Part shown: in pieces, positions 1 to 64,000 of the stretch
Layout of the letters: each line of letters starts with the position of its first letter
Position numbering within the stretch: the stretch's first letter is position 1
Assembly: GCF_027947575.1 (NCBI RefSeq)
Contig: NZ_CP116256.1
Coordinates: 7,502,001-7,566,000 of the forward strand
DNA: 64,000 nucleotides
Direction: 5' to 3'
DNA from: Streptomyces rubrogriseus
GTDB lineage: Bacteria > Actinomycetota > Actinomycetes > Streptomycetales > Streptomycetaceae
The notes under the pieces: generated by a model
Seen by the model: the letters and a program-made list of their open reading frames with translations, nothing else
Told to the model about the DNA's origin: nothing
The model's database searches: none
Position numbers and translations under genes: made by a program

Positions 1-180
1 GGTGCAGCCGGTGCGGGAGCGCAGCTCGGCCGGGCTCAGGGCGGTGAGGTCCGGGTCGGCGGGGACGCGGGCGGCCTTCGGGCCGAAGACCTTCCACAGG
101 CCGTCGACGGAGAAGACCGGGGGCCGCTCGGCCACGGTGTCGGTCGCGGCGGCGGTGGTGTTCTTGCCGGTGCCGCTCAT
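1..180 (-). CDS. Glycine betaine/proline ABC transporter ATP-binding protein, N-terminus only
   Basis: Only the first 60 codons lie in the window; the gene runs off the left edge. The ATG at 180 overlaps the stop of the choline dehydrogenase gene (ATGA), so the two are translationally coupled. The visible peptide has a polar Thr/Ala-rich lead and then FSVDGLWKVFGPKA, which resembles the start of OpuAA/ProV-type ATPases ('...LYKIFGP'). The Walker motifs are outside the window. Such ATPases drive import of betaine or its precursors as osmoprotectants, which fits the two choline-oxidation genes directly upstream. The assignment rests on this short peptide plus context. Confidence 0.6.
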   Translation of the reverse strand, partial: MSGTGKNTTAAATDTVAERPPVFSVDGLWKVFGPKAARVPADPDLTALSPAELRSRTGCT

Positions 181-1709
181 CGGGCGTCACCGCCGATCAG
201 CTCGACGGCGCGCTCGCCGACCATGAGGACGCCGATCATCGGGTTGACGGCGGGCATGGTCGGGAAGACGGAGGCGTCGGCGATGCGGATGCCCTCAAGG
301 CCGCGGATACGCAGCTCCGGGTCGACGACGGCCTGCTCGTCGGTGGCGGCGCCCATGCGGCAGGTGCCCGCCGGGTGGTAGACGGTGTGGGCGACCTTGC
401 GGGCGTACTCGCTCAGCTCCTCGTCGCCGGTGACGTCCGGGCCGGGGCAGACCTCGCGCTTGAGCCAGCCGGCCAGCGGCTGGGACGCGGCGATCTCGCG
501 GGCGATCCTGATGCCGTCGACGAGGGTGCGGCCGTCGTAGTCGTCGCCGTCGGTGAAGTACCGGAAGTCCAGGGCCGGCTTCTCGGACGGGTCGGCGCTG
601 GTGAGGTAGAGGCGGCCGCGGGACTTCGGCTTGGGGATGTTCGGGGTCATGGAGACGCCGAACTCGGGGCGCTGGTAGCCGAGTCGCTCCGGATTGTCCG
701 TGAACGGAATCTGGTAGAAGTGGAACATCAGGTCGGGGCCCGCGTGTTCGGGGTCGCGGCGCACGAACAGACCGGCGTCGGAGTCCATCGCGGAGTTGTC
801 CGGGATGGGCCCGTTGGTCTCCCACACGATCACCGACTCGGGGTGGTCGAGCAGGTTCTCGCCGACGCCGGGCAGGTCGAGCGCCACGGGTATGCCGAGG
901 GCTTCGAGGTCTTCGCGGGGGCCGATGCCGGAGTGCAGCAGCAGGCGCGGGGAGTCGACGGCGCCGGCGCAGAGGACCACCTCGTTCCGCGCCTTGACCA
1001 GGATCTCCTCGCCGTCCTTGGTGCGGACGTGGACGCCCTCGGCGCGGGCGCCGTCGAGTTCGAGCCGGTACGCCCAGGTCTCCAGCATCAGCGTGAGGTT
1101 GGGGCGCTCGTCCATCACGGGGTGCAGGTAGGCCACCGACGCCGAGGAGCGCTTGTTGTTCTCGGGGTGGTAGGCGAGGTCGAAGAAGCCGACGCCCTCG
1201 GTGAACGGCTTCTTGTTGAAGCCCTCGATCCGGGGGACCTGAAGCGTCTGCTGCGCGGAGTCGACGAAGTCGCGGGCGATGGCGTTCCGGTCCTTCTCGT
1301 CGACCGGGACGATGTTGTTCTTCAGCCGGGCGAAGTAGGCCTCCATCTGGACCGCGCCCCAGCCCTTGGCGCCGGCCGCCTCCCACTCGTCCCAGTCGGA
1401 CGGCAGCGGCTTGAAGGCGATGAGGGTGTTGTGCGAGGAGCAGCCGCCGAGGACGCGGGCGCGGCTGTGCCGGATGTGCGAATTGCCGCGCGGCTGCTCG
1501 GTGGTGGGGTAGTCGTAGTCCAGCTCGCCGCCGAGCAGGCCCATCCAGCGGCGCAGGGTCAGCACGTCGTCGCGGCCGACGTCGCTCGGCCCGCCTTCGA
1601 TGACGGCGACGGTGACGTCCGGGTTCTCGGTGAGGCGGGAGGCGATCACGGAGCCTGCCGTACCGCCGCCGATGACGACGTAGTCGTAGACGTGAGTGGT
1701 TTCTGGCAT
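177..1709 (-). CDS. betA: GMC-family choline dehydrogenase-like oxidoreductase
   Basis: 510 aa FAD enzyme of the glucose-methanol-choline family; with the neighbouring aldehyde dehydrogenase it would oxidise choline to betaine aldehyde. The N-terminus carries the ADP-binding motif VIGGGTAGSVIASRL followed by IEGG; GGCSSHNT (about residue 90) is the usual GMC signature region. The C-terminus has HPAGTCRMG and ADASVFPTMPAVNPM, the conserved substrate/FAD-pocket block with the catalytic His. Start ATG 1709 is preceded by GGAG about 9 nt upstream; the longer open frame reaching 3338 is the antisense-like shadow of the dehydrogenase. It follows the aldehyde dehydrogenase by 56 nt and overlaps the ABC ATPase. 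The choline substrate is inferred from context; GMC enzymes are hard to assign by sequence alone. Confidence 0.85.
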   Translation of the reverse strand: MPETTHVYDYVVIGGGTAGSVIASRLTENPDVTVAVIEGGPSDVGRDDVLTLRRWMGLLGGELDYDYPTTEQPRGNSHIRHSRARVLGGCSSHNTLIAFKPLPSDWDEWEAAGAKGWGAVQMEAYFARLKNNIVPVDEKDRNAIARDFVDSAQQTLQVPRIEGFNKKPFTEGVGFFDLAYHPENNKRSSASVAYLHPVMDERPNLTLMLETWAYRLELDGARAEGVHVRTKDGEEILVKARNEVVLCAGAVDSPRLLLHSGIGPREDLEALGIPVALDLPGVGENLLDHPESVIVWETNGPIPDNSAMDSDAGLFVRRDPEHAGPDLMFHFYQIPFTDNPERLGYQRPEFGVSMTPNIPKPKSRGRLYLTSADPSEKPALDFRYFTDGDDYDGRTLVDGIRIAREIAASQPLAGWLKREVCPGPDVTGDEELSEYARKVAHTVYHPAGTCRMGAATDEQAVVDPELRIRGLEGIRIADASVFPTMPAVNPMIGVLMVGERAVELIGGDAR

Positions 1710-1765
1710 GGGGGTACTCCAGTGGGGCGAGCGGATGGTGCGGGGACGTACGGAGACGGGAGTGG

Positions 1766-3295
1766 TCAGCCGGAGAACCAGCGGACGGGCTTCGGCGCCA
1801 GGTTCTGGTAGACGTGCTTGCTCTCGCGGTACTCGGCGAGGCCCGCGGGGCCCAGTTCGCGGCCCACGCCGCTCTTGCCGAAGCCGCCCCACTCCGCCTG
1901 CGGCAGGTAGGGGTGGAAGTCGTTGATCCACACGGTGCCGTGCCGCAGCCGGCCCGCGACCCGGCGGGCCCGTCCCGCGTCGGCGGTCCAGACGGCACCG
2001 GCCAGACCGTACTCGGTGTCGTTGGCGAGGGCTACGGCCTCGTCCTCGGTCCGGAAGGTCTCGACGGTGAGGACCGGTCCGAAGACCTCCTCCCGTACGA
2101 CCCGCATCTCGCGGTGGCAGTGGTCGAGGACGGTCGGCTCGTAGAAGTAGCCGGACTCGGGCCGCTGGGGGGACGGCTCGGGACGGCGGCCGCCGCAGCG
2201 GAGTTCGGCGCCCTCGGCGAGGGCGGAGGCGACGTAGTCCTCGGTCTTGGCGCGCTGCTGCGCGGAGACCATCGGGCCGCACTCGACGCCCTCCTCGGTG
2301 CCGCGGCCGAGGCGGATCTTCGCCGCGCGGCGGGCGAGTTCGGCGACGAAGCGTTCGCGCACCGACTCCTCGACGATGAGGCGGCCGCCGGCGGAGCAGA
2401 CCTGCCCGCTGTGGATGAAGGCGGCGTTGAGGGCCTGGTCGACGGCGGTGTCGAAGCCCTCCTCGGTCTCGCAGGCGTCGGCGAAGACCACGTTGGGGTT
2501 CTTGCCGCCGAGTTCGAGGGCGACCTTCTTGACGGTGACGGCGGCGGCCTGGGCGACCTTGATGCCGCTGGTCAGGCCGCCGGTGAAGGAGACCAGGTCG
2601 ACGTCGGGGTGCTCGGCGAGCCGGGCGCCGACGGTGTGGCCGGGGCCGGTGACGATGTTCGCGACGCCGGTGGGGAGGCCGGCCTCGACGAGCAGGTCGA
2701 TCAGGGCGACCGTGGTGAGCGGGGTGATCTCGCTGGGCTTGATCACGAAGGTGTTGCCTGCGGCGAGCGCCGGGGCGATCTTCCAACTGGCCTGGAGGAG
2801 CGGGTAGTTCCAGGGCGTGATCATGGCGCAGACGCCGACCGGCTCGTGCACGACGACGCTGTGGATGTCGGGCGAGCCCGCGTCGACGACGCGGCCGGGG
2901 GCCTCGCCCGCGACCAGGTCGGCGAAGTAGCGGAAGGCGTCGGCGACGCAGTCGATGTCGACGCGCCCCTCCTCGACGGTCTTGCCCGCGTCGCGGCTCT
3001 CCAGCAGGCCGAGCGTCTCGCGGTCGCGCACGAGGAGGTCGGCGACGCGGCGCAGCAGGGCGGCGCGCTCGGCGACCGGGGTGTGCGGCCAGTCGCCCGC
3101 GTCGAAGGCGCGGCGGGCGGCGGCCACCGCGAGGTCGGTGTCCTTCTCGTCGCCCTCCGCGACCACGGCGAACGCCACGGCGTCCGCGGGGTCGAGGATC
3201 TCGCGCGTGGCGCCGGAGGACGCCGCGAGCCACTCGCCTCCCGCGTGGATGGTCCGGTGCGCCCGCTCCGCCGGAGTGTGCGTGCTGTTCGCCAT
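1766..3295 (-). CDS. betB: Betaine-aldehyde dehydrogenase-like aldehyde dehydrogenase
   Basis: 509 aa NAD(P)-dependent aldehyde dehydrogenase, the usual family length. Visible landmarks are the N-terminal cofactor segment ITPWNYPLLQASWKIAPALA, the catalytic Glu in LELGGKNPNV (about 265), the catalytic Cys in NAAFIHSGQVCSAGGRL (about 300) and the C-terminal EYGLAGAVWT and GGFGKSGVGRELG blocks. It is first in an operon with the choline dehydrogenase and the betaine transporter ATPase, so it most likely makes glycine betaine from betaine aldehyde. ATG 3295 has GGAAGG upstream. Confidence 0.85.
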   Translation of the reverse strand: MANSTHTPAERAHRTIHAGGEWLAASSGATREILDPADAVAFAVVAEGDEKDTDLAVAAARRAFDAGDWPHTPVAERAALLRRVADLLVRDRETLGLLESRDAGKTVEEGRVDIDCVADAFRYFADLVAGEAPGRVVDAGSPDIHSVVVHEPVGVCAMITPWNYPLLQASWKIAPALAAGNTFVIKPSEITPLTTVALIDLLVEAGLPTGVANIVTGPGHTVGARLAEHPDVDLVSFTGGLTSGIKVAQAAAVTVKKVALELGGKNPNVVFADACETEEGFDTAVDQALNAAFIHSGQVCSAGGRLIVEESVRERFVAELARRAAKIRLGRGTEEGVECGPMVSAQQRAKTEDYVASALAEGAELRCGGRRPEPSPQRPESGYFYEPTVLDHCHREMRVVREEVFGPVLTVETFRTEDEAVALANDTEYGLAGAVWTADAGRARRVAGRLRHGTVWINDFHPYLPQAEWGGFGKSGVGRELGPAGLAEYRESKHVYQNLAPKPVRWFSG

Positions 3296-3466
3296 GGTCG
3301 GTGTTGCCTTCCGTTCCCGATCGGTCCCCCTGCGTCACCCGGGTGTCGCTCTCGGGGACCGGGAGCCCCTGCCCCGCGCCCCCGTTTGCATGCCGAATCG
3401 GTGGCCGAAAGTGCGGCGCATCACGAAGGAAAGCGACAAAAGGGCTTTATCGGTGCACGGAAACGG

Positions 3467-3508
3467 GCACGGGCCCCGTCCCGGTCTGAACCGGAACGGG
3501 GCCCGTGC
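3467..3508 (-). terminator. Hairpin terminator downstream of mdh
   Basis: A 19-nt arm (3467-3485) pairs with 3490-3508 with a single mismatch around a CTGA loop. It lies 17 nt past the mdh stop, and no T-tract follows, as is usual in Streptomyces. It also separates mdh from the betaine operon promoter. Confidence 0.75.
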
Positions 3509-3524
3509 GGGCGTCGGGGCGGGC

Positions 3525-4876
<1,352 letters not shown>

Positions 4877-6252
4877 CTACTTCGTGCAGCCCTGCGTCCC
4901 CGCCGCCAGCGTCGCGCAGGCCGTGGCGTCGGCCGCGGACTTCACGGCGACCATCGGGGTGTACGCGACGGTGCTGCCGACGGTGCCGACCGTCGCCCGC
5001 TGCTCGCCCCCGCCACCGGCGCTCACCTGGACCTCGTCGCCCTGTGCGGCCTGGGTGACGCGGGCCCACGCGGCACCGCAGACCTCGCTGTAGCGGACCT
5101 CGACGGCGGCGGTGCCGACCACGGCGGTCGCGCCGGTGGTCACCAGGTCGCCGCCGCAGCCCATGGCTTCCGGGTCCTTGCCGGTGCAGGCGTCGCCGCT
5201 GCACTTCACGCCCGGCGGCAGCTTCGGGTTGCTGCTCACGGTGGGGGACGGGGAGGGCTTGGTGCCCTCGTTCTTCTTGTCGCCGCCGTCCCTCAGGAGG
5301 AAGAAGGCGCCCGCGATCACGACGAGGACACCGACGACGCCCGCGACCACGGTCGTCATCCGCTTGTTGCCGCCGCCACCCGGGGGTGTCCGGCGGGACG
5401 CGCGGGGGCCGCCCTGCGGTGGCTCGCCGTACGCGTCGGAAGGGGACTCGCCGTACGGGCCGGAACGGGGGTCGCCGTACGCGTCGGAACGGGGCTCGCC
5501 GTACGCGCCGGCGGGGCCGGGGCCGTGCGGCTCGGCGGGGCCGGTCGGCCCCACGGGCTCCCCGGTGCCGGTCCGGGCGTCGGAGCGGGCCGCGCGGTCA
5601 CCCGTCGGCGCGGGGCCCCGGTACCCGGCGAGACCCCACGAGTTGCCGTCGGTCGCTCCGCCGGGGGACGGGACGGAGGACGCACCGGACCCGCCGCCGT
5701 CCCGGACCGCGCCGAGGGCCGAGTCGGGGCTGTCGGCGGCCGTCGGCTGGTCGGCACCGTCGGCGGCAGCGTGGGCGACACACCCGCGGGTCCGGCGACC
5801 CCGGACGCCGCCGACGCGCCGCCGCCGTGGCGGCCGGTCCGGCTCCCCTTGCCGTTCCTGCCGCCGTGGCCCGACTTGGCCGCGGAGCCGCCCGACCTGG
5901 CCGCGGGCGTGCCCAGTTCGCCGAGCGCCGCACGGGCCTGGGAGATCCGGATGGCCTCCATGGTCATGTCGTGGCGCATCTCCGAGCGGCTCCAGGCGCG
6001 CTCGGCCAGCTCCCACATGGTGGTCAGGTGGACGGGGTTGGTCCCCGTCACCTCCGCCAGCGCCACGATGGCACCCTTCGGCGCCAGCAGCCGGCCGTTC
6101 AGATAGCGCTCCCAGGACGTCTTGCTGTAGCCCGTGGCGTCGGCCACCGACGCCACGCTCAGCTCGCTGCGGTCCACGAGCCGGCGCAGCTGACTGGTGA
6201 ACTCCCTGATCTGCGGATCGAGTTCCTCCGGCAAGGCCTTCCAACGAGGCAC
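4877..6252 (-). pseudogene. XRE-family HTH / transmembrane / DUF2690 protein, broken by a -1 frameshift
   Basis: The start is GTG 6252 with AGGGGG 5-7 nt upstream. The N-terminal half reads VPRWKALPEELDPQI, then an XRE-type helix-turn-helix (SVASVADATGYSKTSWERYL, about 35-55) and a Gly/Ala/Pro-rich linker to about position 5770. The C-terminal half lies in a different frame: NSWGLAGYRGPAPTG, a basic stop, one membrane helix (TTVVAGVVGVLVVIAGAFFLL) and a Cys-rich external DUF2690 domain (CSGDACTGKDPEAMGC ... YSEVCGAAWARV). Known Streptomyces homologues carry both halves in one chain. The 1376-nt span is one base short of a multiple of three; inserting one base near 5750-5780 restores a protein of about 458 aa. 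Either a real lesion or a sequence error. Function of the family is not established. Confidence 0.7.
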
Positions 6253-6590
6253 TGCTTCCCCCTCTTCCCCCGGTGACGTGCTGGTCGTTTCCCCGCTGGT
6301 CCCCGCGCGCGGCGTCCCCCCGCGCGGCACCCGTTTCTGGCTACCCACAGGGATGCGCCCGGTCAGGATCTCAGTTCCCGGGGTGGGGGCGCACAGGAGC
6401 ACAGAGGCCGCGAACGTGCACCGTCGCACGCCCACCGACCCGGGGTCCAGTGTCCCACCGGGGGTCCCGTGACCGGAACGGAACCCCCGAGAAGGCGGCG
6501 CGTAGCGGAGTAGCGGAACGGTCACTTCCGTGCCACAGCGCCCTGCCAGGCGTTGAACAGGGCGTTCGAAGTGCAGGAAGGTTGTTCCCG
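6253..6590. other. Gene-free upstream region of the HTH/DUF2690 gene
   Basis: About 340 nt with no supported ORF. It should contain the promoter of the leftward HTH gene; no convincing -35/-10 pair or palindrome was found by eye. Confidence 0.45.
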
Positions 6591-6632
6591 GCGGCGGCCC
6601 GTCCTTTCACGGGGGTGAGGACGGGCCGCCGC
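6591..6632 (-). terminator. Hairpin terminator after folD-DUF3017
   Basis: GCGGCGGCCCGTCC (6591-6604) pairs perfectly with 6619-6632, a 14-bp stem and 14-nt loop, ending 13 nt after the DUF3017 stop. Confidence 0.75.
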
Positions 6633-6644
6633 CCCGCGTCGCGG

Positions 6645-7181
6645 TCAGCTGACCGTGAAGTGCAGGGTGTCCTTGAGGAACGGGATCTCCAGCACCGGGT
6701 TCGGCTGGGCCATCAGCGCCAGCAGGGCGATGGAGAGGCCGAGGACGCCGTAGGTCGCGATGTCCGTGAAGCGCGAGCGCACGGCGAGCATGCCGACGCG
6801 GGGCATCGCCCAGCGGAGCGCGGCGCCAAGGAGCAAGGCGGCGCCGACGAGGACCAGCCCCCAGCGGAACACGTCCAGCGCGGTCAGCAGGAGCCCCACG
6901 CCGACCAGCAGTGTCACGGTGAGCACCGGCCACTGGCGGGCGGGCGCCGGGGCGTCGCCGGCCGCGGCCCGGCCGCCGCCCTCGGGCCGGGCGGTGTCAC
7001 GGGTGAAGAGCGGGAACCGGCGCGTGGTGCGCCGTGGCCGCCCCTCGGCGTCGGGCGCGCTGACCGGATCGCGGACGGTGATGCCGTCCGGCTCCCCGGA
7101 GGCCTGTGCCGCCCGCGGGGCCCCGTCCTCCGGGGCCCGCGCGTCGCCCGGACGCTCGGCGTTGGTGTCCTCAGCCGGCAC
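6645..7181 (-). CDS. DUF3017 membrane protein
   Basis: 178 aa. A charged, Pro/Arg-rich cytoplasmic N-terminus (about 1-80) is followed by three hydrophobic segments ([54 protein letters not shown]) and a short tail. Length and layout match the DUF3017 proteins that follow folD in Streptomyces. The GTG start at 7181 lies inside the 3' end of folD (11-nt overlap), so the pair is an operon. Function unknown. Confidence 0.8.
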
Positions 7182-8025
7182 TGCGCTCCGCCGCCTCCAC
7201 CACGTTGACGAGCAGCTGGGCCCGGGTCATCGGGCCGACGCCGCCGGGGTTCGGGGAGATCCAGGCGGCCACCTCGGCCACGCCGGGGTGCACGTCGCCC
7301 ATGATCTTGCCCTCGGCGTTGCGGGAGACGCCGACGTCCAGGACGGCCGCGCCCGGCTTGACGTCCTCGGGCCGGACCAGGTGCGGGGAACCGGCCGCGG
7401 CGATCACGATGTCCGCGCGCTTGAGGTGCGCGGCCAGGTCCCGGGTGCCGGTGTGGCACTGGGTCACCGTGGCGTTCTCGCTGCGCCGGGTGAGCAGCAG
7501 CGGCATCGGGCGGCCGATGGTGACGCCGCGGCCGACGACCACGACCTCGGCGCCCTTGATCTCGACGCCGTAGCGGCGCAGGAGGGTGAGGATGCCGTTG
7601 GGGGTGCAGGGCAGCGGTGCCGGCTCGTTCAGGACGAGGCGGCCCAGGTTCATCGGGTGCAGGCCGTCCGCGTCCTTGTCCGGGTCCATCAGTTCGAGGA
7701 TGCGGTTCTCGTCGATGCCCCTGGGCAGCGGCAGCTGGACGATGTACCCCGTGCAGGCCGGGTCCTCGTTCAGCTCGCGGACGACCGCCTCGATCTCCTC
7801 CTGCGTGGCCGTGGCGGGCAGTTCGCGCTGGATGGACGCGATGCCTACTTGGGCGCAGTCGCGGTGCTTGCCGGCGACGTACTTCTGGCTGCCTGGATCG
7901 TCGCCGACCAGGACGGTGCCGAGGCCGGGCGTGACGCCCCTCTCCTTCAGCGCCGCCACGCGGGCGGTCAGTTCGGACTTGATCGCGGCTGCGGTGGCCT
8001 TGCCATCGAGAATCTGGGCGGTCAT
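7171..8025 (-). CDS. folD: Methylenetetrahydrofolate dehydrogenase / methenyltetrahydrofolate cyclohydrolase
   Basis: 284 aa bifunctional C1-folate enzyme interconverting 5,10-methylene- and 10-formyl-THF with NADP+. Visible: [19 protein letters not shown] (substrate site with the catalytic Lys), [25 protein letters not shown], the Rossmann loop [13 protein letters not shown] and the C-terminal [18 protein letters not shown] 8025 ([12 protein letters not shown]) was chosen because homologues begin here; the upstream in-frame codons are not conserved. Supplies 10-formyl-THF for the purN and purH reactions encoded about 10 kb away. Confidence 0.95.
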
Positions 8026-8141
8026 GCCCCCATCCTCGCGGATGACCGGCCCCCGGTTCCAATCAGGTCGGCATGCGGGCACCGCGCGGGAACCTTCCGG
8101 ACGCCGCGGGACACGTCCCGCCCTATCCGCTCATGATCGAT

Positions 8142-8160
8142 GTTGTTGCACTTGCACAAC
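8142..8160. promoter_or_regulatory. TTGCAC direct repeat inside GTTG/CAAC arms, candidate operator
   Basis: In the divergent folD / 8320 intergenic region, TTGCAC occurs twice back to back (8146-8157) flanked by GTTG and CAAC. The arrangement looks like a binding site but I cannot name the factor. No other feature was seen in 8026-8319 apart from the GGAGGAAG ribosome binding site of the rightward gene. Confidence 0.3.
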
Positions 8161-8319
8161 GCCTTGCGGGCGGGCTGGACAAGTAAGAGTTCGGTCAAGA
8201 ACGATTGGGCAGCACAGTGCCGCGGGGCCGTACCGGGGGGACGAACCGCTCAACAGAATCTCCTCCGAGTCGAGCCGCGCGTCGTCCCCGCACTTGACAG
8301 CGACGGAGGAAGACCCGCC

Positions 8320-8907
8320 ATGAGTTTCGGCGATCCGAACAACCCCTACGGCCCCCCGCAGGGCGGCCAGCAGCCGAACTACGGCTACCCGCAGCAGCCC
8401 CAGGGCCAGCCCGGTTACGGGTACCCGGCGGCGCCTCCGGTGCAGCAGCCGTACGGCGGAGGCTACGGGCCGGGACCGACGGAGATGCCGGGCATCACGC
8501 GCGCGGCGCAGATCATGCTCGCCGTGATCGCCGCCGCCCACCTGATCGTCGCCGCGGTCTACGGCTACAACCTGTCCCAGTGGGACGAGGTGATGCTGGA
8601 GGCCGGCGTCACCGGGGACGCCGAAGCGGAACGTTTCCTCGAGCTGGGCAAGGGCATCGTCGTCTTCTTCCTCGCGCTGGCCGCCGTCTACGCCGTACTC
8701 GGTCTCGTCCTGGTGCTGCAGTACGCCAAGGGCAGCAACGCGGTCCGGGTCTGCTCGATCGTCTACGGTTCCCTCGCGATCGTGACCGGCATCTTCACCC
8801 TGGCCATCTACGGCCTCGGCCTGCTCATCATGATCGTCTCGATCCTGCTGATCGTGTTCGCCGCCAAGCGCGCCAGCGCCGAGTGGTTCAGGCGGCCCCG
8901 CTACTGA
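8320..8907 (+). CDS. Pro/Gly/Tyr-rich N-terminus, four-helix membrane protein
   Basis: 195 aa. The first 50 residues are a disordered tract rich in Q, P, G and Y (NPYGPPQGGQQPNYGYPQQP). Then four hydrophobic segments: AAQIMLAVIAAAHLIVAAVYG, IVVFFLALAAVYAVLGLVLVL, VCSIVYGSLAIVTGIFTLAIY and LGLLIMIVSILLIVFAA. A loop between the first two is acidic and likely external. ATG 8320 has GGAGGAAG 8 nt upstream. This is a common Streptomyces membrane protein type with no assigned role. Confidence 0.8.
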   Translation: MSFGDPNNPYGPPQGGQQPNYGYPQQPQGQPGYGYPAAPPVQQPYGGGYGPGPTEMPGITRAAQIMLAVIAAAHLIVAAVYGYNLSQWDEVMLEAGVTGDAEAERFLELGKGIVVFFLALAAVYAVLGLVLVLQYAKGSNAVRVCSIVYGSLAIVTGIFTLAIYGLGLLIMIVSILLIVFAAKRASAEWFRRPRY

Positions 8908-8940
8908 CGGGCGCGGAGCGCTTTCTCGCCAATCACGTCA

Positions 8941-8980
8941 CAGGGCCGTGTCTCACCCGTACGAGGGGGGCACGGCCCTG
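8941..8980 (+). terminator. Hairpin downstream of the 8320 membrane protein gene
   Basis: CAGGGCCGTG (8941-8950) is the exact reverse complement of 8971-8980, separated by 20 nt, 33 nt after the stop codon and ahead of the FHA gene. Confidence 0.6.
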
Positions 8981-9032
8981 GTGCGTCGCCCTAGTCTGGC
9001 CCGGGTAGCCGTCAGGCACGGGGAGACGCACC

Positions 9033-9779
9033 TTGTACAGCATCATCGTGGTACCTCCGCCGACCACGGAGGTCGAAGACACCGGCACCCAGCACCGGCT
9101 CGCGCCCGGCGAACGGCTCGTCTTCGGGCGGTCCGTGCCCGGGGGCGGGCTGCGGATCGGGCACGACGGGGTGTCCCGCAGAGCGGGTGAGATCGCGGCG
9201 CACGGCACCTTCTGGACCCTGAGCAACCTCTCCGCCCACCAGACCTACGTGGTGGAGAACCCGGAGGGCGCGGGCGAGCACATCAAGGTGGCGCCCGGCC
9301 GCCTGGACGCCCCGGTGCCGTTCGAGTTCTCGCGGATCGTGCTGCCCGCCGCCGGTGACCTGCTGCCGGTCGAGGTGTGGGCGCCGCGCCACGACTACCT
9401 GCGCGGCGAGGACGGCGCCGACGGCGAGCCGACCGCCCCGGCCTTCTCCGTCGACCGCACCAAGCGGTACTTCGCGGTGCTGGCGGCGCTGTGCGAGCCG
9501 CGGCTGCGCGGGGCGCCGCACGCGCCGCTGCCCACCATGGACCAGGTCGTCGAACGGCTCCGCCCGGCCTGGCCGGCCGCCTCCCGTACGTCGGTGCAGT
9601 GGAACATCGACTACCTCGCCGTGAAGCTGCGGCTGAAGCCGGGCCCGGAGACCGCCGAGCCGGGCACCCGGCTGAACGGCAAGAAGGAGTCGCTGGTCTC
9701 GCTGGCGCTCCGCTTCGACCTGGTCCGCGAGGACGACCTGGCGGTCCTCGCGGCACCGTCCGGCCAGGCCCGGCGATGA
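9033..9779 (+). CDS. FHA-like domain protein, partner of the following kinase (copy 1)
   Basis: 248 aa. Residues about 25-115 look like an FHA phosphothreonine-binding fold (LVFGRS ... HDGVSRRAGEIA ... WTLSNLS). Residues about 145-240 are a helical, probably winged-helix-like C-terminal part (KRYFAVLAALCEPRLRG ... WNIDYLAVKLRL ... LVSLALRFDLV). I take TTG 9033 as start because the paralogue at 12602 begins with ATG at the same residue (MYSIIVVPP) and GGGGAG lies upstream. Its stop overlaps the kinase start by 4 nt. FHA-kinase pairs usually bind the kinase's phosphorylated tail or substrates; that is inference here. Confidence 0.75.
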   Translation: MYSIIVVPPPTTEVEDTGTQHRLAPGERLVFGRSVPGGGLRIGHDGVSRRAGEIAAHGTFWTLSNLSAHQTYVVENPEGAGEHIKVAPGRLDAPVPFEFSRIVLPAAGDLLPVEVWAPRHDYLRGEDGADGEPTAPAFSVDRTKRYFAVLAALCEPRLRGAPHAPLPTMDQVVERLRPAWPAASRTSVQWNIDYLAVKLRLKPGPETAEPGTRLNGKKESLVSLALRFDLVREDDLAVLAAPSGQARR

Positions 9780-11823
9780 CCGAGCCGTACGCCGTCCCGG
9801 TCCCCAGGGGGTACCGGGTGGGCGTCTGGGAGGTGCACGCCCCGATCGCGACCGGCGCCTTCGGCAGCGTGTACGCGGCGCGCCGCACCAACGGGGACGA
9901 CGACACGAAGGCCTCTCCGGCACGGCCCGGCGGGGACGGTACGGGGCACCGCCCTGGCAGGCCCGGCACGACCGGCGCGGACGGCACCGGCATCCACACC
10001 CCGAGCCGCGCACAGACCAGCGCGGCCCACCCGGCCGAGGGCGGCACGGACGGCCCGGGGCGTACGGGCGGGGACGGCATGACCCGCCACCCGGGCCGGC
10101 CCGGCGCGGACGGCACCGGCACCGGCACCCCCAGCCGCGCACAGACCGGTGCGGCCCACCCGGCCGAGGGCGGCACGGACGGCCCGGGGCGTACGGGCGG
10201 GGACGGCGCGACCCGCCGCCCGGGGGACCCGGTGCGGACGGCACCGGCGCCCGCACCCCGAGCCGCGCGCACAGCGGCGCGGTGCACCCGGCCGAGGGCG
10301 GCACGGACGGCACGGGGCGCATGGGCGGGGACGGCGCGACCCGCCCCGGTGCGGACGGCACCGGGCGCGGTGGCGGGGCGGGCGGGGAGGTTCCCGACAC
10401 CGTCGCGCTGAAGTTCCTGCCCACCGGCACCGGCACCCCGCGGCAGCTGGCCCACCTGCGGGACCTGGTCGAGCGCGAGGTCGAGTTGCTGCGCCGGCTG
10501 CGGCAGCCCCGGCTGATCCGGATGTACGAGACCCTCACCGTCGACGACCCCGCCCACCCCCGGCTCGACGGCGCCACCGTCCTCGTCCTGGAGCGGGCCG
10601 AGGGCTCGCTGTCCGCCCTGCTCGCCGCCACGCCCCGCCCGCCGGCCGGACCCGCGCTGCTCACGCAGGTCTGCGAGGGCCTGCAGCAACTGCACCGCGC
10701 GGGCTGGGTGCACGGCGACCTCAAACCGGCCAACGTGCTGCTGATGGCGGACGATACGGCCCGGCTCGCCGACTTCAACATGGCCGCCGAGCTGGAGGGC
10801 ACCCACGCCTACACGCCCGCCTTCTCCACCCCGGACTACACGCCCCCCGAGCTGCTGTGGTCCGAGATCGGCGAACGGGGCCGCCGGATCCGCCCCTCCG
10901 CCGACGTGTGGGCCTTCGGCGTCCTGGCCCACCTGGTGCTCACGGGTTCCTTCCCGCTGCCCGGCGGCACCCCCACGGCCCGCCGCGACGCCGCCGTCGC
11001 GTACGCCCGGGGCGGCCACGAGCTGCGCCTGTCCCCCGAACTCCCCCCGGGGTGGCGGGAGATCGTGCGGGCCTGCCTGACCCGTACGCACGCCGACCGG
11101 ATCGGCACCGACGCCCTGCTGCGCCGCGTGACGGGTACGACGGGGGACGTGACCGGCAGGGCGGGGTTCTCGCTGCGGACCCGCGCACGCCCCCGGCGCA
11201 GGATCCTGACCGCCGTGGCCGCCGGCCTCCTCGCCCTCGCCGCGCTCGGCTACGGCGTCGCCCGCTGGGCCGGTGACGGCCGGGAGTCAGCCGCGGGCCC
11301 GCGCCCCGGCGGCACCGCGAGCGTCGCCGCCGCCTCCTACGGGGCGGCCGAACTGCGCACCGACCGGGACGTGCCGCCCGCCTACCGGCTGCTGATCGTG
11401 GAGACGGCGCACGACTGCGACCGCGAGGAGGTCAGCCCGGCCCTGATCGCGGCCATGCTGAAGGTCGAGAGCGACTTCGACCCGGATCTCGCCGACCCGG
11501 CCAAGGACGAGTACGGCATCGCCCGCTGGACGCCGAGCGTGCTGCGCTGGTGGATGAACGAGGACGGCACACCGGGCGAGACCGTGCCGCAGCCTCCGTT
11601 CCCGCCCGCCGAGTCCGTTCCGGCGATGGGCCGTTACCTGTGCTGGATCACACCCCGTCTCGACGCCGGCCTGCCGGGCGACCGCAGCGTGCTGGTCGCC
11701 GTGGCGTACCGGACGTCGTACCGGAAGGTGAACGACGCGGGCGGTGTTCCCCCGAAGTACCGCGACTACGCCGACCGCGTCGCTCACCACCTCAAGGAGT
11801 ACACGCCCCGGCGGGGGAAGTGA
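9776..11823 (+). pseudogene. Ser/Thr kinase with C-terminal lytic-transglycosylase-like domain (copy 1), frameshifted
   Basis: ATG 9776 (MTEPYAVPVPRGYRVG) opens the kinase N-lobe with the Gly-rich loop ATGAFGSVYAA. A long tandem-repeat insert follows, then in another frame the catalytic Lys (VALKFLPTG), HGDLKPANVLL and ADFNMAAEL, which is DFN not DFG. After the kinase come a membrane helix (ILTAVAAGLLALAALGYGVA) and an external domain with ALIAAMLKVESDFDP and YGIARWTP, resembling SLT-type lytic transglycosylases (candidate catalytic Glu in VESDF). The span is 2048 nt, one base short of a multiple of three: the third repeat copy is 128 instead of 129 nt from the second, with one G missing at the G5 run 10222-10226. 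Restoring it gives one protein of about 682 aa. Coupled (ATGA) to the FHA gene. Confidence 0.75.
9937..10380 (+). repeat. 129-bp tandem repeat inside kinase copy 1
   Basis: The marker AGCCGCGCACAGACC recurs at 10004 and 10133, and in degenerate form at 10261; a shorter fourth unit follows. One unit encodes about 43 residues rich in Gly, Thr, Asp and Pro (TPSRAQTGAAHPAEGGTDG ... GRTGGDG). The repeat sits between the Gly-rich loop and the catalytic Lys of the kinase, where copy 2 has only about 25 residues. Confidence 0.85.
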
Positions 11824-11824
11824 C

Positions 11825-11840
11825 CCTGGGAGTTCCCAGG
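11825..11840 (+). terminator. Short inverted repeat just after kinase copy 1
   Basis: CCTGGGA-GT-TCCCAGG begins 2 nt after the kinase stop. A weak terminator or a processing site is possible. Confidence 0.3.
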
Positions 11841-11921
11841 TTCCGCACGGCGGGCCCCTGGGGGCACGGTGTGAGCACACCGCCTCGGCGGTACGACACC
11901 GACGTTCACGGGGGAACGACA

Positions 11922-12392
11922 ATGAACATCGTCAAGCCCGCAGTACTCCTTCTCGCGGCCACCGCCCTGGCCGCCGGCTCCACGGCCGCGGCCACGGCCG
12001 CCGACAGCCCGGGCGGCACCCGGGTGACCAGCCTCCAGCAGACGGCCGACCGGGTACTGGCCGACAGCCCGAAGCCCCTGCGCGTGACCGCCGGCGCGGT
12101 CGAGTACGAGGGCCTCACCGTGACCGACGCGCCCGTGACCAAGGGCGCCCAGGACCTGGCCTGCGACTACGGCCACCTCTGCATGGTCGTCAAGGGCACG
12201 AAGTTCGACTTCTACAAGTGCCAGACCTGGAACCTCACCAACTGGACCGGCGACGGCCCGTTCACCAACAACCAGACGCGCGGCACGGTCGCCAAGTTCT
12301 TCAACAGGGACGGCAGCGTCCGCTGGACGTCGACGGCCTACCAGGCGGGCACCGCGTCCTGGGACCCGATCTGGTCGCTGCGCCCCTGCTGA
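11922..12392 (+). CDS. Secreted peptidase inhibitor family I36-like protein
   Basis: 156 aa. A Sec signal peptide (KPAVLLLAATALAAGSTAAATA, cleaved near 28-30) precedes a small Cys-containing domain with CDYGHLCMV, FYKCQTW and the C-terminal SLRPC. The Cys spacing and the aromatic/Asn-rich C-terminus (NLTNWTGDGPFTNNQTRG) resemble the I36 (SMI-like) metalloproteinase inhibitors of Streptomyces. ATG 11922 has GGGGAA upstream. Lying between two kinase cassettes whose products carry peptidoglycan-type external domains, it may act in the same envelope compartment; a link to them is only positional. Confidence 0.65.
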   Translation: MNIVKPAVLLLAATALAAGSTAAATAADSPGGTRVTSLQQTADRVLADSPKPLRVTAGAVEYEGLTVTDAPVTKGAQDLACDYGHLCMVVKGTKFDFYKCQTWNLTNWTGDGPFTNNQTRGTVAKFFNRDGSVRWTSTAYQAGTASWDPIWSLRPC

Positions 12393-12414
12393 TCCCCCCA
12401 CGGGTCCGCCACCG

Positions 12415-12458
12415 CGGCGGCTCCCGGTTCCCTCCGCGGAGGGGGCCGGGGGCCGCCG
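12415..12458 (+). terminator. Terminator after the I36-like gene
   Basis: A 13-nt arm (12415-12427) pairs with 12446-12458 with one mismatch; the loop holds its own palindrome CCCTCCGCGGAGGG, giving a long stacked hairpin 22 nt past the stop. Confidence 0.65.
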
Positions 12459-12601
12459 TTTCGCCGTCCGCACGGCCCCCGGACCGCCGACCCGCCGCGG
12501 CGTCGGAATGCTTGGGTTCCCCTCGCCTCTGCGCCGTAGGCTCCCCCCGTTGGACTGGGGAAGGTTGACCCCGAGGGGAATCGGGGGAGGGGGACGACTC
12601 C

Positions 12602-13342
12602 ATGTACAGCATCATCGTCGTGCCGCCGTCGTGCGGCAGCGTCGCCGAACAGCTGAGGATCGGCACGGGCGAGCGCATCGAGTTCGGCCGGGCGGAATCC
12701 GGCGGCGGGCTCACCATCGCGCACGCGGGCGTGCCGAGGCTCGCCGGGGAGATCGCGGCGCACCGGACGTTCTGGCTGCTGAGCAACCTCAGCGAGGACC
12801 AGACCTACGTGGTGGAGAACCCGGAGGGCGCGGGCGAGCACGTCAAGGTCGCGCCGGGCCGGGTGGACGCGCCGGTGCCGTTCGAGCTGTCCCGGGTGAC
12901 CCTGCCCGCCGCCGGGGACCTGCTCAGCTTCGACGTCTGGGCGCCGCGGCACGCCTTCCGCAGCGTCGACCGCCGGGCGCTGGACGGGGCCGGCACCGTA
13001 CCGGCGTTCGCCCTGGACCGCACCAAGCGGTACTTCGCGGTCCTGGCCGCCCTGTGCGAACGGCGCCTGCGCGGGGAGCCCCGGGCGCCGCTGCCCGCGG
13101 TCGAGGAGATCGTGGAGCGACTGCGGCCGAGCTGGCCCAAGGTCAGCCGTTCCGCCGTGTACTGGAACATCGACTACCTGGCCGTGAAGCTGCGGCTGAG
13201 ACCCGGTCCCGAGGCGGCCGGACCGGGGCAGCGCACGCACGGCAAGAAGGAGTCCCTGGCCTCCCTCGCCCTCCGCTTCGACCTGGTCCGCGAGGACGAC
13301 CTGCTGGTGCTGGCGCCGGTGGCGAGCAGGGCGGAGCGGTGA
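12602..13342 (+). CDS. FHA-like domain protein, partner of the following kinase (copy 2)
   Basis: 246 aa, colinear with the 9033 protein from MYSIIVVPP to the final LALRFDLVREDDL block. The FHA-like part shows EFGRAESGG, HAGVPRLAGEIA and FWLLSNLS. The two differ mainly in a short loop at about 130. ATG 12602 follows a GGGGGAGGGGGA tract 8 nt upstream. The stop overlaps the kinase GTG by 4 nt. The duplication of gene pair and spacing indicates a tandem cassette duplication with the I36 gene caught between. Confidence 0.75.
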   Translation: MYSIIVVPPSCGSVAEQLRIGTGERIEFGRAESGGGLTIAHAGVPRLAGEIAAHRTFWLLSNLSEDQTYVVENPEGAGEHVKVAPGRVDAPVPFELSRVTLPAAGDLLSFDVWAPRHAFRSVDRRALDGAGTVPAFALDRTKRYFAVLAALCERRLRGEPRAPLPAVEEIVERLRPSWPKVSRSAVYWNIDYLAVKLRLRPGPEAAGPGQRTHGKKESLASLALRFDLVREDDLLVLAPVASRAER

Positions 13343-14697
13343 GCGGGCGGCCGTACGCGGTCCCGGTGCCGAAGGGCTACCGGGTCGGGCCGTGGGAGGT
13401 GCGCGAGCCGGTCGCCTCCGGCGCCTTCGCCACCGTCTACGAGGCGGTCCGCGACGCCTCCGAGGGGCCGGACAGCACCTTGGACGCCGGTGAGCAGCCG
13501 AGGCGGGCGGCGCTGAAGTTCCTGCCCACCGGCACCCGCACCCCGCGCCAGCTGCATCACCTGCGCGATCTGGCCGAACGCGAGGTGCAGTTGCTGCGGC
13601 GGCTGCGCTCACCCCGGCTGATCCGGATGTACGACACGCTGACGGTCGACGACCCGGACCACCCGGAGCTGGACGGCGCGACCGTCCTGGTGCTGGAGCG
13701 GGCCGAGGGCTCCCTGGACGCGGTGCTGGCCAGGGAGCCGGCCCCGGAGTCCGGGCCGGCCCTGCTCGCCCAGATCTGCGAGGGCCTGCACCAGCTGCAC
13801 CGCGCGGGCTGGGTGCACGGCGACCTCAAACCGGCCAACGTGCTGCTGATGGCGGACGGTACGGCCCGGCTCGCCGACTTCAACATGGCCGCCGAGCTGG
13901 AGGGCACCCACGCCTACACGCCCGCCTTCGCCACCCCGGACTACACCCCGCCCGAACTCCTGTGGCCCGAGGTCGACGAGCGCGGCACGCGCATCCGCCC
14001 GTCGGCCGACGTGTGGGCCTTCGGCGTCCTCGCGCACGTCGTCCTGACCGGTGCCTTCCCGCTGCCCGGCGGCACCTCGGAGGCACGCTCCGACGCGGCG
14101 ATGCGCTACACCCGCGGCCGCGAGGAACTGCGCCTGTCCCCCGCCCTGTCCGACGCCTGGCGGGACATCCTGCGGGACTGCCTGGCCCCGACCCACGCGG
14201 AACGCACCACCGACACCGCCGCGCTGCTGCGCCGGGTGGAGGAGGCTGCGGGCGCCTCCCGCTCGCCCCGGCTGCCGAGGCTGCGGCCGCGCCGGTGGCG
14301 ACGCCCGGTCCTGGCGGCGGCGCTGGCGGGGGCCGTGGTGGGCACGGCGAGCCTCGTCTACACCACCCCGTGGGAACCGGAACCCGCCGCCGCGGCCCCG
14401 CCCACCTGCGAGAAGCCGGTGGTGTACGAGGATGCCGACGGCCGCGGCTACCAGGCGGGCCACAGCGGCACCTGGGACTTCACCATCGCGCGGGGCGACG
14501 GCGGAAGCCAGGTCAGGGAGTTGCAGTGCCTGCTCCGGTACCTGCACGGCATCACGGCGGTGGGCGAGGTCGACGGCGACTTCGGCCCGATGACCCAGGG
14601 CGCGGTCGTCACCTTCCAGGAACGCGCGGGCCTGGACGCGGACGGGATCGTGGGTCCGGCCACCTGGCGGGCGCTGCGCGAGGCCGACGAGGCATGA
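13339..14697 (+). CDS. Ser/Thr kinase with C-terminal peptidoglycan-binding domain (copy 2)
   Basis: 452 aa, intact. Kinase part about 15-285: Gly-rich loop ASGAFATVYEA, catalytic Lys in ALKFLPTG, HGDLKPANVLL (about 160; HGD instead of HRD) and ADFNMAAEL (DFN in place of DFG; the metal-binding Asp is kept), then TPPELL and DVWAFGVLAH. A membrane helix (PVLAAALAGAVVGTASLVY, about 320-338) leads to an external PG_binding_1-like module (VRELQCLLRYLHGI ... GDFGPMTQGAVVTFQ ... DGIVGPATWRAL). GTG 13339 overlaps the FHA stop. The layout suggests a sensor kinase touching the wall; HGD and DFN make its activity worth testing. Confidence 0.85.
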   Translation: MSGRPYAVPVPKGYRVGPWEVREPVASGAFATVYEAVRDASEGPDSTLDAGEQPRRAALKFLPTGTRTPRQLHHLRDLAEREVQLLRRLRSPRLIRMYDTLTVDDPDHPELDGATVLVLERAEGSLDAVLAREPAPESGPALLAQICEGLHQLHRAGWVHGDLKPANVLLMADGTARLADFNMAAELEGTHAYTPAFATPDYTPPELLWPEVDERGTRIRPSADVWAFGVLAHVVLTGAFPLPGGTSEARSDAAMRYTRGREELRLSPALSDAWRDILRDCLAPTHAERTTDTAALLRRVEEAAGASRSPRLPRLRPRRWRRPVLAAALAGAVVGTASLVYTTPWEPEPAAAAPPTCEKPVVYEDADGRGYQAGHSGTWDFTIARGDGGSQVRELQCLLRYLHGITAVGEVDGDFGPMTQGAVVTFQERAGLDADGIVGPATWRALREADEA

Positions 14698-14753
14698 TGT
14701 CCGGCGCCGACGGCCGACCGCGGGCGCGGGCGCGGTGGCCGTAGCCCGACTGC

Positions 14754-14781
14754 CGCCGGTCGCCGGTCGCCGGTCGCCGGT
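14754..14781. repeat. 7-bp tandem repeat (CGCCGGT), four copies
   Basis: Four perfect head-to-tail copies in the 211-nt gap between kinase copy 2 and the DUF1906 gene. The rest of the gap shows only a weak GGGGG ribosome binding site before 14909. Confidence 0.8.
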
Positions 14782-14908
14782 CGCCGTCGGCGCGTCGAGG
14801 GCACCCTGCATCTTTCGAGGTTCCCGGTGTCCCCCTCCTGAGCGATGGTCTGGCAGCGGGGTCGTGGCGCCCCTCTGGTCTCGGACGAATCCAACGGGGG
14901 CATCTCGT

Positions 14909-17329
14909 ATGAACGATCCCAATGTGCGGGCGGCGCAGGAATGGGTGAACGCGACGTACGACGGCGTGGCCCAGGGCTACGTCCGCTGCGCCGAGGACGG
15001 CAGCACCGGCTGGCAGACGGTGCTCAGCCTCACTCAGGGACTCCAGCACGAGCTGGGGATCTCGCCGACCGTGCAGAACTTCGGTCCCGGCACGTTCGAC
15101 GCGCTGGTGGCGCGCGGCGGCATCCGTCCCACCGAGACCAACACCGACCTGATCCGCATCGTCAACTACGCGCTGTGGTGCAAGGGGTACTACGGCGCCG
15201 CCTCGGCAGGCCGGTGGACCTCCGTGACCACCGACTCCATGAACGACCTGATCGGCGACGCGGGTCTGGCGTCGGCCGCCGACGTGTCCAACATCCCCAC
15301 CAGGTTGCTGGCGCAGATCGTCAAGGCGTTGCTGCGCATGGACCAGTTCCGGCGGGTGCCCGGCGGTACCACGGAGATCCAGGAGTTCCAGCGCCACCTG
15401 AACCTGACCTACGTGTACGGCGAGGACATCACCACCATGGACCTCAGTCCGTGCGACGGCGTCTACTCGCGCGACGTGCAGCAGGCCGTGATGAAGGCCC
15501 TCCAGTTCGAGATCGGCATCGAACGGTCGGAGATCGGCGGGTACTTCGGCTCCAACACCAAGGCGAGGCTCAAGGAGCAGCCCACCCTCGGCACGGGAAG
15601 CGACGGCGCCCTGGTCCACCTGTTCACGGCCCTGTGCGTCTTCAACTCGCCGGTCCTGGAGAACGGCGCCGCGATCCCGACGGCCGTCCGCAGCACCTAC
15701 ACCGACGCCACCGAGGAGTTCGTCCGCGCCTTCCAGAGGTTCAGCCAGCTCACCGTGACCGGCAAGTCGGACTACGACACCTGGGCCCAGCTCCTCGTCT
15801 CCACCGGCAACGAGTACCGCGACACCACCGCGTGCGACGAGGCGGCGCCGCTCACCTTCGCCCGCGCGCAGGCACTCGGCAACGCCGGGTACCGGATCGT
15901 GGGCCGTTACCTCGACGAGCACCTCGACCCGGGCGACGACGGCTATCTGGGCAAGGCGCTGACCAGTACCGAGCTGAGCGACATCGTCCGCGGCGGCCTG
16001 GGCGTGTACCCGATCTTCCAGTGGAACGGCACGACGAGGGCCAACTTCACCTACGACAAGGGCTTCGAGCAGGGCGGCGTGGCCGAGACGCGGGCACGGG
16101 AGTTCGGTTTCGGCCGTGGTACCTGCATCTACTTCGCCGTGGACTTCGACGCGACGCAGGCCGACATCGACGCGGCCGTCCTCGACTACTTCCGGGGCGT
16201 GCGCGCGGCCCTCGGCCGGACGAACCGCTACACCTTCGGTGTCTACGGTTCCCGGAACGTGTGCCGCAACGTCTCCAACCGCGTCGGAGCCACCTGGTCC
16301 TTCGTGTCCGGCCTCTCCTGGGGGTTCTCCGGCAACCTCGGGTTCCCGCTGCCCGCGAACTGGTCGTTCAACCAGATCCGCAACGGCACCTTCAGCTACG
16401 GCAGCGGAAGTTTCGGCGAGGCCTGGGAGATCGACCGGAACGTGTGGCGCCGCGGCTCCGATCCCGGCACGACCGTGCTCAATCCCGCCCGATCGCCCGC
16501 ACAGGACTTCATCGACCTCGTCCAGCGCCTCTTCACGGCCGCCCTGGAGTACGACGCGGGGGCGGACCCCGCCAGACTCGTCTGCCAGTTCTTCCGGCAG
16601 GAGCAGTACAACGGCCCCGACTGGCGGCTGTCCCTCGGGGCGGTCGACCAGGGATGGACGGCGGCACTGGCGGAGCAGGGACTGACACTCACCGGACGGA
16701 GGAACCTCACCGATCCGGTGACCGGGACGTCCGTCGGTACGGAGCACCTCATGGCGACGCTGGAGATGTGCCTCGAGTACTCCTCGACGACCGATCTCGT
16801 GTCGCTGGGGGACGGTGGCGGCTGGGCCGGTGACCTCGTGACGTTCTACGGGGACTGGCGCGAGAACAAGGACCGGTACCCGAACCCCATGCTCTTCGCC
16901 CAGGACTACCTCGGAAAGCGTGACGCCGCGTCCCACTTCTCCAACGACCAGTGGATCCAGGACGCCGACGGGTTCAACATCATGCGGCTCATGCGGACGG
17001 AGTCGCTCGGTCTCCCCGCTGCCGTCGCCCGTTACTACGGCACCGACAGCCCGGGCGCCGGCGACCGGGTCTGCCAGCGGCGGTACACGCTCTTCTACGC
17101 CGACCGTTTCGACAGCAGCAGTTCGACGACGCAGACCCTGGCCAGGAACCTGCTGCTGGGGAGGAACTCCGACATCGCGGTGATCGCGGGAACGTGGTTC
17201 CTGATCAGCGGTGTCAGCCTCGATGCGGCGGACCGTCCGGAGAACATCGACCCGGCCCAGCTCAGCAACTTCGTGCTCGCGTACGCCTGGGAGCTCCAGG
17301 AACGCGTCGAGGCCGAGGAAGGCAAGTGA
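14909..17329 (+). CDS. DUF1906 (Rv2525c-like glycoside-hydrolase-fold) protein with N-terminal peptidoglycan-binding-like repeats
   Basis: 806 aa, starting at ATG 14909 (MNDPNVRAAQEWVNATYDGV). The first 300 residues contain repeated modules with PG-binding flavour (AQEWVNATYDGV, IQEFQRHLNLTYVYG ... DGVYSRDVQQAVMKALQ, TEEFVRAFQRFSQL...). Residues about 310-510 form the DUF1906 domain: FARAQALGNAGYRIVGRYL, GLGVYPIFQWNG, GRGTCIYFAVDFDA, YTFGVYGSRNVC, EAWEIDRNVWRRG. The last 280 residues are unassigned. No signal peptide is visible, so export would need a non-classical route. It precedes the Tat-exported M15-like gene by 1 nt. Enzymatic activity of DUF1906 is not firmly established. Confidence 0.75.
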   Translation: MNDPNVRAAQEWVNATYDGVAQGYVRCAEDGSTGWQTVLSLTQGLQHELGISPTVQNFGPGTFDALVARGGIRPTETNTDLIRIVNYALWCKGYYGAASAGRWTSVTTDSMNDLIGDAGLASAADVSNIPTRLLAQIVKALLRMDQFRRVPGGTTEIQEFQRHLNLTYVYGEDITTMDLSPCDGVYSRDVQQAVMKALQFEIGIERSEIGGYFGSNTKARLKEQPTLGTGSDGALVHLFTALCVFNSPVLENGAAIPTAVRSTYTDATEEFVRAFQRFSQLTVTGKSDYDTWAQLLVSTGNEYRDTTACDEAAPLTFARAQALGNAGYRIVGRYLDEHLDPGDDGYLGKALTSTELSDIVRGGLGVYPIFQWNGTTRANFTYDKGFEQGGVAETRAREFGFGRGTCIYFAVDFDATQADIDAAVLDYFRGVRAALGRTNRYTFGVYGSRNVCRNVSNRVGATWSFVSGLSWGFSGNLGFPLPANWSFNQIRNGTFSYGSGSFGEAWEIDRNVWRRGSDPGTTVLNPARSPAQDFIDLVQRLFTAALEYDAGADPARLVCQFFRQEQYNGPDWRLSLGAVDQGWTAALAEQGLTLTGRRNLTDPVTGTSVGTEHLMATLEMCLEYSSTTDLVSLGDGGGWAGDLVTFYGDWRENKDRYPNPMLFAQDYLGKRDAASHFSNDQWIQDADGFNIMRLMRTESLGLPAAVARYYGTDSPGAGDRVCQRRYTLFYADRFDSSSSTTQTLARNLLLGRNSDIAVIAGTWFLISGVSLDAADRPENIDPAQLSNFVLAYAWELQERVEAEEGK

Positions 17330-17330
17330 C

Positions 17331-17981
17331 ATGACACCGACCCGACGATCCGTACTGCTGTCCGTCGGCGCCGTGGGAGCGGGCACCGCGCTCGGTGGCG
17401 TCCTCACCGGCCCCGCGGCCGCGGCCGACGGCACATGGGACTCCCCACGCAGCGCCAACGGCTGGCCCATGGACCCCGACGCCGTCGGATCCTTCCGCGT
17501 CGAGGGATCCCCCGCGACCGTACGCCTGCACCGTGCCGCGGCCCCGGTCCTCCTGCACGTCGCCCGGCGCTGGCACTACGAGGTCATACCGTTGCGCGGC
17601 TCCCGGCACGTCCTGGGACACCGTACGGATCGAACCGTAGGGGCCGCGTACGAGTCGAACTACCTCTCCGGCAGCGCGATCGCCCTGCTCGGGGCGGGCG
17701 ACGGCCTCTGGCCGCACCAGGAGGCGATCGTCCGCGACATCCTCGCCGACTGCGGCGGCGTGGTGCGCTGGGGCACGGACCTCTCCCCCGCCGACGCGTG
17801 CCACTTCCAGATCGACGTCGGCCCGGACGCGCGGGCTCTCAGGCGGCTCACGGAGATCCTCCACGCCCGCTCCGTGCACCACAACGGCCCGCGCCCCGGC
17901 GCCGTGGAGGACCCGGCCACACCGGAACGCCGCGCCGGGGCACGCCGCCTGGCCAAGGCCCAGGCCGAGAACCGACGGTGA
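17331..17981 (+). CDS. Tat-exported M15-type peptidase-like protein lacking zinc ligands
   Basis: 216 aa. The N-terminus TRRSVLLSVGAVGAGTALGG is a twin-arginine signal. The body matches the order of M15C/VanY carboxypeptidases: HYEVIPLRGS, SNYLSGSAIAL (109-119) where the family has SNHxSGTAxDL, VVRWGTDLSPAD, and ACHFQID with the last His kept (158). The first His and the Asp that bind zinc are Tyr and Ala here, so the protein is probably not a functional metallopeptidase and may bind peptidoglycan instead. ATG 17331 follows the DUF1906 stop directly; the two form an operon. Confidence 0.7.
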   Translation: MTPTRRSVLLSVGAVGAGTALGGVLTGPAAAADGTWDSPRSANGWPMDPDAVGSFRVEGSPATVRLHRAAAPVLLHVARRWHYEVIPLRGSRHVLGHRTDRTVGAAYESNYLSGSAIALLGAGDGLWPHQEAIVRDILADCGGVVRWGTDLSPADACHFQIDVGPDARALRRLTEILHARSVHHNGPRPGAVEDPATPERRAGARRLAKAQAENRR

Positions 17982-17991
17982 CGGTGCGACC

Positions 17992-18033
17992 GGCCCCGGG
18001 GCCGTGGGCGGCGTGCGCCCACGGCCCGGGGCC
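17992..18033. terminator. Bidirectional terminator between the M15-like gene and purH
   Basis: 17992-18010 pairs with 18016-18033 (about 18 bp, one bulge) around a 5-nt loop, between two convergent stop codons (17981 and 18043). Confidence 0.8.
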
Positions 18034-18042
18034 TGGTCCGGC

Positions 18043-19614
18043 TCAGTGGAAGAAGTGCCGTGTCCCCGTGAAGTACATCGTGACGCCGGCCTTCTTCGCC
18101 GCCTCGACGACCAGCTCGTCGCGGACCGAGCCGCCGGGCTGGACCACGGCCTTCACACCGGCCCCGGTGAGGATCTCCAGGCCGTCCGGGAAGGGGAAGA
18201 AGGCGTCGGAGGCCGCGTACGCCCCCTGCGCGCGCTCGGCGCCGGCGCGCTCCACCGCGAGCTTCGCGGAGTCGACCCGGTTGACCTGGCCCATGCCGAC
18301 GCCGACGGAGGCGCCGTCCTTGGCCAGGAGGATCGCGTTGGACTTGACGGCCCGGCAGGCCCGCCAGGCGAAGGCCAGCTCGGCCAGCTCCGCCTCGGAC
18401 AGCGCCTCGCCGGTGGCCAGGGTCCAGGTGGCGGGGTCGTCGCCCTCGGCCTGGAGGCGGTCGGTGACCTGGAGGAGGGCACCACCGTCGATCGGCTTGA
18501 CCTCGACCGGGGCGGCGGGGGCCTCGGGGGCGCGCAGGACGCGGATGTTCTTCTTCTTGGTGAGGGCTTCGAGCGCGCCGTCCTCGTAGTCCGGCGCGAC
18601 GATGACCTCGGTGAAGATCCCGGCGACCCGCTCGGCCATCTCCTTGGAGACCGGCCGGTTGACCGCGATCACACCGCCGTACGCGGAGACCGGGTCGCAG
18701 TCGTGCGCCTTGCGGTGCGCCTCGGCGACGTCCGCGCCGACCGCGATGCCGCACGGGTTGGCGTGCTTGATGATCGCGACGCAGGGCTCGGCGTGGTCGT
18801 ACGCGGCCCGGCGGGCCGCGTCCGTGTCCGTGTAGTTGTTGTAGGACATCTCCTTGCCGTGCAGCTGCTCGGCCTGGGCGAGGCCGCCGCCTTCGGGGGA
18901 GGTGTAGAGCGCGGCGGGCTGGTGCGGGTTCTCGCCGTAGCGCAGGGTGTGGGCGCGCTCGTAGGTGGCGCCGAGGAAGTCGGGGAAGCCGGACTCGTCG
19001 ACGGGGGCGTACTCGGCGGCGAACCAGGAGGCGACGGCCACGTCGTACGCGGCGGTGTGCTGGAAGGCCTCGGCGGCCAGGCGCTTGCGGGCGGCCAGGT
19101 CGAAGCCGCCGTCCTTGACCGCAGAGAGCACGTCGGCGTACCGGGCGGGGCTGGTGACGATGGCGACCGACGGGTGGTTCTTGGCGGCGGCGCGCACCAT
19201 GGAGGGGCCGCCGATGTCGATCTGCTCGACGCACTCGTCCGGGGTGGCGCCGGAGGCGACGGTCTCGCGGAACGGGTACAGGTTGCTCACGACCAGGTCG
19301 AACGGGGCCACGCCCAGCTCGTCGAGCTGCTGCCGGTGGCTCTCCAGGCGCAGGTCGGCGAGGATGCCCGCGTGGACCTTGGGGTGCAGGGTCTTGACGC
19401 GGCCGTCCAGGCACTCGGGGAAGCCGGTCAGCTCCTCGACCTTGGTGACGGGGACGCCGGCCGCGGCGATCCGGCCGGCGGTGGACCCGGTGGAGACGAG
19501 TTCGACCCCGGCCTCGTGCAGCCCGCGGGCGAGGTCCTCGAGCCCGGTCTTGTCGTAGACGCTGACGAGTGCGCGACGGATGGCCCGCTTGTTGCTTCCG
19601 GCGGTGGCGGTCAC
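18043..19614 (-). CDS. purH: Bifunctional AICAR transformylase / IMP cyclohydrolase
   Basis: 523 aa, normal length. Catalyses the last two steps of IMP synthesis using 10-formyl-THF. N-terminal MGS-like cyclohydrolase domain ([50 protein letters not shown]). C-terminal transformylase domain with [44 protein letters not shown] and [14 protein letters not shown]. The GTG start at 19614 overlaps the purN stop by 4 nt, so the two are coupled. Confidence 0.95.
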
Positions 19615-20258
19615 TGGATAACTACCTTTCGTCCCTCAATGCGATAGCCGTTGCGGGCGAGCCGCCCCACGACATCGACGAGCAGCCTTCGCTCGACTTC
19701 CTTGATGCGCTCGTGCAGAGCGACACCTTCGTCTTCGTAGTCCTCGTCCCGGACCTCCACCACGCCCTGCGCGATGATCGGCCCGGTGTCGACGCCGTCG
19801 TCGACGAAGTGGACGGTGCAGCCGGTGACCCTGGCGCCGTACGCGAGCGCGTCCCGTACGCCGTGGGCCCCCGGAAAGCTGGGGAGGAGGGCGGGGTGGG
19901 TGTTGACGAACCGGCCGCCGAACCGCGCGAGGAACTCCTTCCCCACGATCTTCATGAACCCGGCCGAGACGACGAGGTCCGGCTCGTGGGCCGCGACGGC
20001 CCCGGCGAGCGCCGCGTCCCACTCCTCGCGGGTCCCGTAGTCCTTGACCCTGCGGACGAAGGTCGTCACCCCGGCCCGCTCGGCGCGGGCGAGCCCCTCG
20101 ATGCCGTCGCGGTCGGCGCCGACCGCGACGATCTCGGCACCGTAGGCCTCGGCCCCGGTGGTGGCGATCTCGTCGAGGAGCGCCTGGAGGTTGGTGCCGG
20201 ATCCGGAGACCAGCACGACGAGGCGCTTGGCTCGCCGGTCCGCGGGCTTGGCGGCCAC
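19611..20258 (-). CDS. purN: Phosphoribosylglycinamide formyltransferase
   Basis: 215 aa, transfers formyl from 10-formyl-THF to GAR. Motifs: [19 protein letters not shown] at the N-terminus, [11 protein letters not shown], the catalytic block [20 protein letters not shown] (Asn and His) and [18 protein letters not shown] prefer GTG 20258 ([12 protein letters not shown]) to the longer open frame starting at 20372, because homologues begin just before the SGSGTN loop and AAAGG lies upstream. First gene of purN-purH. Confidence 0.92.
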
Positions 20259-20289
20259 GGTGGGGGCCTTTCTCGGGAAAGCGAATCTG

Positions 20290-20307
20290 TTTGTACGGTC
20301 GTACGAA
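20290..20307. promoter_or_regulatory. Imperfect palindrome TTTGTACG-GT-CGTACGAA upstream of purN
   Basis: 8-bp half-sites differing at one position, 32 nt before the purN start: a plausible operator for purine control. The rest of the 20259-20622 gap (364 nt) separates purN from the divergent gene and shows no further supported feature. Confidence 0.45.
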
Positions 20308-20622
20308 TGCTTCGTGCCCCGGGATACGGGGAAGTCTACGAAGCGGCCGACCGTCAGCAACGATACCGGCACACCGGACGGCCCCCTCGGGACGGGGGCG
20401 TGGCCGGAAGGTAGCGTCTGCGTGGAGCCGGAGCGGGAACGCGGCCTGTGCGTCGGGCGTTCACCAGACGTACCGACCCGTTCGCCCGTTCCACCAGCTC
20501 GCCCGTTCCACCAGCCGCCCGTTCATCGTCGCCAAGGGGAAGACGCTCAGTTGATGCCGGACCGCAGCCTGCGACTGCTCACGCTCCCCCAGCAGTCGGC
20601 GCAGCCAGGGGAGCGCAGCACC

Positions 20623-21350
20623 GTGTTGCTGCGGGAGCGCCCCTCGTCACCGCCCGACACGCCCTCGGACCGGAGGAACGGCGGCGAGCGGGACGGCTCC
20701 ACCGACCAGGACAATCCGTTCGCACCGCCCCCGGAGGGCACGCCGGACAGCCCGTGGCAGCCGCGGCACCCGTCGGGCGACGGCGACTCCCAGGGCGCTT
20801 CCGGCTCCCAGGGCGAAGGCGGCCGTTCCCCGTGGGGCGGTCGGTGGAGCGACCGGCAGCCCGGCCGGTCCCCCGGCGGCTTCGGCGAGCGGCCCAGCGG
20901 CAGCGGCGGCCCCGAGGGTCGGGCGGCGGCCAGGGCCCGCGCTGGGACCCGACGGACCCCGCCCAGCGGCGTGCCCGCTACGCCCTGCTGAGCGGCATGT
21001 GGGCGCTGTTCTTCGCCCTCTTCACCTGGCCGTACGTGGCCCTGCTGCTCGGCGCCCTGGCCCTGTACTGGGGCATCAGCGCGCTGCGCGCCAAGCCGCG
21101 GTCCGCCGCCGACCCGGACACTCCCGCCCCGCCCGCCGAGCAGACCGGCCGCCCGCAGCGCACCGCCGCGATCAGCGGCCTGGTCACGTCGTCCCTGGCC
21201 ATCCTCCTGGTCGCCGCGTCCTTCGGCGCCCAGCTGATCTACAGCGACTACTACACCTGCCGCGAGGACGCCCTGACCAACGCGGCGGAACAGTCCTGCG
21301 AGCGCCACCTGCCGGAGCAGCTCCGCCCGCTGCTGGGCTCGGAGGACTGA
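20623..21350 (+). pseudogene. Two-helix membrane protein with disordered N-terminus, broken by a -1 frameshift
   Basis: Frame 1 encodes a Pro/Gly/Ser-rich N-terminus ([20 protein letters not shown] ... [19 protein letters not shown]) to about 20925; the other half continues one frame over with [19 protein letters not shown], two membrane helices ([20 protein letters not shown] and [19 protein letters not shown]) and an external Cys-containing tail (YYTCREDAL ... [10 protein letters not shown]). Streptomyces homologues next to purN carry both parts in one chain. The join is at GAGGGTCGGG (20914-20923); one extra G there restores the frame, and the 728-nt span is one base short. The start is uncertain: GTG 20623 has GGGGAG upstream, ATG 20554 is an alternative. 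Function unknown. Confidence 0.6.
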
Positions 21351-21363
21351 GCTCGCTTTTCAG

Positions 21364-21448
21364 CGCCGGACGCGCCTTCCAGCCCGTCCGGCGATTGAGG
21401 ACAAGGCCCGTTCAGGGCCGTAAGCGGGGGTCTGGGGGCGGCAGCCCC
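21364..21448. repeat. Streptomyces dispersed palindromic repeat
   Basis: Three consecutive hairpins: CGCCGGAC/GTCCGGCG (21364-21371 with 21386-21393), GGCCC/GGGCC (21405-21419) and GGGGC/GCCCC (21435-21448). The wording GTCCGGCGATTGAGGAC ... GTTCAGGGCC is a very common intergenic repeat of Streptomyces genomes, recognised from memory. It lies between two convergent genes and may end both transcripts. Confidence 0.65.
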
Positions 21449-21503
21449 GGGGTCGGGAACGGGAAGGGGCGGCGGGGGCGAAAAGGCCCCACCGGCACCG
21501 ACG

Positions 21504-23198
21504 TCACTCCCCACCGCGAGGCGACGACTCCCCGGGCCCGTCGGCCGGCAACAGATCGTACGCACCCCCACCGTCGCCGTCGTACAACCCGAACGGCACC
21601 GCGCCCGGATCCTCCCCAACCCCCGCCCCCGCCTCGACGCCCTCAGCCCCCGCCTCCACCACCGCCCCCAGCCGGCACCGGCACCCGCACCCGCACCCAC
21701 CAGCGCCGACGCCCCCTCCGTCGGCCGCCTCCCCGGCCCCGGCCGTCTCCTCGACCCCGGCCGCTGCCCCGACCCCGGACGCCTCCACCCCCGCCTCCCG
21801 CACGGCAGCACTCCGCCCCCGCCACGCCCGCGCCGCCACGGCCACCGGCACCGCCACCACCCCGATCCACGCCAGCGTCGCGCCCCCGGCCTGCCACCAG
21901 ACAGGCCCGAACCGGGCGAGCGCGGCGCTGCCCAGCGGCCCGCCGGCGAACGCGGCCAGCAGGGCGACGAGGACCGCGCACAGAACGGCGGCCACCACGG
22001 CGGCGGCTGCGGTCCGCCGCCACGACCACACCCCGGCGGCCGGGCCCGCTCCGCGCTCCTTCGGCTCGCCCGCCGTGGCCGCCCGCGCCGTGAACCACCC
22101 CACCACCGCCCCCGCCAGCAACGGCACCGCCCCGGCCGCCCAGTGCAGCGGCGTACCGGGCCCCGCGTCCGGCACCGCCGCCAGCAGCGGGAACGGCGGC
22201 AGCAGCGGCGCGGGAGCGGAGGCGGTGGGGGCCACGACATGCCCCGACCCGAGTACGAAGCCGGGGCCGAGGGCGTAGACCGCCGCCCACACCGCCGCGT
22301 TCGGGACCAGCGTCAGACAGAGCAGCAGTACGGCGAGCCTCCCCGACCAGCCCTCGGTCAGCCGCAGGAACGCCTCACCCGCGGCGTGCGAGTGCCACAC
22401 CAGCGACACGGCGAGCAGCAGCGCGCCGCCCCCGACGAGCACCGCCGCACCGGCGCCCGCGGCGCGCGTCGCGGCGCCCAGGCGCGCGTCCGGCTCGACC
22501 ATCAGCTCCCGCAGCTTCCGGGGCAGCACGCGCAACGCCCGTCCCACCGGCCCGCCCGGCCGGCCGAACGCCGTCCACACCCCGGCGCCCGCGGCTCCCA
22601 TGGCGACCAGCGGCAGACACACCGCCGCCCACCACGCCGAGGGCCGCAGCGCGCCGCCCTGCGCGTACAGGACGACGGGCGCGGCGACGGCGAGGTAGCC
22701 GAGCACGACCCCCGTCCAGGCCACGCGCGCGGAGACGGGCGGCGGCCCGGTGTCGGGGGCGCTCGCCATCCACGCCGGGCGCGCCCCGGGCCCCGCCTTC
22801 GGAGCCGCTCCGACGGCCACGCCCACGCCGTCCCCGGGGTCCGTGGCGTCCCGGGCGGCGCGGTGCAGCAGCCACACCGGCAGGAGGAGGAACAGCAACG
22901 GGGTGACGCCGACGGGCGCGGGGGTGCCGGAGAGCGTGTCGGCGCGCACCAGTTCGGCCCCGTGCGCCAGCACCCACAGCGCCGCGGCGACGTGGAGGGC
23001 GCCGCCGGGCCCGCTGTCCGGGTACGGCGAACTGATCCAGAGCAGCGTCACGAGCGCGGCGCACGCCGCCAGACCCAGCACGGCGGCGACCACACCGCCC
23101 AGCAGGCCGGCGGCCAGCCCGGGCGACCGGTCCCGCCACCGGGTGCGCAGCAGGGAGAGCGGGGCTGGACGAGCGGTGGTCTGGATCACGCCCGCCAT
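21504..23198 (-). CDS. DUF6350 multi-pass membrane protein
   Basis: 564 aa with about ten hydrophobic segments, for example [77 protein letters not shown] and [20 protein letters not shown]. An [21 protein letters not shown] loop after the first helix is characteristic of this family near purN in Streptomyces. The C-terminal 100 residues are low-complexity (Gly/Ala/Glu, with a CGCGCRCR stretch) ending in an acidic tail. ATG 23198 is preferred over the upstream frame. No function is known. Confidence 0.75.
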
Positions 23199-23274
23199 GC
23201 TCCCAACGACACGCGCTTTCCGGGCGTAACGAGCCAAGCTCCGTTGTGTCGCTCAATATATGTTTATGTACTTT

Positions 23275-23284
23275 TTCGTACGAA
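23275..23284. promoter_or_regulatory. Palindrome TTCGTACGAA in an AT-rich divergent promoter region
   Basis: The 96-nt region 23199-23294 between DUF6350 and the XRE-sigma-like gene is unusually AT-rich (AATATATGTTTATGTAC). The palindrome is 10 nt before GTG 23295, partly overlapping the ribosome binding site, so binding there could block that gene. It resembles the half-sites upstream of purN. Confidence 0.4.
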
Positions 23285-23294
23285 GGGGTGTCCT

Positions 23295-24437
23295 GTGACG
23301 CGCGGCCCCGCAACTCCCCTCCCCCCTCCCAAGGAACGCCGACGTCTGCGTGAGTCCGCCGCACTGACACAGCCTCAGCTTGCGACACGGGTGGGCGTCG
23401 CCCCGGGGACGGTCCGTGCGTGGGAGAGCGGCCGCACGACTCCGCGAGGCCGGAAACGGGAGGCGTACGCGAAGTTGCTGAAGACGCTGGCCGAGGAAGC
23501 GGCGGTACAGGCACCGGAGCCGGAGCCTGAGCCGGAGCCGAAACCTGAACCGGAGTCGGAGCCCCAGCCCCAGTCTCAGCCGGAGCCGGAGCCGGAGCCG
23601 CAACCCCAGCCGCAGCCCGTCGCGGCGCCCGGGCCCGCGGCGCTGACCCCCGCTCAGGCCTTCGACGCGCTGTACGCCTTCGGCGCCCCCGCCCTCGTAC
23701 GGCAGACGTTCCTGCTGACCGGCAGGCGCGAGCAGGCGCGCGAGTCGGTGGAGCGGGCCTTCCAGACGGCCTGGGAGCACTGGCCCGAGGTGGCCCGCGA
23801 CCGGGACCCGGTGGGCTGGGTGCGGGCGACGGCGTACGAGTACGCGCTGTCGCCCTGGCAGCGGTTCCGGCCGCGGCACCGGCACCCGGAGCCGCCGCCC
23901 GCCGACCCCGGCGACCGCACGCTGCTCAACACCCTGCTCAGACTCCCGGCGAGGCACCGCCGCACGCTCGTGCTGTACGACGGTGTGGGCCTGGACCTGC
24001 CCGAGACGGCGGCGGAGACGGAGGCGAGCACCCCCGCGGCGGCGAACCGGCTGCTGCACGCCCGCCAGGCCGTCGCCGCCCGGCTGCCCGCGCTGGCCGA
24101 CCCGCAGGTGCTGCACCGGAGGCTGGCCGAGCTGGCGTCGAACGAGCGACTGCGGGCGGCCGAGCCGCCGGCCGTACGCAGGGGCGGCGAACGCCGGGCG
24201 CGGTTGCGGACCCGGGCCGCGATCGCGTTCACGGTCGCCCTCATCGGGACCACGGCCCTGACCGTGCGCACGGCGCCCACGCACTACGAACCGCCCGTGT
24301 CACCCGGGCAGGCGGTGCGCGGTGTGCCGCACCGGGTGGCACCGGGAGCGCTGTCGGACGAGGAGCTGGAGCTGCGGCAGAAGCTGCGGGACCAGGTGCA
24401 GGACGGCCCGGAACGGCTGCTGCCGAGGCCCGAGTGA
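23295..24437 (+). CDS. Membrane-anchored XRE-HTH / ECF-sigma-like fusion protein
   Basis: 380 aa. Residues 10-60 are an XRE-type helix-turn-helix (ERRRLRESAALTQPQLATRV ... PGTVRAWESGR). Residues about 72-115 are a Pro-Glu/Gln dipeptide-repeat linker. Residues about 120-290 resemble ECF sigma factor regions 2 and 4 (LVRQTFLLTGRREQARESVE, AFQTAWEHW, GWVRATAYEYAL, LLRLPARHRRTLVLYDGVGL). A membrane helix (AAIAFTVALIGTTALTV) and a short external tail end it. GTG 23295 has GAAGGGG 6 nt upstream. Whether it acts as a sigma factor is unknown; the DNA-recognition helices look degraded. Confidence 0.65.
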   Translation: MTRGPATPLPPPKERRRLRESAALTQPQLATRVGVAPGTVRAWESGRTTPRGRKREAYAKLLKTLAEEAAVQAPEPEPEPEPKPEPESEPQPQSQPEPEPEPQPQPQPVAAPGPAALTPAQAFDALYAFGAPALVRQTFLLTGRREQARESVERAFQTAWEHWPEVARDRDPVGWVRATAYEYALSPWQRFRPRHRHPEPPPADPGDRTLLNTLLRLPARHRRTLVLYDGVGLDLPETAAETEASTPAAANRLLHARQAVAARLPALADPQVLHRRLAELASNERLRAAEPPAVRRGGERRARLRTRAAIAFTVALIGTTALTVRTAPTHYEPPVSPGQAVRGVPHRVAPGALSDEELELRQKLRDQVQDGPERLLPRPE

Positions 24438-24468
24438 GGGAGTCCGACCGCCGGGCCGGCGCCCGGAA

Positions 24469-24513
24469 CGCCGAGTGGCCCGCCCCCGGGAACAGGGGAC
24501 GGGCCACTCGGCG
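24469..24513. terminator. Bidirectional terminator between the XRE-sigma gene and sucD
   Basis: CGCCGAGTGGCCCG (24469-24482) pairs perfectly with 24500-24513; the loop can extend the stem with CCCC/GGGG. It stands between convergent stops. Confidence 0.85.
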
Positions 24514-24548
24514 TGCGACGGGCGCCGGGCCTTCGGTGCGAGGCGGTG

Positions 24549-25433
24549 TCAGCCGGCCAGGATGGCGCGTGCGAGCTTCGCCGTCTCGGTCGGCGTCTTG
24601 CCGACCTTGACGCCGGCGGCCTCCAGGGCCTCCTTCTTCGCCTGGGCGGTGCCGGACGAACCGGAGACGATGGCACCGGCGTGGCCCATGGTCTTGCCCT
24701 CGGGCGCGGTGAAGCCCGCGACGTAGCCGACGACCGGCTTGGTCACGTTCTTCGAGATGTACTCGGCCGCACGCTCCTCGGCGTCGCCGCCGATCTCGCC
24801 GATCATGACGATCAGGTCGGTCTCGGGGTCGGCCTCGAACGCGGCGAGCGCGTCGATGTGCGTGGTGCCGATGATCGGGTCGCCACCGATGCCGACGGCG
24901 GTCGAGAAGCCGATGTCACGCAGCTCGTACATCATCTGGTACGTCAGCGTGCCGGACTTCGAGACCAGGCCGATGCGGCCCGGCTTGGTGATGTCGCCCG
25001 GGATGATGCCGACGTTGGACTGGCCCGGGGTGATGATGCCGGGGCAGTTCGGGCCGATGATCCGGGTCTTGTTGCCCTTCTTGCCGGCGTATGACCAGAA
25101 GGCGGCCGAGTCGTGCACGGCGATGCCCTCGGTGATGACGACGGCCAGCGGGATCTCGGCGTCGATGGCCTCGACGACGGCGTCCTTGGTGAACTTCTCC
25201 GGCACGAAGATGACGGAGACGTTGGCGCCGGTCTTCTCGATGGCCTCCTTGACGGTGCCGAAGACCGGTACCTCGTTGCCGTCGAAGTCCACGGAGGTGC
25301 CCGCCTTGCGCGGGTTCACGCCGCCCACGACCTCGGTGCCGTCACCCAGCATGAGCTTGGTGTGCTTCATGCCGGTGGCACCGGTCATGCCCTGGACGAT
25401 GACCTTGCTGTCCTTGTTGAGCCAGATAGCCAT
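24549..25433 (-). CDS. sucD: Succinate-CoA ligase (ADP-forming) alpha subunit
   Basis: 294 aa. Alpha subunit of succinyl-CoA synthetase, TCA cycle. Visible: [20 protein letters not shown] (CoA-binding Rossmann start), [33 protein letters not shown], and [20 protein letters not shown], which holds the phosphorylated His (MGHAG). It follows sucC by 28 nt in one operon. Confidence 0.96.
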
Positions 25434-25461
25434 GGTGTGTTGGTGTCCTCGTCCTGAGTGC

Positions 25462-26646
25462 TTACTTGGCGGCGGCGTGAGCCAGCTCGGCGGCCTTGTC
25501 GGCCGCGCCGTCCATGGTGTCGACGCGCTGGACCAGCGGGTGGTTGGCGTCGGTGAGGATCTTGCGGCCCAGCTCGGCGTTGTTGCCGTCGAGACGGACG
25601 ACGAGCGGCTTCTCGACCTTCTCGCCGCGGTCCTCCAGGAGCTTCAGCGCCTGGACGATGCCGTTGGCGACCTCGTCGCAGGCGGTGATGCCGCCGAAGA
25701 CGTTGACGAACACGGAGCGGACGTCCGGGTCGCCGAGGATGATCTCCAGGCCGTTCGCCATGACCTGGGCGGAGGCGCCGCCACCGATGTCCAGGAAGTT
25801 GGCGGGCTTGACGTTGCCGTGCGCCTCACCGGCGTACGCGACGACGTCCAGGGTGCTCATGACGAGACCCGCGCCGTTGCCGATGATGCCGACCTCGCCG
25901 TCGAGCTTGACGTAGTTGAGGTTCTTCTCCTTGGCGGCGGCCTCGAGCGGGTTGGCCGCGGCCTTGTCGTGGAGGGCCTCGAAGTCGGGGTGACGGAACT
26001 CGGCGTTGTCGTCCAGCGACACCTTGCCGTCGAGGGCGATGACGTCCCCGGAGACGACCTTGGCCAGCGGGTTGACCTCGACCAGGAGGGCGTCCTCCTT
26101 GATGAAGGTGTCCCACAGCTTGACCAGGATGTCGGCGACCTTGTCGGCGACCTCGGCCGGGAACTTCGCGGCCTCGACGATCTCGCGCGCCTTCTCGGGC
26201 GTCACACCGTCGATCGCGTCGATCGGGGTCTTGGCGACGGCCTCCGGGCGGGTGGCCGCCACCTCCTCGATCTCCATGCCGCCCTCGACGGAGGCGATGG
26301 AGAGGAAGGTGCGGTTGGCACGGTCGAGGAGGAAGGAGACGTAGTACTCCTCGACGATCTCGGGGGCCGTCTCGGCGATCATCACCTTGTGGACCGTGTG
26401 GCCCTTGATGTCCATGCCGAGGATGTCCGTCGCGCGGGCGACGGCCTCGTCCGCCGAGGCGGCCAGCTTCACGCCACCGGCCTTGCCGCGGCCACCGACC
26501 TTCACCTGGGCCTTGACGACGGACTTGCCGCCCAGACGCTCGGTGATCTCGCGCGCCGCCTCAGGCGTGTCGATGACTTCACCGGCCAGCACCGGTACAT
26601 CGTGCTTGGCGAAGAGGTCCCTCGCCTGGTACTCGAACAGGTCCAC
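25462..26646 (-). CDS. sucC: Succinate-CoA ligase (ADP-forming) beta subunit
   Basis: 394 aa, ATP-grasp beta subunit. GTG 26646 opens [23 protein letters not shown]-grasp elements [39 protein letters not shown], then the C-terminal ligase domain with [28 protein letters not shown] and [12 protein letters not shown]. Forms the succinyl-CoA synthetase with sucD. Confidence 0.96.
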
Positions 26647-26914
26647 GCGCTTCCGTCCCTATCAGTGATCTCGCGGTTCGTTGGATGCGTGGGCGTGCCG
26701 CGAAGGGCAACGTGACGTCCGCTGTGAGTCACAAGGGGGGCGCACACGGTGTCCGAGCGCGCGGCATGTCCGTCTCGCAGGTTATCGCCGCTTGCGGGGG
26801 GTCTCTAAATCGTGGGTCACACCTGAGCGGTGATGCCTGTCACATGATGCCGCGCTCACTGGCACGCGGTGCCGTGCGTGAGGCGGATACGGGGTGTTCC
26901 GCACACCGGGTGAA
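26647..26914 (-). promoter_or_regulatory. Upstream region of sucC with a TGTGAGTCACA palindrome
   Basis: The 268 nt before sucC must carry its promoter. The clearest structure is the 11-bp palindrome TGTGAGTCACA at 26723-26733, 77 nt upstream of the start, in a neighbourhood with several GTGAC/GTCAC words. I cannot name a regulator and did not find a confident -35/-10 pair. Confidence 0.4.
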
Positions 26915-26950
26915 GGGCCTCACCGGGCTGGGGTTGACCCGGTGAGGCCC
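26915..26950. terminator. Perfect hairpin in the sucC upstream region
   Basis: GGGCCTCACCGGG (26915-26927) pairs exactly with 26938-26950 around a 10-nt loop. No annotated gene ends here, so it may end a small unrecognised transcript. Confidence 0.55.
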
Positions 26951-26991
26951 GTGAGCTCCCGGCGGGCCGCACGGATGCGGTCCGCCGGGGT

Positions 26992-27035
26992 GCGGTCCGG
27001 CTGGTCCCCACCCCAATGGGGACCAGCCGGACCGG
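26992..27035. terminator. Second, 18-bp perfect hairpin
   Basis: GCGGTCCGGCTGGTCCCC (26992-27009) pairs exactly with 27018-27035 around an 8-nt loop, 41 nt from the previous hairpin. One of the strongest hairpins in the window. Confidence 0.6.
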
Positions 27036-27482
27036 ACCGCGGGGTTTCGGCCGGACGGAGGCCGACGGCTTTCGGCCGTCCGGGGCCTGCCGCCCCGCGG
27101 GGTCTGTACCCGCCGCGCAACGGGGCCACGAGGTGCCGGGGCCGGGCACCGGCCACGGAGCGACCCGCCTCGGCGCCGTCCTGTGGGGGCCGTCCCGTGG
27201 GAGCCGTCCCCGTGTGAGCCGTCCCCGAGTGAGCCGGACCGGGCACGTTCGGAACGCGGGGTCCGGGTCGCGGGGTCCGGAATGCCGGCTCCGGAACGCG
27301 GGGTCCGGGTCGGGGCCTCCGGATCGGGGGGGTCCGGACGGCGAGCGGGACCTGTCGCCCGGTGGGGCGGATGCGACGGGGCGGGCGACCGCAGGCGACT
27401 CGTGCGTCTGCCGGGGGAGCCGCGACGGTTCGGCGGAGGTGCGGCGGGGCGCGGCGGATGCGCGACGGAGGAAGCGGCCGCC
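27036..27482. other. Gene-free, repeat-rich GC stretch
   Basis: Open frames here are low-complexity with no credible start or homology. The stretch holds imperfect direct repeats: GAGCCGTCCCC-type units around 27200-27232, and CGGAACGCGGGGTCCGGGTC near 27257 and 27295. It may be decayed sequence. Confidence 0.5.
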
Positions 27483-28397
27483 CTAGGCGGGTGAGACGGG
27501 AACGTCCCGGTACGGCTCCCGGACCCCGGCCGCGTCGGTCCGCTCCGGGACGCCGGGCACCAGCCGGAACGTGATCCGGTGCAGCGGGGCGACCGCGCGG
27601 GTGTCACCATGCCGCGACGTTCCCTGGTCGGCGCCGGACGCGGTACCGAGCGCGCCGTCGGGGTCGCCGGTGGGCGCGGGGCGGGCGGGGGCGTACTCGG
27701 CGTGCGCGGTCCCGGCCGGGTGCGTGCGTGCGGGCGCGGCGGGCGCCGCTCCGGCGCCGGGCTCCGGCCCGTAGCCGACGACGCGTACCGGGACCGGGCT
27801 TGCGGCTCCTGCGACGGCTCGGGAGTCGGTGGCGTCGGACGGGGCCTCGCCGCCGGAGGCGCCCGCCACCGGCGGTGCGGGTTCGGCCCGCGGCTCCGGC
27901 ACGGCCGATACCGACGCCGACGTCGACGCCGACGAATCACCGGGACCGTCGGCAAGGTCCGGGACATCGGTGAGGCCTGGCACGCCGTCGCTCGGCGCTG
28001 ACGGGTCCGACGGGGCGGGGAGCGCCCGCAACGGCGGCACCTCCGTCCGAAGGGCCGCCTCGGCGTCCTCGACCCCCTCGGTCACCGTCTCCACCGCGGC
28101 ACCGACCGGCCGCGCCACCCGGTCCCGCACGGCCCGGACGACTTCCTCGGCGACGGGCCGCAGGTCCGGAAGCACCGCGTCGGGACGCTCCTCCGACCGC
28201 ACGGGGACGTCGAGCACTTGGCCGACCCTGCCCTTGGAACTCTCCGTCGCTCCGTCGGCCGCCTCTGCCCGCCCTCCGCAGAGCAGGCCGAGCAGGAACA
28301 GCCCGCCCGCCAGCAGTGCCACGTGCAGCGCACGCCGCCCGGCCGCCGTGCGCAGGACGCGCAGAGCGGCTCCGGGCAGGACTGCTGACCAGATCAA
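27483..28397 (-). CDS. Secreted or anchored Pro/Ala-rich protein of unknown function
   Basis: About 304 aa. A basic start and hydrophobic helix (RRALHVALLAGGLFLLGLLC then GGRAEAADG) looks like a signal peptide, possibly with cleavage after AEA. A charged helical part (RPVAEEVVRAVRDRVARPVG ... VETVTEGVEDAEAALR) follows, then a long disordered Pro/Ala/Ser-rich tail ending YRDVPVSPA. I place the start at TTG 28397 (LIWSAVLPGAALR, with GGGAGGAAG upstream); TTG 28445 is a longer alternative with a poorly spaced site. It lies 171 nt downstream of the vWA gene. Unknown function. Confidence 0.55.
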   Translation of the reverse strand: MIWSAVLPGAALRVLRTAAGRRALHVALLAGGLFLLGLLCGGRAEAADGATESSKGRVGQVLDVPVRSEERPDAVLPDLRPVAEEVVRAVRDRVARPVGAAVETVTEGVEDAEAALRTEVPPLRALPAPSDPSAPSDGVPGLTDVPDLADGPGDSSASTSASVSAVPEPRAEPAPPVAGASGGEAPSDATDSRAVAGAASPVPVRVVGYGPEPGAGAAPAAPARTHPAGTAHAEYAPARPAPTGDPDGALGTASGADQGTSRHGDTRAVAPLHRITFRLVPGVPERTDAAGVREPYRDVPVSPA

Positions 28398-28567
28398 GAG
28401 GGGGAGCTTCCTCCCGTGCGGCGGAACGGGCCGCGTGTCGAGCAACGCCTCGACACGCCGCGCGATACTCGCACGGGAATCCGGAGGTCGCGCAAGCCCG
28501 ACCCTCCGGACGGCCCGTCATATCCGTTTTGTACGCGGGAATCGGGTCACCTCGGATCGACAAATCG

Positions 28568-29896
28568 TCACCCGGCATCCGGTATCGGCAGGGGCCGCCC
28601 CTCGATCGCCGCCGCCATCACCTCCGGGAAGAGATCGGGCGTGCAGGCGAAGGCCGGTGCGCCGAGCGCCGCGAGGGCCGCCGCGTGATCCCGGTCGTAC
28701 GCGGGCGTGCCCTCGTCGGACAGGGCCAGCAGGGTCACGAACCGCACCCCCGCGGCCTGCATCGCCGCGACCCGCTTGAGCATCTCCTCACGTATGCCGC
28801 CCTCGTACAGATCGCTGATCAGCACGACCACCGTGTCCGCGGGCCGGGTGATCCGCGACTGGCAGTACGCCAGCGCGCGGTTGATGTCCGTACCGCCGCC
28901 GAGTCGCGTGCCGAAGAGCACGTCGACCGGGTCGTCGAGCTGGTCGGTGAGGTCGGCGACCGCCGTGTCGAAGACGACGAGCCGGGTGTCGATCGAGCGC
29001 ATGGACGCCAGCACCGCGCCGAACACGGCGGCGTACACGAGGGAAGCCGCCATCGACCCGGACTGGTCGACGCACAGGACGATCTCCTTCTTGACCGAAC
29101 GGGACGCCCGCCCGTAGCCGACGAGCCGCTCCGGCACGACCGTGCGGTGCTCCGGCAGGTAGTGCTTGAGGTTGGCTCCGATCGTGCGGTTCCAGTCGAT
29201 GTCATGGGGGCGGGGCCGGGCGGTGCGGGCACTGCGGTCCAGGGCGCCGGACAGGGTGCCGCGGGTGCGGGTGACGAGGCGCTTCTCCAGGTCCTCGACG
29301 ACCTTGCGCACGACGGCCCGTGCCGTCTCCTTCGTCGTGTCCGGCATCGCCTCGTTCAGGGACAGCAGGGTGCCGACGAGGTGTACGTCGGCCTCCACGG
29401 CCTCGAGCATCTCCGGCTCCAGCAGGAGCGTGGCGAGCCCGAGCCGGTCGATCGCGTCCCGCTGCATCACCTGGACCACCGGGGACGGGAAATAGGTCCG
29501 GATGTCCCCCAGCCAGCGCGCCACCGCCGGCGCGGAGGCCCCGAGCCCCGCCGCGCGGTCCCGGCCCGCCCGGGGGGCGCCCCCTCTTCCGTACAGCGCG
29601 GTGAGTGCCCCGTCCATCGCGGCGTCCCGTCCGGAGAGCACGTGGCCGGTGCCGTCGGCCGGGTCACCGCCGAGTACGAGGCGCCAGCGCCGCAGCCGCT
29701 CCCGTGCCGCCTCGGCCTCCACCGGCTCGCTCACCGTCCCGCGTCCGGTCATGGGCTCCGTCATGGGCTCCGTCATGCGGCCGGTCATGTCTCCGGTCTT
29801 GCCTCCCGTCCTGTCTCCGGTCTTGCCTCCCGTCCTGTCTCCGGTCTTGCCTCCCGTCCTGTCTCCGGTCTTGTCTCCCGTCCTGTCTCCGGTCAT
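28568..29896 (-). CDS. von Willebrand factor A domain protein of the MoxR-DUF5682 locus
   Basis: 442 aa. The N-terminal 50 residues are tandem TGDRTGGK-type repeats. About 60-240 is an uncharacterised helical part (WLGDIRTYFPSPVVQVMQRD). About 245-430 is a vWA domain with the MIDAS motif IVLCVDQSGSMAAS (DxSGS), the threonine loop LGGGTDINRAL and the Asp in VVVLISDLYEGG, so metal binding looks intact; it is of the CoxE-like type that pairs with MoxR ATPases. The ATG 29896 overlaps the DUF5682 stop (ATGA). Third gene of a MoxR-DUF5682-vWA operon. Internal ATGs after the repeats are alternative starts. Confidence 0.85.
   Translation of the reverse strand: MTGDRTGDKTGDRTGGKTGDRTGGKTGDRTGGKTGDMTGRMTEPMTEPMTGRGTVSEPVEAEAARERLRRWRLVLGGDPADGTGHVLSGRDAAMDGALTALYGRGGAPRAGRDRAAGLGASAPAVARWLGDIRTYFPSPVVQVMQRDAIDRLGLATLLLEPEMLEAVEADVHLVGTLLSLNEAMPDTTKETARAVVRKVVEDLEKRLVTRTRGTLSGALDRSARTARPRPHDIDWNRTIGANLKHYLPEHRTVVPERLVGYGRASRSVKKEIVLCVDQSGSMAASLVYAAVFGAVLASMRSIDTRLVVFDTAVADLTDQLDDPVDVLFGTRLGGGTDINRALAYCQSRITRPADTVVVLISDLYEGGIREEMLKRVAAMQAAGVRFVTLLALSDEGTPAYDRDHAAALAALGAPAFACTPDLFPEVMAAAIEGRPLPIPDAG
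29787..29896 (-). repeat. 24-bp tandem repeat at the 5' end of the vWA gene
   Basis: Unit CTGTCTCCGGTCTTGCCTCC plus CGTC on the + strand, at 29787, 29811, 29835 and 29859, with a partial copy to 29896. Each encodes TGGKTGDR-like octapeptides on the minus strand. Two copies of the 12-bp ATGGGCTCCGTC follow at about 29752-29776. Confidence 0.9.
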
Positions 29897-32340
29897 GTGT
29901 CCGCCCCCACCAGGTCGTTGTCGTCCGGCGCCGGGTGCCGGCCCAGCAGCAGCCGGACCACCGGCAGCACCGCGTCGGCCCGCGCGGGGTCGAGGCCCGC
30001 CGCGAAACCCGGTACGCCGGAACCGGCCGTCGTCACCCTCCCCCGCGCCTCCGGCCCGCGTCTGACCAGCTCGCCGAGGCCGCGGCGCACTCCCGGCTCG
30101 TAGGCGGAGAACGTACGGCGCAGCAGGGGCAGTACGTCCGTGAACGCGTCGGCGGGCACGCCGGTCAGCCAGGCGTCGACCAGGGCCAGCAGCCGCTCGT
30201 CGTGCAGGAGGAGCAGGCCGCCGCCCGAGCCGCCGCCGACGAAGCCCTCGATCCAGGCCGCTGCGTCCGCCGGTGGCGTCCCCGGGGACAGCACCAGGCC
30301 CATGAGCCGGGCCGCCTCGTCCGGCGCCAGCTCGCCGTCGTCCAGCAGGAGCCGTACGGCCCGCCCGCGGACGACGCCGGGCACCGTGTCCCGCGCGGAA
30401 AGGGTGTGCAGCACGGCTCGCCAGCGGGGGTGCAGGTCGCCGCGGCCCGGCGCGGGGGCGTCACCGAGCAGGCCCACGGCCGTGTGCACGGCGTCCACGT
30501 GCCGGCGCATCTCCTCGGCCGCGTCGGCGTCCAGTGCGGCGCAGGCCGCGGGCAGGCCCACGAAGACGCGCTCGGCGAGCCCCTCGGCGACCTCCGCCAG
30601 GGCGCCGGTGTCCGTGCCGCGCACGTCGCCGTAGCGCAACGAGCGGACGAGAGCGGGCAGCGCCTGGGCGAGGTGGCCGACGTCCGTGTCGAGCGCGGCC
30701 CGGTCGGCGAGTATCCGCATCACCGGCGCGAGCGCGTCCGGCAGTTCGGCCAGCAGGCAGCGTTCGGCGAGCGCGGTGACCTCGGCGAGGCCCCGTGCGC
30801 TGACGGCGTCCGCCTGGGCCCTGGCGGTCGCGGCGGACAGCACGGTCGTGCCCCACACCCCGGCCTCGGCCACCCGCACCGACAGCTCCGGCTCCCACCG
30901 CAGCCGCCAGGTCTCCCGGAACGTGCCCGTGCTGCGCGACGCGACCGGCTCGCCCCAGCCGACGCCGAGCAGCCGCAGCCGGTGCAGCAGTCTGCTGCGC
31001 CCGGCGTCGGTCTCCTTGCGCAGGTCCAGCTCCAGCTCCCGCTCCGGCGCCTCGGGCCGCAGCCGCAGCCGCCGCTGGGCCCGGGTGAGGTCCCGCTGCA
31101 GCGGCACCGCGGGCGCCCCCACGGGCACCTCCCCCAGCACGTCCCCGACCACCAGGCGGTCGTGCACCAGCGCCAGCGGCACGTCCGAGCCGTCGCACAT
31201 CACCGCCCGCACCGCGTCCGTCGCCTCGGTCAGCCCGGGCAGCGGGCGTCCGCGGATCACCGCGAGCGTTTCGGCCAGCCGCGTGGCCTCGATGACGTGG
31301 GCCGGGGAGACGATCCTGTCCTCCGCCCGCAGCAGACCGGCCACCTTGGTCAGCCAGCGCTCGACGGGCCGGTCGACCGCGGCGAACAGGTGCCCGTACC
31401 AGCCGGGTGACTCGATCCCCGCCCCGTACCCACCCGCCCGGGACAGTCTGCGATAGGTCCAGGGCACCCAGGTCATGTCCACCTTGGTCCTGGGCAGCCC
31501 CTTCAGCAGGGCCCGGTCGGCGGCGACGGTGGCCTTGCGGCGCAGCGCGGGCACGTGCCACGCCCCGCAGACCACGGCCACGCCCTCGGCGAACTCCCGG
31601 CGCGCCGCCCGGACCTGAAGCCGCATGTGGGCCTCCCGCACCAGGTCCCGTACGTCACCGTCACCCCCCTCGCGGCCCTCCCCGCCCTCCGCCCCGCCGT
31701 CCACCTCTGTCTCGCGCAGCGCCGTCATGGCCTCCTCCAGCGCAGTGAACGGTGCGAGCGCGTCCCCCGCTCCCCGGCCCCGGTGCTCGATCACGTCCTC
31801 CCACCAGCGCTCGGGGTCGTCGTGCCCGGCGGCCGCGGCGAGGGCGGCGAGCGGATCGCGGCGGACATCGGCGGGTGCGGTACCGGGTCGGCCCGGCGGG
31901 CCCTGGTCGTCCGCCTGGCCGTCCGCATCGACGTCCGCGTAGCCGTCCGCCGCCCGCCACGCCAGCGTGTGCGTGGCCGGGAGGTCGATGAAGCGGGCCG
32001 GGACGTCGTGCTCCAGGGCCCAGCGGACGGCCACCCACTCCGGGGAGAACTCGGCCAGCGGCCAGAAGGCCGAGCGGCCCGGCTCGTCCACGGCGTGGGC
32101 GAGGAGCGCGACCGGCGGCCGCATGTCCTCGTCGGCGGCCAGCGGGATCAGGGCGTCGGCCTCCGGAGGTCCCTCGATCAGCACGACCCCCGGCCGGGTC
32201 GCCTCCAGCGCGGCCCGCACCGCCCGGGCCGACCCCGGCCCGTGGTGGCGTACCCCGAGCAGCAGCGGCCGACCTCCGGGCTCACCGGCGCCGCCCTGCC
32301 CACCCGGACCGCCGCCCCCGGCCCGGTCAGTGCCCGTCAC
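29893..32340 (-). CDS. DUF5682 family protein
   Basis: 815 aa. Starts GTG 32340 with GGGGGA 5 nt upstream. After a Gly-rich lead, LLLGVRHHGPGSARAVRAAL, VVLIEGPPEADALIPLAA and VALLAHAVDEPGRSAFWPLA are the conserved N-terminal block of this family; VVCGAWHVPALRRK (about 290) is another. The C-terminal half is helical (DRAALDTDVGHLAQALPALV...). The N-terminal blocks have the look of a TraB-like fold (HHGPGS, EGP, GAWH), but that is a guess. It lies between the MoxR ATPase and the vWA gene and overlaps the latter by 4 nt. Biochemical role unknown. Confidence 0.8.
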   Translation of the reverse strand: MTGTDRAGGGGPGGQGGAGEPGGRPLLLGVRHHGPGSARAVRAALEATRPGVVLIEGPPEADALIPLAADEDMRPPVALLAHAVDEPGRSAFWPLAEFSPEWVAVRWALEHDVPARFIDLPATHTLAWRAADGYADVDADGQADDQGPPGRPGTAPADVRRDPLAALAAAAGHDDPERWWEDVIEHRGRGAGDALAPFTALEEAMTALRETEVDGGAEGGEGREGGDGDVRDLVREAHMRLQVRAARREFAEGVAVVCGAWHVPALRRKATVAADRALLKGLPRTKVDMTWVPWTYRRLSRAGGYGAGIESPGWYGHLFAAVDRPVERWLTKVAGLLRAEDRIVSPAHVIEATRLAETLAVIRGRPLPGLTEATDAVRAVMCDGSDVPLALVHDRLVVGDVLGEVPVGAPAVPLQRDLTRAQRRLRLRPEAPERELELDLRKETDAGRSRLLHRLRLLGVGWGEPVASRSTGTFRETWRLRWEPELSVRVAEAGVWGTTVLSAATARAQADAVSARGLAEVTALAERCLLAELPDALAPVMRILADRAALDTDVGHLAQALPALVRSLRYGDVRGTDTGALAEVAEGLAERVFVGLPAACAALDADAAEEMRRHVDAVHTAVGLLGDAPAPGRGDLHPRWRAVLHTLSARDTVPGVVRGRAVRLLLDDGELAPDEAARLMGLVLSPGTPPADAAAWIEGFVGGGSGGGLLLLHDERLLALVDAWLTGVPADAFTDVLPLLRRTFSAYEPGVRRGLGELVRRGPEARGRVTTAGSGVPGFAAGLDPARADAVLPVVRLLLGRHPAPDDNDLVGADT

Positions 32341-32442
32341 ACCGTCCCCCTCGCCTGCGGCTCCAGCTCGAGTCCCCGTCGTCCCCCGTGGTGCGGGCCA
32401 CCGCCGCCTCCGCCCGGCCTCGCGTCCGCACCCCCGTGCCGT

Positions 32443-33564
32443 TCACGCGGTCACCTCCCGGCAGGCCCGGTAGAAGTCCTGCCAGCCCTCGCGCTCGCGC
32501 ACGACCGTCTCGAGGTACTCCTGCCAGACGACGCGGTCGGTGCCCGGGTCGCGGACGACCGCGCCGAGGATCCCGGCGGCGAGGTCGCCGGGCCGCAGCA
32601 CCCCGTCGCCGAAGTGGGCGGACAGCGCGAGACCTCCGGTGACGACGGAGATGGCCTCGGCCGTGGACAGCGTGCCGCTGGGCGACTTGACCTTCGTACG
32701 GCCGTCGCTGGTCAGCCCGTCGCGCAGCTCGCGGAAGACGGTGACCACGCGCCGGATCTCGTCGGTGCCGTCGGGCGCCGACGGCAGGTCGAGGGAGCGG
32801 CCGATCTGGTCGACGCGGCGCGTGACGATGTCGACCTCGGCCTCGGCGCTCTCCGGCAGCGGCAGCACGACGGTGTTGAAGCGGCGGCGCAGGGCGCTGG
32901 ACAGGTCGTTGACCCCGCGGTCGCGGTCGTTGGCGGTGGCGATCAGGTTGAAGCCGTGCACCGCCTGCACCTCCTCGCCGAGCTCCGGTATCGGCAGGGT
33001 CTTCTCCGACAGGAGCGTGATCAGGGAGTCCTGCACGTCGGCCGGGATGCGGGTCAGCTCCTCGACCCGGACGGTCGCGCCCTCCGTCATGGCCCGCATG
33101 ACCGGGCTGGGCACGAGGGCGTCCCGGCCGGGGCCGTGGGCGAGGAGCCGCGCGTAGTTCCAGCCGTAGCGGATCGCTTCCTCGGGAGTGCCGGCCGTGC
33201 CCTGCACCAGCAGGGTCGAGTCGCCGCTGACGGCCGCGGCGAGGTGCTCGGACACCCAGGTCTTCGCGGTGCCGGGCACGCCGAGCAGGAGCAGGGCGCG
33301 GTCGGTGGCGAGCGTGGTGACGGCGACCTCGACGACGCGGCGCGGGCCCACGTACTTCGGGGTGATCACCGTGCCGTCGGGCAGGGTGCCGCCGAGCAGA
33401 TAGGTGGCGACGGCCCACGGCGACAGCTTCCAGCGGGCCGGACGCGGACGGTCGTCCTGCCCGGCCAGCGAGGCCAGTTCGGCCGCGAACGCGTGCTCCG
33501 CGTGCGGCCGCAACACCTGTCGCGGCACTTCGGCCCCGGGCGTCCGTTCGACGAATGCAGGCAT
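32443..33564 (-). CDS. MoxR-type AAA+ ATPase
   Basis: 373 aa. AAA+ domain about 60-330: Walker A LLLGVPGTAKTWVSEHLA, a Walker B-like segment RVEELTRIPADVQDSLITLL, sensor 1 in FNLIATANDRDRGVNDLS with the arginine finger area SALRRRFNTVVLPLP, and a C-terminal helical lid. MoxR ATPases typically work with a vWA partner as a chaperone-like or remodelling pair; both are in this operon, 5' to 3' MoxR, DUF5682, vWA. ATG 33564 has GGAGGGGG upstream. Its promoter region carries a RecA-NDp-type motif. Confidence 0.88.
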   Translation of the reverse strand: MPAFVERTPGAEVPRQVLRPHAEHAFAAELASLAGQDDRPRPARWKLSPWAVATYLLGGTLPDGTVITPKYVGPRRVVEVAVTTLATDRALLLLGVPGTAKTWVSEHLAAAVSGDSTLLVQGTAGTPEEAIRYGWNYARLLAHGPGRDALVPSPVMRAMTEGATVRVEELTRIPADVQDSLITLLSEKTLPIPELGEEVQAVHGFNLIATANDRDRGVNDLSSALRRRFNTVVLPLPESAEAEVDIVTRRVDQIGRSLDLPSAPDGTDEIRRVVTVFRELRDGLTSDGRTKVKSPSGTLSTAEAISVVTGGLALSAHFGDGVLRPGDLAAGILGAVVRDPGTDRVVWQEYLETVVREREGWQDFYRACREVTA

Positions 33565-33606
33565 GGCTGATTCCCCCTCCAGCTAGGCCGGTCCGATCTG
33601 CCCTCC

Positions 33607-33629
33607 ACGGTGCACCACGCCACTGACAA
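33607..33629 (-). promoter_or_regulatory. RecA-NDp/PafBC-type promoter for the MoxR operon
   Basis: Reading leftwards, TTGTCAGTGGC (33629-33619) is followed after 6 nt by CACCGT (33612-33607). The published actinobacterial DNA-damage promoter is TTGTCAGTGGC-N6-TAGGGT (loosely TTGTCRGTG-N8-TAnnnT); the upstream element is a perfect match and the -10 keeps the A at position 2 and T at 6. The predicted start near 33600 gives a leader of about 36 nt with a GGAGGGGG site. Confidence 0.65.
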
Positions 33630-33665
33630 TCGCTCTGACCTGCGCAAATGATCACGCACGGGCCA

Positions 33666-33688
33666 TTGTCAGTGGGGGGATCTACCTT
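33666..33688 (+). promoter_or_regulatory. RecA-NDp/PafBC-type promoter for the SWIM-family operon
   Basis: TTGTCAGTG (33666-33674), exactly 8 nt, then TACCTT (33683-33688): a full match to TTGTCRGTG-N8-TAnnnT. Predicted transcription start 33694-33696 falls on the ATG at 33696, suggesting a leaderless mRNA. Together with 33621-33630 it forms a 10-bp inverted repeat (CACTGACAAT / ATTGTCAGTG) across the divergent promoters. Confidence 0.75.
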
Positions 33689-33695
33689 CGATGGC

Positions 33696-34787
33696 ATGGC
33701 TCGGCACGGGGTGCGCCGGGGTGGGGGGCCGGGACGAGGGGGCGATGTGGGGACAGCAGTGCGAGGGCCGGGCGGGGAGGGTGGGCGCGGGTGCGCGGAG
33801 GAGGGGACCGCGGGTGCGTCCGCCCCCGCGGCCACGTCCGATCCCGAGGCGGCGCGGCGCCGGGCGGAGCGGCGGGCCGAGCGGGTCACCGCCGGTGCGA
33901 CGGAGCTGGAGCAGCGGCTCGCGGACCTCCTGCGCACCGGCCTGGCCGGCGCCGAACAGGCGGGTTACGGGCTGTGGGAGGAGACGGCGGCCCGCATGGT
34001 CGACGCGCAGGCGCCGGGGCTGGCCTCGCGCGTGCGGGAGCTGGGCGCCATACCGTCGTCGGGTCCGGGCTGGCCGGTGCGGCTGCTCGAGGAGTGCGCC
34101 CTGCTCCACCTGCTCGACCGTGGCTGGCTGGGCCGCGAGCGGCTGCCGGACGGCCTGGCGGCGACGGTCCGTTCACGCGTGGGCCTGCCCACGTCCGCGG
34201 ACGGACCTCCGGTGCGGGACCACTGGCTGGTCCTCGCCCAGTACGACACCGCGGACGCCCGGCTGACGACCCGTCGCATCTGGCTGTACGGCAAGGAGTC
34301 CGACCGCACGGCGCTGCTCCTCTCCTACGGCGCCGCGGGCCGGGCACCCGAGCTGACGCTGCCGGTGGGGGCGGCGCTGGACGCCGAGATCTCCGCGTAT
34401 CCGGGTACGGGGCAACAACGGGCGGCCCTCGGCCGCCGGTTCGCACCGCCCGAACCCGCGCGGACACGCCCGCCCGGGGTGACGACGTCGCAGGCGGCCG
34501 TCCGGTACGGCGAGGCCCTCCGCGACGACCCGTGGCTGGACTCGGTGCCGGTGACCCTGGAGCGGGTGGTCCCCGTACCGGACGGCGACGGCTGGCAACT
34601 GGCGGACGCCGACGGGGACACGGCGCTGCCGCTCGCCGGGGCCGGGGGGAACGGACCGGGTCTGTGGCGCCTGGTCGCGCTGGCGGGCGGTGCGCCGGTC
34701 ACGGTCTTCGGTGAGTGCGGCCACCGGGGCTTCACGCCGCTGACGGCCTGGCCGGCCGGGCCGGGTCCCGCGGTGCCGCTGTGCTGA
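33696..34787 (+). CDS. SWIM zinc-finger family protein lacking the SWIM finger
   Basis: 363 aa. From about residue 45 on (DPEAARRRAERRAERVTAGA, TELEQRLADLLRTGLAGAEQ, LWEETAARMVDAQAPGLASR, DHWLVLAQYDTADARLTTRR, VTVFGECGHRGFTPLTAW) it follows the bacterial SWIM-family proteins that accompany MoxR-vWA loci. Those are about 440-460 aa and begin with a CxCxxxxxPCKH-type finger; here residues 1-45 are a Gly/Arg-rich low-complexity stretch and no frame of 33600-33850 encodes the finger. MARHGVR may be a remnant of the real N-terminus, so an internal deletion of about 90-100 codons is likely. ATG 33696 was chosen because it coincides with the predicted transcript start. Confidence 0.65.
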   Translation: MARHGVRRGGGPGRGGDVGTAVRGPGGEGGRGCAEEGTAGASAPAATSDPEAARRRAERRAERVTAGATELEQRLADLLRTGLAGAEQAGYGLWEETAARMVDAQAPGLASRVRELGAIPSSGPGWPVRLLEECALLHLLDRGWLGRERLPDGLAATVRSRVGLPTSADGPPVRDHWLVLAQYDTADARLTTRRIWLYGKESDRTALLLSYGAAGRAPELTLPVGAALDAEISAYPGTGQQRAALGRRFAPPEPARTRPPGVTTSQAAVRYGEALRDDPWLDSVPVTLERVVPVPDGDGWQLADADGDTALPLAGAGGNGPGLWRLVALAGGAPVTVFGECGHRGFTPLTAWPAGPGPAVPLC

Positions 34788-34822
34788 CCCGTCCCGAGCG
34801 TTACGAATCGGAGGCGAACGAC

Positions 34823-36637
34823 ATGACCAGGACGCCCGCACCGGCAGACCCGTCCGCACCGGCGCCGGCCACCGTGCCCGGGCCGACCGCCGAGCCCGGG
34901 TTCTCCCCGCCGGCCACCGCGCCGACGCACCCCACGGCCCCCGGGTCGGCCACCGGTCCCCCGATCGACGCCGAACCCGGCGCCGCTCCCCGGGCAACCG
35001 CCACCACCGGACCCGATCCCGGTCTCGGACCGGGTACCGCACCCGGTCCCGGTGTGTGGGAGGAACTGGTCACCTCGGCGCTGCTGGGTACGGACCGGCG
35101 TCCGCCATCGGGTGACGGGCGCGGTCCCGGGGCCGCGGCCGCGTTGCTGGACGCGGCGGCCGCGGAGACCGTCCGCCGCCGCGCCGGACTGCGACCGGCC
35201 CGCGCGGCCCGGCGCCCCGAGCCCGCGCCCGAGGACCCCCGCCCGCCGCTGCCGCCCGCCGCCGCCCGCCGGCTCACGGCGCTGCTCACCGACCGCCCCG
35301 GCGCGGCGGGCGGTGGCCGCAAAGGCAGCGCTCCCGATCTGATGGAACTGCTGCCCCAGTGGCTGGCGACGGCGAACGCCCGCGGTTTCGCGGCACCGCC
35401 CCAGGCGCTTCCCGCGCTGCTGGACGCGGCCCGGGGCCGTACGGACCTGCGGCCCGCGGCGCTGAGGTTCGCGGGGCCCCGCGCCCTGTGGCTGGCCCGG
35501 CTGAATCCGGACTGGCGGTTCGCCCTGCGCGCGACGCCCGGCGGAGGGACCGCGCTCCCGGGCTCCGATGCCACGGAGCGGGTGCGCGCGCTCTGGAACG
35601 AGGGCCTGTTCGCCGAACGGGTCACCCTCCTGGCGTCCCTGCGCGCCCGCGACCCGGCCCGCGCCCGCGAACTGCTGGCGTCGACCTGGGCGACCGAGCG
35701 GGCCGAGGACCGGCTGATGTTCCTCGACTCGCTGCGGACCGGGCTGGAGGCGGCGGACGAGCCGTTCCTGGAGCAGGCGCTGGCCGACCGCAGCCGCAAC
35801 GTACGGGCCACGGCGGCGGAGTTGCTGTCCGCGCTGCCGCACTCGGCGCTGGCCGCGCGGATGGCGGCGCGGGCCGCGACGTGCGTGTCCCTCGACCGCA
35901 CCCTCGCCCCGCCGGCGATCGCCGTCGAGGCGCCGCACGAGTGCGACGCGGGTATGGAGCGGGACGGCGTGGTGGCCAAGCCGCCGGCCGGGCGGGGCGA
36001 ACGCTCGTGGTGGTTCGGCCAGTTGGTGGAGGCGGCCCCGCTGTCCACCTGGCCGGCCCGGCTGGCGGGACGCACGGCCGAGGAGATCGTCGCCCTGCCG
36101 GTGTCCGACGGCTGGCGGAACGAACTGCACGCGGCCTGGTGCCGCGCGGCCGTACGACAGCGCGACGGCGTGTGGGCGAGGGCACTGCTCGGCGCGCCCA
36201 CGGCACCGGAGGCGGGCGGTCCGGGCGCGGTCTCGCTGGCCGAGCGGGCCAAACTGCTCGGCACGCTGGGCGCCGGTGAACGGGCCGAGTGGGTCGCCGG
36301 GTTCATCGCGACGCACGGGCTGTCCGAGGCGTTCCAGCTGCTCGGCATGTGCGGGGTGCCGTGGGCGACGCCGCTGGGCCGGGCGGTGGTCGACGCGCTC
36401 AACATCGCCCGGGACGCCGGGAGCTACCCCTGGAGCTTCAGCGGCGTCATGGGCCTGGCCGAACGCTGCCTCGACCCCTCGGAGGCGGGCCGGCTCGACG
36501 GCCTGCTGGCGATACCGGACGAGCCGGAGGACGCGTCGCCGGGGGCCGGCGGGTACTGGGCGGAGGCGTTCCAGCGGCTCGTCACCACGTTGCGCCTGCG
36601 CGCGGCGATGGCCGCGGAACTCGGGGCGGGGCCGTGA
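34823..36637 (+). CDS. DUF5691 family protein
   Basis: 604 aa, ATG 34823 with GGAGG 8 nt upstream; 35 nt after the SWIM-family gene. The first 75 residues are Pro/Ala-rich and variable, then WEELVTSALLGTDRRPP, the family's opening block. The rest is helical, HEAT-like: LMELLPQWLATANARGFAAP, RLMFLDSLRTGLEAADEPFL, EQALADRSRNVRATAAELLS and EWVAGFIATHGLSEAFQLLG. It is a constant partner of the SWIM/MoxR/DUF5682/vWA genes in actinobacteria. Function unknown; the helical-repeat form suggests a scaffold. Confidence 0.8.
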   Translation: MTRTPAPADPSAPAPATVPGPTAEPGFSPPATAPTHPTAPGSATGPPIDAEPGAAPRATATTGPDPGLGPGTAPGPGVWEELVTSALLGTDRRPPSGDGRGPGAAAALLDAAAAETVRRRAGLRPARAARRPEPAPEDPRPPLPPAAARRLTALLTDRPGAAGGGRKGSAPDLMELLPQWLATANARGFAAPPQALPALLDAARGRTDLRPAALRFAGPRALWLARLNPDWRFALRATPGGGTALPGSDATERVRALWNEGLFAERVTLLASLRARDPARARELLASTWATERAEDRLMFLDSLRTGLEAADEPFLEQALADRSRNVRATAAELLSALPHSALAARMAARAATCVSLDRTLAPPAIAVEAPHECDAGMERDGVVAKPPAGRGERSWWFGQLVEAAPLSTWPARLAGRTAEEIVALPVSDGWRNELHAAWCRAAVRQRDGVWARALLGAPTAPEAGGPGAVSLAERAKLLGTLGAGERAEWVAGFIATHGLSEAFQLLGMCGVPWATPLGRAVVDALNIARDAGSYPWSFSGVMGLAERCLDPSEAGRLDGLLAIPDEPEDASPGAGGYWAEAFQRLVTTLRLRAAMAAELGAGP

Positions 36638-36658
36638 GCCCCGCCCTGTGACCGAGGC

Positions 36659-37075
<417 letters not shown>

Positions 37076-37341
37076 CACTGCCTCCATGAAGCGACTACAT
37101 CCATCCGTACCGACAAGTACCGCACACTTCACGTCCTCGCGGCGCGGATCCCCGCACCACAGCGTCCGGGGGAAGTGAACGAACGTTATCGCCAGCATCC
37201 CGCAACCGGCAGTTTCGCGGTGGATACAGAGGGGGAAATCACACGGTGGGACACGTTCGCCGGGCGCCACCCCAGGGCGCCGCGGCAACACGCGCACGGG
37301 GAGCCGTGAGCCACTCCGACCTCATCAGACGCACCGGTCTC

Positions 37342-37361
37342 TGATACGGCATGCCGTATCA
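37342..37361. promoter_or_regulatory. Perfect 20-bp palindrome upstream of the lipase gene
   Basis: TGATACGGCATGCCGTATCA, 108 nt before the lipase ATG, within the 393-nt icmB/lipase intergenic region. An operator by form; regulator unknown. Nothing else was recognised in 37076-37341 apart from the presumed icmB promoter. Confidence 0.55.
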
Positions 37362-37387
37362 CGGGTAGGCATAAACCTCGCAAACAG

Positions 37388-37402
37388 CACCAGTCACTGG
37401 TG
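37388..37402. promoter_or_regulatory. Second palindrome, CACCAGT-C-ACTGGTG
   Basis: 7-bp perfect half-sites, 26 nt downstream of the first palindrome and 67 nt before the lipase start. Together they bracket a TAGGCATAAA stretch that could be a -10. Confidence 0.5.
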
Positions 37403-37468
37403 TCACGGCGCTCCACGAGGGCACACGGGGGACAGAGGCGTCCCTGCGTGCCGACAGGAGGTCGGCCC

Positions 37469-38464
37469 ATGAAGGTCACCACGGCAGCACTGCCCCTTCT
37501 CCCGCTCTTCCAGCGTCTCCTGCCCGGGCTCCCGGGACTCCCCGGTCTGCAAGGGCTTCCCAGCCTTCCAGGGCTCCCCGCGGTCCCAGGACTGCCGGAG
37601 CTGGCAAGCCTCCCGGGCCGGCTGACCGGCCTCTCCCTGACCCTGCTCAAGGCCAGCGCCCTGGAGGCCGCGATCCTCGCCGGGCACCTCCTCCTCTACC
37701 CCTCCGGGATCATCCAGGAGCGCCACCCGGCCCAGGCCCTGCGCCCGACGGGCGCCCAGGACCCGCAGCCGTCGCCTCCGCCCCCGAGGCTCCCGGCCCC
37801 GGCCAGCCCCCCGGTCGTCCTGCTGCACGGCTTCATCGACAACCGCTCGGTCTTCCTGCTGCTGCGCCGCAGCCTGGCCCAGCACGGCAGGCACGAGATC
37901 GAGTCGCTGAACTACTCCCCCCTGACCTGCGACATCCGTACCGCGGCCGAGCTGCTCGGACGGCACATCGAGGAGATCTGCGAGCGGACCGGCAGCGAGA
38001 GGGTCGATGTCGTCGGGCACAGCCTGGGCGGGCTGATCGCGCGCTACTACGTGCAGCGTCTCGGCGGAGACCTCCGCGTGCGCACGCTGGTGACGCTCGG
38101 TACCCCGCACACCGGCACCAAGGTGGTCCCGCTGGCGAACGCGCACCCGATCGTGCGCCAGATGCGCCCCGGATCGGCCGTGATCGAGGAGCTGACCCGC
38201 CCGGCACCCGGCTGCCGCACCCGGTTCGTCAGCTTCTGGAGCGACCTGGACCGCGTGATGGACCCGCTGGAGACGGCCTGCCTCGACCACCCCGACCTGA
38301 GCGTGCAGAACGTACGGGTGAGCGGCATCGGCCACCTCGCCCTGCCCGTGCACCCCGCCGTGGCCACCGGGATCCGGCAGGCCCTCGACGCCGTCGGACC
38401 GGAGACAACCGGGCAAACAGACGTGGAACCGGGCAAACGATCCGGCGGGCTGACCGTCGCCTGA
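37469..38464 (+). CDS. Alpha/beta-hydrolase, secreted or membrane-associated lipase/esterase
   Basis: 331 aa. ATG 37469, AGGAGG 7 nt upstream. The N-terminus has a collagen-like run of GLPGLPGLQGLPSLPGLPA and a hydrophobic helix (LTLLKASALEAAILAGHLLL). From about 115: VVLLHGFIDNRSVFLLLRRS (oxyanion HG), nucleophile Ser in VDVVGHSLGGLIARYY (GHSLG), LVTLGTPHTGTKVV typical of triacylglycerol lipases, and the likely catalytic His in SGIGHLALPVHP. Substrate unknown; the export route is not clear because the hydrophobic helix is 50 residues in. Confidence 0.8.
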   Translation: MKVTTAALPLLPLFQRLLPGLPGLPGLQGLPSLPGLPAVPGLPELASLPGRLTGLSLTLLKASALEAAILAGHLLLYPSGIIQERHPAQALRPTGAQDPQPSPPPPRLPAPASPPVVLLHGFIDNRSVFLLLRRSLAQHGRHEIESLNYSPLTCDIRTAAELLGRHIEEICERTGSERVDVVGHSLGGLIARYYVQRLGGDLRVRTLVTLGTPHTGTKVVPLANAHPIVRQMRPGSAVIEELTRPAPGCRTRFVSFWSDLDRVMDPLETACLDHPDLSVQNVRVSGIGHLALPVHPAVATGIRQALDAVGPETTGQTDVEPGKRSGGLTVA

Positions 38465-38582
38465 GAACGAAGCAACCCGTTCGGACTCGAACAATTCTCG
38501 AACACAAAGCCAAACCCGTGCCCGCCGTCCCCCAAAACACGGCCGATTGCCCGTTTCCTTCGCTCGCGAAACCTGACGAAGA

Positions 38583-38612
38583 TTGTCGTGCCCGTATACC
38601 GCCGGGTACAGT
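38583..38612 (+). promoter_or_regulatory. Probable housekeeping promoter of the M23 gene
   Basis: TTGTCG (38583-38588), 18 nt, TACAGT (38607-38612), 48 nt upstream of the GTG start. Confidence 0.5.
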
Positions 38613-38660
38613 CGCCGCACTGCTCTGGCAGCCCCTGTTGTCGAGGCGAAAGAGAAGTTG

Positions 38661-40373
38661 GTGAACGACCGTCACCCGTCGGGGCCAAGGACCGCCCCGG
38701 CTTCGGCTTCCGACGCCGCTTCGGCGCACTACGCGTCGTACGGCACGGGGGAAGCCCAGTACGGCAACCTCACCACGTACGGCGGCGGCGACGCCTCCGC
38801 CGGTTTCGCCACCGGCGGTGCCGACGGCTCCGCCTTCGACGCGGACCCCCTCTTCGGCAGCATGCCGGGCCACTACGCGGGGAGCCCCGAGGCGACGGGT
38901 TCGTACGACACCACCCAGTGGTCCACCGGCGGCGAGCAGTCCCCGCACTACGACGCGTACGCGGCCCAGCACCACGCCGCCTTCGACACCGGCGCCTACG
39001 ACACGACGACGTGGACGGCCGGTTACCAGCATCCCGGCTCCGTGTCGCCGCAGGCCACGGGCGCAGAGGGGACCGGGCAGTGGGACACCGGCGCCTGGAC
39101 CGGTGCCGACCACTCCGCCGCTCCGGCCGACGCGACCCAGCAGTGGGACTGGGGCACGCAGACCTGCGAAACGGGCACCTTCGACACCGGCGCCTTCGAA
39201 ACCGGCGCCTTCGAAACGGGCACGACCGACACCGGCGCCTTCGACACCCGCGCGTTCGACACAAACGCCTTCCCGGCCGGCGCCTTCGAGACCAGTGGCT
39301 TCACGACCGGCACCTTCCACACCGGCGCGTTCGCGGGCGGGCCGGTGGACACCGGCGCCTACGACGCCACGCAGTGGAACGCGGACGCCGCGGTCACCGG
39401 CACGGCCGAGGATCCGGACCGACCGGCGGGGCACCCCGTACCGGACGACGTCGCCCCGGACGCCGCGCCGTCGGTCGAGGGCACCGAATCCTCCCCGTAC
39501 GGGGACGAGTTGGCCGCCACGGGCGAACTCCCCGCCGTGACCGCCCTGCTGGACGACCAGGAGGAGGTCACGTCGGCCGCGCGGATCCCGGCCGCCCGCA
39601 CCGGCTCCCGCGCCGGGTCGCGCTCCCGCCGCCGCCAGCCCGCCAAGCGCTCCGCACTGCTCACCATCGCCGTGCCGTCGGCCTGCGTGATGAGCGTCGC
39701 CGGTATCGCGGCCGCCTCCGTCGGCAGCCTGACCGGCGACGAGGGCACGGAGACCGCGGCGTCCGCGCCGGACCCGGGCAACGCCGAGGCCGCGCCGGTG
39801 AAACCGTCCGCCGCCAACAACAAGCTGGACACCCAGCTCACCAGCCTGGCCGCCGGGGCCGACGACTTCGCCGACCGGGCCAGCCGGACGCAGGAGCGCA
39901 TCGACCTCAAGGCCCAGCAGGACGCCGAGAAGAAGCGGGCGGCGCAGGAAGCGGCCCGCAAGGAACGACTGCGCCCCAAGTTCGCGCTCCCGGTGGAGCA
40001 GCACGGCCTCAGCGCGTACTACGGTCAGGCCGGCATCAACTGGATGTCCGTCCACACCGGCATCGACTTCCCCGTGTCGTACGGGACGAAGGTGATGGCG
40101 GCGACCGACGGCACCGTGCGGACGCAGTACAACAGCGCCTACGGCAACATGATGATCGTGACCGCGAAGGACGGCACGGAGACGTGGTACTGCCACCTCT
40201 CCAGCTACCAGGTCCCCTCCGGTACGACCGTGAAGGCGGGCGACGCGATCGCGTTCTCCGGCAACTCGGGCAACTCCACCGGTCCGCACCTGCACTTCGA
40301 GGTGCGTCCCGCGGGCGGTTCGTCGATCGACCCGCTTCCCTGGCTGCGCAGCCACGGCATCAGCCCGACGTGA
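38661..40373 (+). CDS. M23 family cell-wall endopeptidase with pentad-repeat linker
   Basis: 570 aa, GTG 38661 (VNDRHPSGPRTAP). Residues 1-320 are disordered, with a five-residue repeat around 170-235 where Phe recurs every fifth position (FDTGAFETGAFETGT and on). A hydrophobic segment (LLTIAVPSACVMSVAGIAAAS, about 332-352) is a signal or anchor, followed by a coiled coil (DRASRTQERIDLKAQQDAEK) and the M23/LytM domain: HTGIDFPVSYGTKVMAATDG (His and Asp zinc ligands) and GPHLHFEVR (HxH). The metallopeptidase looks active and would cut peptidoglycan cross-bridges. The long N-terminal tail would stay in the cytoplasm. Confidence 0.85.
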   Translation: MNDRHPSGPRTAPASASDAASAHYASYGTGEAQYGNLTTYGGGDASAGFATGGADGSAFDADPLFGSMPGHYAGSPEATGSYDTTQWSTGGEQSPHYDAYAAQHHAAFDTGAYDTTTWTAGYQHPGSVSPQATGAEGTGQWDTGAWTGADHSAAPADATQQWDWGTQTCETGTFDTGAFETGAFETGTTDTGAFDTRAFDTNAFPAGAFETSGFTTGTFHTGAFAGGPVDTGAYDATQWNADAAVTGTAEDPDRPAGHPVPDDVAPDAAPSVEGTESSPYGDELAATGELPAVTALLDDQEEVTSAARIPAARTGSRAGSRSRRRQPAKRSALLTIAVPSACVMSVAGIAAASVGSLTGDEGTETAASAPDPGNAEAAPVKPSAANNKLDTQLTSLAAGADDFADRASRTQERIDLKAQQDAEKKRAAQEAARKERLRPKFALPVEQHGLSAYYGQAGINWMSVHTGIDFPVSYGTKVMAATDGTVRTQYNSAYGNMMIVTAKDGTETWYCHLSSYQVPSGTTVKAGDAIAFSGNSGNSTGPHLHFEVRPAGGSSIDPLPWLRSHGISPT

Positions 40374-40404
40374 CGCCGTAACGTCTCGGCAGCCCGAGCC
40401 GGGC

Positions 40405-40430
40405 CGGGCCCGGGCCGACGCCCGGGCCCG
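40405..40430. terminator. Bidirectional terminator between the M23 gene and pcrA
   Basis: CGGGCCCGGG (40405-40414) and its reverse complement (40421-40430) around CCGACG, between convergent stops at 40373 and 40463. Confidence 0.75.
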
Positions 40431-40462
40431 CCGTCCACACCGGGCCGCCCCGCGCCGGGCCG

Positions 40463-42958
40463 CTAGAGCTTCTCCACCGGCGCGTACCGCAGCAGCAGCC
40501 GCTTCGGCTTGGTGTCCCCGAAGTCGATCGTCGCCTCGGCGTTCGACCCGGTGCCCTTGACGCCGACCACCGTGCCGAGCCCGAACTGGTCGTGCGTGAC
40601 GCGGTCGCCGACCGCCAGCGAGACCGTGGGCTGCTCGGCACCGGCCGACCTCCCCGTGGCGAAGCCGGACGCACCCGACGCCGAGGACCGGGACCTCGAC
40701 CGGGACGACGACAGCGAGGCCGCCACGCCCGAGACCGGAGCGGAAGGCGCGGGACCGTTCGCCCCGGTCCGCTTCCATTCCAGGTGCGGGGCCGGGATCT
40801 CCTCCAGGAACCGCGAGGGCGGGTTGTACGACGGCTGGCCCCAGGCGCTGCGCAGCGTCGACCGGGTCAGGTACAGCCGCTCACGTGCGCGCGTGATGCC
40901 GACGTAGGCGAGGCGCCGCTCCTCCTCCAGCTCCTTGGCCTGGCCGAGGGCGCGCATGTGCGGGAAGACGCCGTCCTCCATGCCGGTGAGGAAGACGACC
41001 GGGAACTCCAGGCCCTTGGCGGTGTGCAGGGTCATCAGGGTGACGACGCCGTCGCCGTCCTCCTCGTCCGGGATCTGGTCGGAGTCCGCGACGAGCGCGA
41101 CCTTCTCCAGGAAGTCGGCCAGCGTCCCGGCCTCCTCGCCCTCGGCCCGCTCCTGCTCGAACTCCAGGGCGACGGCCGCGAGTTCCTGGAGGTTCTCGAT
41201 GCGGGTCTCGTCCTGGGGGTCGGTGGAGGCCTGCAACTCGGCGAGGTACCCGGTGCGTTCGAGGATCGCCTCCAGGACGGTCGCCGGTCCGGCGCCGGAC
41301 TCGACGATCGTACGGAGGTCCTCCATGAGCGTGTTGAACCGCTTGACGGCGTTCGCGGAGCGCGCGGCCATCCCGTACGCCTCGTCGACGCGCCTCAGCG
41401 CCTGCGGGAAGCTGATCTTCTCGCGCTGGGAGAGGGCGTCGATCATCGCCTCCGCGCGGTCGCCGATGCCGCGCTTGGGGACGTTGAGGATGCGGCGCAG
41501 CGGCACCGAGTCCTCCGGGTTGGCCAGCACCCGCAGGTAGGCCAGGACGTCCCGGACCTCCTTGCGCTCGTAGAAGCGGACGCCGCCGACGACCTTGTAG
41601 GGCAGGCCGGTGCGGATGAAGACCTCTTCGAAGACACGGGACTGGGCGTTGGTCCGGTAGAAGACGGCGACGTCCCCGGCCTTGGCCTCGCCCGCGTCGG
41701 TGAGGCGGTCTATCTCGTCGGCGACGAACTGCGCCTCGTCGTGCTCGGTGTCGGCGACGTACCCGGTGATCCGGGCGCCGCTGCCCTGGTTGGTCCACAG
41801 GTTCTTGGGGCGGCGGGACTCGTTGCGCTCGATGACCGCGTTGGCGGCGCTGAGGATGGTCTGGGTGGAGCGGTAGTTCTGCTCGAGCAGGATCGTCGTC
41901 GCGTCCGGGTAGTCCTCCTCGAACTGGAGGATGTTGCGGATGGTGGCGCCGCGGAAGGCGTAGATCGACTGGTCGGCGTCGCCCACCACACACAGCTCGG
42001 CCGGCGGCACCTCGGCCTCCGGCGGCACGTCGACGGGGTGCTCCGAGGGCACGCCGACCAGCTCGCGCACCAGGGCGTACTGCGCGTGGTTGGTGTCCTG
42101 GTACTCGTCGACCAGGACGTGCCGGAAGCGGCGGCGGTAGTGCTCGGCGACGTCCGGGAAAGCGCGCAGCAGATTGACCGTCGTCATGATCAGGTCGTCG
42201 AAGTCGAGGGCGTTCGCCTCGCGCAGCCGCGACTGGTACATGGCGTAGGCCTGGGCGAGGGTCTTCTCGAAGCCGTCGGCCGCCTGGGCGGCGAAGTCCT
42301 CCTCGTCGATCAGCTCGTTCTTCAGGTTGCTGATCTTCGCGCTGAAGGACTTCGGCGGGAAGCGCTTGGGGTCCAAGTCCAGGTCGCGGCAGACCAGCGC
42401 CATGAGCCGCTTGGAGTCGGCGGCGTCGTAGATCGAGAACGACGAGGTGAAGCCGAGCTTCTTCGACTCGCGGCGCAGGATGCGCACGCACGCGCTGTGG
42501 AAGGTCATCACCCACATCGCGTTGGCGCGCGGGCCGACGAGCTGCTCGACGCGCTCCTTCATCTCGCCCGCGGCCTTGTTGGTGAAGGTGATCGCCAGGA
42601 TCTGGCCCGGGTGGACGTTCCGCTCGGCCAGCAGGTGGGCGATGCGGTGGGTGAGCACGCGGGTCTTGCCGGAGCCGGCACCGGCCACGATGAGCAGCGG
42701 GGAGCCGGAGTGGACGACGGCGGCCCGCTGGTTCTCGTTCAGCCCCTCCAGGAGGGCCGCGGCGTCCAGGGCGGGGCGCGGGGCGCCGTCCCGGTAGTGG
42801 GTGTCCCGCTGCGGGGGCGCGTCGAACTTCCCGCCGAACAGATCGTGCGGAACCGGCTCCGGTCCGTGATCGTCCTCGGGCGGCGGCGGGGGTTCCTCCT
42901 CGTGACCGCGGGGGGTCTGGAGGCTCGCCAGGAAGTTGTCGTCAAAGAGGCTGCTCAT
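40463..42958 (-). CDS. pcrA: ATP-dependent DNA helicase PcrA/UvrD, superfamily 1
   Basis: 831 aa. Helicase motifs in order: NENQRAAVVHSGSPLLIVAG (Q), AGAGSGKTRVLTHRIAHLL (Walker A), ILAITFTNKAAGEMKERV, HVLVDEYQDTNHAQY (DEYQD, motif II), VVGDADQSIYAFRGA (III), ILLEQNYRSTQTIL (IV), VTLMTLHTAKGLEFPVVFLT (V) and LAYVGITRARERLYL (VI). The N-terminal 60 residues are acidic and variable; the C-terminus ends in the small PcrA/UvrD tail domain (DRVTHDQFGLGTVVGVKG), which can bind RNA polymerase. Acts in nucleotide excision repair and replication-transcription conflict. Its promoter carries a DNA-damage motif. Confidence 0.95.
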   Translation of the reverse strand: MSSLFDDNFLASLQTPRGHEEEPPPPPEDDHGPEPVPHDLFGGKFDAPPQRDTHYRDGAPRPALDAAALLEGLNENQRAAVVHSGSPLLIVAGAGSGKTRVLTHRIAHLLAERNVHPGQILAITFTNKAAGEMKERVEQLVGPRANAMWVMTFHSACVRILRRESKKLGFTSSFSIYDAADSKRLMALVCRDLDLDPKRFPPKSFSAKISNLKNELIDEEDFAAQAADGFEKTLAQAYAMYQSRLREANALDFDDLIMTTVNLLRAFPDVAEHYRRRFRHVLVDEYQDTNHAQYALVRELVGVPSEHPVDVPPEAEVPPAELCVVGDADQSIYAFRGATIRNILQFEEDYPDATTILLEQNYRSTQTILSAANAVIERNESRRPKNLWTNQGSGARITGYVADTEHDEAQFVADEIDRLTDAGEAKAGDVAVFYRTNAQSRVFEEVFIRTGLPYKVVGGVRFYERKEVRDVLAYLRVLANPEDSVPLRRILNVPKRGIGDRAEAMIDALSQREKISFPQALRRVDEAYGMAARSANAVKRFNTLMEDLRTIVESGAGPATVLEAILERTGYLAELQASTDPQDETRIENLQELAAVALEFEQERAEGEEAGTLADFLEKVALVADSDQIPDEEDGDGVVTLMTLHTAKGLEFPVVFLTGMEDGVFPHMRALGQAKELEEERRLAYVGITRARERLYLTRSTLRSAWGQPSYNPPSRFLEEIPAPHLEWKRTGANGPAPSAPVSGVAASLSSSRSRSRSSASGASGFATGRSAGAEQPTVSLAVGDRVTHDQFGLGTVVGVKGTGSNAEATIDFGDTKPKRLLLRYAPVEKL

Positions 42959-42967
42959 CGCTCTCCG

Positions 42968-42990
42968 AGTCTAGGGCGCCCCACCGACAA
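42968..42990 (-). promoter_or_regulatory. RecA-NDp/PafBC-type promoter of pcrA
   Basis: Reading leftwards, TTGTCGGTG (42990-42982), 8 nt, TAGACT (42973-42968): a complete match to TTGTCRGTG-N8-TAnnnT. The predicted start at about 42961 is only 3 nt from the ATG at 42958, so the mRNA is probably leaderless or nearly so. Confidence 0.75.
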
Positions 42991-43219
42991 CCCGGTGCCA
43001 CCCCGGAAAATGCCCACCGCCTCCCGGCGCGGACACGCCCCGCGACCAGCGGAACCACGAAGAGTGACGCCCGCGACCGGCCCGGAGACACCCGAGCAGA
43101 AGGTCACGAAAATGTATCGGGCATATCACCCACCAACCTTCACAGCGGCCACACGAGTTGGCTACGGTGCGGGGCAGGCCGCTCGACCCCCTCCGGCGAA
43201 CCTCGCCGGGCCGCGCGGC

Positions 43220-43381
43220 CTCCGCCGAGTCCGGTACGCCGCACGGCAGCCGGAGCCGGGGACCCAACCGAGAACTTTGGGGTGAATCGGCGACACCGCC
43301 CTCCATGAGGGACGGACTCGCCGTAGGGCAACCCTTCCGCATCACACCGCCCGAACCCGACAGCTAACCCGGTAGGCGGAG
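43220..43381 (+). promoter_or_regulatory. ydaO-class c-di-AMP riboswitch
   Basis: Contains the hallmark strings GGGGTGAATCGGC (about 43279), GTAGGGCAACCCTTCC (about 43323) and CCCGAACCCGACAGCTAACC (about 43350), followed by GGTAGGCGGAG. A terminal P1 helix CTCCGCC (43220-43226) pairs with GGCGGAG (43375-43381). The GGAAGGAG ribosome binding site and the TTG start of the NlpC/P60 hydrolase follow at once. In Streptomyces this class (known from rpfA) turns off wall hydrolases when c-di-AMP is high. The 42991-43219 part holds no other recognised feature except the presumed promoter. Confidence 0.9.
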
Positions 43382-43401
43382 CACTGGAAGGAGTCGCCTC
43401 C

Positions 43402-44595
43402 TTGGCGTCGCACCGCAAGTCGCGTCCCACCGGCCCCCGCGTCGCGGGCATACGGACCCCGGCCCTCGCCACCGCGGCCCTCACGTCCGTCGCCCTGCTG
43501 TCCCAGACGGCGAACGCCACGCCGTCGGACGACCGGCCGACCCTCGAAGAGGTCGAGAAGAAGGTCGACGACCTCTACCGCCAGGCCGGGTCGGCGACCG
43601 AGAAGTACAACGCGGCCAAGGAGAAGACCACCAAACAGCGCAAGAAGGTCGACACCCTCCTCGACGACGTCGCCCGGCGCACCCAGAAGCTCAACGACGC
43701 GCGCGAGGAGCTGGGTTCCTTCGCCTCCGCCCAGTACCGCACGGGCGCCTCGGTCCCGGAGACCGCGACGCTGCTGCTCGCGGACTCGCCGCAGGACTAC
43801 TTCGACCAGAACCAGCTGATGAACCGGCTCACCGGCCGGCAGAAGACCGCCGTCGACGACTACGTCACACAGCAGTCCGAGACGATGAAGAAGCGCCGGG
43901 AGGCCACCGAGAGCCTCGAGACGCTCACCGACTCGCAGAAGGACCTCAAGACGGCCAAGTCGACCGTCCAGAGGAAACTCGCCACCGCGCGGGAGCTGCT
44001 CTCGGAGCTGACCGCCGAGGAGAAGGCCCGGCTGGCGGCGATCGAGAAGCAGAAGCAGCAGGAGGCCGCCCGCAAGGCCGCCGAGCTGGCGAAGCAGCAG
44101 GCGGCGCACGAGGAGGCCGAGCGCGAGCGCCGGGAGGAGGCCGCCCGGCAGCAGGAGAGCGGCTCCGGGTCCTCGGGGACCTCCGACGGCACCGGTTCGT
44201 CGGACTCCGGCTCGTCGACACCGGGCACCTCGACCGGCACCAAGGCCGAGAAGGCGATCGCCTTCGCCCGCGCCCAGATCGGCAAGCCGTACGTCTGGGG
44301 CGCCACGGGCCCCGGCTCCTACGACTGCTCGGGCCTCACCCAGGCCGCCTGGAAGGCCGCCGGCGTGACACTGCCGCGCGTCACCTACGACCAGGTCAAC
44401 GTCGGCACGACCGTCTCCGTCTCCCAGGCACAACCCGGTGACCTGGTCTTCTTCTACGACGACATCAGCCACGTCGGCCTGTACATCGGCGACGGCATGA
44501 TGATCCACGCCCCGAAGCCGGGCGCGTACGTCCGCGAGGAGTCGATCTTCTACGACGGCGAGTCCTCGATCTACAGCGTGGTGCGCCCGGCCTGA
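43402..44595 (+). CDS. Secreted NlpC/P60 (C40) peptidoglycan endopeptidase under riboswitch control
   Basis: 397 aa, TTG 43402 with GGAAGGAG 8 nt upstream. Signal peptide IRTPALATAALTSVALLSQTANA. About 45-250 is a long coiled coil (VEKKVDDLYRQAGSATEKYN ... EKARLAAIEKQKQQEAARKA), then a Ser/Gly linker. NlpC/P60 domain from about 285: KPYVWGATGPGSYDCSGLTQ (catalytic Cys), DLVFFYDDISHVGLYIGDG (catalytic His) and MMIHAPKPGAYV (third polar residue His). Cuts the gamma-D-Glu-mDAP type bond. The coiled coil resembles RipA/CwlO-type hydrolases controlled by FtsEX-like partners. Confidence 0.9.
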   Translation: MASHRKSRPTGPRVAGIRTPALATAALTSVALLSQTANATPSDDRPTLEEVEKKVDDLYRQAGSATEKYNAAKEKTTKQRKKVDTLLDDVARRTQKLNDAREELGSFASAQYRTGASVPETATLLLADSPQDYFDQNQLMNRLTGRQKTAVDDYVTQQSETMKKRREATESLETLTDSQKDLKTAKSTVQRKLATARELLSELTAEEKARLAAIEKQKQQEAARKAAELAKQQAAHEEAERERREEAARQQESGSGSSGTSDGTGSSDSGSSTPGTSTGTKAEKAIAFARAQIGKPYVWGATGPGSYDCSGLTQAAWKAAGVTLPRVTYDQVNVGTTVSVSQAQPGDLVFFYDDISHVGLYIGDGMMIHAPKPGAYVREESIFYDGESSIYSVVRPA

Positions 44596-44621
44596 TCGGC
44601 GAGGTACTTAGCATCGGGCGC

Positions 44622-45638
44622 ATGTCATCGGCCACCCATCCCTCCGCGCTGCGCACCTGGTGGGCGCAGCGTCCACCGGCGGCCGGGGCCGCGGTGATGG
44701 CGACCGGCATCGTGTCGGTCGCCCTGCATCTGACGGGCCGCGAGGTCCTGTCGCGGATCGCCCTCGCCCTGGCCTGCGCCGCCTGGCTGATACTGGCGGC
44801 GAACTTCGTCTACCTGCTGCTGGCCGATCACGCCCAGTGGGTGAAGCGGGCGGGGACGCCGGGGGCGCTCACCGCCGTCGCCGCGACGACCGTGCTCGGC
44901 ACGCGGTTCTCGCTGCTCGGCTGGACGCTCCTGGCGGCGGTGCTGCTGGCGCTCGCGGCCCTGCTGTGGCCGTGGCTGCTGTTCCTGGTGGTGCAGCACT
45001 GGGGGCGGCGGATGCCGGGGGCGGTGTTCCTGGGCTGCGTGGCCACGGAGGGGCTCACCGTGCTCGCCGCCACACTGGCCGCGGCCACCTCGACGCCGTG
45101 GCTGGCGCACGCGGCGCTGGTGCCGTTCTGGCTGGGGATCGTGCTCTACCTGATCGCGCTGTTCCGCTTCGACCTGCGGCAGGTGGCCCGGGGTTCCGGG
45201 GACCACTGGGTGGCGGGCGGCGCGCTCGCCATCTCCGCGCTCGCCGGTGCCAAGCTGCTCGCGGCGGCCGGGACCGGCATGTACCTGTGGAACGCCGACG
45301 ACCAGGCCGTCCTGCACGACGTGACCGTCTTGCTGCTCACGCTCGACCTCGCCTGGTACGCCGTGCTCCTGGCCGCCGAGATCGCCTGGCCCCGTCTGCG
45401 CTACGACGTGCGCCGCTGGTCGACCGTCTTCCCGCTCGGCATGACGGCTGCGGCGACCCTGTCGGTGGCCGCCGCCGTCGACGTCCCGTGGCTGGACGCG
45501 CCCGGCCGGGCGCTGCTGTGGATCGCGGTGGCCGGATGGCTGGCGGTCGCGACGGGAGCGGTCCTCCGGGCCCGCTCCGGGCTGCGGTCCGCGGCAGCGG
45601 GCTCCGGGGCGGCGGTCAGGTCCACAGCACCGCGATGA
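44622..45638 (+). CDS. TDT/SLAC1-family transporter (tellurite-resistance/dicarboxylate transporter type)
   Basis: 338 aa with ten hydrophobic segments, the layout of the C4-dicarboxylate transporter/malic acid transport family. Begins PPAAGAAVMATGIVSVALHL, the usual TDT first helix (MGTGIV-like), and has TTVLGTRFSLLGW and PFWLGIVLYLIALFRF. Starts at ATG 44622, 27 nt after the hydrolase gene, and ends convergent with, and overlapping by 23 nt, the 45616 gene. Substrate unknown. Confidence 0.75.
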   Translation: MSSATHPSALRTWWAQRPPAAGAAVMATGIVSVALHLTGREVLSRIALALACAAWLILAANFVYLLLADHAQWVKRAGTPGALTAVAATTVLGTRFSLLGWTLLAAVLLALAALLWPWLLFLVVQHWGRRMPGAVFLGCVATEGLTVLAATLAAATSTPWLAHAALVPFWLGIVLYLIALFRFDLRQVARGSGDHWVAGGALAISALAGAKLLAAAGTGMYLWNADDQAVLHDVTVLLLTLDLAWYAVLLAAEIAWPRLRYDVRRWSTVFPLGMTAAATLSVAAAVDVPWLDAPGRALLWIAVAGWLAVATGAVLRARSGLRSAAAGSGAAVRSTAPR

Positions 45639-45969
45639 AGACGTTCACCAGGGTCAGCCCGCCCACCAGGCCGAACAGCGGCTTCTCCACCTTCTCCTCG
45701 TCGCGCTTCACGTAGACCAGGCCGAGGATCACGATCAGTACGGCGAGCTTCACGCCGATCTTGACGTTGTCGACGGAGTAGTCCTGGGCCTGGTTGAGAC
45801 CGACCAGGACGGCACCGGTGACCAGCATCGTCAGCGCGCCGTGCAGCATCGCGGGGGTGAACCGGGCCGCGCCCTGGCCCATCGCCTTCATCTGGGTCAG
45901 GAAGCCCCCGAGGAGCGAGGCGATACCGATGATGTGCAGGCCGACGAAGAGGTGGATGAGTACGTCCAT
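45616..45969 (-). CDS. Small four-helix integral membrane protein
   Basis: 117 aa: IHLFVGLHIIGIASLLGGFL, MLHGALTMLVTGAVLVGLN, VKIGVKLAVLIVILGLVYV and PLFGLVGGLTLVNVFIAVLW. The conserved LHIIGIASLLGG and a His in the second helix recall small heme-binding or proton-handling membrane proteins, but no family is certain. ATG 45969. Confidence 0.75.
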   Translation of the reverse strand: MDVLIHLFVGLHIIGIASLLGGFLTQMKAMGQGAARFTPAMLHGALTMLVTGAVLVGLNQAQDYSVDNVKIGVKLAVLIVILGLVYVKRDEEKVEKPLFGLVGGLTLVNVFIAVLWT

Positions 45970-46276
45970 GAGGCCGGAGCCTAATGAGGGGGCCGACACG
46001 CCCGGACACCGGCCCGCCCCGGCACTCCCATAACAGCTCACGTCCCCCACCCGCCCCCGGTCCGGCATATCGGTCATCACCCCGCGTGAAGCCGCCGGGC
46101 CTCGGAGGGCTTGCCGATCACATGCGGTCGCCGCCCGATCCCCTGCCGCCACTTCCGTGCATCCCGTCACCGGACCGTTACCGACGCGCCTAGCGTCCTG
46201 GCCCAGGCAGCCGGAACGGACCGGAGCCGACCCGGCGCCGCCGGAGTCGAGTCGTACGGAAGGACGTGGATCGCAG
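45970..46276. other. Divergent promoter region between the 45616 and 46277 genes
   Basis: About 300 nt; no supported ORF and no riboswitch signature of the kind found at 43220. A possible -10, TAGCGT (46191-46196), lies 81 nt before the GTG of the hydrolase. Confidence 0.4.
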
Positions 46277-47320
46277 GTGGGAACGCACCGCAGGCCGCGA
46301 CAGCGCGCGAAGGGCGGCGGCAGAGCCCGTACGGCGGCCACGATCACCCTCGCGGGTGCGGCCACCGCGACGGGCCTGGGCGGGACGACCGTGCACGCCG
46401 ATCCGCAGCCGACGGCGGCGCAGGTCAGGGCCAAGGTGGACAAGCTCTACCAGGAGGCCGAGGTGGCCACGGAGAAGTACAACGGCGCGAAGGAGAAGGC
46501 GGACGCCGCCGAACGGCGCCTGGAGGACCTGCGCGACGAGGCCGCCCGCAAGGAGGACCGGCTGAACTCGGCGCGGGAGGCGCTGGGTTCGGTCGCGGCC
46601 GCGCAGTACCGCAGCGGCGGCCTCGACCCGGCCCTGCAACTGGCGCTCTCCTCCGAGCCGGACCGGTATCTCGACGGCGCCGCGTTGGCCGAGCGCGCGG
46701 GCAGCCGGCAGCAGGCCGAGGTGGGTCGCGTACGCAAGGAACTCCGCGGCATCGAGCAACTGCGCGGCGCCGCCCGCGTCGAGGCGGCCTCGCTGAAGTC
46801 GCGCCGGGCCGAGCTGAAACGTCACCGCGAGACCGTCACCGGCAAGCTGGAGAAGGCGCGCCGCCTGCTGTCCCGGCTGACCACCGAGGACCGCGCCGAC
46901 GTCGGCGACCGGGCCTCCCGCTCGGCGCCGGGCCCCCGGGAGGACCTGTCCCCCTCGTCCCAGGCCCCCAACTCCCGCGCGGCAGCGGCCGTCGCCTACG
47001 CCTACCAGAAGCTCGGCAGCCCCTACGTGTGGGGCGCGACCGGCCCGAACGCCTTCGACTGCTCGGGCCTCACCCAGGCCGCCTACCGCGCCGCCGGCAT
47101 CTCCCTCCCCCGCACCACCTACGCCCAGATCGACACGGGCCGCCGCGTCGCACGGTCCGAACTCCTCCCGGGCGACCTGGTCTTCTTCTACTCCGGCATC
47201 AGCCACGTCGGCATCTACGTCGGCGACGGCCGGATGATCCACGCCCCGAACCCGTCGGCCCCGGTCCGCGTCGCCCCGGTCGACGAGATGCCCTTCGCGG
47301 GGGCTGCGCGGGTGGCGTGA
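46277..47320 (+). CDS. Secreted NlpC/P60 peptidoglycan endopeptidase, paralogue without riboswitch
   Basis: 347 aa, GTG 46277. Signal region ARTAATITLAGAATATGLGG with cleavage near VHA. Coiled coil about 40-215 (VDKLYQEAEVATEKYNGAKE ... LDGAALAERAGSRQQAEVGR), then the NlpC/P60 domain: SPYVWGATGPNAFDCSGLTQ (Cys), DLVFFYSGISHVGIYVGDG (His), RMIHAPNPSAPV. It shares the plan of the 43402 protein with a shorter linker. GAAGGA is 12 nt upstream, an unusually long spacing, so the start is less certain. Confidence 0.85.
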   Translation: MGTHRRPRQRAKGGGRARTAATITLAGAATATGLGGTTVHADPQPTAAQVRAKVDKLYQEAEVATEKYNGAKEKADAAERRLEDLRDEAARKEDRLNSAREALGSVAAAQYRSGGLDPALQLALSSEPDRYLDGAALAERAGSRQQAEVGRVRKELRGIEQLRGAARVEAASLKSRRAELKRHRETVTGKLEKARRLLSRLTTEDRADVGDRASRSAPGPREDLSPSSQAPNSRAAAAVAYAYQKLGSPYVWGATGPNAFDCSGLTQAAYRAAGISLPRTTYAQIDTGRRVARSELLPGDLVFFYSGISHVGIYVGDGRMIHAPNPSAPVRVAPVDEMPFAGAARVA

Positions 47321-47430
47321 CCCTCCGACCCGGGATGCCCGGAACCGCGGCAAGAGCTACGCCGACAGTCCGACGGCCTCGACACACCTCCGGGGGGAGG
47401 GAACCGCATGCGGTCGCCGCCGTCCGTCGG

Positions 47431-48186
47431 TCACACCAGCCGGCGTGCCGTCGCCCAGCGGGTCAGTTCGTGCCGGTTGGACAGCTGGAGTTTGCGGAGC
47501 ACCGCGGAGACGTGGGACTCGACGGTCTTGACCGAGATGTAGAGCTGCTTGGCGATCTCCTTGTAGGCGTACCCGCGGGCGATCAGGCGCAGCACCTCGC
47601 GCTCGCGCTGGGTGAGGCGGTCGAGGTCCTCGTCGACCGGCGGGGCGTCGGTGGAGGCGAAGGCGTCGAGGACGAAGCCGGCCAGGCGCGGGGAGAAGAC
47701 GGCGTCGCCCTCCTGGACCCGGAAGACGGAGTTGACCAGGTCCGTGCCGGTGATGGTCTTCGTGACGTAGCCCCGGGCGCCGCCGCGGATGACCCCGATC
47801 ACGTCCTCCGCCGCGTCCGAGACGGAGAGGGCGAGGAAGCGGACGGGCCGCTCGGTGTCGCTCATCAGGGGGGCGCAGCGGCGCAGTACCTCGACCCCGC
47901 CGCCGCCGGGGAGGTGGACGTCGAGGAGGACGACCTCGGGGCGGGTCGCGGTGATGACGGTGACGGCCTGGTCGACGTCGGCGGCCTCGCCCACGACCTC
48001 GACCCCGGTCACGGCGGTCTGGCCGATCTCGGCCTGGACGCCGGTGCGGAACATGCGGTGGTCGTCGACGAGCACCACGCGTACGCGGCGCTCCCCCGCG
48101 CCGTCACCGGCCGGCTGCGCGGGCCCGGCCGCCTCGCCCGCCCCCGCCGTTCCCGCCGTTCCGTTCGCCTCGGTCGGGTCGCTCAT
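47431..48186 (-). CDS. NarL/LuxR-type response regulator
   Basis: 251 aa. Variable Ala/Gly-rich N-terminus (1-33), receiver domain with acidic pocket VVLVDDHRMFRTG and phospho-acceptor Asp in EVVLLDVHLPGGGG (about 90), then a LuxR helix-turn-helix (LTQREREVLRLIARGYAYKE ... SVKTVESHVSAVLRKLQLSN). It overlaps the sensor kinase gene by 4 nt (ATGA), so the pair is a two-component system; the trigger is probably envelope-related because the kinase has a PspC domain. Confidence 0.9.
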   Translation of the reverse strand: MSDPTEANGTAGTAGAGEAAGPAQPAGDGAGERRVRVVLVDDHRMFRTGVQAEIGQTAVTGVEVVGEAADVDQAVTVITATRPEVVLLDVHLPGGGGVEVLRRCAPLMSDTERPVRFLALSVSDAAEDVIGVIRGGARGYVTKTITGTDLVNSVFRVQEGDAVFSPRLAGFVLDAFASTDAPPVDEDLDRLTQREREVLRLIARGYAYKEIAKQLYISVKTVESHVSAVLRKLQLSNRHELTRWATARRLV

Positions 48187-49475
48187 GACGTCTTCTCCGC
48201 CCTCTCCATTTCCAGTTCGACCTCCGTGCCGCCGTCCGGCACCGCGCGCAGCCGCGCCGTGCCGCCGTTGCGCTCCATGCGGCCGATGATCGATTCTCTG
48301 ACGCCCATGCGGTCGGCGGGTATCGAGTCGAAGTCGAAGCCGGGACCGCGGTCCCGGACGGACACGAAGACCGTCCTGCCCTCGACTTCGGCGTAGACCT
48401 GTACGGCGCCGCCCTCGCCACCGTACTTGGCCGCGTTCACCATCGCTTCGCGCGCGGCCTGCATCTGTGCGCTGATCCGCTCGTCGAGCGGGCAGTCGCC
48501 GACGACGACCACCTCGAGGGGGACGCCGTGCTTGTCCTCGACCTCCGCGGCGTTGCGCTTCACGGCCTCGGCGAGGGTGGTGGGCTCGTCGTCCTCGTCC
48601 TTGCCGTTGCCCTCGGGTTTGTAGAGCCAGGAGCGCAGGTCACGCTCCTGGGCCCGGGCCAGGCGGCGCACCTCGCCCGCGTTCTCCGCGTTGCGCTGGA
48701 TCAGGGTCAGGGTGTGCAGCACCGAGTCGTGGACGTGGGCGGCGACCTCGGCGCGCTCCTGCGCGCGGATGCGCATCAGCCGCTCCTCGGAGAGGTCCTG
48801 CGTCATCCGCACCAGGTAGGGCCCGGCGAGGAGGGTTATGCCGACGAGGACGGCCAGGGCCGCCTGGAGGACGGAGCCGAGGTGGGCGGCGGATCCCTGG
48901 AGGACGAAGATGCCGGTGACACCGGCCGTCACCAACAGGACGCCGCCCACCGAGCGCAGCAGGGTGACCGTGCGGCGATGGCGACCCACCTCGGCCCAGC
49001 GGGCCCGGCGCGCGTTGTCCGCCTGGCGCCAGACGAGGGCGACGCCGGCGCCGACGAGCACGGTCGGCCAGAGGTAGGCCTTGGCGCCGCCGCCCAGGTC
49101 GACGTTGCCCACGAAGACCAGCGCGACGACGACCATGAGGAGCAGGGCGACTATCTGGCCCTTGTCCGGTTTGCGCGTGACGAGTCTGCGGCGGCCGTCG
49201 GGGCCGGTCTCGGAGGTGACGAGGGACGGCGGCTTCTGTGCCTCCACTCCCCCGACGCCCAGCGGCACGAAGAACCAGAAGGCGGCGTACAGCAGCGCGC
49301 CCAGGCCGTCGGCCATGAACAGGCCGACGAAGGCGAACCGGACCCAGACGACGGGCAGCCCGAGATGCCCGGCGAGCCCCCGCGCCACCCCACCGAGCCA
49401 GCGTCCGTCGCTGCTGCGGTAGAGCTTGCGCGGCGGCCGCGGTTCGACGACGGGTGCTGCTGCGGCTTCCGGCAT
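48183..49475 (-). CDS. PspC-domain sensor histidine kinase
   Basis: 430 aa. PspC domain at the N-terminus (KLYRSSDGRWLGGVARGLAG, LPVVWVRFAFVGLFMADGLG), about five membrane helices (GQIVALLLMVVVALVFVGN, AYLWPTVLVGAGVALVW, VLLVTAGVTGIFVLQG, ALAVLVGITLLAGPYL), a HisKA_3-type dimerisation helix with the phospho-His in EVAAHVHDSVLHTLTLIQRN, and an HATPase domain (AREAMVNAAKYGGEGGAVQV, RDRGPGFDFDSI). I use ATG 49475 (MPEAAAAPVVEP); GTG 49490 is five codons upstream. Confidence 0.88.
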   Translation of the reverse strand: MPEAAAAPVVEPRPPRKLYRSSDGRWLGGVARGLAGHLGLPVVWVRFAFVGLFMADGLGALLYAAFWFFVPLGVGGVEAQKPPSLVTSETGPDGRRRLVTRKPDKGQIVALLLMVVVALVFVGNVDLGGGAKAYLWPTVLVGAGVALVWRQADNARRARWAEVGRHRRTVTLLRSVGGVLLVTAGVTGIFVLQGSAAHLGSVLQAALAVLVGITLLAGPYLVRMTQDLSEERLMRIRAQERAEVAAHVHDSVLHTLTLIQRNAENAGEVRRLARAQERDLRSWLYKPEGNGKDEDDEPTTLAEAVKRNAAEVEDKHGVPLEVVVVGDCPLDERISAQMQAAREAMVNAAKYGGEGGAVQVYAEVEGRTVFVSVRDRGPGFDFDSIPADRMGVRESIIGRMERNGGTARLRAVPDGGTEVELEMERAEKTS

Positions 49476-49665
49476 GACACCGATATTCACACGGGTGCGG
49501 GAGCCGGGGCATCAGGGTCGTTCCCCCACTCGCCCCTGATCTTCGGGCCACGGAAGGCGGCGCGGGGCTCGAACGCTCCCCGGGCACGGAGTCAGGGCCG
49601 AAATCAGGGTCCGACCAGGGTCGAACCGGCTGCCGTCACGGCGCCGCGCCCGTCACCATGGACTC

Positions 49666-51087
49666 ATGACCGATCACGAGCACGCCGCGACGGGTCCGGG
49701 ACCCGGCTCCGGCCCGCGCCCCCCGCGGGGCGCCGGGCCGCAGGATGCCGCGCCCGCCGCGGATGCCGGTGCGGCTAGCCCGGGCGACGCCGGCGGCACG
49801 GATGCCCCCGCCCCGCCGCACCGGTTCCGGCGCGACCGGCGGCACAAGTCGCTGGCCGGAGTGTGCGCCGGCCTCGGGCGGCAGTGCGACCTGGACCCGG
49901 TGATCTTCCGGATCACACTCGCGGTCCTCTCCGCGACCGGCGGCATCGGCCTGATCTTCTACGGCTTCGCCTGGCTCTTCGTCCCCTACGAGGACGAGGA
50001 GGAGAACGAGGTGCGCAAGCTGCTGACCGGCCGGGTGGACGGCCACGCGCTGGCGGCGGTGCTCTTCGCCCTGGTCGGCTGCGGCGTCTTCCTCACCATG
50101 CTGCGCAACGGCGGGGTGCTGACCTTCGCCGTCGTCCTCTCCCTGCTCCTCGCGGGCGCCGGGTACTGGTCGCGGCACCGCAGGGCCCCCGAACCGGACC
50201 CGCTGTCGGCGCAGGCCGTGGCGGACGCCCCGCCGGAGGCCAAGGCACCGCCGATCATGTACACCTGGCCCTCCTGGTGGCGCGACCCCATCGTCAAGGA
50301 CGGCACCCACGACGGCGGGACGGGCTACATGTGGGGCCCGCCGGACTCCGCGGAGCGCGACATCGCGGCGGCCGTCAACATCGGCCGCGGCATCCCGGGG
50401 CGCCGCGACCGCGCCACCGCGGGCGACCGGCACTCCTGGTCCCCGCAGACCCGCGGCCCCCGCGGCATCGGCGGCTGGGTCTTCCTCCTGGCCCTGCTCG
50501 CCGGTTTCCTCGGGACCCGGCTGACCTGGGACGACCACCCGCTCGGCACGAGTCTGCAGACCGGCCTGGCGTGCGCGCTGGCGGTCTTCGGCCTCGGAAT
50601 CGCGGTCAGTTCCTTCCTCGGGCGCACGGGAGCCGGTTCGATCTTCCTGGCCGTCATCACGGCGGGCCTGCTGGCCGGGTCGGCCGCCGTCCCGGAGAAC
50701 GTGGGCACCGAATGGGTGCGGACCACCTGGAAGCCCGTGGTGGCCGCCGACGTCCGCGACCAGTACGACCTCGGCACGGGCAGCGGCACCCTCGACCTGT
50801 CCCGCCTCGACCTGGCCGAGGGGCAGACGGTGACCACCAGGGCCGACGTGGGCATGGGCCGAATACGGGTCGTCGTGCCGCCGGACGTGACCGTGCGGCT
50901 GACGGTCGAGGTGGGGGTGGGCGACATCCAGCTGCCCGGCGACAACGAGAAGGACGTGGACGTGGCACCCGGCAAGCGCAAGGAGATCACCCTGCCCCCC
51001 GCCGAGGGCGCCGAGAACTCCGGCACGCTCGACCTCGACCTCCAGGTCGGCGTCGGGCAGGCGGAGGTGTCCCGTGCTGCGTCATAG
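49666..51087 (+). CDS. PspC-domain membrane protein with LiaF-like C-terminus
   Basis: 473 aa, transcribed away from the PspC kinase. Disordered N-terminus, PspC domain (HKSLAGVCAGLGRQCDLDPV, FRITLAVLSATGGIGLIFYG), several membrane helices, then a beta-rich tail (GSGTLDLSRLDLAEGQTVTT, VTVRLTVEVGVGDIQLPGD) of the kind seen in LiaF/cell-wall-active antibiotic-response proteins. The divergent pairing with a PspC kinase suggests that it senses membrane stress for, or is controlled by, that system. Confidence 0.8.
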   Translation: MTDHEHAATGPGPGSGPRPPRGAGPQDAAPAADAGAASPGDAGGTDAPAPPHRFRRDRRHKSLAGVCAGLGRQCDLDPVIFRITLAVLSATGGIGLIFYGFAWLFVPYEDEEENEVRKLLTGRVDGHALAAVLFALVGCGVFLTMLRNGGVLTFAVVLSLLLAGAGYWSRHRRAPEPDPLSAQAVADAPPEAKAPPIMYTWPSWWRDPIVKDGTHDGGTGYMWGPPDSAERDIAAAVNIGRGIPGRRDRATAGDRHSWSPQTRGPRGIGGWVFLLALLAGFLGTRLTWDDHPLGTSLQTGLACALAVFGLGIAVSSFLGRTGAGSIFLAVITAGLLAGSAAVPENVGTEWVRTTWKPVVAADVRDQYDLGTGSGTLDLSRLDLAEGQTVTTRADVGMGRIRVVVPPDVTVRLTVEVGVGDIQLPGDNEKDVDVAPGKRKEITLPPAEGAENSGTLDLDLQVGVGQAEVSRAAS

Positions 51088-51301
51088 GTTCCAGCCCGGA
51101 CGTCTGGTGGCCGGTGTCTTCCTGATGCTGGCCGGCGTCATCTACGCGGGCGACGCGGGCGGTCTCTGGCAGACGCCGTGGTTCGTGGTGGTCCCCGTCG
51201 TCAACGGCGGGCTCTGCCTGGCGGCCGTGGTCGGGATGGTGGCCCGGTCCGCGCACCGGCGCCGCGCGGAGCTCCACACGGCGCCGCCGGACGGGACCTA
51301 G
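51074..51301 (+). CDS. Small two-helix membrane protein
   Basis: 75 aa, GTG 51074 inside the end of the PspC gene (14-nt overlap), so it is in the same operon. Helices LVAGVFLMLAGVIYAGDAGG and FVVVPVVNGGLCLAAVVGMV, basic C-terminal tail. Unknown role. Confidence 0.7.
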   Translation: MLRHRFQPGRLVAGVFLMLAGVIYAGDAGGLWQTPWFVVVPVVNGGLCLAAVVGMVARSAHRRRAELHTAPPDGT

Positions 51302-51310
51302 CGGTACCAC

Positions 51311-51838
51311 CTAGCGGTATCCGCCCGTCCGCCGCCTGCGCCGGGTACGCAGCAGGGCGTCCAGGGACAGCAGCGGGGCGCCCGCGAGGACGAGAGGGAG
51401 CCAGGCCATCAGGTAGGCGAGGTCGTTGCCGTAGTAGTAGGGGTCGGAGGCCCAGCTGACGGTCAGCCACAGGCTGAGCGAGATCAGCGCACCGCCCAGC
51501 GCCGCCAGGCGCGTGAGCAGCCCGAGCAGGGTGCCGATGCCGACGGCCAGCTCGCCCAGCGCGATGGCGTAGCCGAAACCGGGCGGGTTCTTCAGGGCGA
51601 GGTCGACCAGGGCGGGGACGGCCGAGGAGTCCCGCACGGTGCGCATCATGTCGCCGACGGAACCGGCGCCGGAGTCCTTCATGAAGGCGCTGTCGGTCAG
51701 CTTGTCCAGTCCGGCGTAGACGAAGGTGACACCGAGGAAGATCCGCAGGGGCAGGAGGGCGTACCGGGCGGCGTGGTCCCGCCAGTCGCCCCCGCTCCCG
51801 GGTGAGATGTGCGCATCCGTCCGCATACCGTGCGTCAT
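51311..51838 (-). CDS. DoxX-family membrane protein
   Basis: 175 aa, four membrane helices. Start of the DoxX domain is YALLPLRIFLGVTFVYAGLD KL, with the typical GYAIALGELAVGIGTLLGLL and LTRLAALGGALISLSLWLTV. ATG 51838; an in-frame GTG is next to it. Ends 10 nt from the convergent 51074 gene. DoxX proteins are linked to thiol and oxidative homeostasis; substrate unknown. Confidence 0.85.
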   Translation of the reverse strand: MTHGMRTDAHISPGSGGDWRDHAARYALLPLRIFLGVTFVYAGLDKLTDSAFMKDSGAGSVGDMMRTVRDSSAVPALVDLALKNPPGFGYAIALGELAVGIGTLLGLLTRLAALGGALISLSLWLTVSWASDPYYYGNDLAYLMAWLPLVLAGAPLLSLDALLRTRRRRRTGGYR

Positions 51839-51987
51839 CACTGCCAGCCGCCTCTCGCCGCGCGTGCCCAGACCCCTCACCAGACCATACGTACGGCACG
51901 GCGGCCCGGCTCAACCCTCGGCGCCCGGATTCCCGACACCGGCCCCGACCGGTCGGCGACCGGGGGCGGGCGGGGTGTCAGGGGGTG

Positions 51988-53283
51988 TCAGTCCGTCACG
52001 TCGATCGCGTACCGGTTGGTCTCCACACCCGCGCCCGTGACCACCTGGACGTCCACCCGGCCCGGTTCCACGTCCGCCGGGACGGGGACCGTCAGCAGGT
52101 CGTCCGTGGGGTTGCTGAAGCCGCCCGTCACCGGCACCAGGGGGACGTGGACGTTGACCGCGCCGATGCGGACGACCATGCGGGACAGCCGGTCCGCCCG
52201 CTGCGCACCCGGCGGCACGAAGCCCGCCCCACGGATCTCGATGTCGTCACCCGTGCGGATCGGCGCGTCCAGGTCACCGGCCTCGCGCGCCCGGACCACG
52301 GAGAGGATCACCGGCCGGCCGCCCTCGGCGTACTTCCCAGCCACGTAGGTCGCCGCCGACACCAACACCACCACCGCGAGGCCCCAGGGCAGGTCCGGCA
52401 GTTGCTCCGGGCGCCGGGCCAGCCGTACCGCCGCGAACACCAGGGCCACGGTGCTGATCACGACGTACTGGATGTCGGCGAAGGTCCCGCGGCCCGCGTC
52501 GTCCGTCAGCAGGTCGGAGGCGCGCGGCCGGTCGGCCCGTACCTTCTGCAGCCGCTGTCCCAGCACCCTGAGGCCGACCACCCGCCGTACCAGGACCGCG
52601 ATCCCGCAGACCACCGCGAGCACGGTCACCGCGCCGGTGCCGCGGCCGAGTTCGAGACCGGAGATCAGCGCGTCCCGCCGGTCGTGCCCCGAGGCGACGG
52701 CCAGTTGCCCGGCGAGCACCAGTACGGCGTAGGCGATGAAGAGGACCCAGGCGGCCGCCACGGCACGGGAGGTGGACAGGCGGTTGTCCTCGCCGATGAC
52801 CGGCGCCAGCGCCCCGCCCCGGGCCCGGTGGAACCAGGACGCCGCCGTCAGCGCGCCGGCCACCACCAGCGCCGCCCCGAGTCCGGCGGTGCGCGCGGCG
52901 GACCAGCCGGTGCCGACCGCGGTGAGCGACTGCCCGAGCAGCAGCAGGACGACAGCGGCCCACACGACGGCCGCCGTACGGCGGCCCAGCGCCGCGAGCC
53001 ACGCGTCGCCCTCGGCACGGCCGCGTTCGGCGACGGCCTCCGCGGACTGGGTCAGCTCCTCCGAGACCCACTGGCGCGAGGCGGAGGCCGAGTGGGCCAC
53101 CGCGGCGGGCAGCCCCTGACCGGCCGCGAACTCGTCCCGCCGCAGCAGGAAGGCGGCGACCGCCCGGCGGTGCCCCTCGCGGGCGCCGTGCGGGCAGTCC
53201 CCGCAGGTGCAGCCACCGCCGTGCGCCGCCTCGTACGCGTCCCTGTCCGAGCCGCTCCCGCGTCTCGCCTCCTGCACCGCCAC
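51988..53283 (-). CDS. Membrane protein with N-terminal Cys cluster and C-terminal IPT-like tail, unknown function
   Basis: 431 aa, GTG 53283. CTCGDCPHG at residues 25-33 is a CxCxxC cluster that could bind metal. Six or more membrane helices (AAVVWAAVVLLLLGQSLTAV, AGLGAALVVAGALTAASWFH, VAAAWVLFIAYAVLVLAG, VTVLAVVCGIAVLVRRVVG...). The final 90 residues are beta-rich (DDIEIRGAGFVPPGAQRADR, VEPGRVDVQVVTGAGVETNR) and read like an IPT/TIG-type domain. I do not recognise the family. Confidence 0.7.
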   Translation of the reverse strand: MAVQEARRGSGSDRDAYEAAHGGGCTCGDCPHGAREGHRRAVAAFLLRRDEFAAGQGLPAAVAHSASASRQWVSEELTQSAEAVAERGRAEGDAWLAALGRRTAAVVWAAVVLLLLGQSLTAVGTGWSAARTAGLGAALVVAGALTAASWFHRARGGALAPVIGEDNRLSTSRAVAAAWVLFIAYAVLVLAGQLAVASGHDRRDALISGLELGRGTGAVTVLAVVCGIAVLVRRVVGLRVLGQRLQKVRADRPRASDLLTDDAGRGTFADIQYVVISTVALVFAAVRLARRPEQLPDLPWGLAVVVLVSAATYVAGKYAEGGRPVILSVVRAREAGDLDAPIRTGDDIEIRGAGFVPPGAQRADRLSRMVVRIGAVNVHVPLVPVTGGFSNPTDDLLTVPVPADVEPGRVDVQVVTGAGVETNRYAIDVTD

Positions 53284-53444
53284 GCCCTACGCCCGCCTTC
53301 CCGCACCCGCTAAGTCCCTTGGAACGACAGCGAATTGTGCCGTATCCCGCCCCGCGCCCGCGCGCGGCCCCGCGCAACGTCTGCTCAGCGCCGGTGATGC
53401 GCGGATCGCCGTGTTGACGCCGCCCCGAGCCGCCTCGGACGCGG

Positions 53445-54248
53445 TCAGTCGAACAGGTCCGGTTCGCGTCGGGTGACCTCCTGCCACAAGGGCTGGTAGT
53501 TGATCCACGCCACCAGGTCGCCGCCGAGCTGCTCCCGGGTCGCCACGGCCTGCCGGTGGCCGATCGGCACCGGCCGCCCCGCCGCCTTCGCCAGCAGCTG
53601 CACCTGGCAGGACCGCTCCAGCGACAGGAACCACCAGGCCGCCGCGTCCACGGAGTCGCCGACCGTCAGCAGCCCGTGGTTGCGCAGCACGAGCGCCTTG
53701 CCGGAGCCGAGCACCCGTGCGATGCGCCGCCCCTCCTCGGCGTCGACGGCGACGCCCGAGTAGGAGTCGTACAGGGCGTGGTCCTCGTAGAAGGCGCAGC
53801 TCTCCTGGGTGATCGGTTCGAGCGGCTCGCCGAGGGCCGACAGGGCGCGCCCGTGCACCGAGTGGCAGTGGGCGACCGCGACCACGTCCGGACGGGCGGC
53901 GTGGACCTGGGAGTGCACCGTGAAGGCGGCCTGGTTGACGTGGTGGCCGCCCTCCACCACCTGGCCCTCGGAGTTGACCAGCACCAGATCGCTCACCGTG
54001 ATGTGCGCGAAGGGCACGCCGAAGGGGTTGACCCAGAAGCAGTCGGTGTACAGGGGGTCGCGGACCGTGATGTGACCGGAGACCCCGTCCTCGAACCCGT
54101 GGCGCCCGAAGAGGCGCAGCGCGCCCGCGAGCCGCTCCTTGCGGTGCCGGCGTTCGTCCTCGACCGAGTCGTGCCTGGGCGGCATCGCGAACCGCAGCCG
54201 GTCGGTGGGCAGCGGCGGGGGCTCGGCGGCCCCGGGCGTCCCGTGCAT
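53445..54248 (-). CDS. Class II aldolase/adducin family protein
   Basis: 267 aa, ATG 54248. GVSGHITVRDPLYTDCFWVN and AVAHCHSVHGRALSALGEPL (zinc-binding His pair) and the later His in GKALVLRNHGLLTVGDSVDA are the class II aldolase metal site. Members without a sugar-kinase partner, like this one, are frequent and their substrates are unknown. Divergent from the flavin-oxidase-like gene. Confidence 0.85.
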   Translation of the reverse strand: MHGTPGAAEPPPLPTDRLRFAMPPRHDSVEDERRHRKERLAGALRLFGRHGFEDGVSGHITVRDPLYTDCFWVNPFGVPFAHITVSDLVLVNSEGQVVEGGHHVNQAAFTVHSQVHAARPDVVAVAHCHSVHGRALSALGEPLEPITQESCAFYEDHALYDSYSGVAVDAEEGRRIARVLGSGKALVLRNHGLLTVGDSVDAAAWWFLSLERSCQVQLLAKAAGRPVPIGHRQAVATREQLGGDLVAWINYQPLWQEVTRREPDLFD

Positions 54249-54375
54249 GTGTTCTCTGTCCTTCGGCGCCGGTTGTGCCCTACGTGCCGGAAGTTACCGG
54301 CGGTGCGGCCGGGAGGACAGGTTCGGGGGCCAATACGCGACAGAGGATGTCGGTTTTGGCGTTCACACTCGGCGT

Positions 54376-54861
54376 ATGACATCAGGCACCCCTGTGAACT
54401 GGGCCGGTTTCGCCGCCGCCGAACCGGGCCTGGCCGACACCGTCGAGGCGCGCTTCGGCGCGTACCCGCACCACGTGCTCGCCACCCTCCGCAAGGACGG
54501 TTCGCCCCGCACCGCCGGACTGGAGGTGCGGTTCCTCACCGGCGAGCTGTGGCTCGGCATGATGCCGGACTCGCTGAAGGCGCTCGACCTGCGCCGCGAC
54601 CCGCGCTTCGCACTCCAGGCGAACCCGGGGGACGGCACCGGCATGGGCGGCGGGGACGTGCGGATCACCGGCCGGGCGATCGAGGTCGAGGACCCGCGGA
54701 CAAAGGCCGGATACGTGCGAGAGGTGGAACCGCCGGAGCCGTTCCACCTCTTCCGCACCGAGCTGACGGAGGTCGTGCGCACCCGCGTCGAGGACGACGA
54801 GTACCTCGTCGTCGAGGTCTGGCAGCCCGGCAGACCCCTGCGCACCGTCAGGCGCGCCTGA
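54376..54861 (+). CDS. Pyridoxamine 5'-phosphate oxidase-like / flavin-binding split-barrel protein
   Basis: 161 aa, ATG 54376. HHVLATLRKDGSPRTAGLEV and LWLGMMPDSLKALDLRRDPR are the standard PPOX-like fold start; the C-terminus has LFRTELTEVVRTRVEDDEYL. The class includes F420- and FMN-binding reductases in actinobacteria; the cofactor cannot be decided here. Confidence 0.8.
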   Translation: MTSGTPVNWAGFAAAEPGLADTVEARFGAYPHHVLATLRKDGSPRTAGLEVRFLTGELWLGMMPDSLKALDLRRDPRFALQANPGDGTGMGGGDVRITGRAIEVEDPRTKAGYVREVEPPEPFHLFRTELTEVVRTRVEDDEYLVVEVWQPGRPLRTVRRA

Positions 54862-54864
54862 GGG

Positions 54865-56445
54865 TCACTCCCACTCGATCGTGCCCGGGGGCTTCGAGGT
54901 CACGTCGAGGACGACGCGGTTGACGTCCGTGACCTCGTTGGTGATCCGGGTCGAGATCTTGGAGAGCACCTCGTACGGCAGCCGGGACCAGTCGGCCGTC
55001 ATGGCGTCCTCGGAGGAGACCGGCCGCAGGACGATCGGGTGGCCGTAGGTGCGGCCGTCGCCCTGGACGCCGACGGAGCGGACGTCCGCGAGGAGCACCA
55101 CCGGGCACTGCCAGATGTCGCGGTCCAGGCCGGCCGCGGTCAGCTCCTCGCGGGCGATGGCGTCGGCCTCGCGCAGCAGGTCGAGCCGCTCCTTGGTGAC
55201 CTCGCCGACGATCCGGATGCCGAGGCCCGGGCCCGGGAAGGGCTGGCGCTGGACGATCTCGTCCGGCAGGCCCAGCTCCTGGCCGACCATCCGGACCTCG
55301 TCCTTGAACAGCTGGCGCAGCGGCTCGACCAGCTCGAACTCGATGTCGTCCGGGAGCCCGCCCACGTTGTGGTGGGACTTGATGTTGGCGGTGCCGGTAC
55401 CGCCGCCGGACTCGACCACGTCCGGGTAGAGCGTGCCCTGCACCAGGAAGGCGACCTCGGGGCCCTCCTCCCGCATGATCTCCAGCTGGGCCTGCTCGAA
55501 GACCCGGATGAACTCGCGGCCGATGATCTTCCGCTTCTGCTCGGGGTCGGAGACCCCGGCCAGCGCGCCCAGGAACCGCTCGCTGGCGTCCACGACCTTC
55601 AGCTGCACGCCGGTCGCGGCGACGAAGTCCTTCTCGACCTGCTCGGTCTCGCCCTTGCGCATCAGGCCGTGGTCGACGTAGACGCAGGTCAGCTGGGAGC
55701 CGATGGCCTTCTGGACGAGCGCGGCGGCCACGGCGGAGTCCACGCCGCCGGACAGCCCGCAGATGGCGCGCTTGTCGCCGACCTGCGCGCGGATGGCCGC
55801 GACCTGCTCCTCGATGACGTTGCCCGTGGTCCAGTCGGGGCTCAGGCCCGCGCCCCGGTACAGGAAGTGCTCCAGCACCTGCTGCCCGTGCGTGGAGTGC
55901 ATGACCTCGGGGTGGTACTGGACGCCGTAGAGCTTCTTCTCGTCGTTCTCGAAGGCGGCGACCGGGACGACGTCCGTGGAGCCGGTGACGGTGAAGCCCT
56001 CGGGGGCGGCGGAGCAGGCGTCGCCGTGCGACATCCACACCGACTGCTCGGCCGGGGTGCCCTCGAAGAGGGTGGAGGACGGCTTGGAGACGGCCAGCTC
56101 GGTGCGGCCGTACTCACGGGCGCCGGAGTTGTCGACGGTGCCGCCGAGGGTCTGCGCCATCAGCTGGAAGCCGTAGCACATGCCGAAGACGGGGACGCCG
56201 GCCTCGAACAGGGAGCGGTCCAGGGTGGGGGCGCCCGCCTCGTACACCGACGAGGGGCCGCCGGAGAGGATGATGGCCGCCGGGTTCTTGGCGAGGATCT
56301 CCTCGACCGGCATGGAGCTCGGCACGATCTCGCTGTAGACCCGCGCCTCGCGGACACGACGGGCGATGAGCTGGGCGTACTGCGCGCCGAAGTCGACGAC
56401 CAGGACGGTGTCGGGGGCGGCGGCAGCGGGAGTCGCTGATGACAC
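54865..56445 (-). CDS. guaA: GMP synthase (glutamine-hydrolysing)
   Basis: 526 aa. Converts XMP to GMP with glutamine. Glutaminase domain: [31 protein letters not shown], catalytic Cys in [17 protein letters not shown], His/Glu in [14 protein letters not shown]-pyrophosphatase domain: [16 protein letters not shown] (PP loop), then [10 protein letters not shown], and the C-terminal dimerisation domain ending [14 protein letters not shown] 56445 has GGAAGG upstream and gives the family length. The longer frame to 56622 is not conserved. Confidence 0.96.
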
Positions 56446-56469
56446 GGGGTGCCTTCCGGCGGTCGGGCG

Positions 56470-56492
56470 GGGGGCTTGTGCCCCCGATTCTA
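56470..56492 (-). promoter_or_regulatory. guaA leader: -10 and 6-bp hairpin
   Basis: On the minus strand TAGAAT (56492-56487) is a good -10, and just downstream GGGGGC-ACAA-GCCCCC (56485-56470) forms a hairpin 25 nt before the start codon. No purine-riboswitch signature was seen. Confidence 0.45.
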
Positions 56493-56579
56493 CCGAGCTG
56501 GGCAGGTGGCCCCGACCCCGCCGTGGTCCCGCACCCGTCCACCGGGCGTCCCACCATGCGAACCGGCTCGGACACCGGC

Positions 56580-56608
56580 TTGGACACGGGCCGCCGCCGG
56601 GGCATACT
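56580..56608 (+). promoter_or_regulatory. Promoter of the aromatic leader transcript
   Basis: TTGGAC (56580-56585), 17 nt, CATACT (56603-56608), with the leader ATG 7 nt after the -10, so the transcript probably starts at or next to that ATG (leaderless). Confidence 0.65.
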
Positions 56609-56614
56609 GGGCCC

Positions 56615-56686
56615 ATGCTCAAGCACCAGGCGTTCCTGTTTACCTATGGCAACCGGCCCACCGGCTGCCATGGTCGTGCTGCTTGA
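56615..56686 (+). CDS. Leader peptide for chorismate mutase (Phe/Tyr attenuator)
   Basis: 23 aa: [20 protein letters not shown] then RAA. Three aromatic residues cluster at Phe7, Phe9 and Tyr11 (TTC, TTT, TAT). The rare TTT and TAT codons for this GC-rich genome are notable and could sharpen charging-dependent stalling. The ATG is directly at the predicted transcript start. A hairpin GGCAACCGG/CCGGCTGCC lies inside the ORF and the terminator follows 20 nt after the stop: the layout of a ribosome-mediated attenuator. Confidence 0.65.
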
Positions 56687-56705
56687 GCAACTGACAAGCG
56701 ACTTC

Positions 56706-56742
56706 CCAGGCGCCCCGGGCCGACAAGGTCCGGGGCGCCTGG
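56706..56742 (+). terminator. Attenuator/terminator before chorismate mutase
   Basis: CCAGGCGCCCCGG (56706-56718) pairs perfectly with 56730-56742 (13 bp, 11-nt loop) followed by CGTTTG. It is 57 nt upstream of the chorismate mutase start. Confidence 0.75.
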
Positions 56743-56799
56743 CGTTTGCGGACCGTGCCGGTCCGGGGTGCCGCCACCCTTCGGCGAGGAGCCACCGAC

Positions 56800-57087
56800 A
56801 TGACCGTCACCGCAGCAGACAAGACCGGCGCCCGCACCCCCGAGGCCGCCGACGTGATCACCGGCGCCCGGGAGCGGATCGACGCCCTGGACGACCGGAT
56901 CATCGGGCTGATCCAGGAACGGATGGCCGTCTCCGCGGTCATCCAGGAGGCGCGGATCACCTCCGGCGGCCGACGCGTGAACCTCTCCCGCGAGATGGAG
57001 GTGCTGGACCACTACCGGGAGGCGCTGGGCAAGCCGGGCACGGCGCTGGCGATGACGATGCTGGAGCTGTGTCGCGGGCGGGTGTGA
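56800..57087 (+). CDS. Chorismate mutase (AroQ class)
   Basis: 95 aa, ATG 56800 with GAGGAG upstream. Three-helix AroQ fold: ARERIDALDDRIIGLIQERM, AVSAVIQEARITSGGRRVNL and SREMEVLDHYREALGKPGTA. The active-site Arg of helix 1 (R in ARERID), the basic residues of helix 2 and the Glu in SREME are in place. Diverts chorismate to prephenate for Phe and Tyr synthesis; consistent with the aromatic leader peptide ahead of it. Confidence 0.9.
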   Translation: MTVTAADKTGARTPEAADVITGARERIDALDDRIIGLIQERMAVSAVIQEARITSGGRRVNLSREMEVLDHYREALGKPGTALAMTMLELCRGRV

Positions 57088-57577
57088 GGATCGCGACGCG
57101 GCCGGGGGGTCGCATCTGAGTTCGGGCCCCTTCTCACCCGTACGGCGCGTGACCGGCACGCGAGCGGCTTCGTTGGTCCCGGTGTCCGTGTCAGCCAGGG
57201 GCGGACCCGAAAGAACCACGCGTGGCTCGCTGGAGCGATGAGGCGTACGGATCATGCCGTGCGTCGTGGGACCTCGCTCCAGGAAGTGACCGGACGGCAG
57301 GGGACAGCAGCCCGGTCACCCATGAGAACGGCCGGCTCCGGGGACGCCCGGGGCCGGCCGACGGGACGAGTCCCTCATTCGACGCGAGCCCGTCTCCGAC
57401 GGCGACGCCGCCTCCCCTTCCTGCCTCCCGCGCCCTCCCCCTTCCTGCCTCCCGCGCCCTCCCGAGTGGCACAGGCCACATAAGGATTCTGTGAATGTGG
57501 GGACAACCATTCACAGGCTTCGCCGATCAGAACAGGCATGGAGTGGGGACCCGCGCTCGGAGGGGGGTGCGGGTCCG
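57088..57577. other. Intergenic region with a hairpin and a tandem duplication
   Basis: About 490 nt between convergent genes. It contains a near-perfect hairpin (57329-57360; CGGCCGGC/GCCGGCCG arms) that may end one or both transcripts, and a perfect 24-bp tandem duplication (57414-57437 and 57438-57461). No credible ORF. Confidence 0.6.
57414..57461. repeat. Perfect 24-bp tandem duplication
   Basis: Unit CCCCTTCCTGCCTCCCGCGC plus CCTC, two identical copies. Confidence 0.9.
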
Positions 57578-59428
57578 CTACTTCTTCGGCGGCACCGTCG
57601 GCATCTCCAGGAACGGCAGGCGCAGCGCGCCGAAGGCCTGCTCCGGAACGGCCGGCGACCGGGGCGCGACGGCGGCCACCCGCTCGTACCCGGCGCCCTG
57701 CGCGGGGCGCGGGTCGCTCTCGCCCTTGTTGGGCCAGTACGACATCGCGCGCTCGGCCTGCGCGGTGATGGTCAGGGACGGATTGACGCCGAGGTTGGCC
57801 GAGACGGCGGCGCCGTCGACGACCGAGATGCCGGGGTGGCCGTAGAGGCGGTGGTAGGGGTCTATGACGCCGGTCTCGCGGGAGGCGCCTATCGGGCAGC
57901 CGCCGAGGAAGTGGGCGGTGAGCGGGGTGCCCATCAGCTCGCCGACGTTGGAGCCGGCGAAGCCGTTGATCTCGGCGGCGAGTGCGGAAGCACCGTCGGT
58001 GGCGGCCTTGATCTGCTTGGGGTTGGGCGAGCCGTGGCCCTGGCGCGCGGTGAGCAGGCCCTTGCCGACGCCCGTCGGTTTCAGGTGCGTGGTCAGGGAG
58101 TTGTCCAGGGACTGCATGACCAGGCCGATGATGGTCCGCTCGGACCACTTGCGGTTGGAGAGCGACCGCAGGACCAGCAGCGGGTGCTTGGCCGCGTGGC
58201 CGAGGAAGCCCAGGACGCGCGAGGCGCCCGAGGCGGTCTGCCCGGCGTAGGGGACCTGGAGGATGGACAGGCCGCCCATCGAGTTGGAGCCCTTGCCGTA
58301 ACGGACCGGTTCGATGTGGGTGTTGGCGTCCGGGTGGATGGAGGACGTGATGGCGACGCCGCGCGTGAAGTCGGCCCGCGGCTCGCCGGTGGCGTTGCGG
58401 TAGCGCCGGTCGTCGGTCTGGGCGCCGACCAGTGCCTCGGAGTTGGTGCGGGTCAGCTCGCCGAGCGCGTCCGACAGGTACGGGAGCTGGCCGCCCGCCT
58501 TCATACGGTGCAGCAGGGTCTGGGTGCCGTAGGTGCCGGCGGCCAGGACGACGCGGCGGGCGGTGAAAGTGCGGCCCGCGTCCTTCCCGCGGTTCCCGCG
58601 CTTTCCACCCTTGCCGCGCTTCTTGTGGTCGGTGGGGAGCGTGGCGACCGCGAAGCCGCCGCGCGAGTCGTCCGTGACGGAGACGGCCGTGGTCATCGGG
58701 TGGACGACGGCACCGGCCTTCTCGGCGAGGTAGAGGTAGTTCTCGTTGAGGGTGTTCTTCGCGCCGTGCCGGCAGCCGGTCATGCACTCGCCGCACTCGT
58801 TGCAGGCCTTGCGGTCGGGGCCCGCGCCGCCGAAGTACGGGTCGGGCACCTGCTCGCCCGGCCCGGCCTTCGCCGTGCCGTCGGCGTCCTCGCCGTCGCC
58901 GAAGAAGACGCCGACCGGGGCCATGTGGAAGGTGTCGCCGCAGCCCATCCGCTCGGCGGCGGCCTTCAGGTGCACGTCGGAGGGGGTCATCGTCGGGTTG
59001 AGCCGGACCCCGAGCATGCGCCGGGCCTGGTCGTAGTACGGCGTCAGTTCCTCGTGCCAGTCGGTGATGCCGCGCCACTGGGGGTCGTCGAAGAAGGGCT
59101 TCGGCGGCACGTACAGGGTGTTGGCGTAGTTGAGCGAGCCGCCGCCGACCCCGGCGCCTGCCAGGACCATGACATTCCCGAGCAGGTGGATGCGCTGGAT
59201 GCCGAACATGCCGAGCTTCGGCGCCCAGAGGTAGTTCTTCAGGTCCCAGGAGTTCTTGGGCAGCGACTCCCGGGTGAAGCGGCGGCCGGCCTCCAGGACG
59301 CCGACGCGGTAGCCCTTCTCGGTGAGGCGGAGGGCGGAGACGGAGCCGCCGAAGCCGGATCCCACGACGAGGACGTCGTAGTCGTACCCGTTCTCGTCCC
59401 GGGTCTGGACAGAGTTCTCCTGCGACAC
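57578..59428 (-). CDS. GMC-type FAD oxidoreductase with a four-Cys ferredoxin-like insert
   Basis: 616 aa, GTG 59428. FAD domain: DYDVLVVGSGFGGSVSALRL and VLEAG. GAGVGGGSLNYANTLYVPPK is the second FAD contact. KACNECGECMTGCRHGAKNT (about 200) has four Cys with CxxCxxxC spacing, typical of the cholesterol-oxidase-like GMC subfamily, and may bind metal or an Fe-S cluster. C-terminus with TAHFLGGCPIGAS and HPGISVVDGAAVSANLGVNP. Downstream of the SSADH gene by 48 nt, so co-transcribed. Substrate unknown. Confidence 0.82.
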   Translation of the reverse strand: MSQENSVQTRDENGYDYDVLVVGSGFGGSVSALRLTEKGYRVGVLEAGRRFTRESLPKNSWDLKNYLWAPKLGMFGIQRIHLLGNVMVLAGAGVGGGSLNYANTLYVPPKPFFDDPQWRGITDWHEELTPYYDQARRMLGVRLNPTMTPSDVHLKAAAERMGCGDTFHMAPVGVFFGDGEDADGTAKAGPGEQVPDPYFGGAGPDRKACNECGECMTGCRHGAKNTLNENYLYLAEKAGAVVHPMTTAVSVTDDSRGGFAVATLPTDHKKRGKGGKRGNRGKDAGRTFTARRVVLAAGTYGTQTLLHRMKAGGQLPYLSDALGELTRTNSEALVGAQTDDRRYRNATGEPRADFTRGVAITSSIHPDANTHIEPVRYGKGSNSMGGLSILQVPYAGQTASGASRVLGFLGHAAKHPLLVLRSLSNRKWSERTIIGLVMQSLDNSLTTHLKPTGVGKGLLTARQGHGSPNPKQIKAATDGASALAAEINGFAGSNVGELMGTPLTAHFLGGCPIGASRETGVIDPYHRLYGHPGISVVDGAAVSANLGVNPSLTITAQAERAMSYWPNKGESDPRPAQGAGYERVAAVAPRSPAVPEQAFGALRLPFLEMPTVPPKK

Positions 59429-59476
59429 GTGCTCTCCTCGTTGAGAACGGGCGGTGGTGGGCGTTGGTCGGGCGGG

Positions 59477-61090
59477 TCAGCGGAAGCGGAACGCCTTCAT
59501 CAGGCGCAGGCTGCGGCTCATGAACGCCGCGTACTTCTCGTCGTCCATGCCGAGCGAGGGCGCCATCGGCAGCAAGCGCTGGTGGGCGACGGTCTGGGCC
59601 TCGGTGTACTTGAGGATGCCCTCGGAGCCGTGCCGGCGGCCGAGGCCGGAGTCCTTCATGCCGCCCATCGGGGACTGCACGCTGCCGTAGGCGGGCGCGT
59701 ACCCCTCGTTGATGTTGACGGTGCCGGTGCGCAGCCGGGCGGCGACGTCGCGGCCGCGTCGGGCGTCCTTCGTCCAGACCGAGGAGTTCAGGCCGTACGG
59801 CGTGGAGTTGGCGTGCTCGACGGCCTCGTCCTCGGTCGTGAAGCGGTAGACGGAGACGACCGGGCCGAAGGTCTCCTCGGCGCACACCGTCATGGGGGCC
59901 ACGACGCCGTCGAGGATGGTCGGCTCGTAGAAGTACGGGCCTATGTCCGGGCGAGCGACACCACCGGCGACGAGCTTCGCGCCCCGCTCCACGGCGTCCG
60001 CCACGTGCGCCTGCACGGTCGCCAGCTGCCGCTCCCCCACCAGCGAGCCCATGTCGGCGCCGTAGGAGAGGGAGGTGCCGAGCCGCATCGCCCTGGTGCG
60101 GGCGGCGAAGCGCTCCAGGAAGGCGTCGGCGACGGACTCGTGGACGTAGAGCCGCTCGATGGAGATGCACAGCTGGCCGGCCGAGGAGAAGCAGGCGCGG
60201 ACGGCGCCCGCCGCGGCCTTCTCGATGTCGGCGTCCTCCAGGACCAGCATGGCGTTCTTGCCGCCGAGTTCCAGGGAGACGCCGACCAGGCGGGCGGCGG
60301 CGCCCTGGGCGACCTCGCGGCCGGTGCGGGTGGAGCCGGTGAAGGAGACGTAGTCGGCGTGCTTGACCACCTCGGGGCCGACGACCGGGCCGTCGCCGAG
60401 GACGACCTGGAAGACCTCGGCGGGCAGCCCGGCCTCGACGAGCAGGTCACGGGCCCACAGGGCGGTCAGACAGGTCTCGGTGTCGGGCTTCATGACGACC
60501 GCGTTGCCCGCGACGAAGGCGGGGAGCGCGTCGCCGACGGACAGCTCCAGCGGGTAGTTCCAGGGGGCTATCTGGCCGACGACGCCGCGCGGGTGGCGCA
60601 GCTCGGTGACCTTGGTGAGGGTCGGTACGGCGCCGGTGTGCCGCTTGGGCCGCAGGTACGCCGGGGCCTTGCGGCCGTAGTGCCGGGCGGCGACCGCGAC
60701 GGCCTGGACCTCCTCGTGGGCGTGCAGGCGGGCCTTGCCGGTCTCCAGCTGGATGAGGTCGAGGACCTCGGCCTGGCGCGCGAGGACCAGGTCGTGGAAG
60801 CGCAGCAGGACCGCGGCCCGCTGCCGCACCGGCACCCGCGCCCACACGGCCTGGGCGGCGCGGGCCCGCTCGAAGGCCGCGGCCACGTCCTCGGGCGTCG
60901 CCTCGGGCAGGTCGGCCAGCTTCTCGCCGGTGAACGGGGTGTGGTTGGCGGTGCGGCCGGAGCCGGCCACGCCCTTGGTGAGCTGGGCGACCAGCTCGGG
61001 CGTGACCACGTCGGCAGCCGTGCGGGCGCCCTCCGGGGTGGGGGCGAGGGGGTTCGTGCCGGTGAGTTCCGGGGCCTGCGCGTCCGTCAT
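59477..61090 (-). CDS. gabD: Succinate-semialdehyde dehydrogenase (aldehyde dehydrogenase family)
   Basis: 537 aa, ATG 61090. Cofactor segment GVVGQIAPWNYPLELSVGDA, catalytic Glu in SLELGGKNAMLVLEDADIEK, catalytic Cys in CFSSAGQLCISIERLYVHES, and YGLNSSVWTKDARRG. The sequence type matches the Streptomyces proteins called succinic semialdehyde dehydrogenase; substrate is by resemblance only. First gene of the pair with the GMC oxidoreductase. Confidence 0.8.
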   Translation of the reverse strand: MTDAQAPELTGTNPLAPTPEGARTAADVVTPELVAQLTKGVAGSGRTANHTPFTGEKLADLPEATPEDVAAAFERARAAQAVWARVPVRQRAAVLLRFHDLVLARQAEVLDLIQLETGKARLHAHEEVQAVAVAARHYGRKAPAYLRPKRHTGAVPTLTKVTELRHPRGVVGQIAPWNYPLELSVGDALPAFVAGNAVVMKPDTETCLTALWARDLLVEAGLPAEVFQVVLGDGPVVGPEVVKHADYVSFTGSTRTGREVAQGAAARLVGVSLELGGKNAMLVLEDADIEKAAAGAVRACFSSAGQLCISIERLYVHESVADAFLERFAARTRAMRLGTSLSYGADMGSLVGERQLATVQAHVADAVERGAKLVAGGVARPDIGPYFYEPTILDGVVAPMTVCAEETFGPVVSVYRFTTEDEAVEHANSTPYGLNSSVWTKDARRGRDVAARLRTGTVNINEGYAPAYGSVQSPMGGMKDSGLGRRHGSEGILKYTEAQTVAHQRLLPMAPSLGMDDEKYAAFMSRSLRLMKAFRFR

Positions 61091-61229
61091 GAGCCGCAGG
61101 GTATGACGCCGGGCGGGCTTTGTGTACCCGTCGGTAATGGGGATTCACGGTGATTCACCGAGTGCTCACACACCGCCAGTGATCGCTGGCAACAAACCCG
61201 CTGATCAGGGCGTTGTGCGAGCGGAGCGC

Positions 61230-62957
61230 TCAGGTGCCGTCGATGTCCAGATTGGCGACGGCCGTACTGGCCACCTCGCGCCCCCGCGCGGTGAAGTCGC
61301 CCTTGCCCGGGTAGCTGACGGTGAGCTTGTACATGTCGCCCGCGGACGTGCGGTAGTAGAAGATCCGCACTTCGCGCGGGCGGGGGTTCTGGCTGTCGGT
61401 GGTGGTGTAGACGACCGTGTTCTCGGCGGACTTCCCGCCCCGGTACTCGGTCTCCCTGGGGTCGGTCTTCGGGTTCTCGGGCATGGAGAGGTCGTACGCC
61501 CCGCTCTCCTTGAACTTCCCGTCGTCGTCGTACATCTCGGCCGCGGCGGACCCGGCGATGTTGCCCAGGGTGTCCTCCGCCTTCTTGTCCAGGGTCAGGC
61601 CGATCCAGACGGCGCCGCTCTCGTCGGTGTAGGTGACCCAGTGCTGGTCGGCCTCCTCGGACACGGTGCGCTTGTAGTCCTCGGGCACCGCCAGGGTCGC
61701 GGCGAGCTGCTTCTCGTGCGGGGTGTCCCAACCGTCGGGCAGCGGTCCCGCGAAGGGCTCCGCGAGCAGCAGGTACGAGGCCACCGCCGCCGCGACGACC
61801 ACCGAACCGAGGGCGATCCACGCGTTGCGGCCCAGCCGGACGCTCCAGCGGGACGCGGGCGCCGCGCCCGGCCCCTCGGGCCCGTCGAGCCGGACCACCT
61901 GGGTGGGCGGCGGCGCGGGCTGCGGCGCGGGCGGGTTCGCCGCGGCGTCCAGCAGGGCGCGGACCCGGGCGGCGTCCGGACGGCGCGCCGGGTCCTTGTC
62001 CAGCAGGCCCGTGATCACCTCGGCCAGCGGGCCCTGCGCGGAGGCGGGCGGCGCGGGCGTGGCGTTGAGCACCGACTGGAGCGTGGCGGGGGTGTTGCTG
62101 CGGCGGAACGGCGAGACGCCCTCCGTCGCGGCGTACAGCACCACGCCAAGGGACCACAGGTCGCTCGCCGGGCCGGGGCGCTGGCCCAGCACCCGCTCCG
62201 GGGCGATGTACTCGGGCGAGCCGACGAAGCCGCCGGTGTCGGTCAGGCTGGTCTCGCCCTCGATCTGGGCGATGCCGAAGTCGGTGAGGACGACCCGGTC
62301 GTGCCGGCCGAGCAGGACGTTGTCCGGCTTCACGTCCCGGTGCAGGACTCCGGCGGCGTGCGCGGCCTCCAGCGCGCCGAGCACCTCGAGGCCGATCCGG
62401 GCGGCCTCGCGGGCGCTCAGGGTGCCCTCCTGGAGGGCGTCGCCGAGCGAGCGTCCGCGCACGAGTTCCATCACGATCCACGGCTGGTCGTCCACGACCG
62501 CCACGTCGTGCACGTCGACCACCGCGGGGTGGTCGAGCCGGGCGGCGGCGCGCGCCTCGCGGCGCATCCGCTCGAAGGCGTTGGCGCGTTCGCGTTCGGT
62601 AAGGTGGTCGGGGACGCGGGGCTCCTTGACGGCGACCTCGCGGTCGACGGTCTCGTCCTTCGCCCGCCAGACGGTGCCCATGCCGCCGTGCCCGAGCTTC
62701 GCGATCAGCCGGTAGCGGCCGGCGATCAGCCGCCCGGCACCCGGCTCCGGGACCGCGGCCGCGGGAGTGGCCGCCGGGGCCGCCGGAGGTGCCGCCGCAG
62801 GAGTGGACGACGGGGACTGCGACCGCGACGGTACGACCTGGGTCGGTGTCGCGTACGGATTGCCGGGATGCGGCACCGCGGCCGGCCGGTTCGGCGGTTG
62901 CAGGTCAAAACTCGTCGGCTCGTCCGCCCCACTGCGGGGCCCCCCGTTGCTGCTCAT
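61230..62957 (-). CDS. Ser/Thr protein kinase with extracytoplasmic sensor tail
   Basis: 575 aa, ATG 62957 (MSSNGGPRSGADEP); ATG 62969 is 4 codons longer. Pro/Ala linker, then kinase domain about 80-340: LGHGGMGTVWRA, Lys in EVAVKEPRVPD, catalytic HRDVKPDNVLL and LTDFGIAQ (normal DFG), FVGSPEYIAPERVLGQRPGP. A membrane helix (WIALGSVVVAAAVASYLLLA) precedes an external domain of about 180 residues with no PASTA repeats. It follows an upstream kinase gene by 80 nt, part of a kinase cluster known in Streptomyces here. Confidence 0.88.
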   Translation of the reverse strand: MSSNGGPRSGADEPTSFDLQPPNRPAAVPHPGNPYATPTQVVPSRSQSPSSTPAAAPPAAPAATPAAAVPEPGAGRLIAGRYRLIAKLGHGGMGTVWRAKDETVDREVAVKEPRVPDHLTERERANAFERMRREARAAARLDHPAVVDVHDVAVVDDQPWIVMELVRGRSLGDALQEGTLSAREAARIGLEVLGALEAAHAAGVLHRDVKPDNVLLGRHDRVVLTDFGIAQIEGETSLTDTGGFVGSPEYIAPERVLGQRPGPASDLWSLGVVLYAATEGVSPFRRSNTPATLQSVLNATPAPPASAQGPLAEVITGLLDKDPARRPDAARVRALLDAAANPPAPQPAPPPTQVVRLDGPEGPGAAPASRWSVRLGRNAWIALGSVVVAAAVASYLLLAEPFAGPLPDGWDTPHEKQLAATLAVPEDYKRTVSEEADQHWVTYTDESGAVWIGLTLDKKAEDTLGNIAGSAAAEMYDDDGKFKESGAYDLSMPENPKTDPRETEYRGGKSAENTVVYTTTDSQNPRPREVRIFYYRTSAGDMYKLTVSYPGKGDFTARGREVASTAVANLDIDGT

Positions 62958-63049
62958 GCGTCCATCCATATCGCGCCGGACGTGCCCCTTTCCACCGCGG
63001 ATGCCCGGTGGTCACAGACCCGTGACGCACGATGCCGCTTATCTCCCGT

Positions 63050-64000
63050 TTAGGTGCCGTTGCCGGAACCGGAACCGGAGGCGGTCGGGGACCCGGGATC
63101 CGCCGTCGTCGGTGTCGTCGTCGGTGTCGGCGGTGTCGACGTCGGCGTGGCGGGCACCGAGCTGGTCGGCGTGCCGCCCCCGTCGTCGCCTCCGTCCGCG
63201 AACAGCGCGGCCGCGGACACGCCCGCGCCCGCCGCCGCGACGACCAGCAGCACCGCCAAAAGCACGCTCCGCTTCACGCTCCGCGGCGCGCGCAGGGGCT
63301 GGACGGTGGCGGCCTCCTCCGGTGTCGCGGGCGTTCGGCCGGTGCTCAGGAAGGCGCGCAGCATCCGCTGGGCCGACGCCGCGTCCAGCCGCCGCCGCGG
63401 ATCGCGTTCCAGCAGGCCCCGTACGACCGGGAGGAGCGGCCCGGCCTGCGCCGGTGGGCGGATCTCCTCGGTGACCACGGCGTGCAGGACACCGCCCAGC
63501 GAGTCGCGGTGGAAGGGGGACGCGCCGCTGAGGACCGCGCACAGCAGCACGCCCAGCGACCACAGGTCGGACTCGGGGCCCGTCCCGGCCCCGGACATCC
63601 GCTCCGGCGCGGTGTACTCGGGGGAACCGACGAAGGAACCGCTCTCGGTGAGCGTGGTGGCGCCCGCGACCTGGGCCACCCCGAAGTCGGTGAGGACGAC
63701 CCGGCCGTCGTCGGCGACCAGCACGTTCGACGGCTTCACGTCCCGGTGCAGGATCCCGGACGCGTGGGCCGTGTCCAGGGCGTCGAGCAGGGCGACGCCG
63801 ATGCGGGCCGCCTCGACGGCGTCGACCGGACCACGCGCGAGGACGCGGTCGGCGAGCGAGCCGCCGTCGACCAGTTCCATGACCATGTACGCGCGTTCGT
63901 CGTCCTCGACCACGTCGTGCACGACGATGACGTGCGGGTGCCGCAACTGGGCGACGGCGCGGGCCTCGCGCAGGGTGCGCTCACGGCGCCGTCGGGCCTC
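63050..64000 (-). CDS. Ser/Thr protein kinase, 5' end beyond the window
   Basis: 317 visible codons, C-terminal to about the first quarter of the kinase domain. LHRDVKPSNVLVADDGRVVL, LTDFGVAQVAGATTLTESGS and PERMSGAGTGPESDLWSLGV are normal. A membrane helix (SVLLAVLLVVAAAGAGVSAA) is followed by only about 50 Thr/Pro/Ser-rich residues outside, so there is no folded sensor domain. The frame continues to the last base of the window (EARRRRERTLREARAVAQL), and the Gly-rich loop is off the edge. Confidence 0.85.
   Translation of the reverse strand, partial: EARRRRERTLREARAVAQLRHPHVIVVHDVVEDDERAYMVMELVDGGSLADRVLARGPVDAVEAARIGVALLDALDTAHASGILHRDVKPSNVLVADDGRVVLTDFGVAQVAGATTLTESGSFVGSPEYTAPERMSGAGTGPESDLWSLGVLLCAVLSGASPFHRDSLGGVLHAVVTEEIRPPAQAGPLLPVVRGLLERDPRRRLDAASAQRMLRAFLSTGRTPATPEEAATVQPLRAPRSVKRSVLLAVLLVVAAAGAGVSAAALFADGGDDGGGTPTSSVPATPTSTPPTPTTTPTTADPGSPTASGSGSGNGT

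Follow-up and report, generated by a model that had tools for sequence, protein, structure and literature searches.

Two outward-facing RecA-NDp (PafBC-type) promoters between a YehL-type MoxR/DUF5682/VWA operon and a SWIM-family/DUF5691 gene pair in Streptomyces

INTRODUCTION

Which signals drive a MoxR-DUF5682-VWA gene set and the SWIM-family/DUF5691 pair that points away from it, and do these genes belong to the DNA-damage response? The question is raised by a short intergenic region, positions 33607-33688, of the window, by which we mean the whole stretch of 64,000 nucleotides of Streptomyces rubrogriseus that was analysed. A sequence-only reading had proposed that both strands of this region carry the actinobacterial RecA-independent DNA-damage motif and that an AAA+/vWA system is thereby placed in the damage response together with pcrA.

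In such responses PafBC is reported to act by sigma adaptation and to be activated by single-stranded DNA (PMC11804915). RecA-NDp promoters have already been described for recA and SCO6735 of Streptomyces coelicolor (PMC5087735). On the other hand, Stratton et al. (2022; PMC9380542) mention an initial search in which the PafBC motif of mycobacteria seemed to lack conservation in Streptomyces venezuelae. Here we examine the promoter pair, its distribution in the genome and in relatives, and the genes that it serves.

RESULTS

The intergenic region and its flanking genes

The features are the following.

28568..29896, minus strand: VWA_CoxE protein, homologue of E. coli YehP
29893..32340, minus strand: DUF5682 protein (PF18934), 815 aa, homologue of E. 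coli YehM
32443..33564, minus strand: MoxR-type AAA+ ATPase (AAA_5), 373 aa, 40% identity to E. coli YehL
33629-33607, minus strand: RecA-NDp/PafBC-type promoter variant, TTGTCAGTG-GCGTGGTG-CACCGT, which would serve MoxR-DUF5682-VWA
33620..33629, no strand: left arm of the inverted repeat, shared motif core, exact over 10 bp
33631..33645, minus strand: conserved element GCGCAGGTCAGAGCG, immediately upstream of the minus-strand motif
33666..33675, no strand: right arm of the inverted repeat, shared motif core, exact over 10 bp
33666..33688, plus strand: RecA-NDp/PafBC-type promoter, TTGTCAGTG-GGGGGATC-TACCTT, which would serve the leaderless gene and DUF5691
33696..34787, plus strand: putative leaderless gene, 363 aa, orthologue of SWIM-finger proteins that itself has no finger
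34715..36637, plus strand: DUF5691 protein (PF18944), ORF as listed, the true start may be later
42968..42990, minus strand: strict RecA-NDp site before pcrA/uvrD (ORF 40463-42958), weakly conserved

The region 33607-33688 is confirmed to contain two RecA-NDp (PafBC-type) promoters facing outward. We took the consensus TTGTCRGTG-N8-TAnnnT, which is mycobacterial, as quoted in PMC5656591. The plus copy is an exact instance in its 9-mer, its 8-nt spacer and its -10 region. In the minus copy the 9-mer is intact and the spacing is again 8 bases; a single base separates it from the consensus, its -10 region, CACCGT, starting with CA instead of the TA of the published mycobacterial TAnnnT. Thus the proposal of a motif on both strands holds fully for the plus copy, and for the minus copy with this departure at -10. 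The 10-bp inverted repeat that had been noticed is exact (33620-33629 and 33666-33675). In several lineages it is the plus-strand motif that has an element resembling GCGCAGGTCAGAGCG before it, placed relative to that motif as GCGCAGGTCAGAGCG is here relative to the minus-strand one.

The adjacent MoxR AAA+, DUF5682 and VWA_CoxE proteins are homologous to YehL, YehM and YehP, which makes this a YehL-type system. Structural modelling of DUF5682 predicts an N-terminal domain, tentatively ChaN/EreC-like in fold, that aligns with ChaN and has a conserved His and a conserved Glu, and a C-terminal part made of helical repeats. The 5′ part of the VWA ORF contains a 24-bp tandem repeat (29784-29894 within the segment 29744-29903, 4.6 copies, 97% match).

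On the plus side, the name SWIM given to the first gene does not suit the window copy, in which the SWIM finger is missing; the ORF of this gene, read from 33648, had no Pfam match. Most relatives have the finger: the pattern C-x-C...C-x-H near the N-terminus is present in 38 of 41 orthologues, the window copy being counted among the 41. It is also missing in 2 of the 40 other relatives and, among the matches listed, in 6 of 96 testable named relatives. Although the finger is lost, the window has retained both the promoter and the remainder of the protein. Another SWIM-finger protein of this genome (467 aa) has a leaderless-type RecA-NDp site as well (L013, G000:C1:2911656, minus strand), and the identical 23-base site occurs in another genome, G006.

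The motif is far in excess of chance and predicts translation starts

The genome-wide search that the sequence-only reading had proposed gave 27 matches to the strict motif in the 8.41-Mb genome and 69 to a relaxed form (NAnnnT, any base at -12), against 0 for the reversed-pattern controls of both. The chance expectation per genome is 0 strict and 0.35 relaxed matches, according to an order-3 Markov model that takes no account of codon structure (24 Mb simulated, yielding 0 and 1 matches). Relative to genes predicted by simple codon scoring, the 69 relaxed sites divide into 53 outside genes and 16 within them (11 on the opposite strand, 5 on the same strand), most of these 16 probably being coincidental.

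An ATG or GTG is located 6-7 nt past the -10 region at 29 of the 69 sites, compared with about 2 sites for each other offset. Of these 29 sites, 25 fall outside called genes, where another 28 relaxed sites lack a start codon at that distance. This is the position expected for leaderless messages, so that the motif predicts translation starts without any use of annotation. Sites followed by a start codon at 6-7 nt number 8 to 40 in each of seven further Streptomyces genomes and 6 in a genome from another family of the order, control matches being 0 in all eight. Five other Streptomyces genomes have 21 to 40 strict matches apiece, and a single control match occurred in one of the five.

The same sites put the minus-strand -10 region into context. 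Position -12 of the 29 leaderless-type sites is occupied by C in 14 cases, T in 12 and G in 3 (C 11, T 11 and G 3 when only those outside called genes are considered). CAnnnT and GAnnnT are thus common in this genome, and CACCGT is unremarkable here, though it departs from the mycobacterial consensus; 17 of the 29 sites likewise have no T at -12, and we therefore class the minus copy as a variant rather than a strict member.

The two sites of the window form the only opposite-strand pair less than 2 kb apart among the 69 relaxed sites. When 69 sites are scattered at random, some opposite-strand pair closer than 100 bp appears in about 3% of trials. The closeness of the pair alone is therefore weak evidence, the strong evidence being its conservation in relatives.

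Repair genes and the pafBC locus

For 47 proteins downstream of the sites, which cover part of the 69, Pfam families were sought. Sixteen belong to families of DNA repair, recombination or replication: UvrA, UvrB, MGMT (ogt), RuvC, RarA/MgsA, UDG, RecA, DinB (IMS), DnaX, a second DNA_pol3_delta2 protein, a PriA-domain protein, Lhr, the NAD-dependent ligase LigA, an endonuclease/exonuclease/phosphatase-family protein, an RNase_T exonuclease and a PD-(D/E)XK nuclease. A UvrD_C_2 protein located 732 bases from its site was left out of this count. The other 31 are outside the counted repair families or had no match, and include glyoxalases, ABC transporters, SUKH proteins and a DtxR-type repressor. 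Genes for SUKH-4, SMI1/KNR4, DUF6891, DUF5713 and DUF5937-ArsR proteins are also found behind the motif (L002, L019, L121, L132, L142); they are possible further members of the damage regulon.

The Pup-ligase locus of this genome contains both pafB and pafC, whose products match the PafBC chains of the structures 7p5x, 9fnd and 6sj9. The Pup-ligase/pafBC region is itself flanked by RecA-NDp sites (G000:C1:2437957, minus strand, and 2458288, plus strand), the genes next to them encoding a PD-(D/E)XK nuclease at one end and a DSHCT helicase at the opposite end.

The suggestion that the AAA+/vWA system shares a damage response with pcrA is supported in its first part: both of its sites are conserved, the motif precedes many repair genes and pafB and pafC are present. 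It is weakened as regards pcrA, the site before this gene being poorly conserved, with an exact counterpart at the same geometry in one of five relatives, before a presumed pcrA.

Conservation in relatives

DUF5691 is encoded in 56 of 60 genomes sampled from the order, of which 44 belong to the genus of the window. In two of these 44 the contig ends before the intergenic region, leaving 42 evaluable Streptomyces genomes. Both sites are present in all 42. An exact 9-mer is found on the plus side in 41 of them and on the minus side in 39, the rest showing one change, at the first base. The start codon on the plus side lies exactly 7 nt past the -10 region in 42 of 42 genomes and, the base at -12 having been left free, the minus site carries a C there in every one. 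In four of these genomes the sites are 569-631 bp apart, and both are still kept. Among the matches listed, at least 119 loci in named genomes show the exact paired pattern (118 Streptomyces and one Actinacidiphila), with a start codon 6-7 bases past the plus site in 117 of the 119.

In another family (f3), all ten genomes read from one genus have a plus-type site where the SWIM gene starts; it is exact in two of them and one mismatch away from the strict motif in the other eight. Nine of the ten have a minus-type site before DUF5691, eight with an intact 9-mer; in the remaining one, G027, no minus-type site was found before DUF5691. Two of these ten genomes (L112 and L113) have SWIM, DUF5691, MoxR, DUF5682 and VWA genes in one single-strand run, where both types of site are present. 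Two f3 genomes of other genera gave two-mismatch matches only. The conservation of the motif in orthologous promoters, which the sequence-only reading had set as a test, is therefore borne out in 42 of 42 Streptomyces genomes and in most members of one f3 genus, with another gene order.

Outside the order, the strict motif is absent genome-wide from nine of ten DUF5682-bearing genomes, so that the link is documented within this order only. The ten DUF5682 stretches from other orders contain no exact site; they contain seven one-mismatch relaxed matches, one of them (L189) at a possible operon head.

A paralogous operon carries the same type of site

Streptomyces genomes contain a paralogous operon encoding a 284-aa DUF4132 protein, a protein of about 1,700 aa with no Pfam match, a MoxR protein and a DUF5682-VWA_CoxE fusion; these domains were checked, as far as scanned, in the genome of the window and in two others, G001 and G008. 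In 18 of 19 Streptomyces loci a site lies at most about 100 bases from the first gene (12 exact, six with one mismatch), while none was found near the first gene in G052. Sixteen of these Streptomyces loci, 256,032 positions in total, contain 15 sites with no more than one mismatch to the strict motif, all at the operon promoters. In the other family, three of four loci of this operon have a site one mismatch from the relaxed motif and one has none.

In the genome of the window the second DUF5682 is split into two frames, the second of which is continuous with VWA_CoxE (L197 3135-7060; G000:C1:3017134-3021059), and G001 and G008 have one long DUF5682-VWA frame at this locus. A third DUF5682 locus of the genome (L198, G000:C1:5450500-5465000) has no such site.

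Correspondence with SCO4803-SCO4805

In S. coelicolor, SCO4804 is described as an 815-aa protein, and sco4804 and adjacent genes are reported to increase 8-fold on TopA depletion (PMC8120823). A polar insertion in SCO4804 lowers topA promoter activity, with SCO4805 possibly involved (PMC8120823). The window DUF5682 protein is also 815 aa long, and the published upstream gap of 103 bp compares with 102 bp to MoxR here, whereas the published downstream gap of 171 bp was not matched to a start codon. Given the similar length and gene spacing, on which the assignment rests, sco4804 is likely the orthologue of the window DUF5682 gene, and we take sco4803-4805 as probable orthologues of the window genes. 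The main text of PMC8120823 contains no MoxR, VWA, PafBC or DUF5682 and treats SCO4804 as a possible transcription regulator.

In TopA-depleted cells recA, recX, lexA, uvrA, dinP and others are also induced, according to PMC6637917, whose authors attribute the effect to the LexA regulon and also note single-stranded patches. On a simple interpretation, the sco4804 operon would respond to single-stranded DNA via PafBC.

DISCUSSION

Probable divergent promoters of a damage response

Our results make it probable that positions 33607-33688 are divergent PafBC-dependent promoters of the RecA-independent damage response, driving the genes of a putative AAA+/VWA machine of the YehL class. The two sites, their conservation, the company of repair genes, the presence of pafB and pafC and the homology to YehL, YehM and YehP are the observations that argue for it; PafBC control of both promoters is what we infer from the motif. 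According to the model that we propose, single-stranded DNA arising from damage or topological stress would activate PafBC, whose binding would let the housekeeping RNA polymerase use TTGTCRGTG promoters that lack a normal -35 box. The plus promoter would then give a leaderless mRNA for the SWIM-family/DUF5691 pair, and the minus promoter a leadered mRNA for the MoxR AAA+ ATPase, DUF5682 and its VWA partner. The products may form a damage-induced AAA+/VWA machine of the YehL class, with a presumed remodelling activity.

Other explanations of the locus can be weighed against this model. The authors of the topA screen proposed that such genes respond directly to DNA supercoiling, in which case MoxR-DUF5682-VWA would not depend on PafBC and the motif would be incidental. 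The 8-fold increase of sco4804 and its neighbours on TopA depletion, and the effect of SCO4804 on topA transcription, speak in its favour (PMC8120823). However, the concomitant rise of recA, lexA, uvrA and dinP (PMC6637917) means that a damage response is running in TopA-depleted cells, and this is expected to activate PafBC promoters; the motif is also kept on both sides in 42 of 42 genomes. We thus find a direct supercoiling response unlikely. It is similarly improbable that only the plus promoter works via PafBC, the minus -10 being defective and the MoxR-DUF5682-VWA genes driven otherwise. Such a defect could be seen in the CACCGT that stands for TAnnnT, with its C at -12 in all 42 genomes, yet the same C is found at 14 of the 29 leaderless-type sites of the genome (11 of 25 outside called genes), and the minus site is kept in every one of the 42, even where it is separated from the plus site.

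The motif could also be read by another regulator, for example ClgR, which has been reported to recognise the recA P1 (RecA-NDp) region in Mycobacterium smegmatis, as cited in PMC5656591. We consider this very unlikely: it was in vivo mapped PafBC binding sites that yielded the RecA-NDp motif, the PafBC initiation complex has been solved (PMC6789036, PMC11804915), and PafB and PafC are both encoded here. The two sites might also be mere coincidences in GC-rich DNA between genes. Matches with two mismatches are indeed seen at unrelated positions, but 27 strict and 69 relaxed matches against expectations of 0 and 0.35, and above all the conservation test, which refutes this explanation, leave it with next to no credit.

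Implications

Under the preferred model of PafBC-dependent promoters, little-studied protein-remodelling genes common to Streptomyces and E. coli would take a place in the damage response, as our results suggest. We put forward, tentatively and as a possibility that we do not hold above its alternatives, that YehL-type MoxR/DUF5682/VWA sets could be dedicated machines for DNA damage or topological stress. Streptomyces would then have two paralogous copies under PafBC, one of them with a damage-inducible SWIM/DUF5691 partner, and DUF5682 would be a ChaN/EreC-like domain on a helical-repeat scaffold on which the AAA+/VWA pair works. If so, the reported effect of SCO4804 on topA would be a consequence of this role. 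The results suggest, too, that what has been published as a supercoiling response of sco4804 and its neighbours may be a response to DNA damage. A conserved damage promoter on two paralogous copies also provides a condition under which to seek their function.

These results bear as well on whether a PafBC response exists in Streptomyces, a question left open in PMC9380542. All eight Streptomyces genomes that were scanned in full (that of the window and seven others) are rich in the motif, and its -10 region is often not TAnnnT, which could explain the failure of a search with the mycobacterial motif. While the promoter class was already known, its association with two paralogous sets of YehL-type MoxR/DUF5682/VWA genes appears to be new: in the open-access literature searched we found no report of a RecA-NDp link to YehL-type systems, and no paper naming DUF5682 or DUF5691. 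Two papers of that literature name two or more of YehL, YehM, YehP and YehQ.

Comparison with known systems

The pairing of a MoxR AAA+ protein with a vWA protein is likewise found in the MoxR-vWA ternary conflict systems (Kaur et al. 2020). Here the bpMoxR profile scored 23.4 bits, below its 27-bit cut-off, and PADLOC gave no match for eight proteins.

The yehL-yehM-yehP-yehQ cluster of E. coli has homologues of the MoxR, DUF5682 and VWA proteins in the same order (40%, 27% and 36% identity), and YehL gives its name to a subfamily of MoxR ATPases (PMC3893208). A DUF4132 gene, yehI, is nearby in E. coli, and DUF4132 also heads the paralogous Streptomyces operon. The regions before yehI, yehK and yehL showed no LexA-like box, and BLAST detected no significant match between YehQ and the SWIM-family or DUF5691 proteins. 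Streptomyces differs from E. coli by the additional divergent SWIM-family/DUF5691 pair.

With the RecA-NDp promoters of mycobacteria and S. coelicolor, the promoters described here share the TTGTCRGTG element, the 8-nt spacing, the -10 region, the occurrence before repair genes and the presence of pafB and pafC. They differ from the known examples (Mycobacterium tuberculosis and M. smegmatis; recA and SCO6735 of S. coelicolor) by the CA that replaces TA in the minus -10, in a genome where many sites have C or G at -12 with a start codon 6-7 nt further on, and by their arrangement, two such promoters diverging here within 82 bp.
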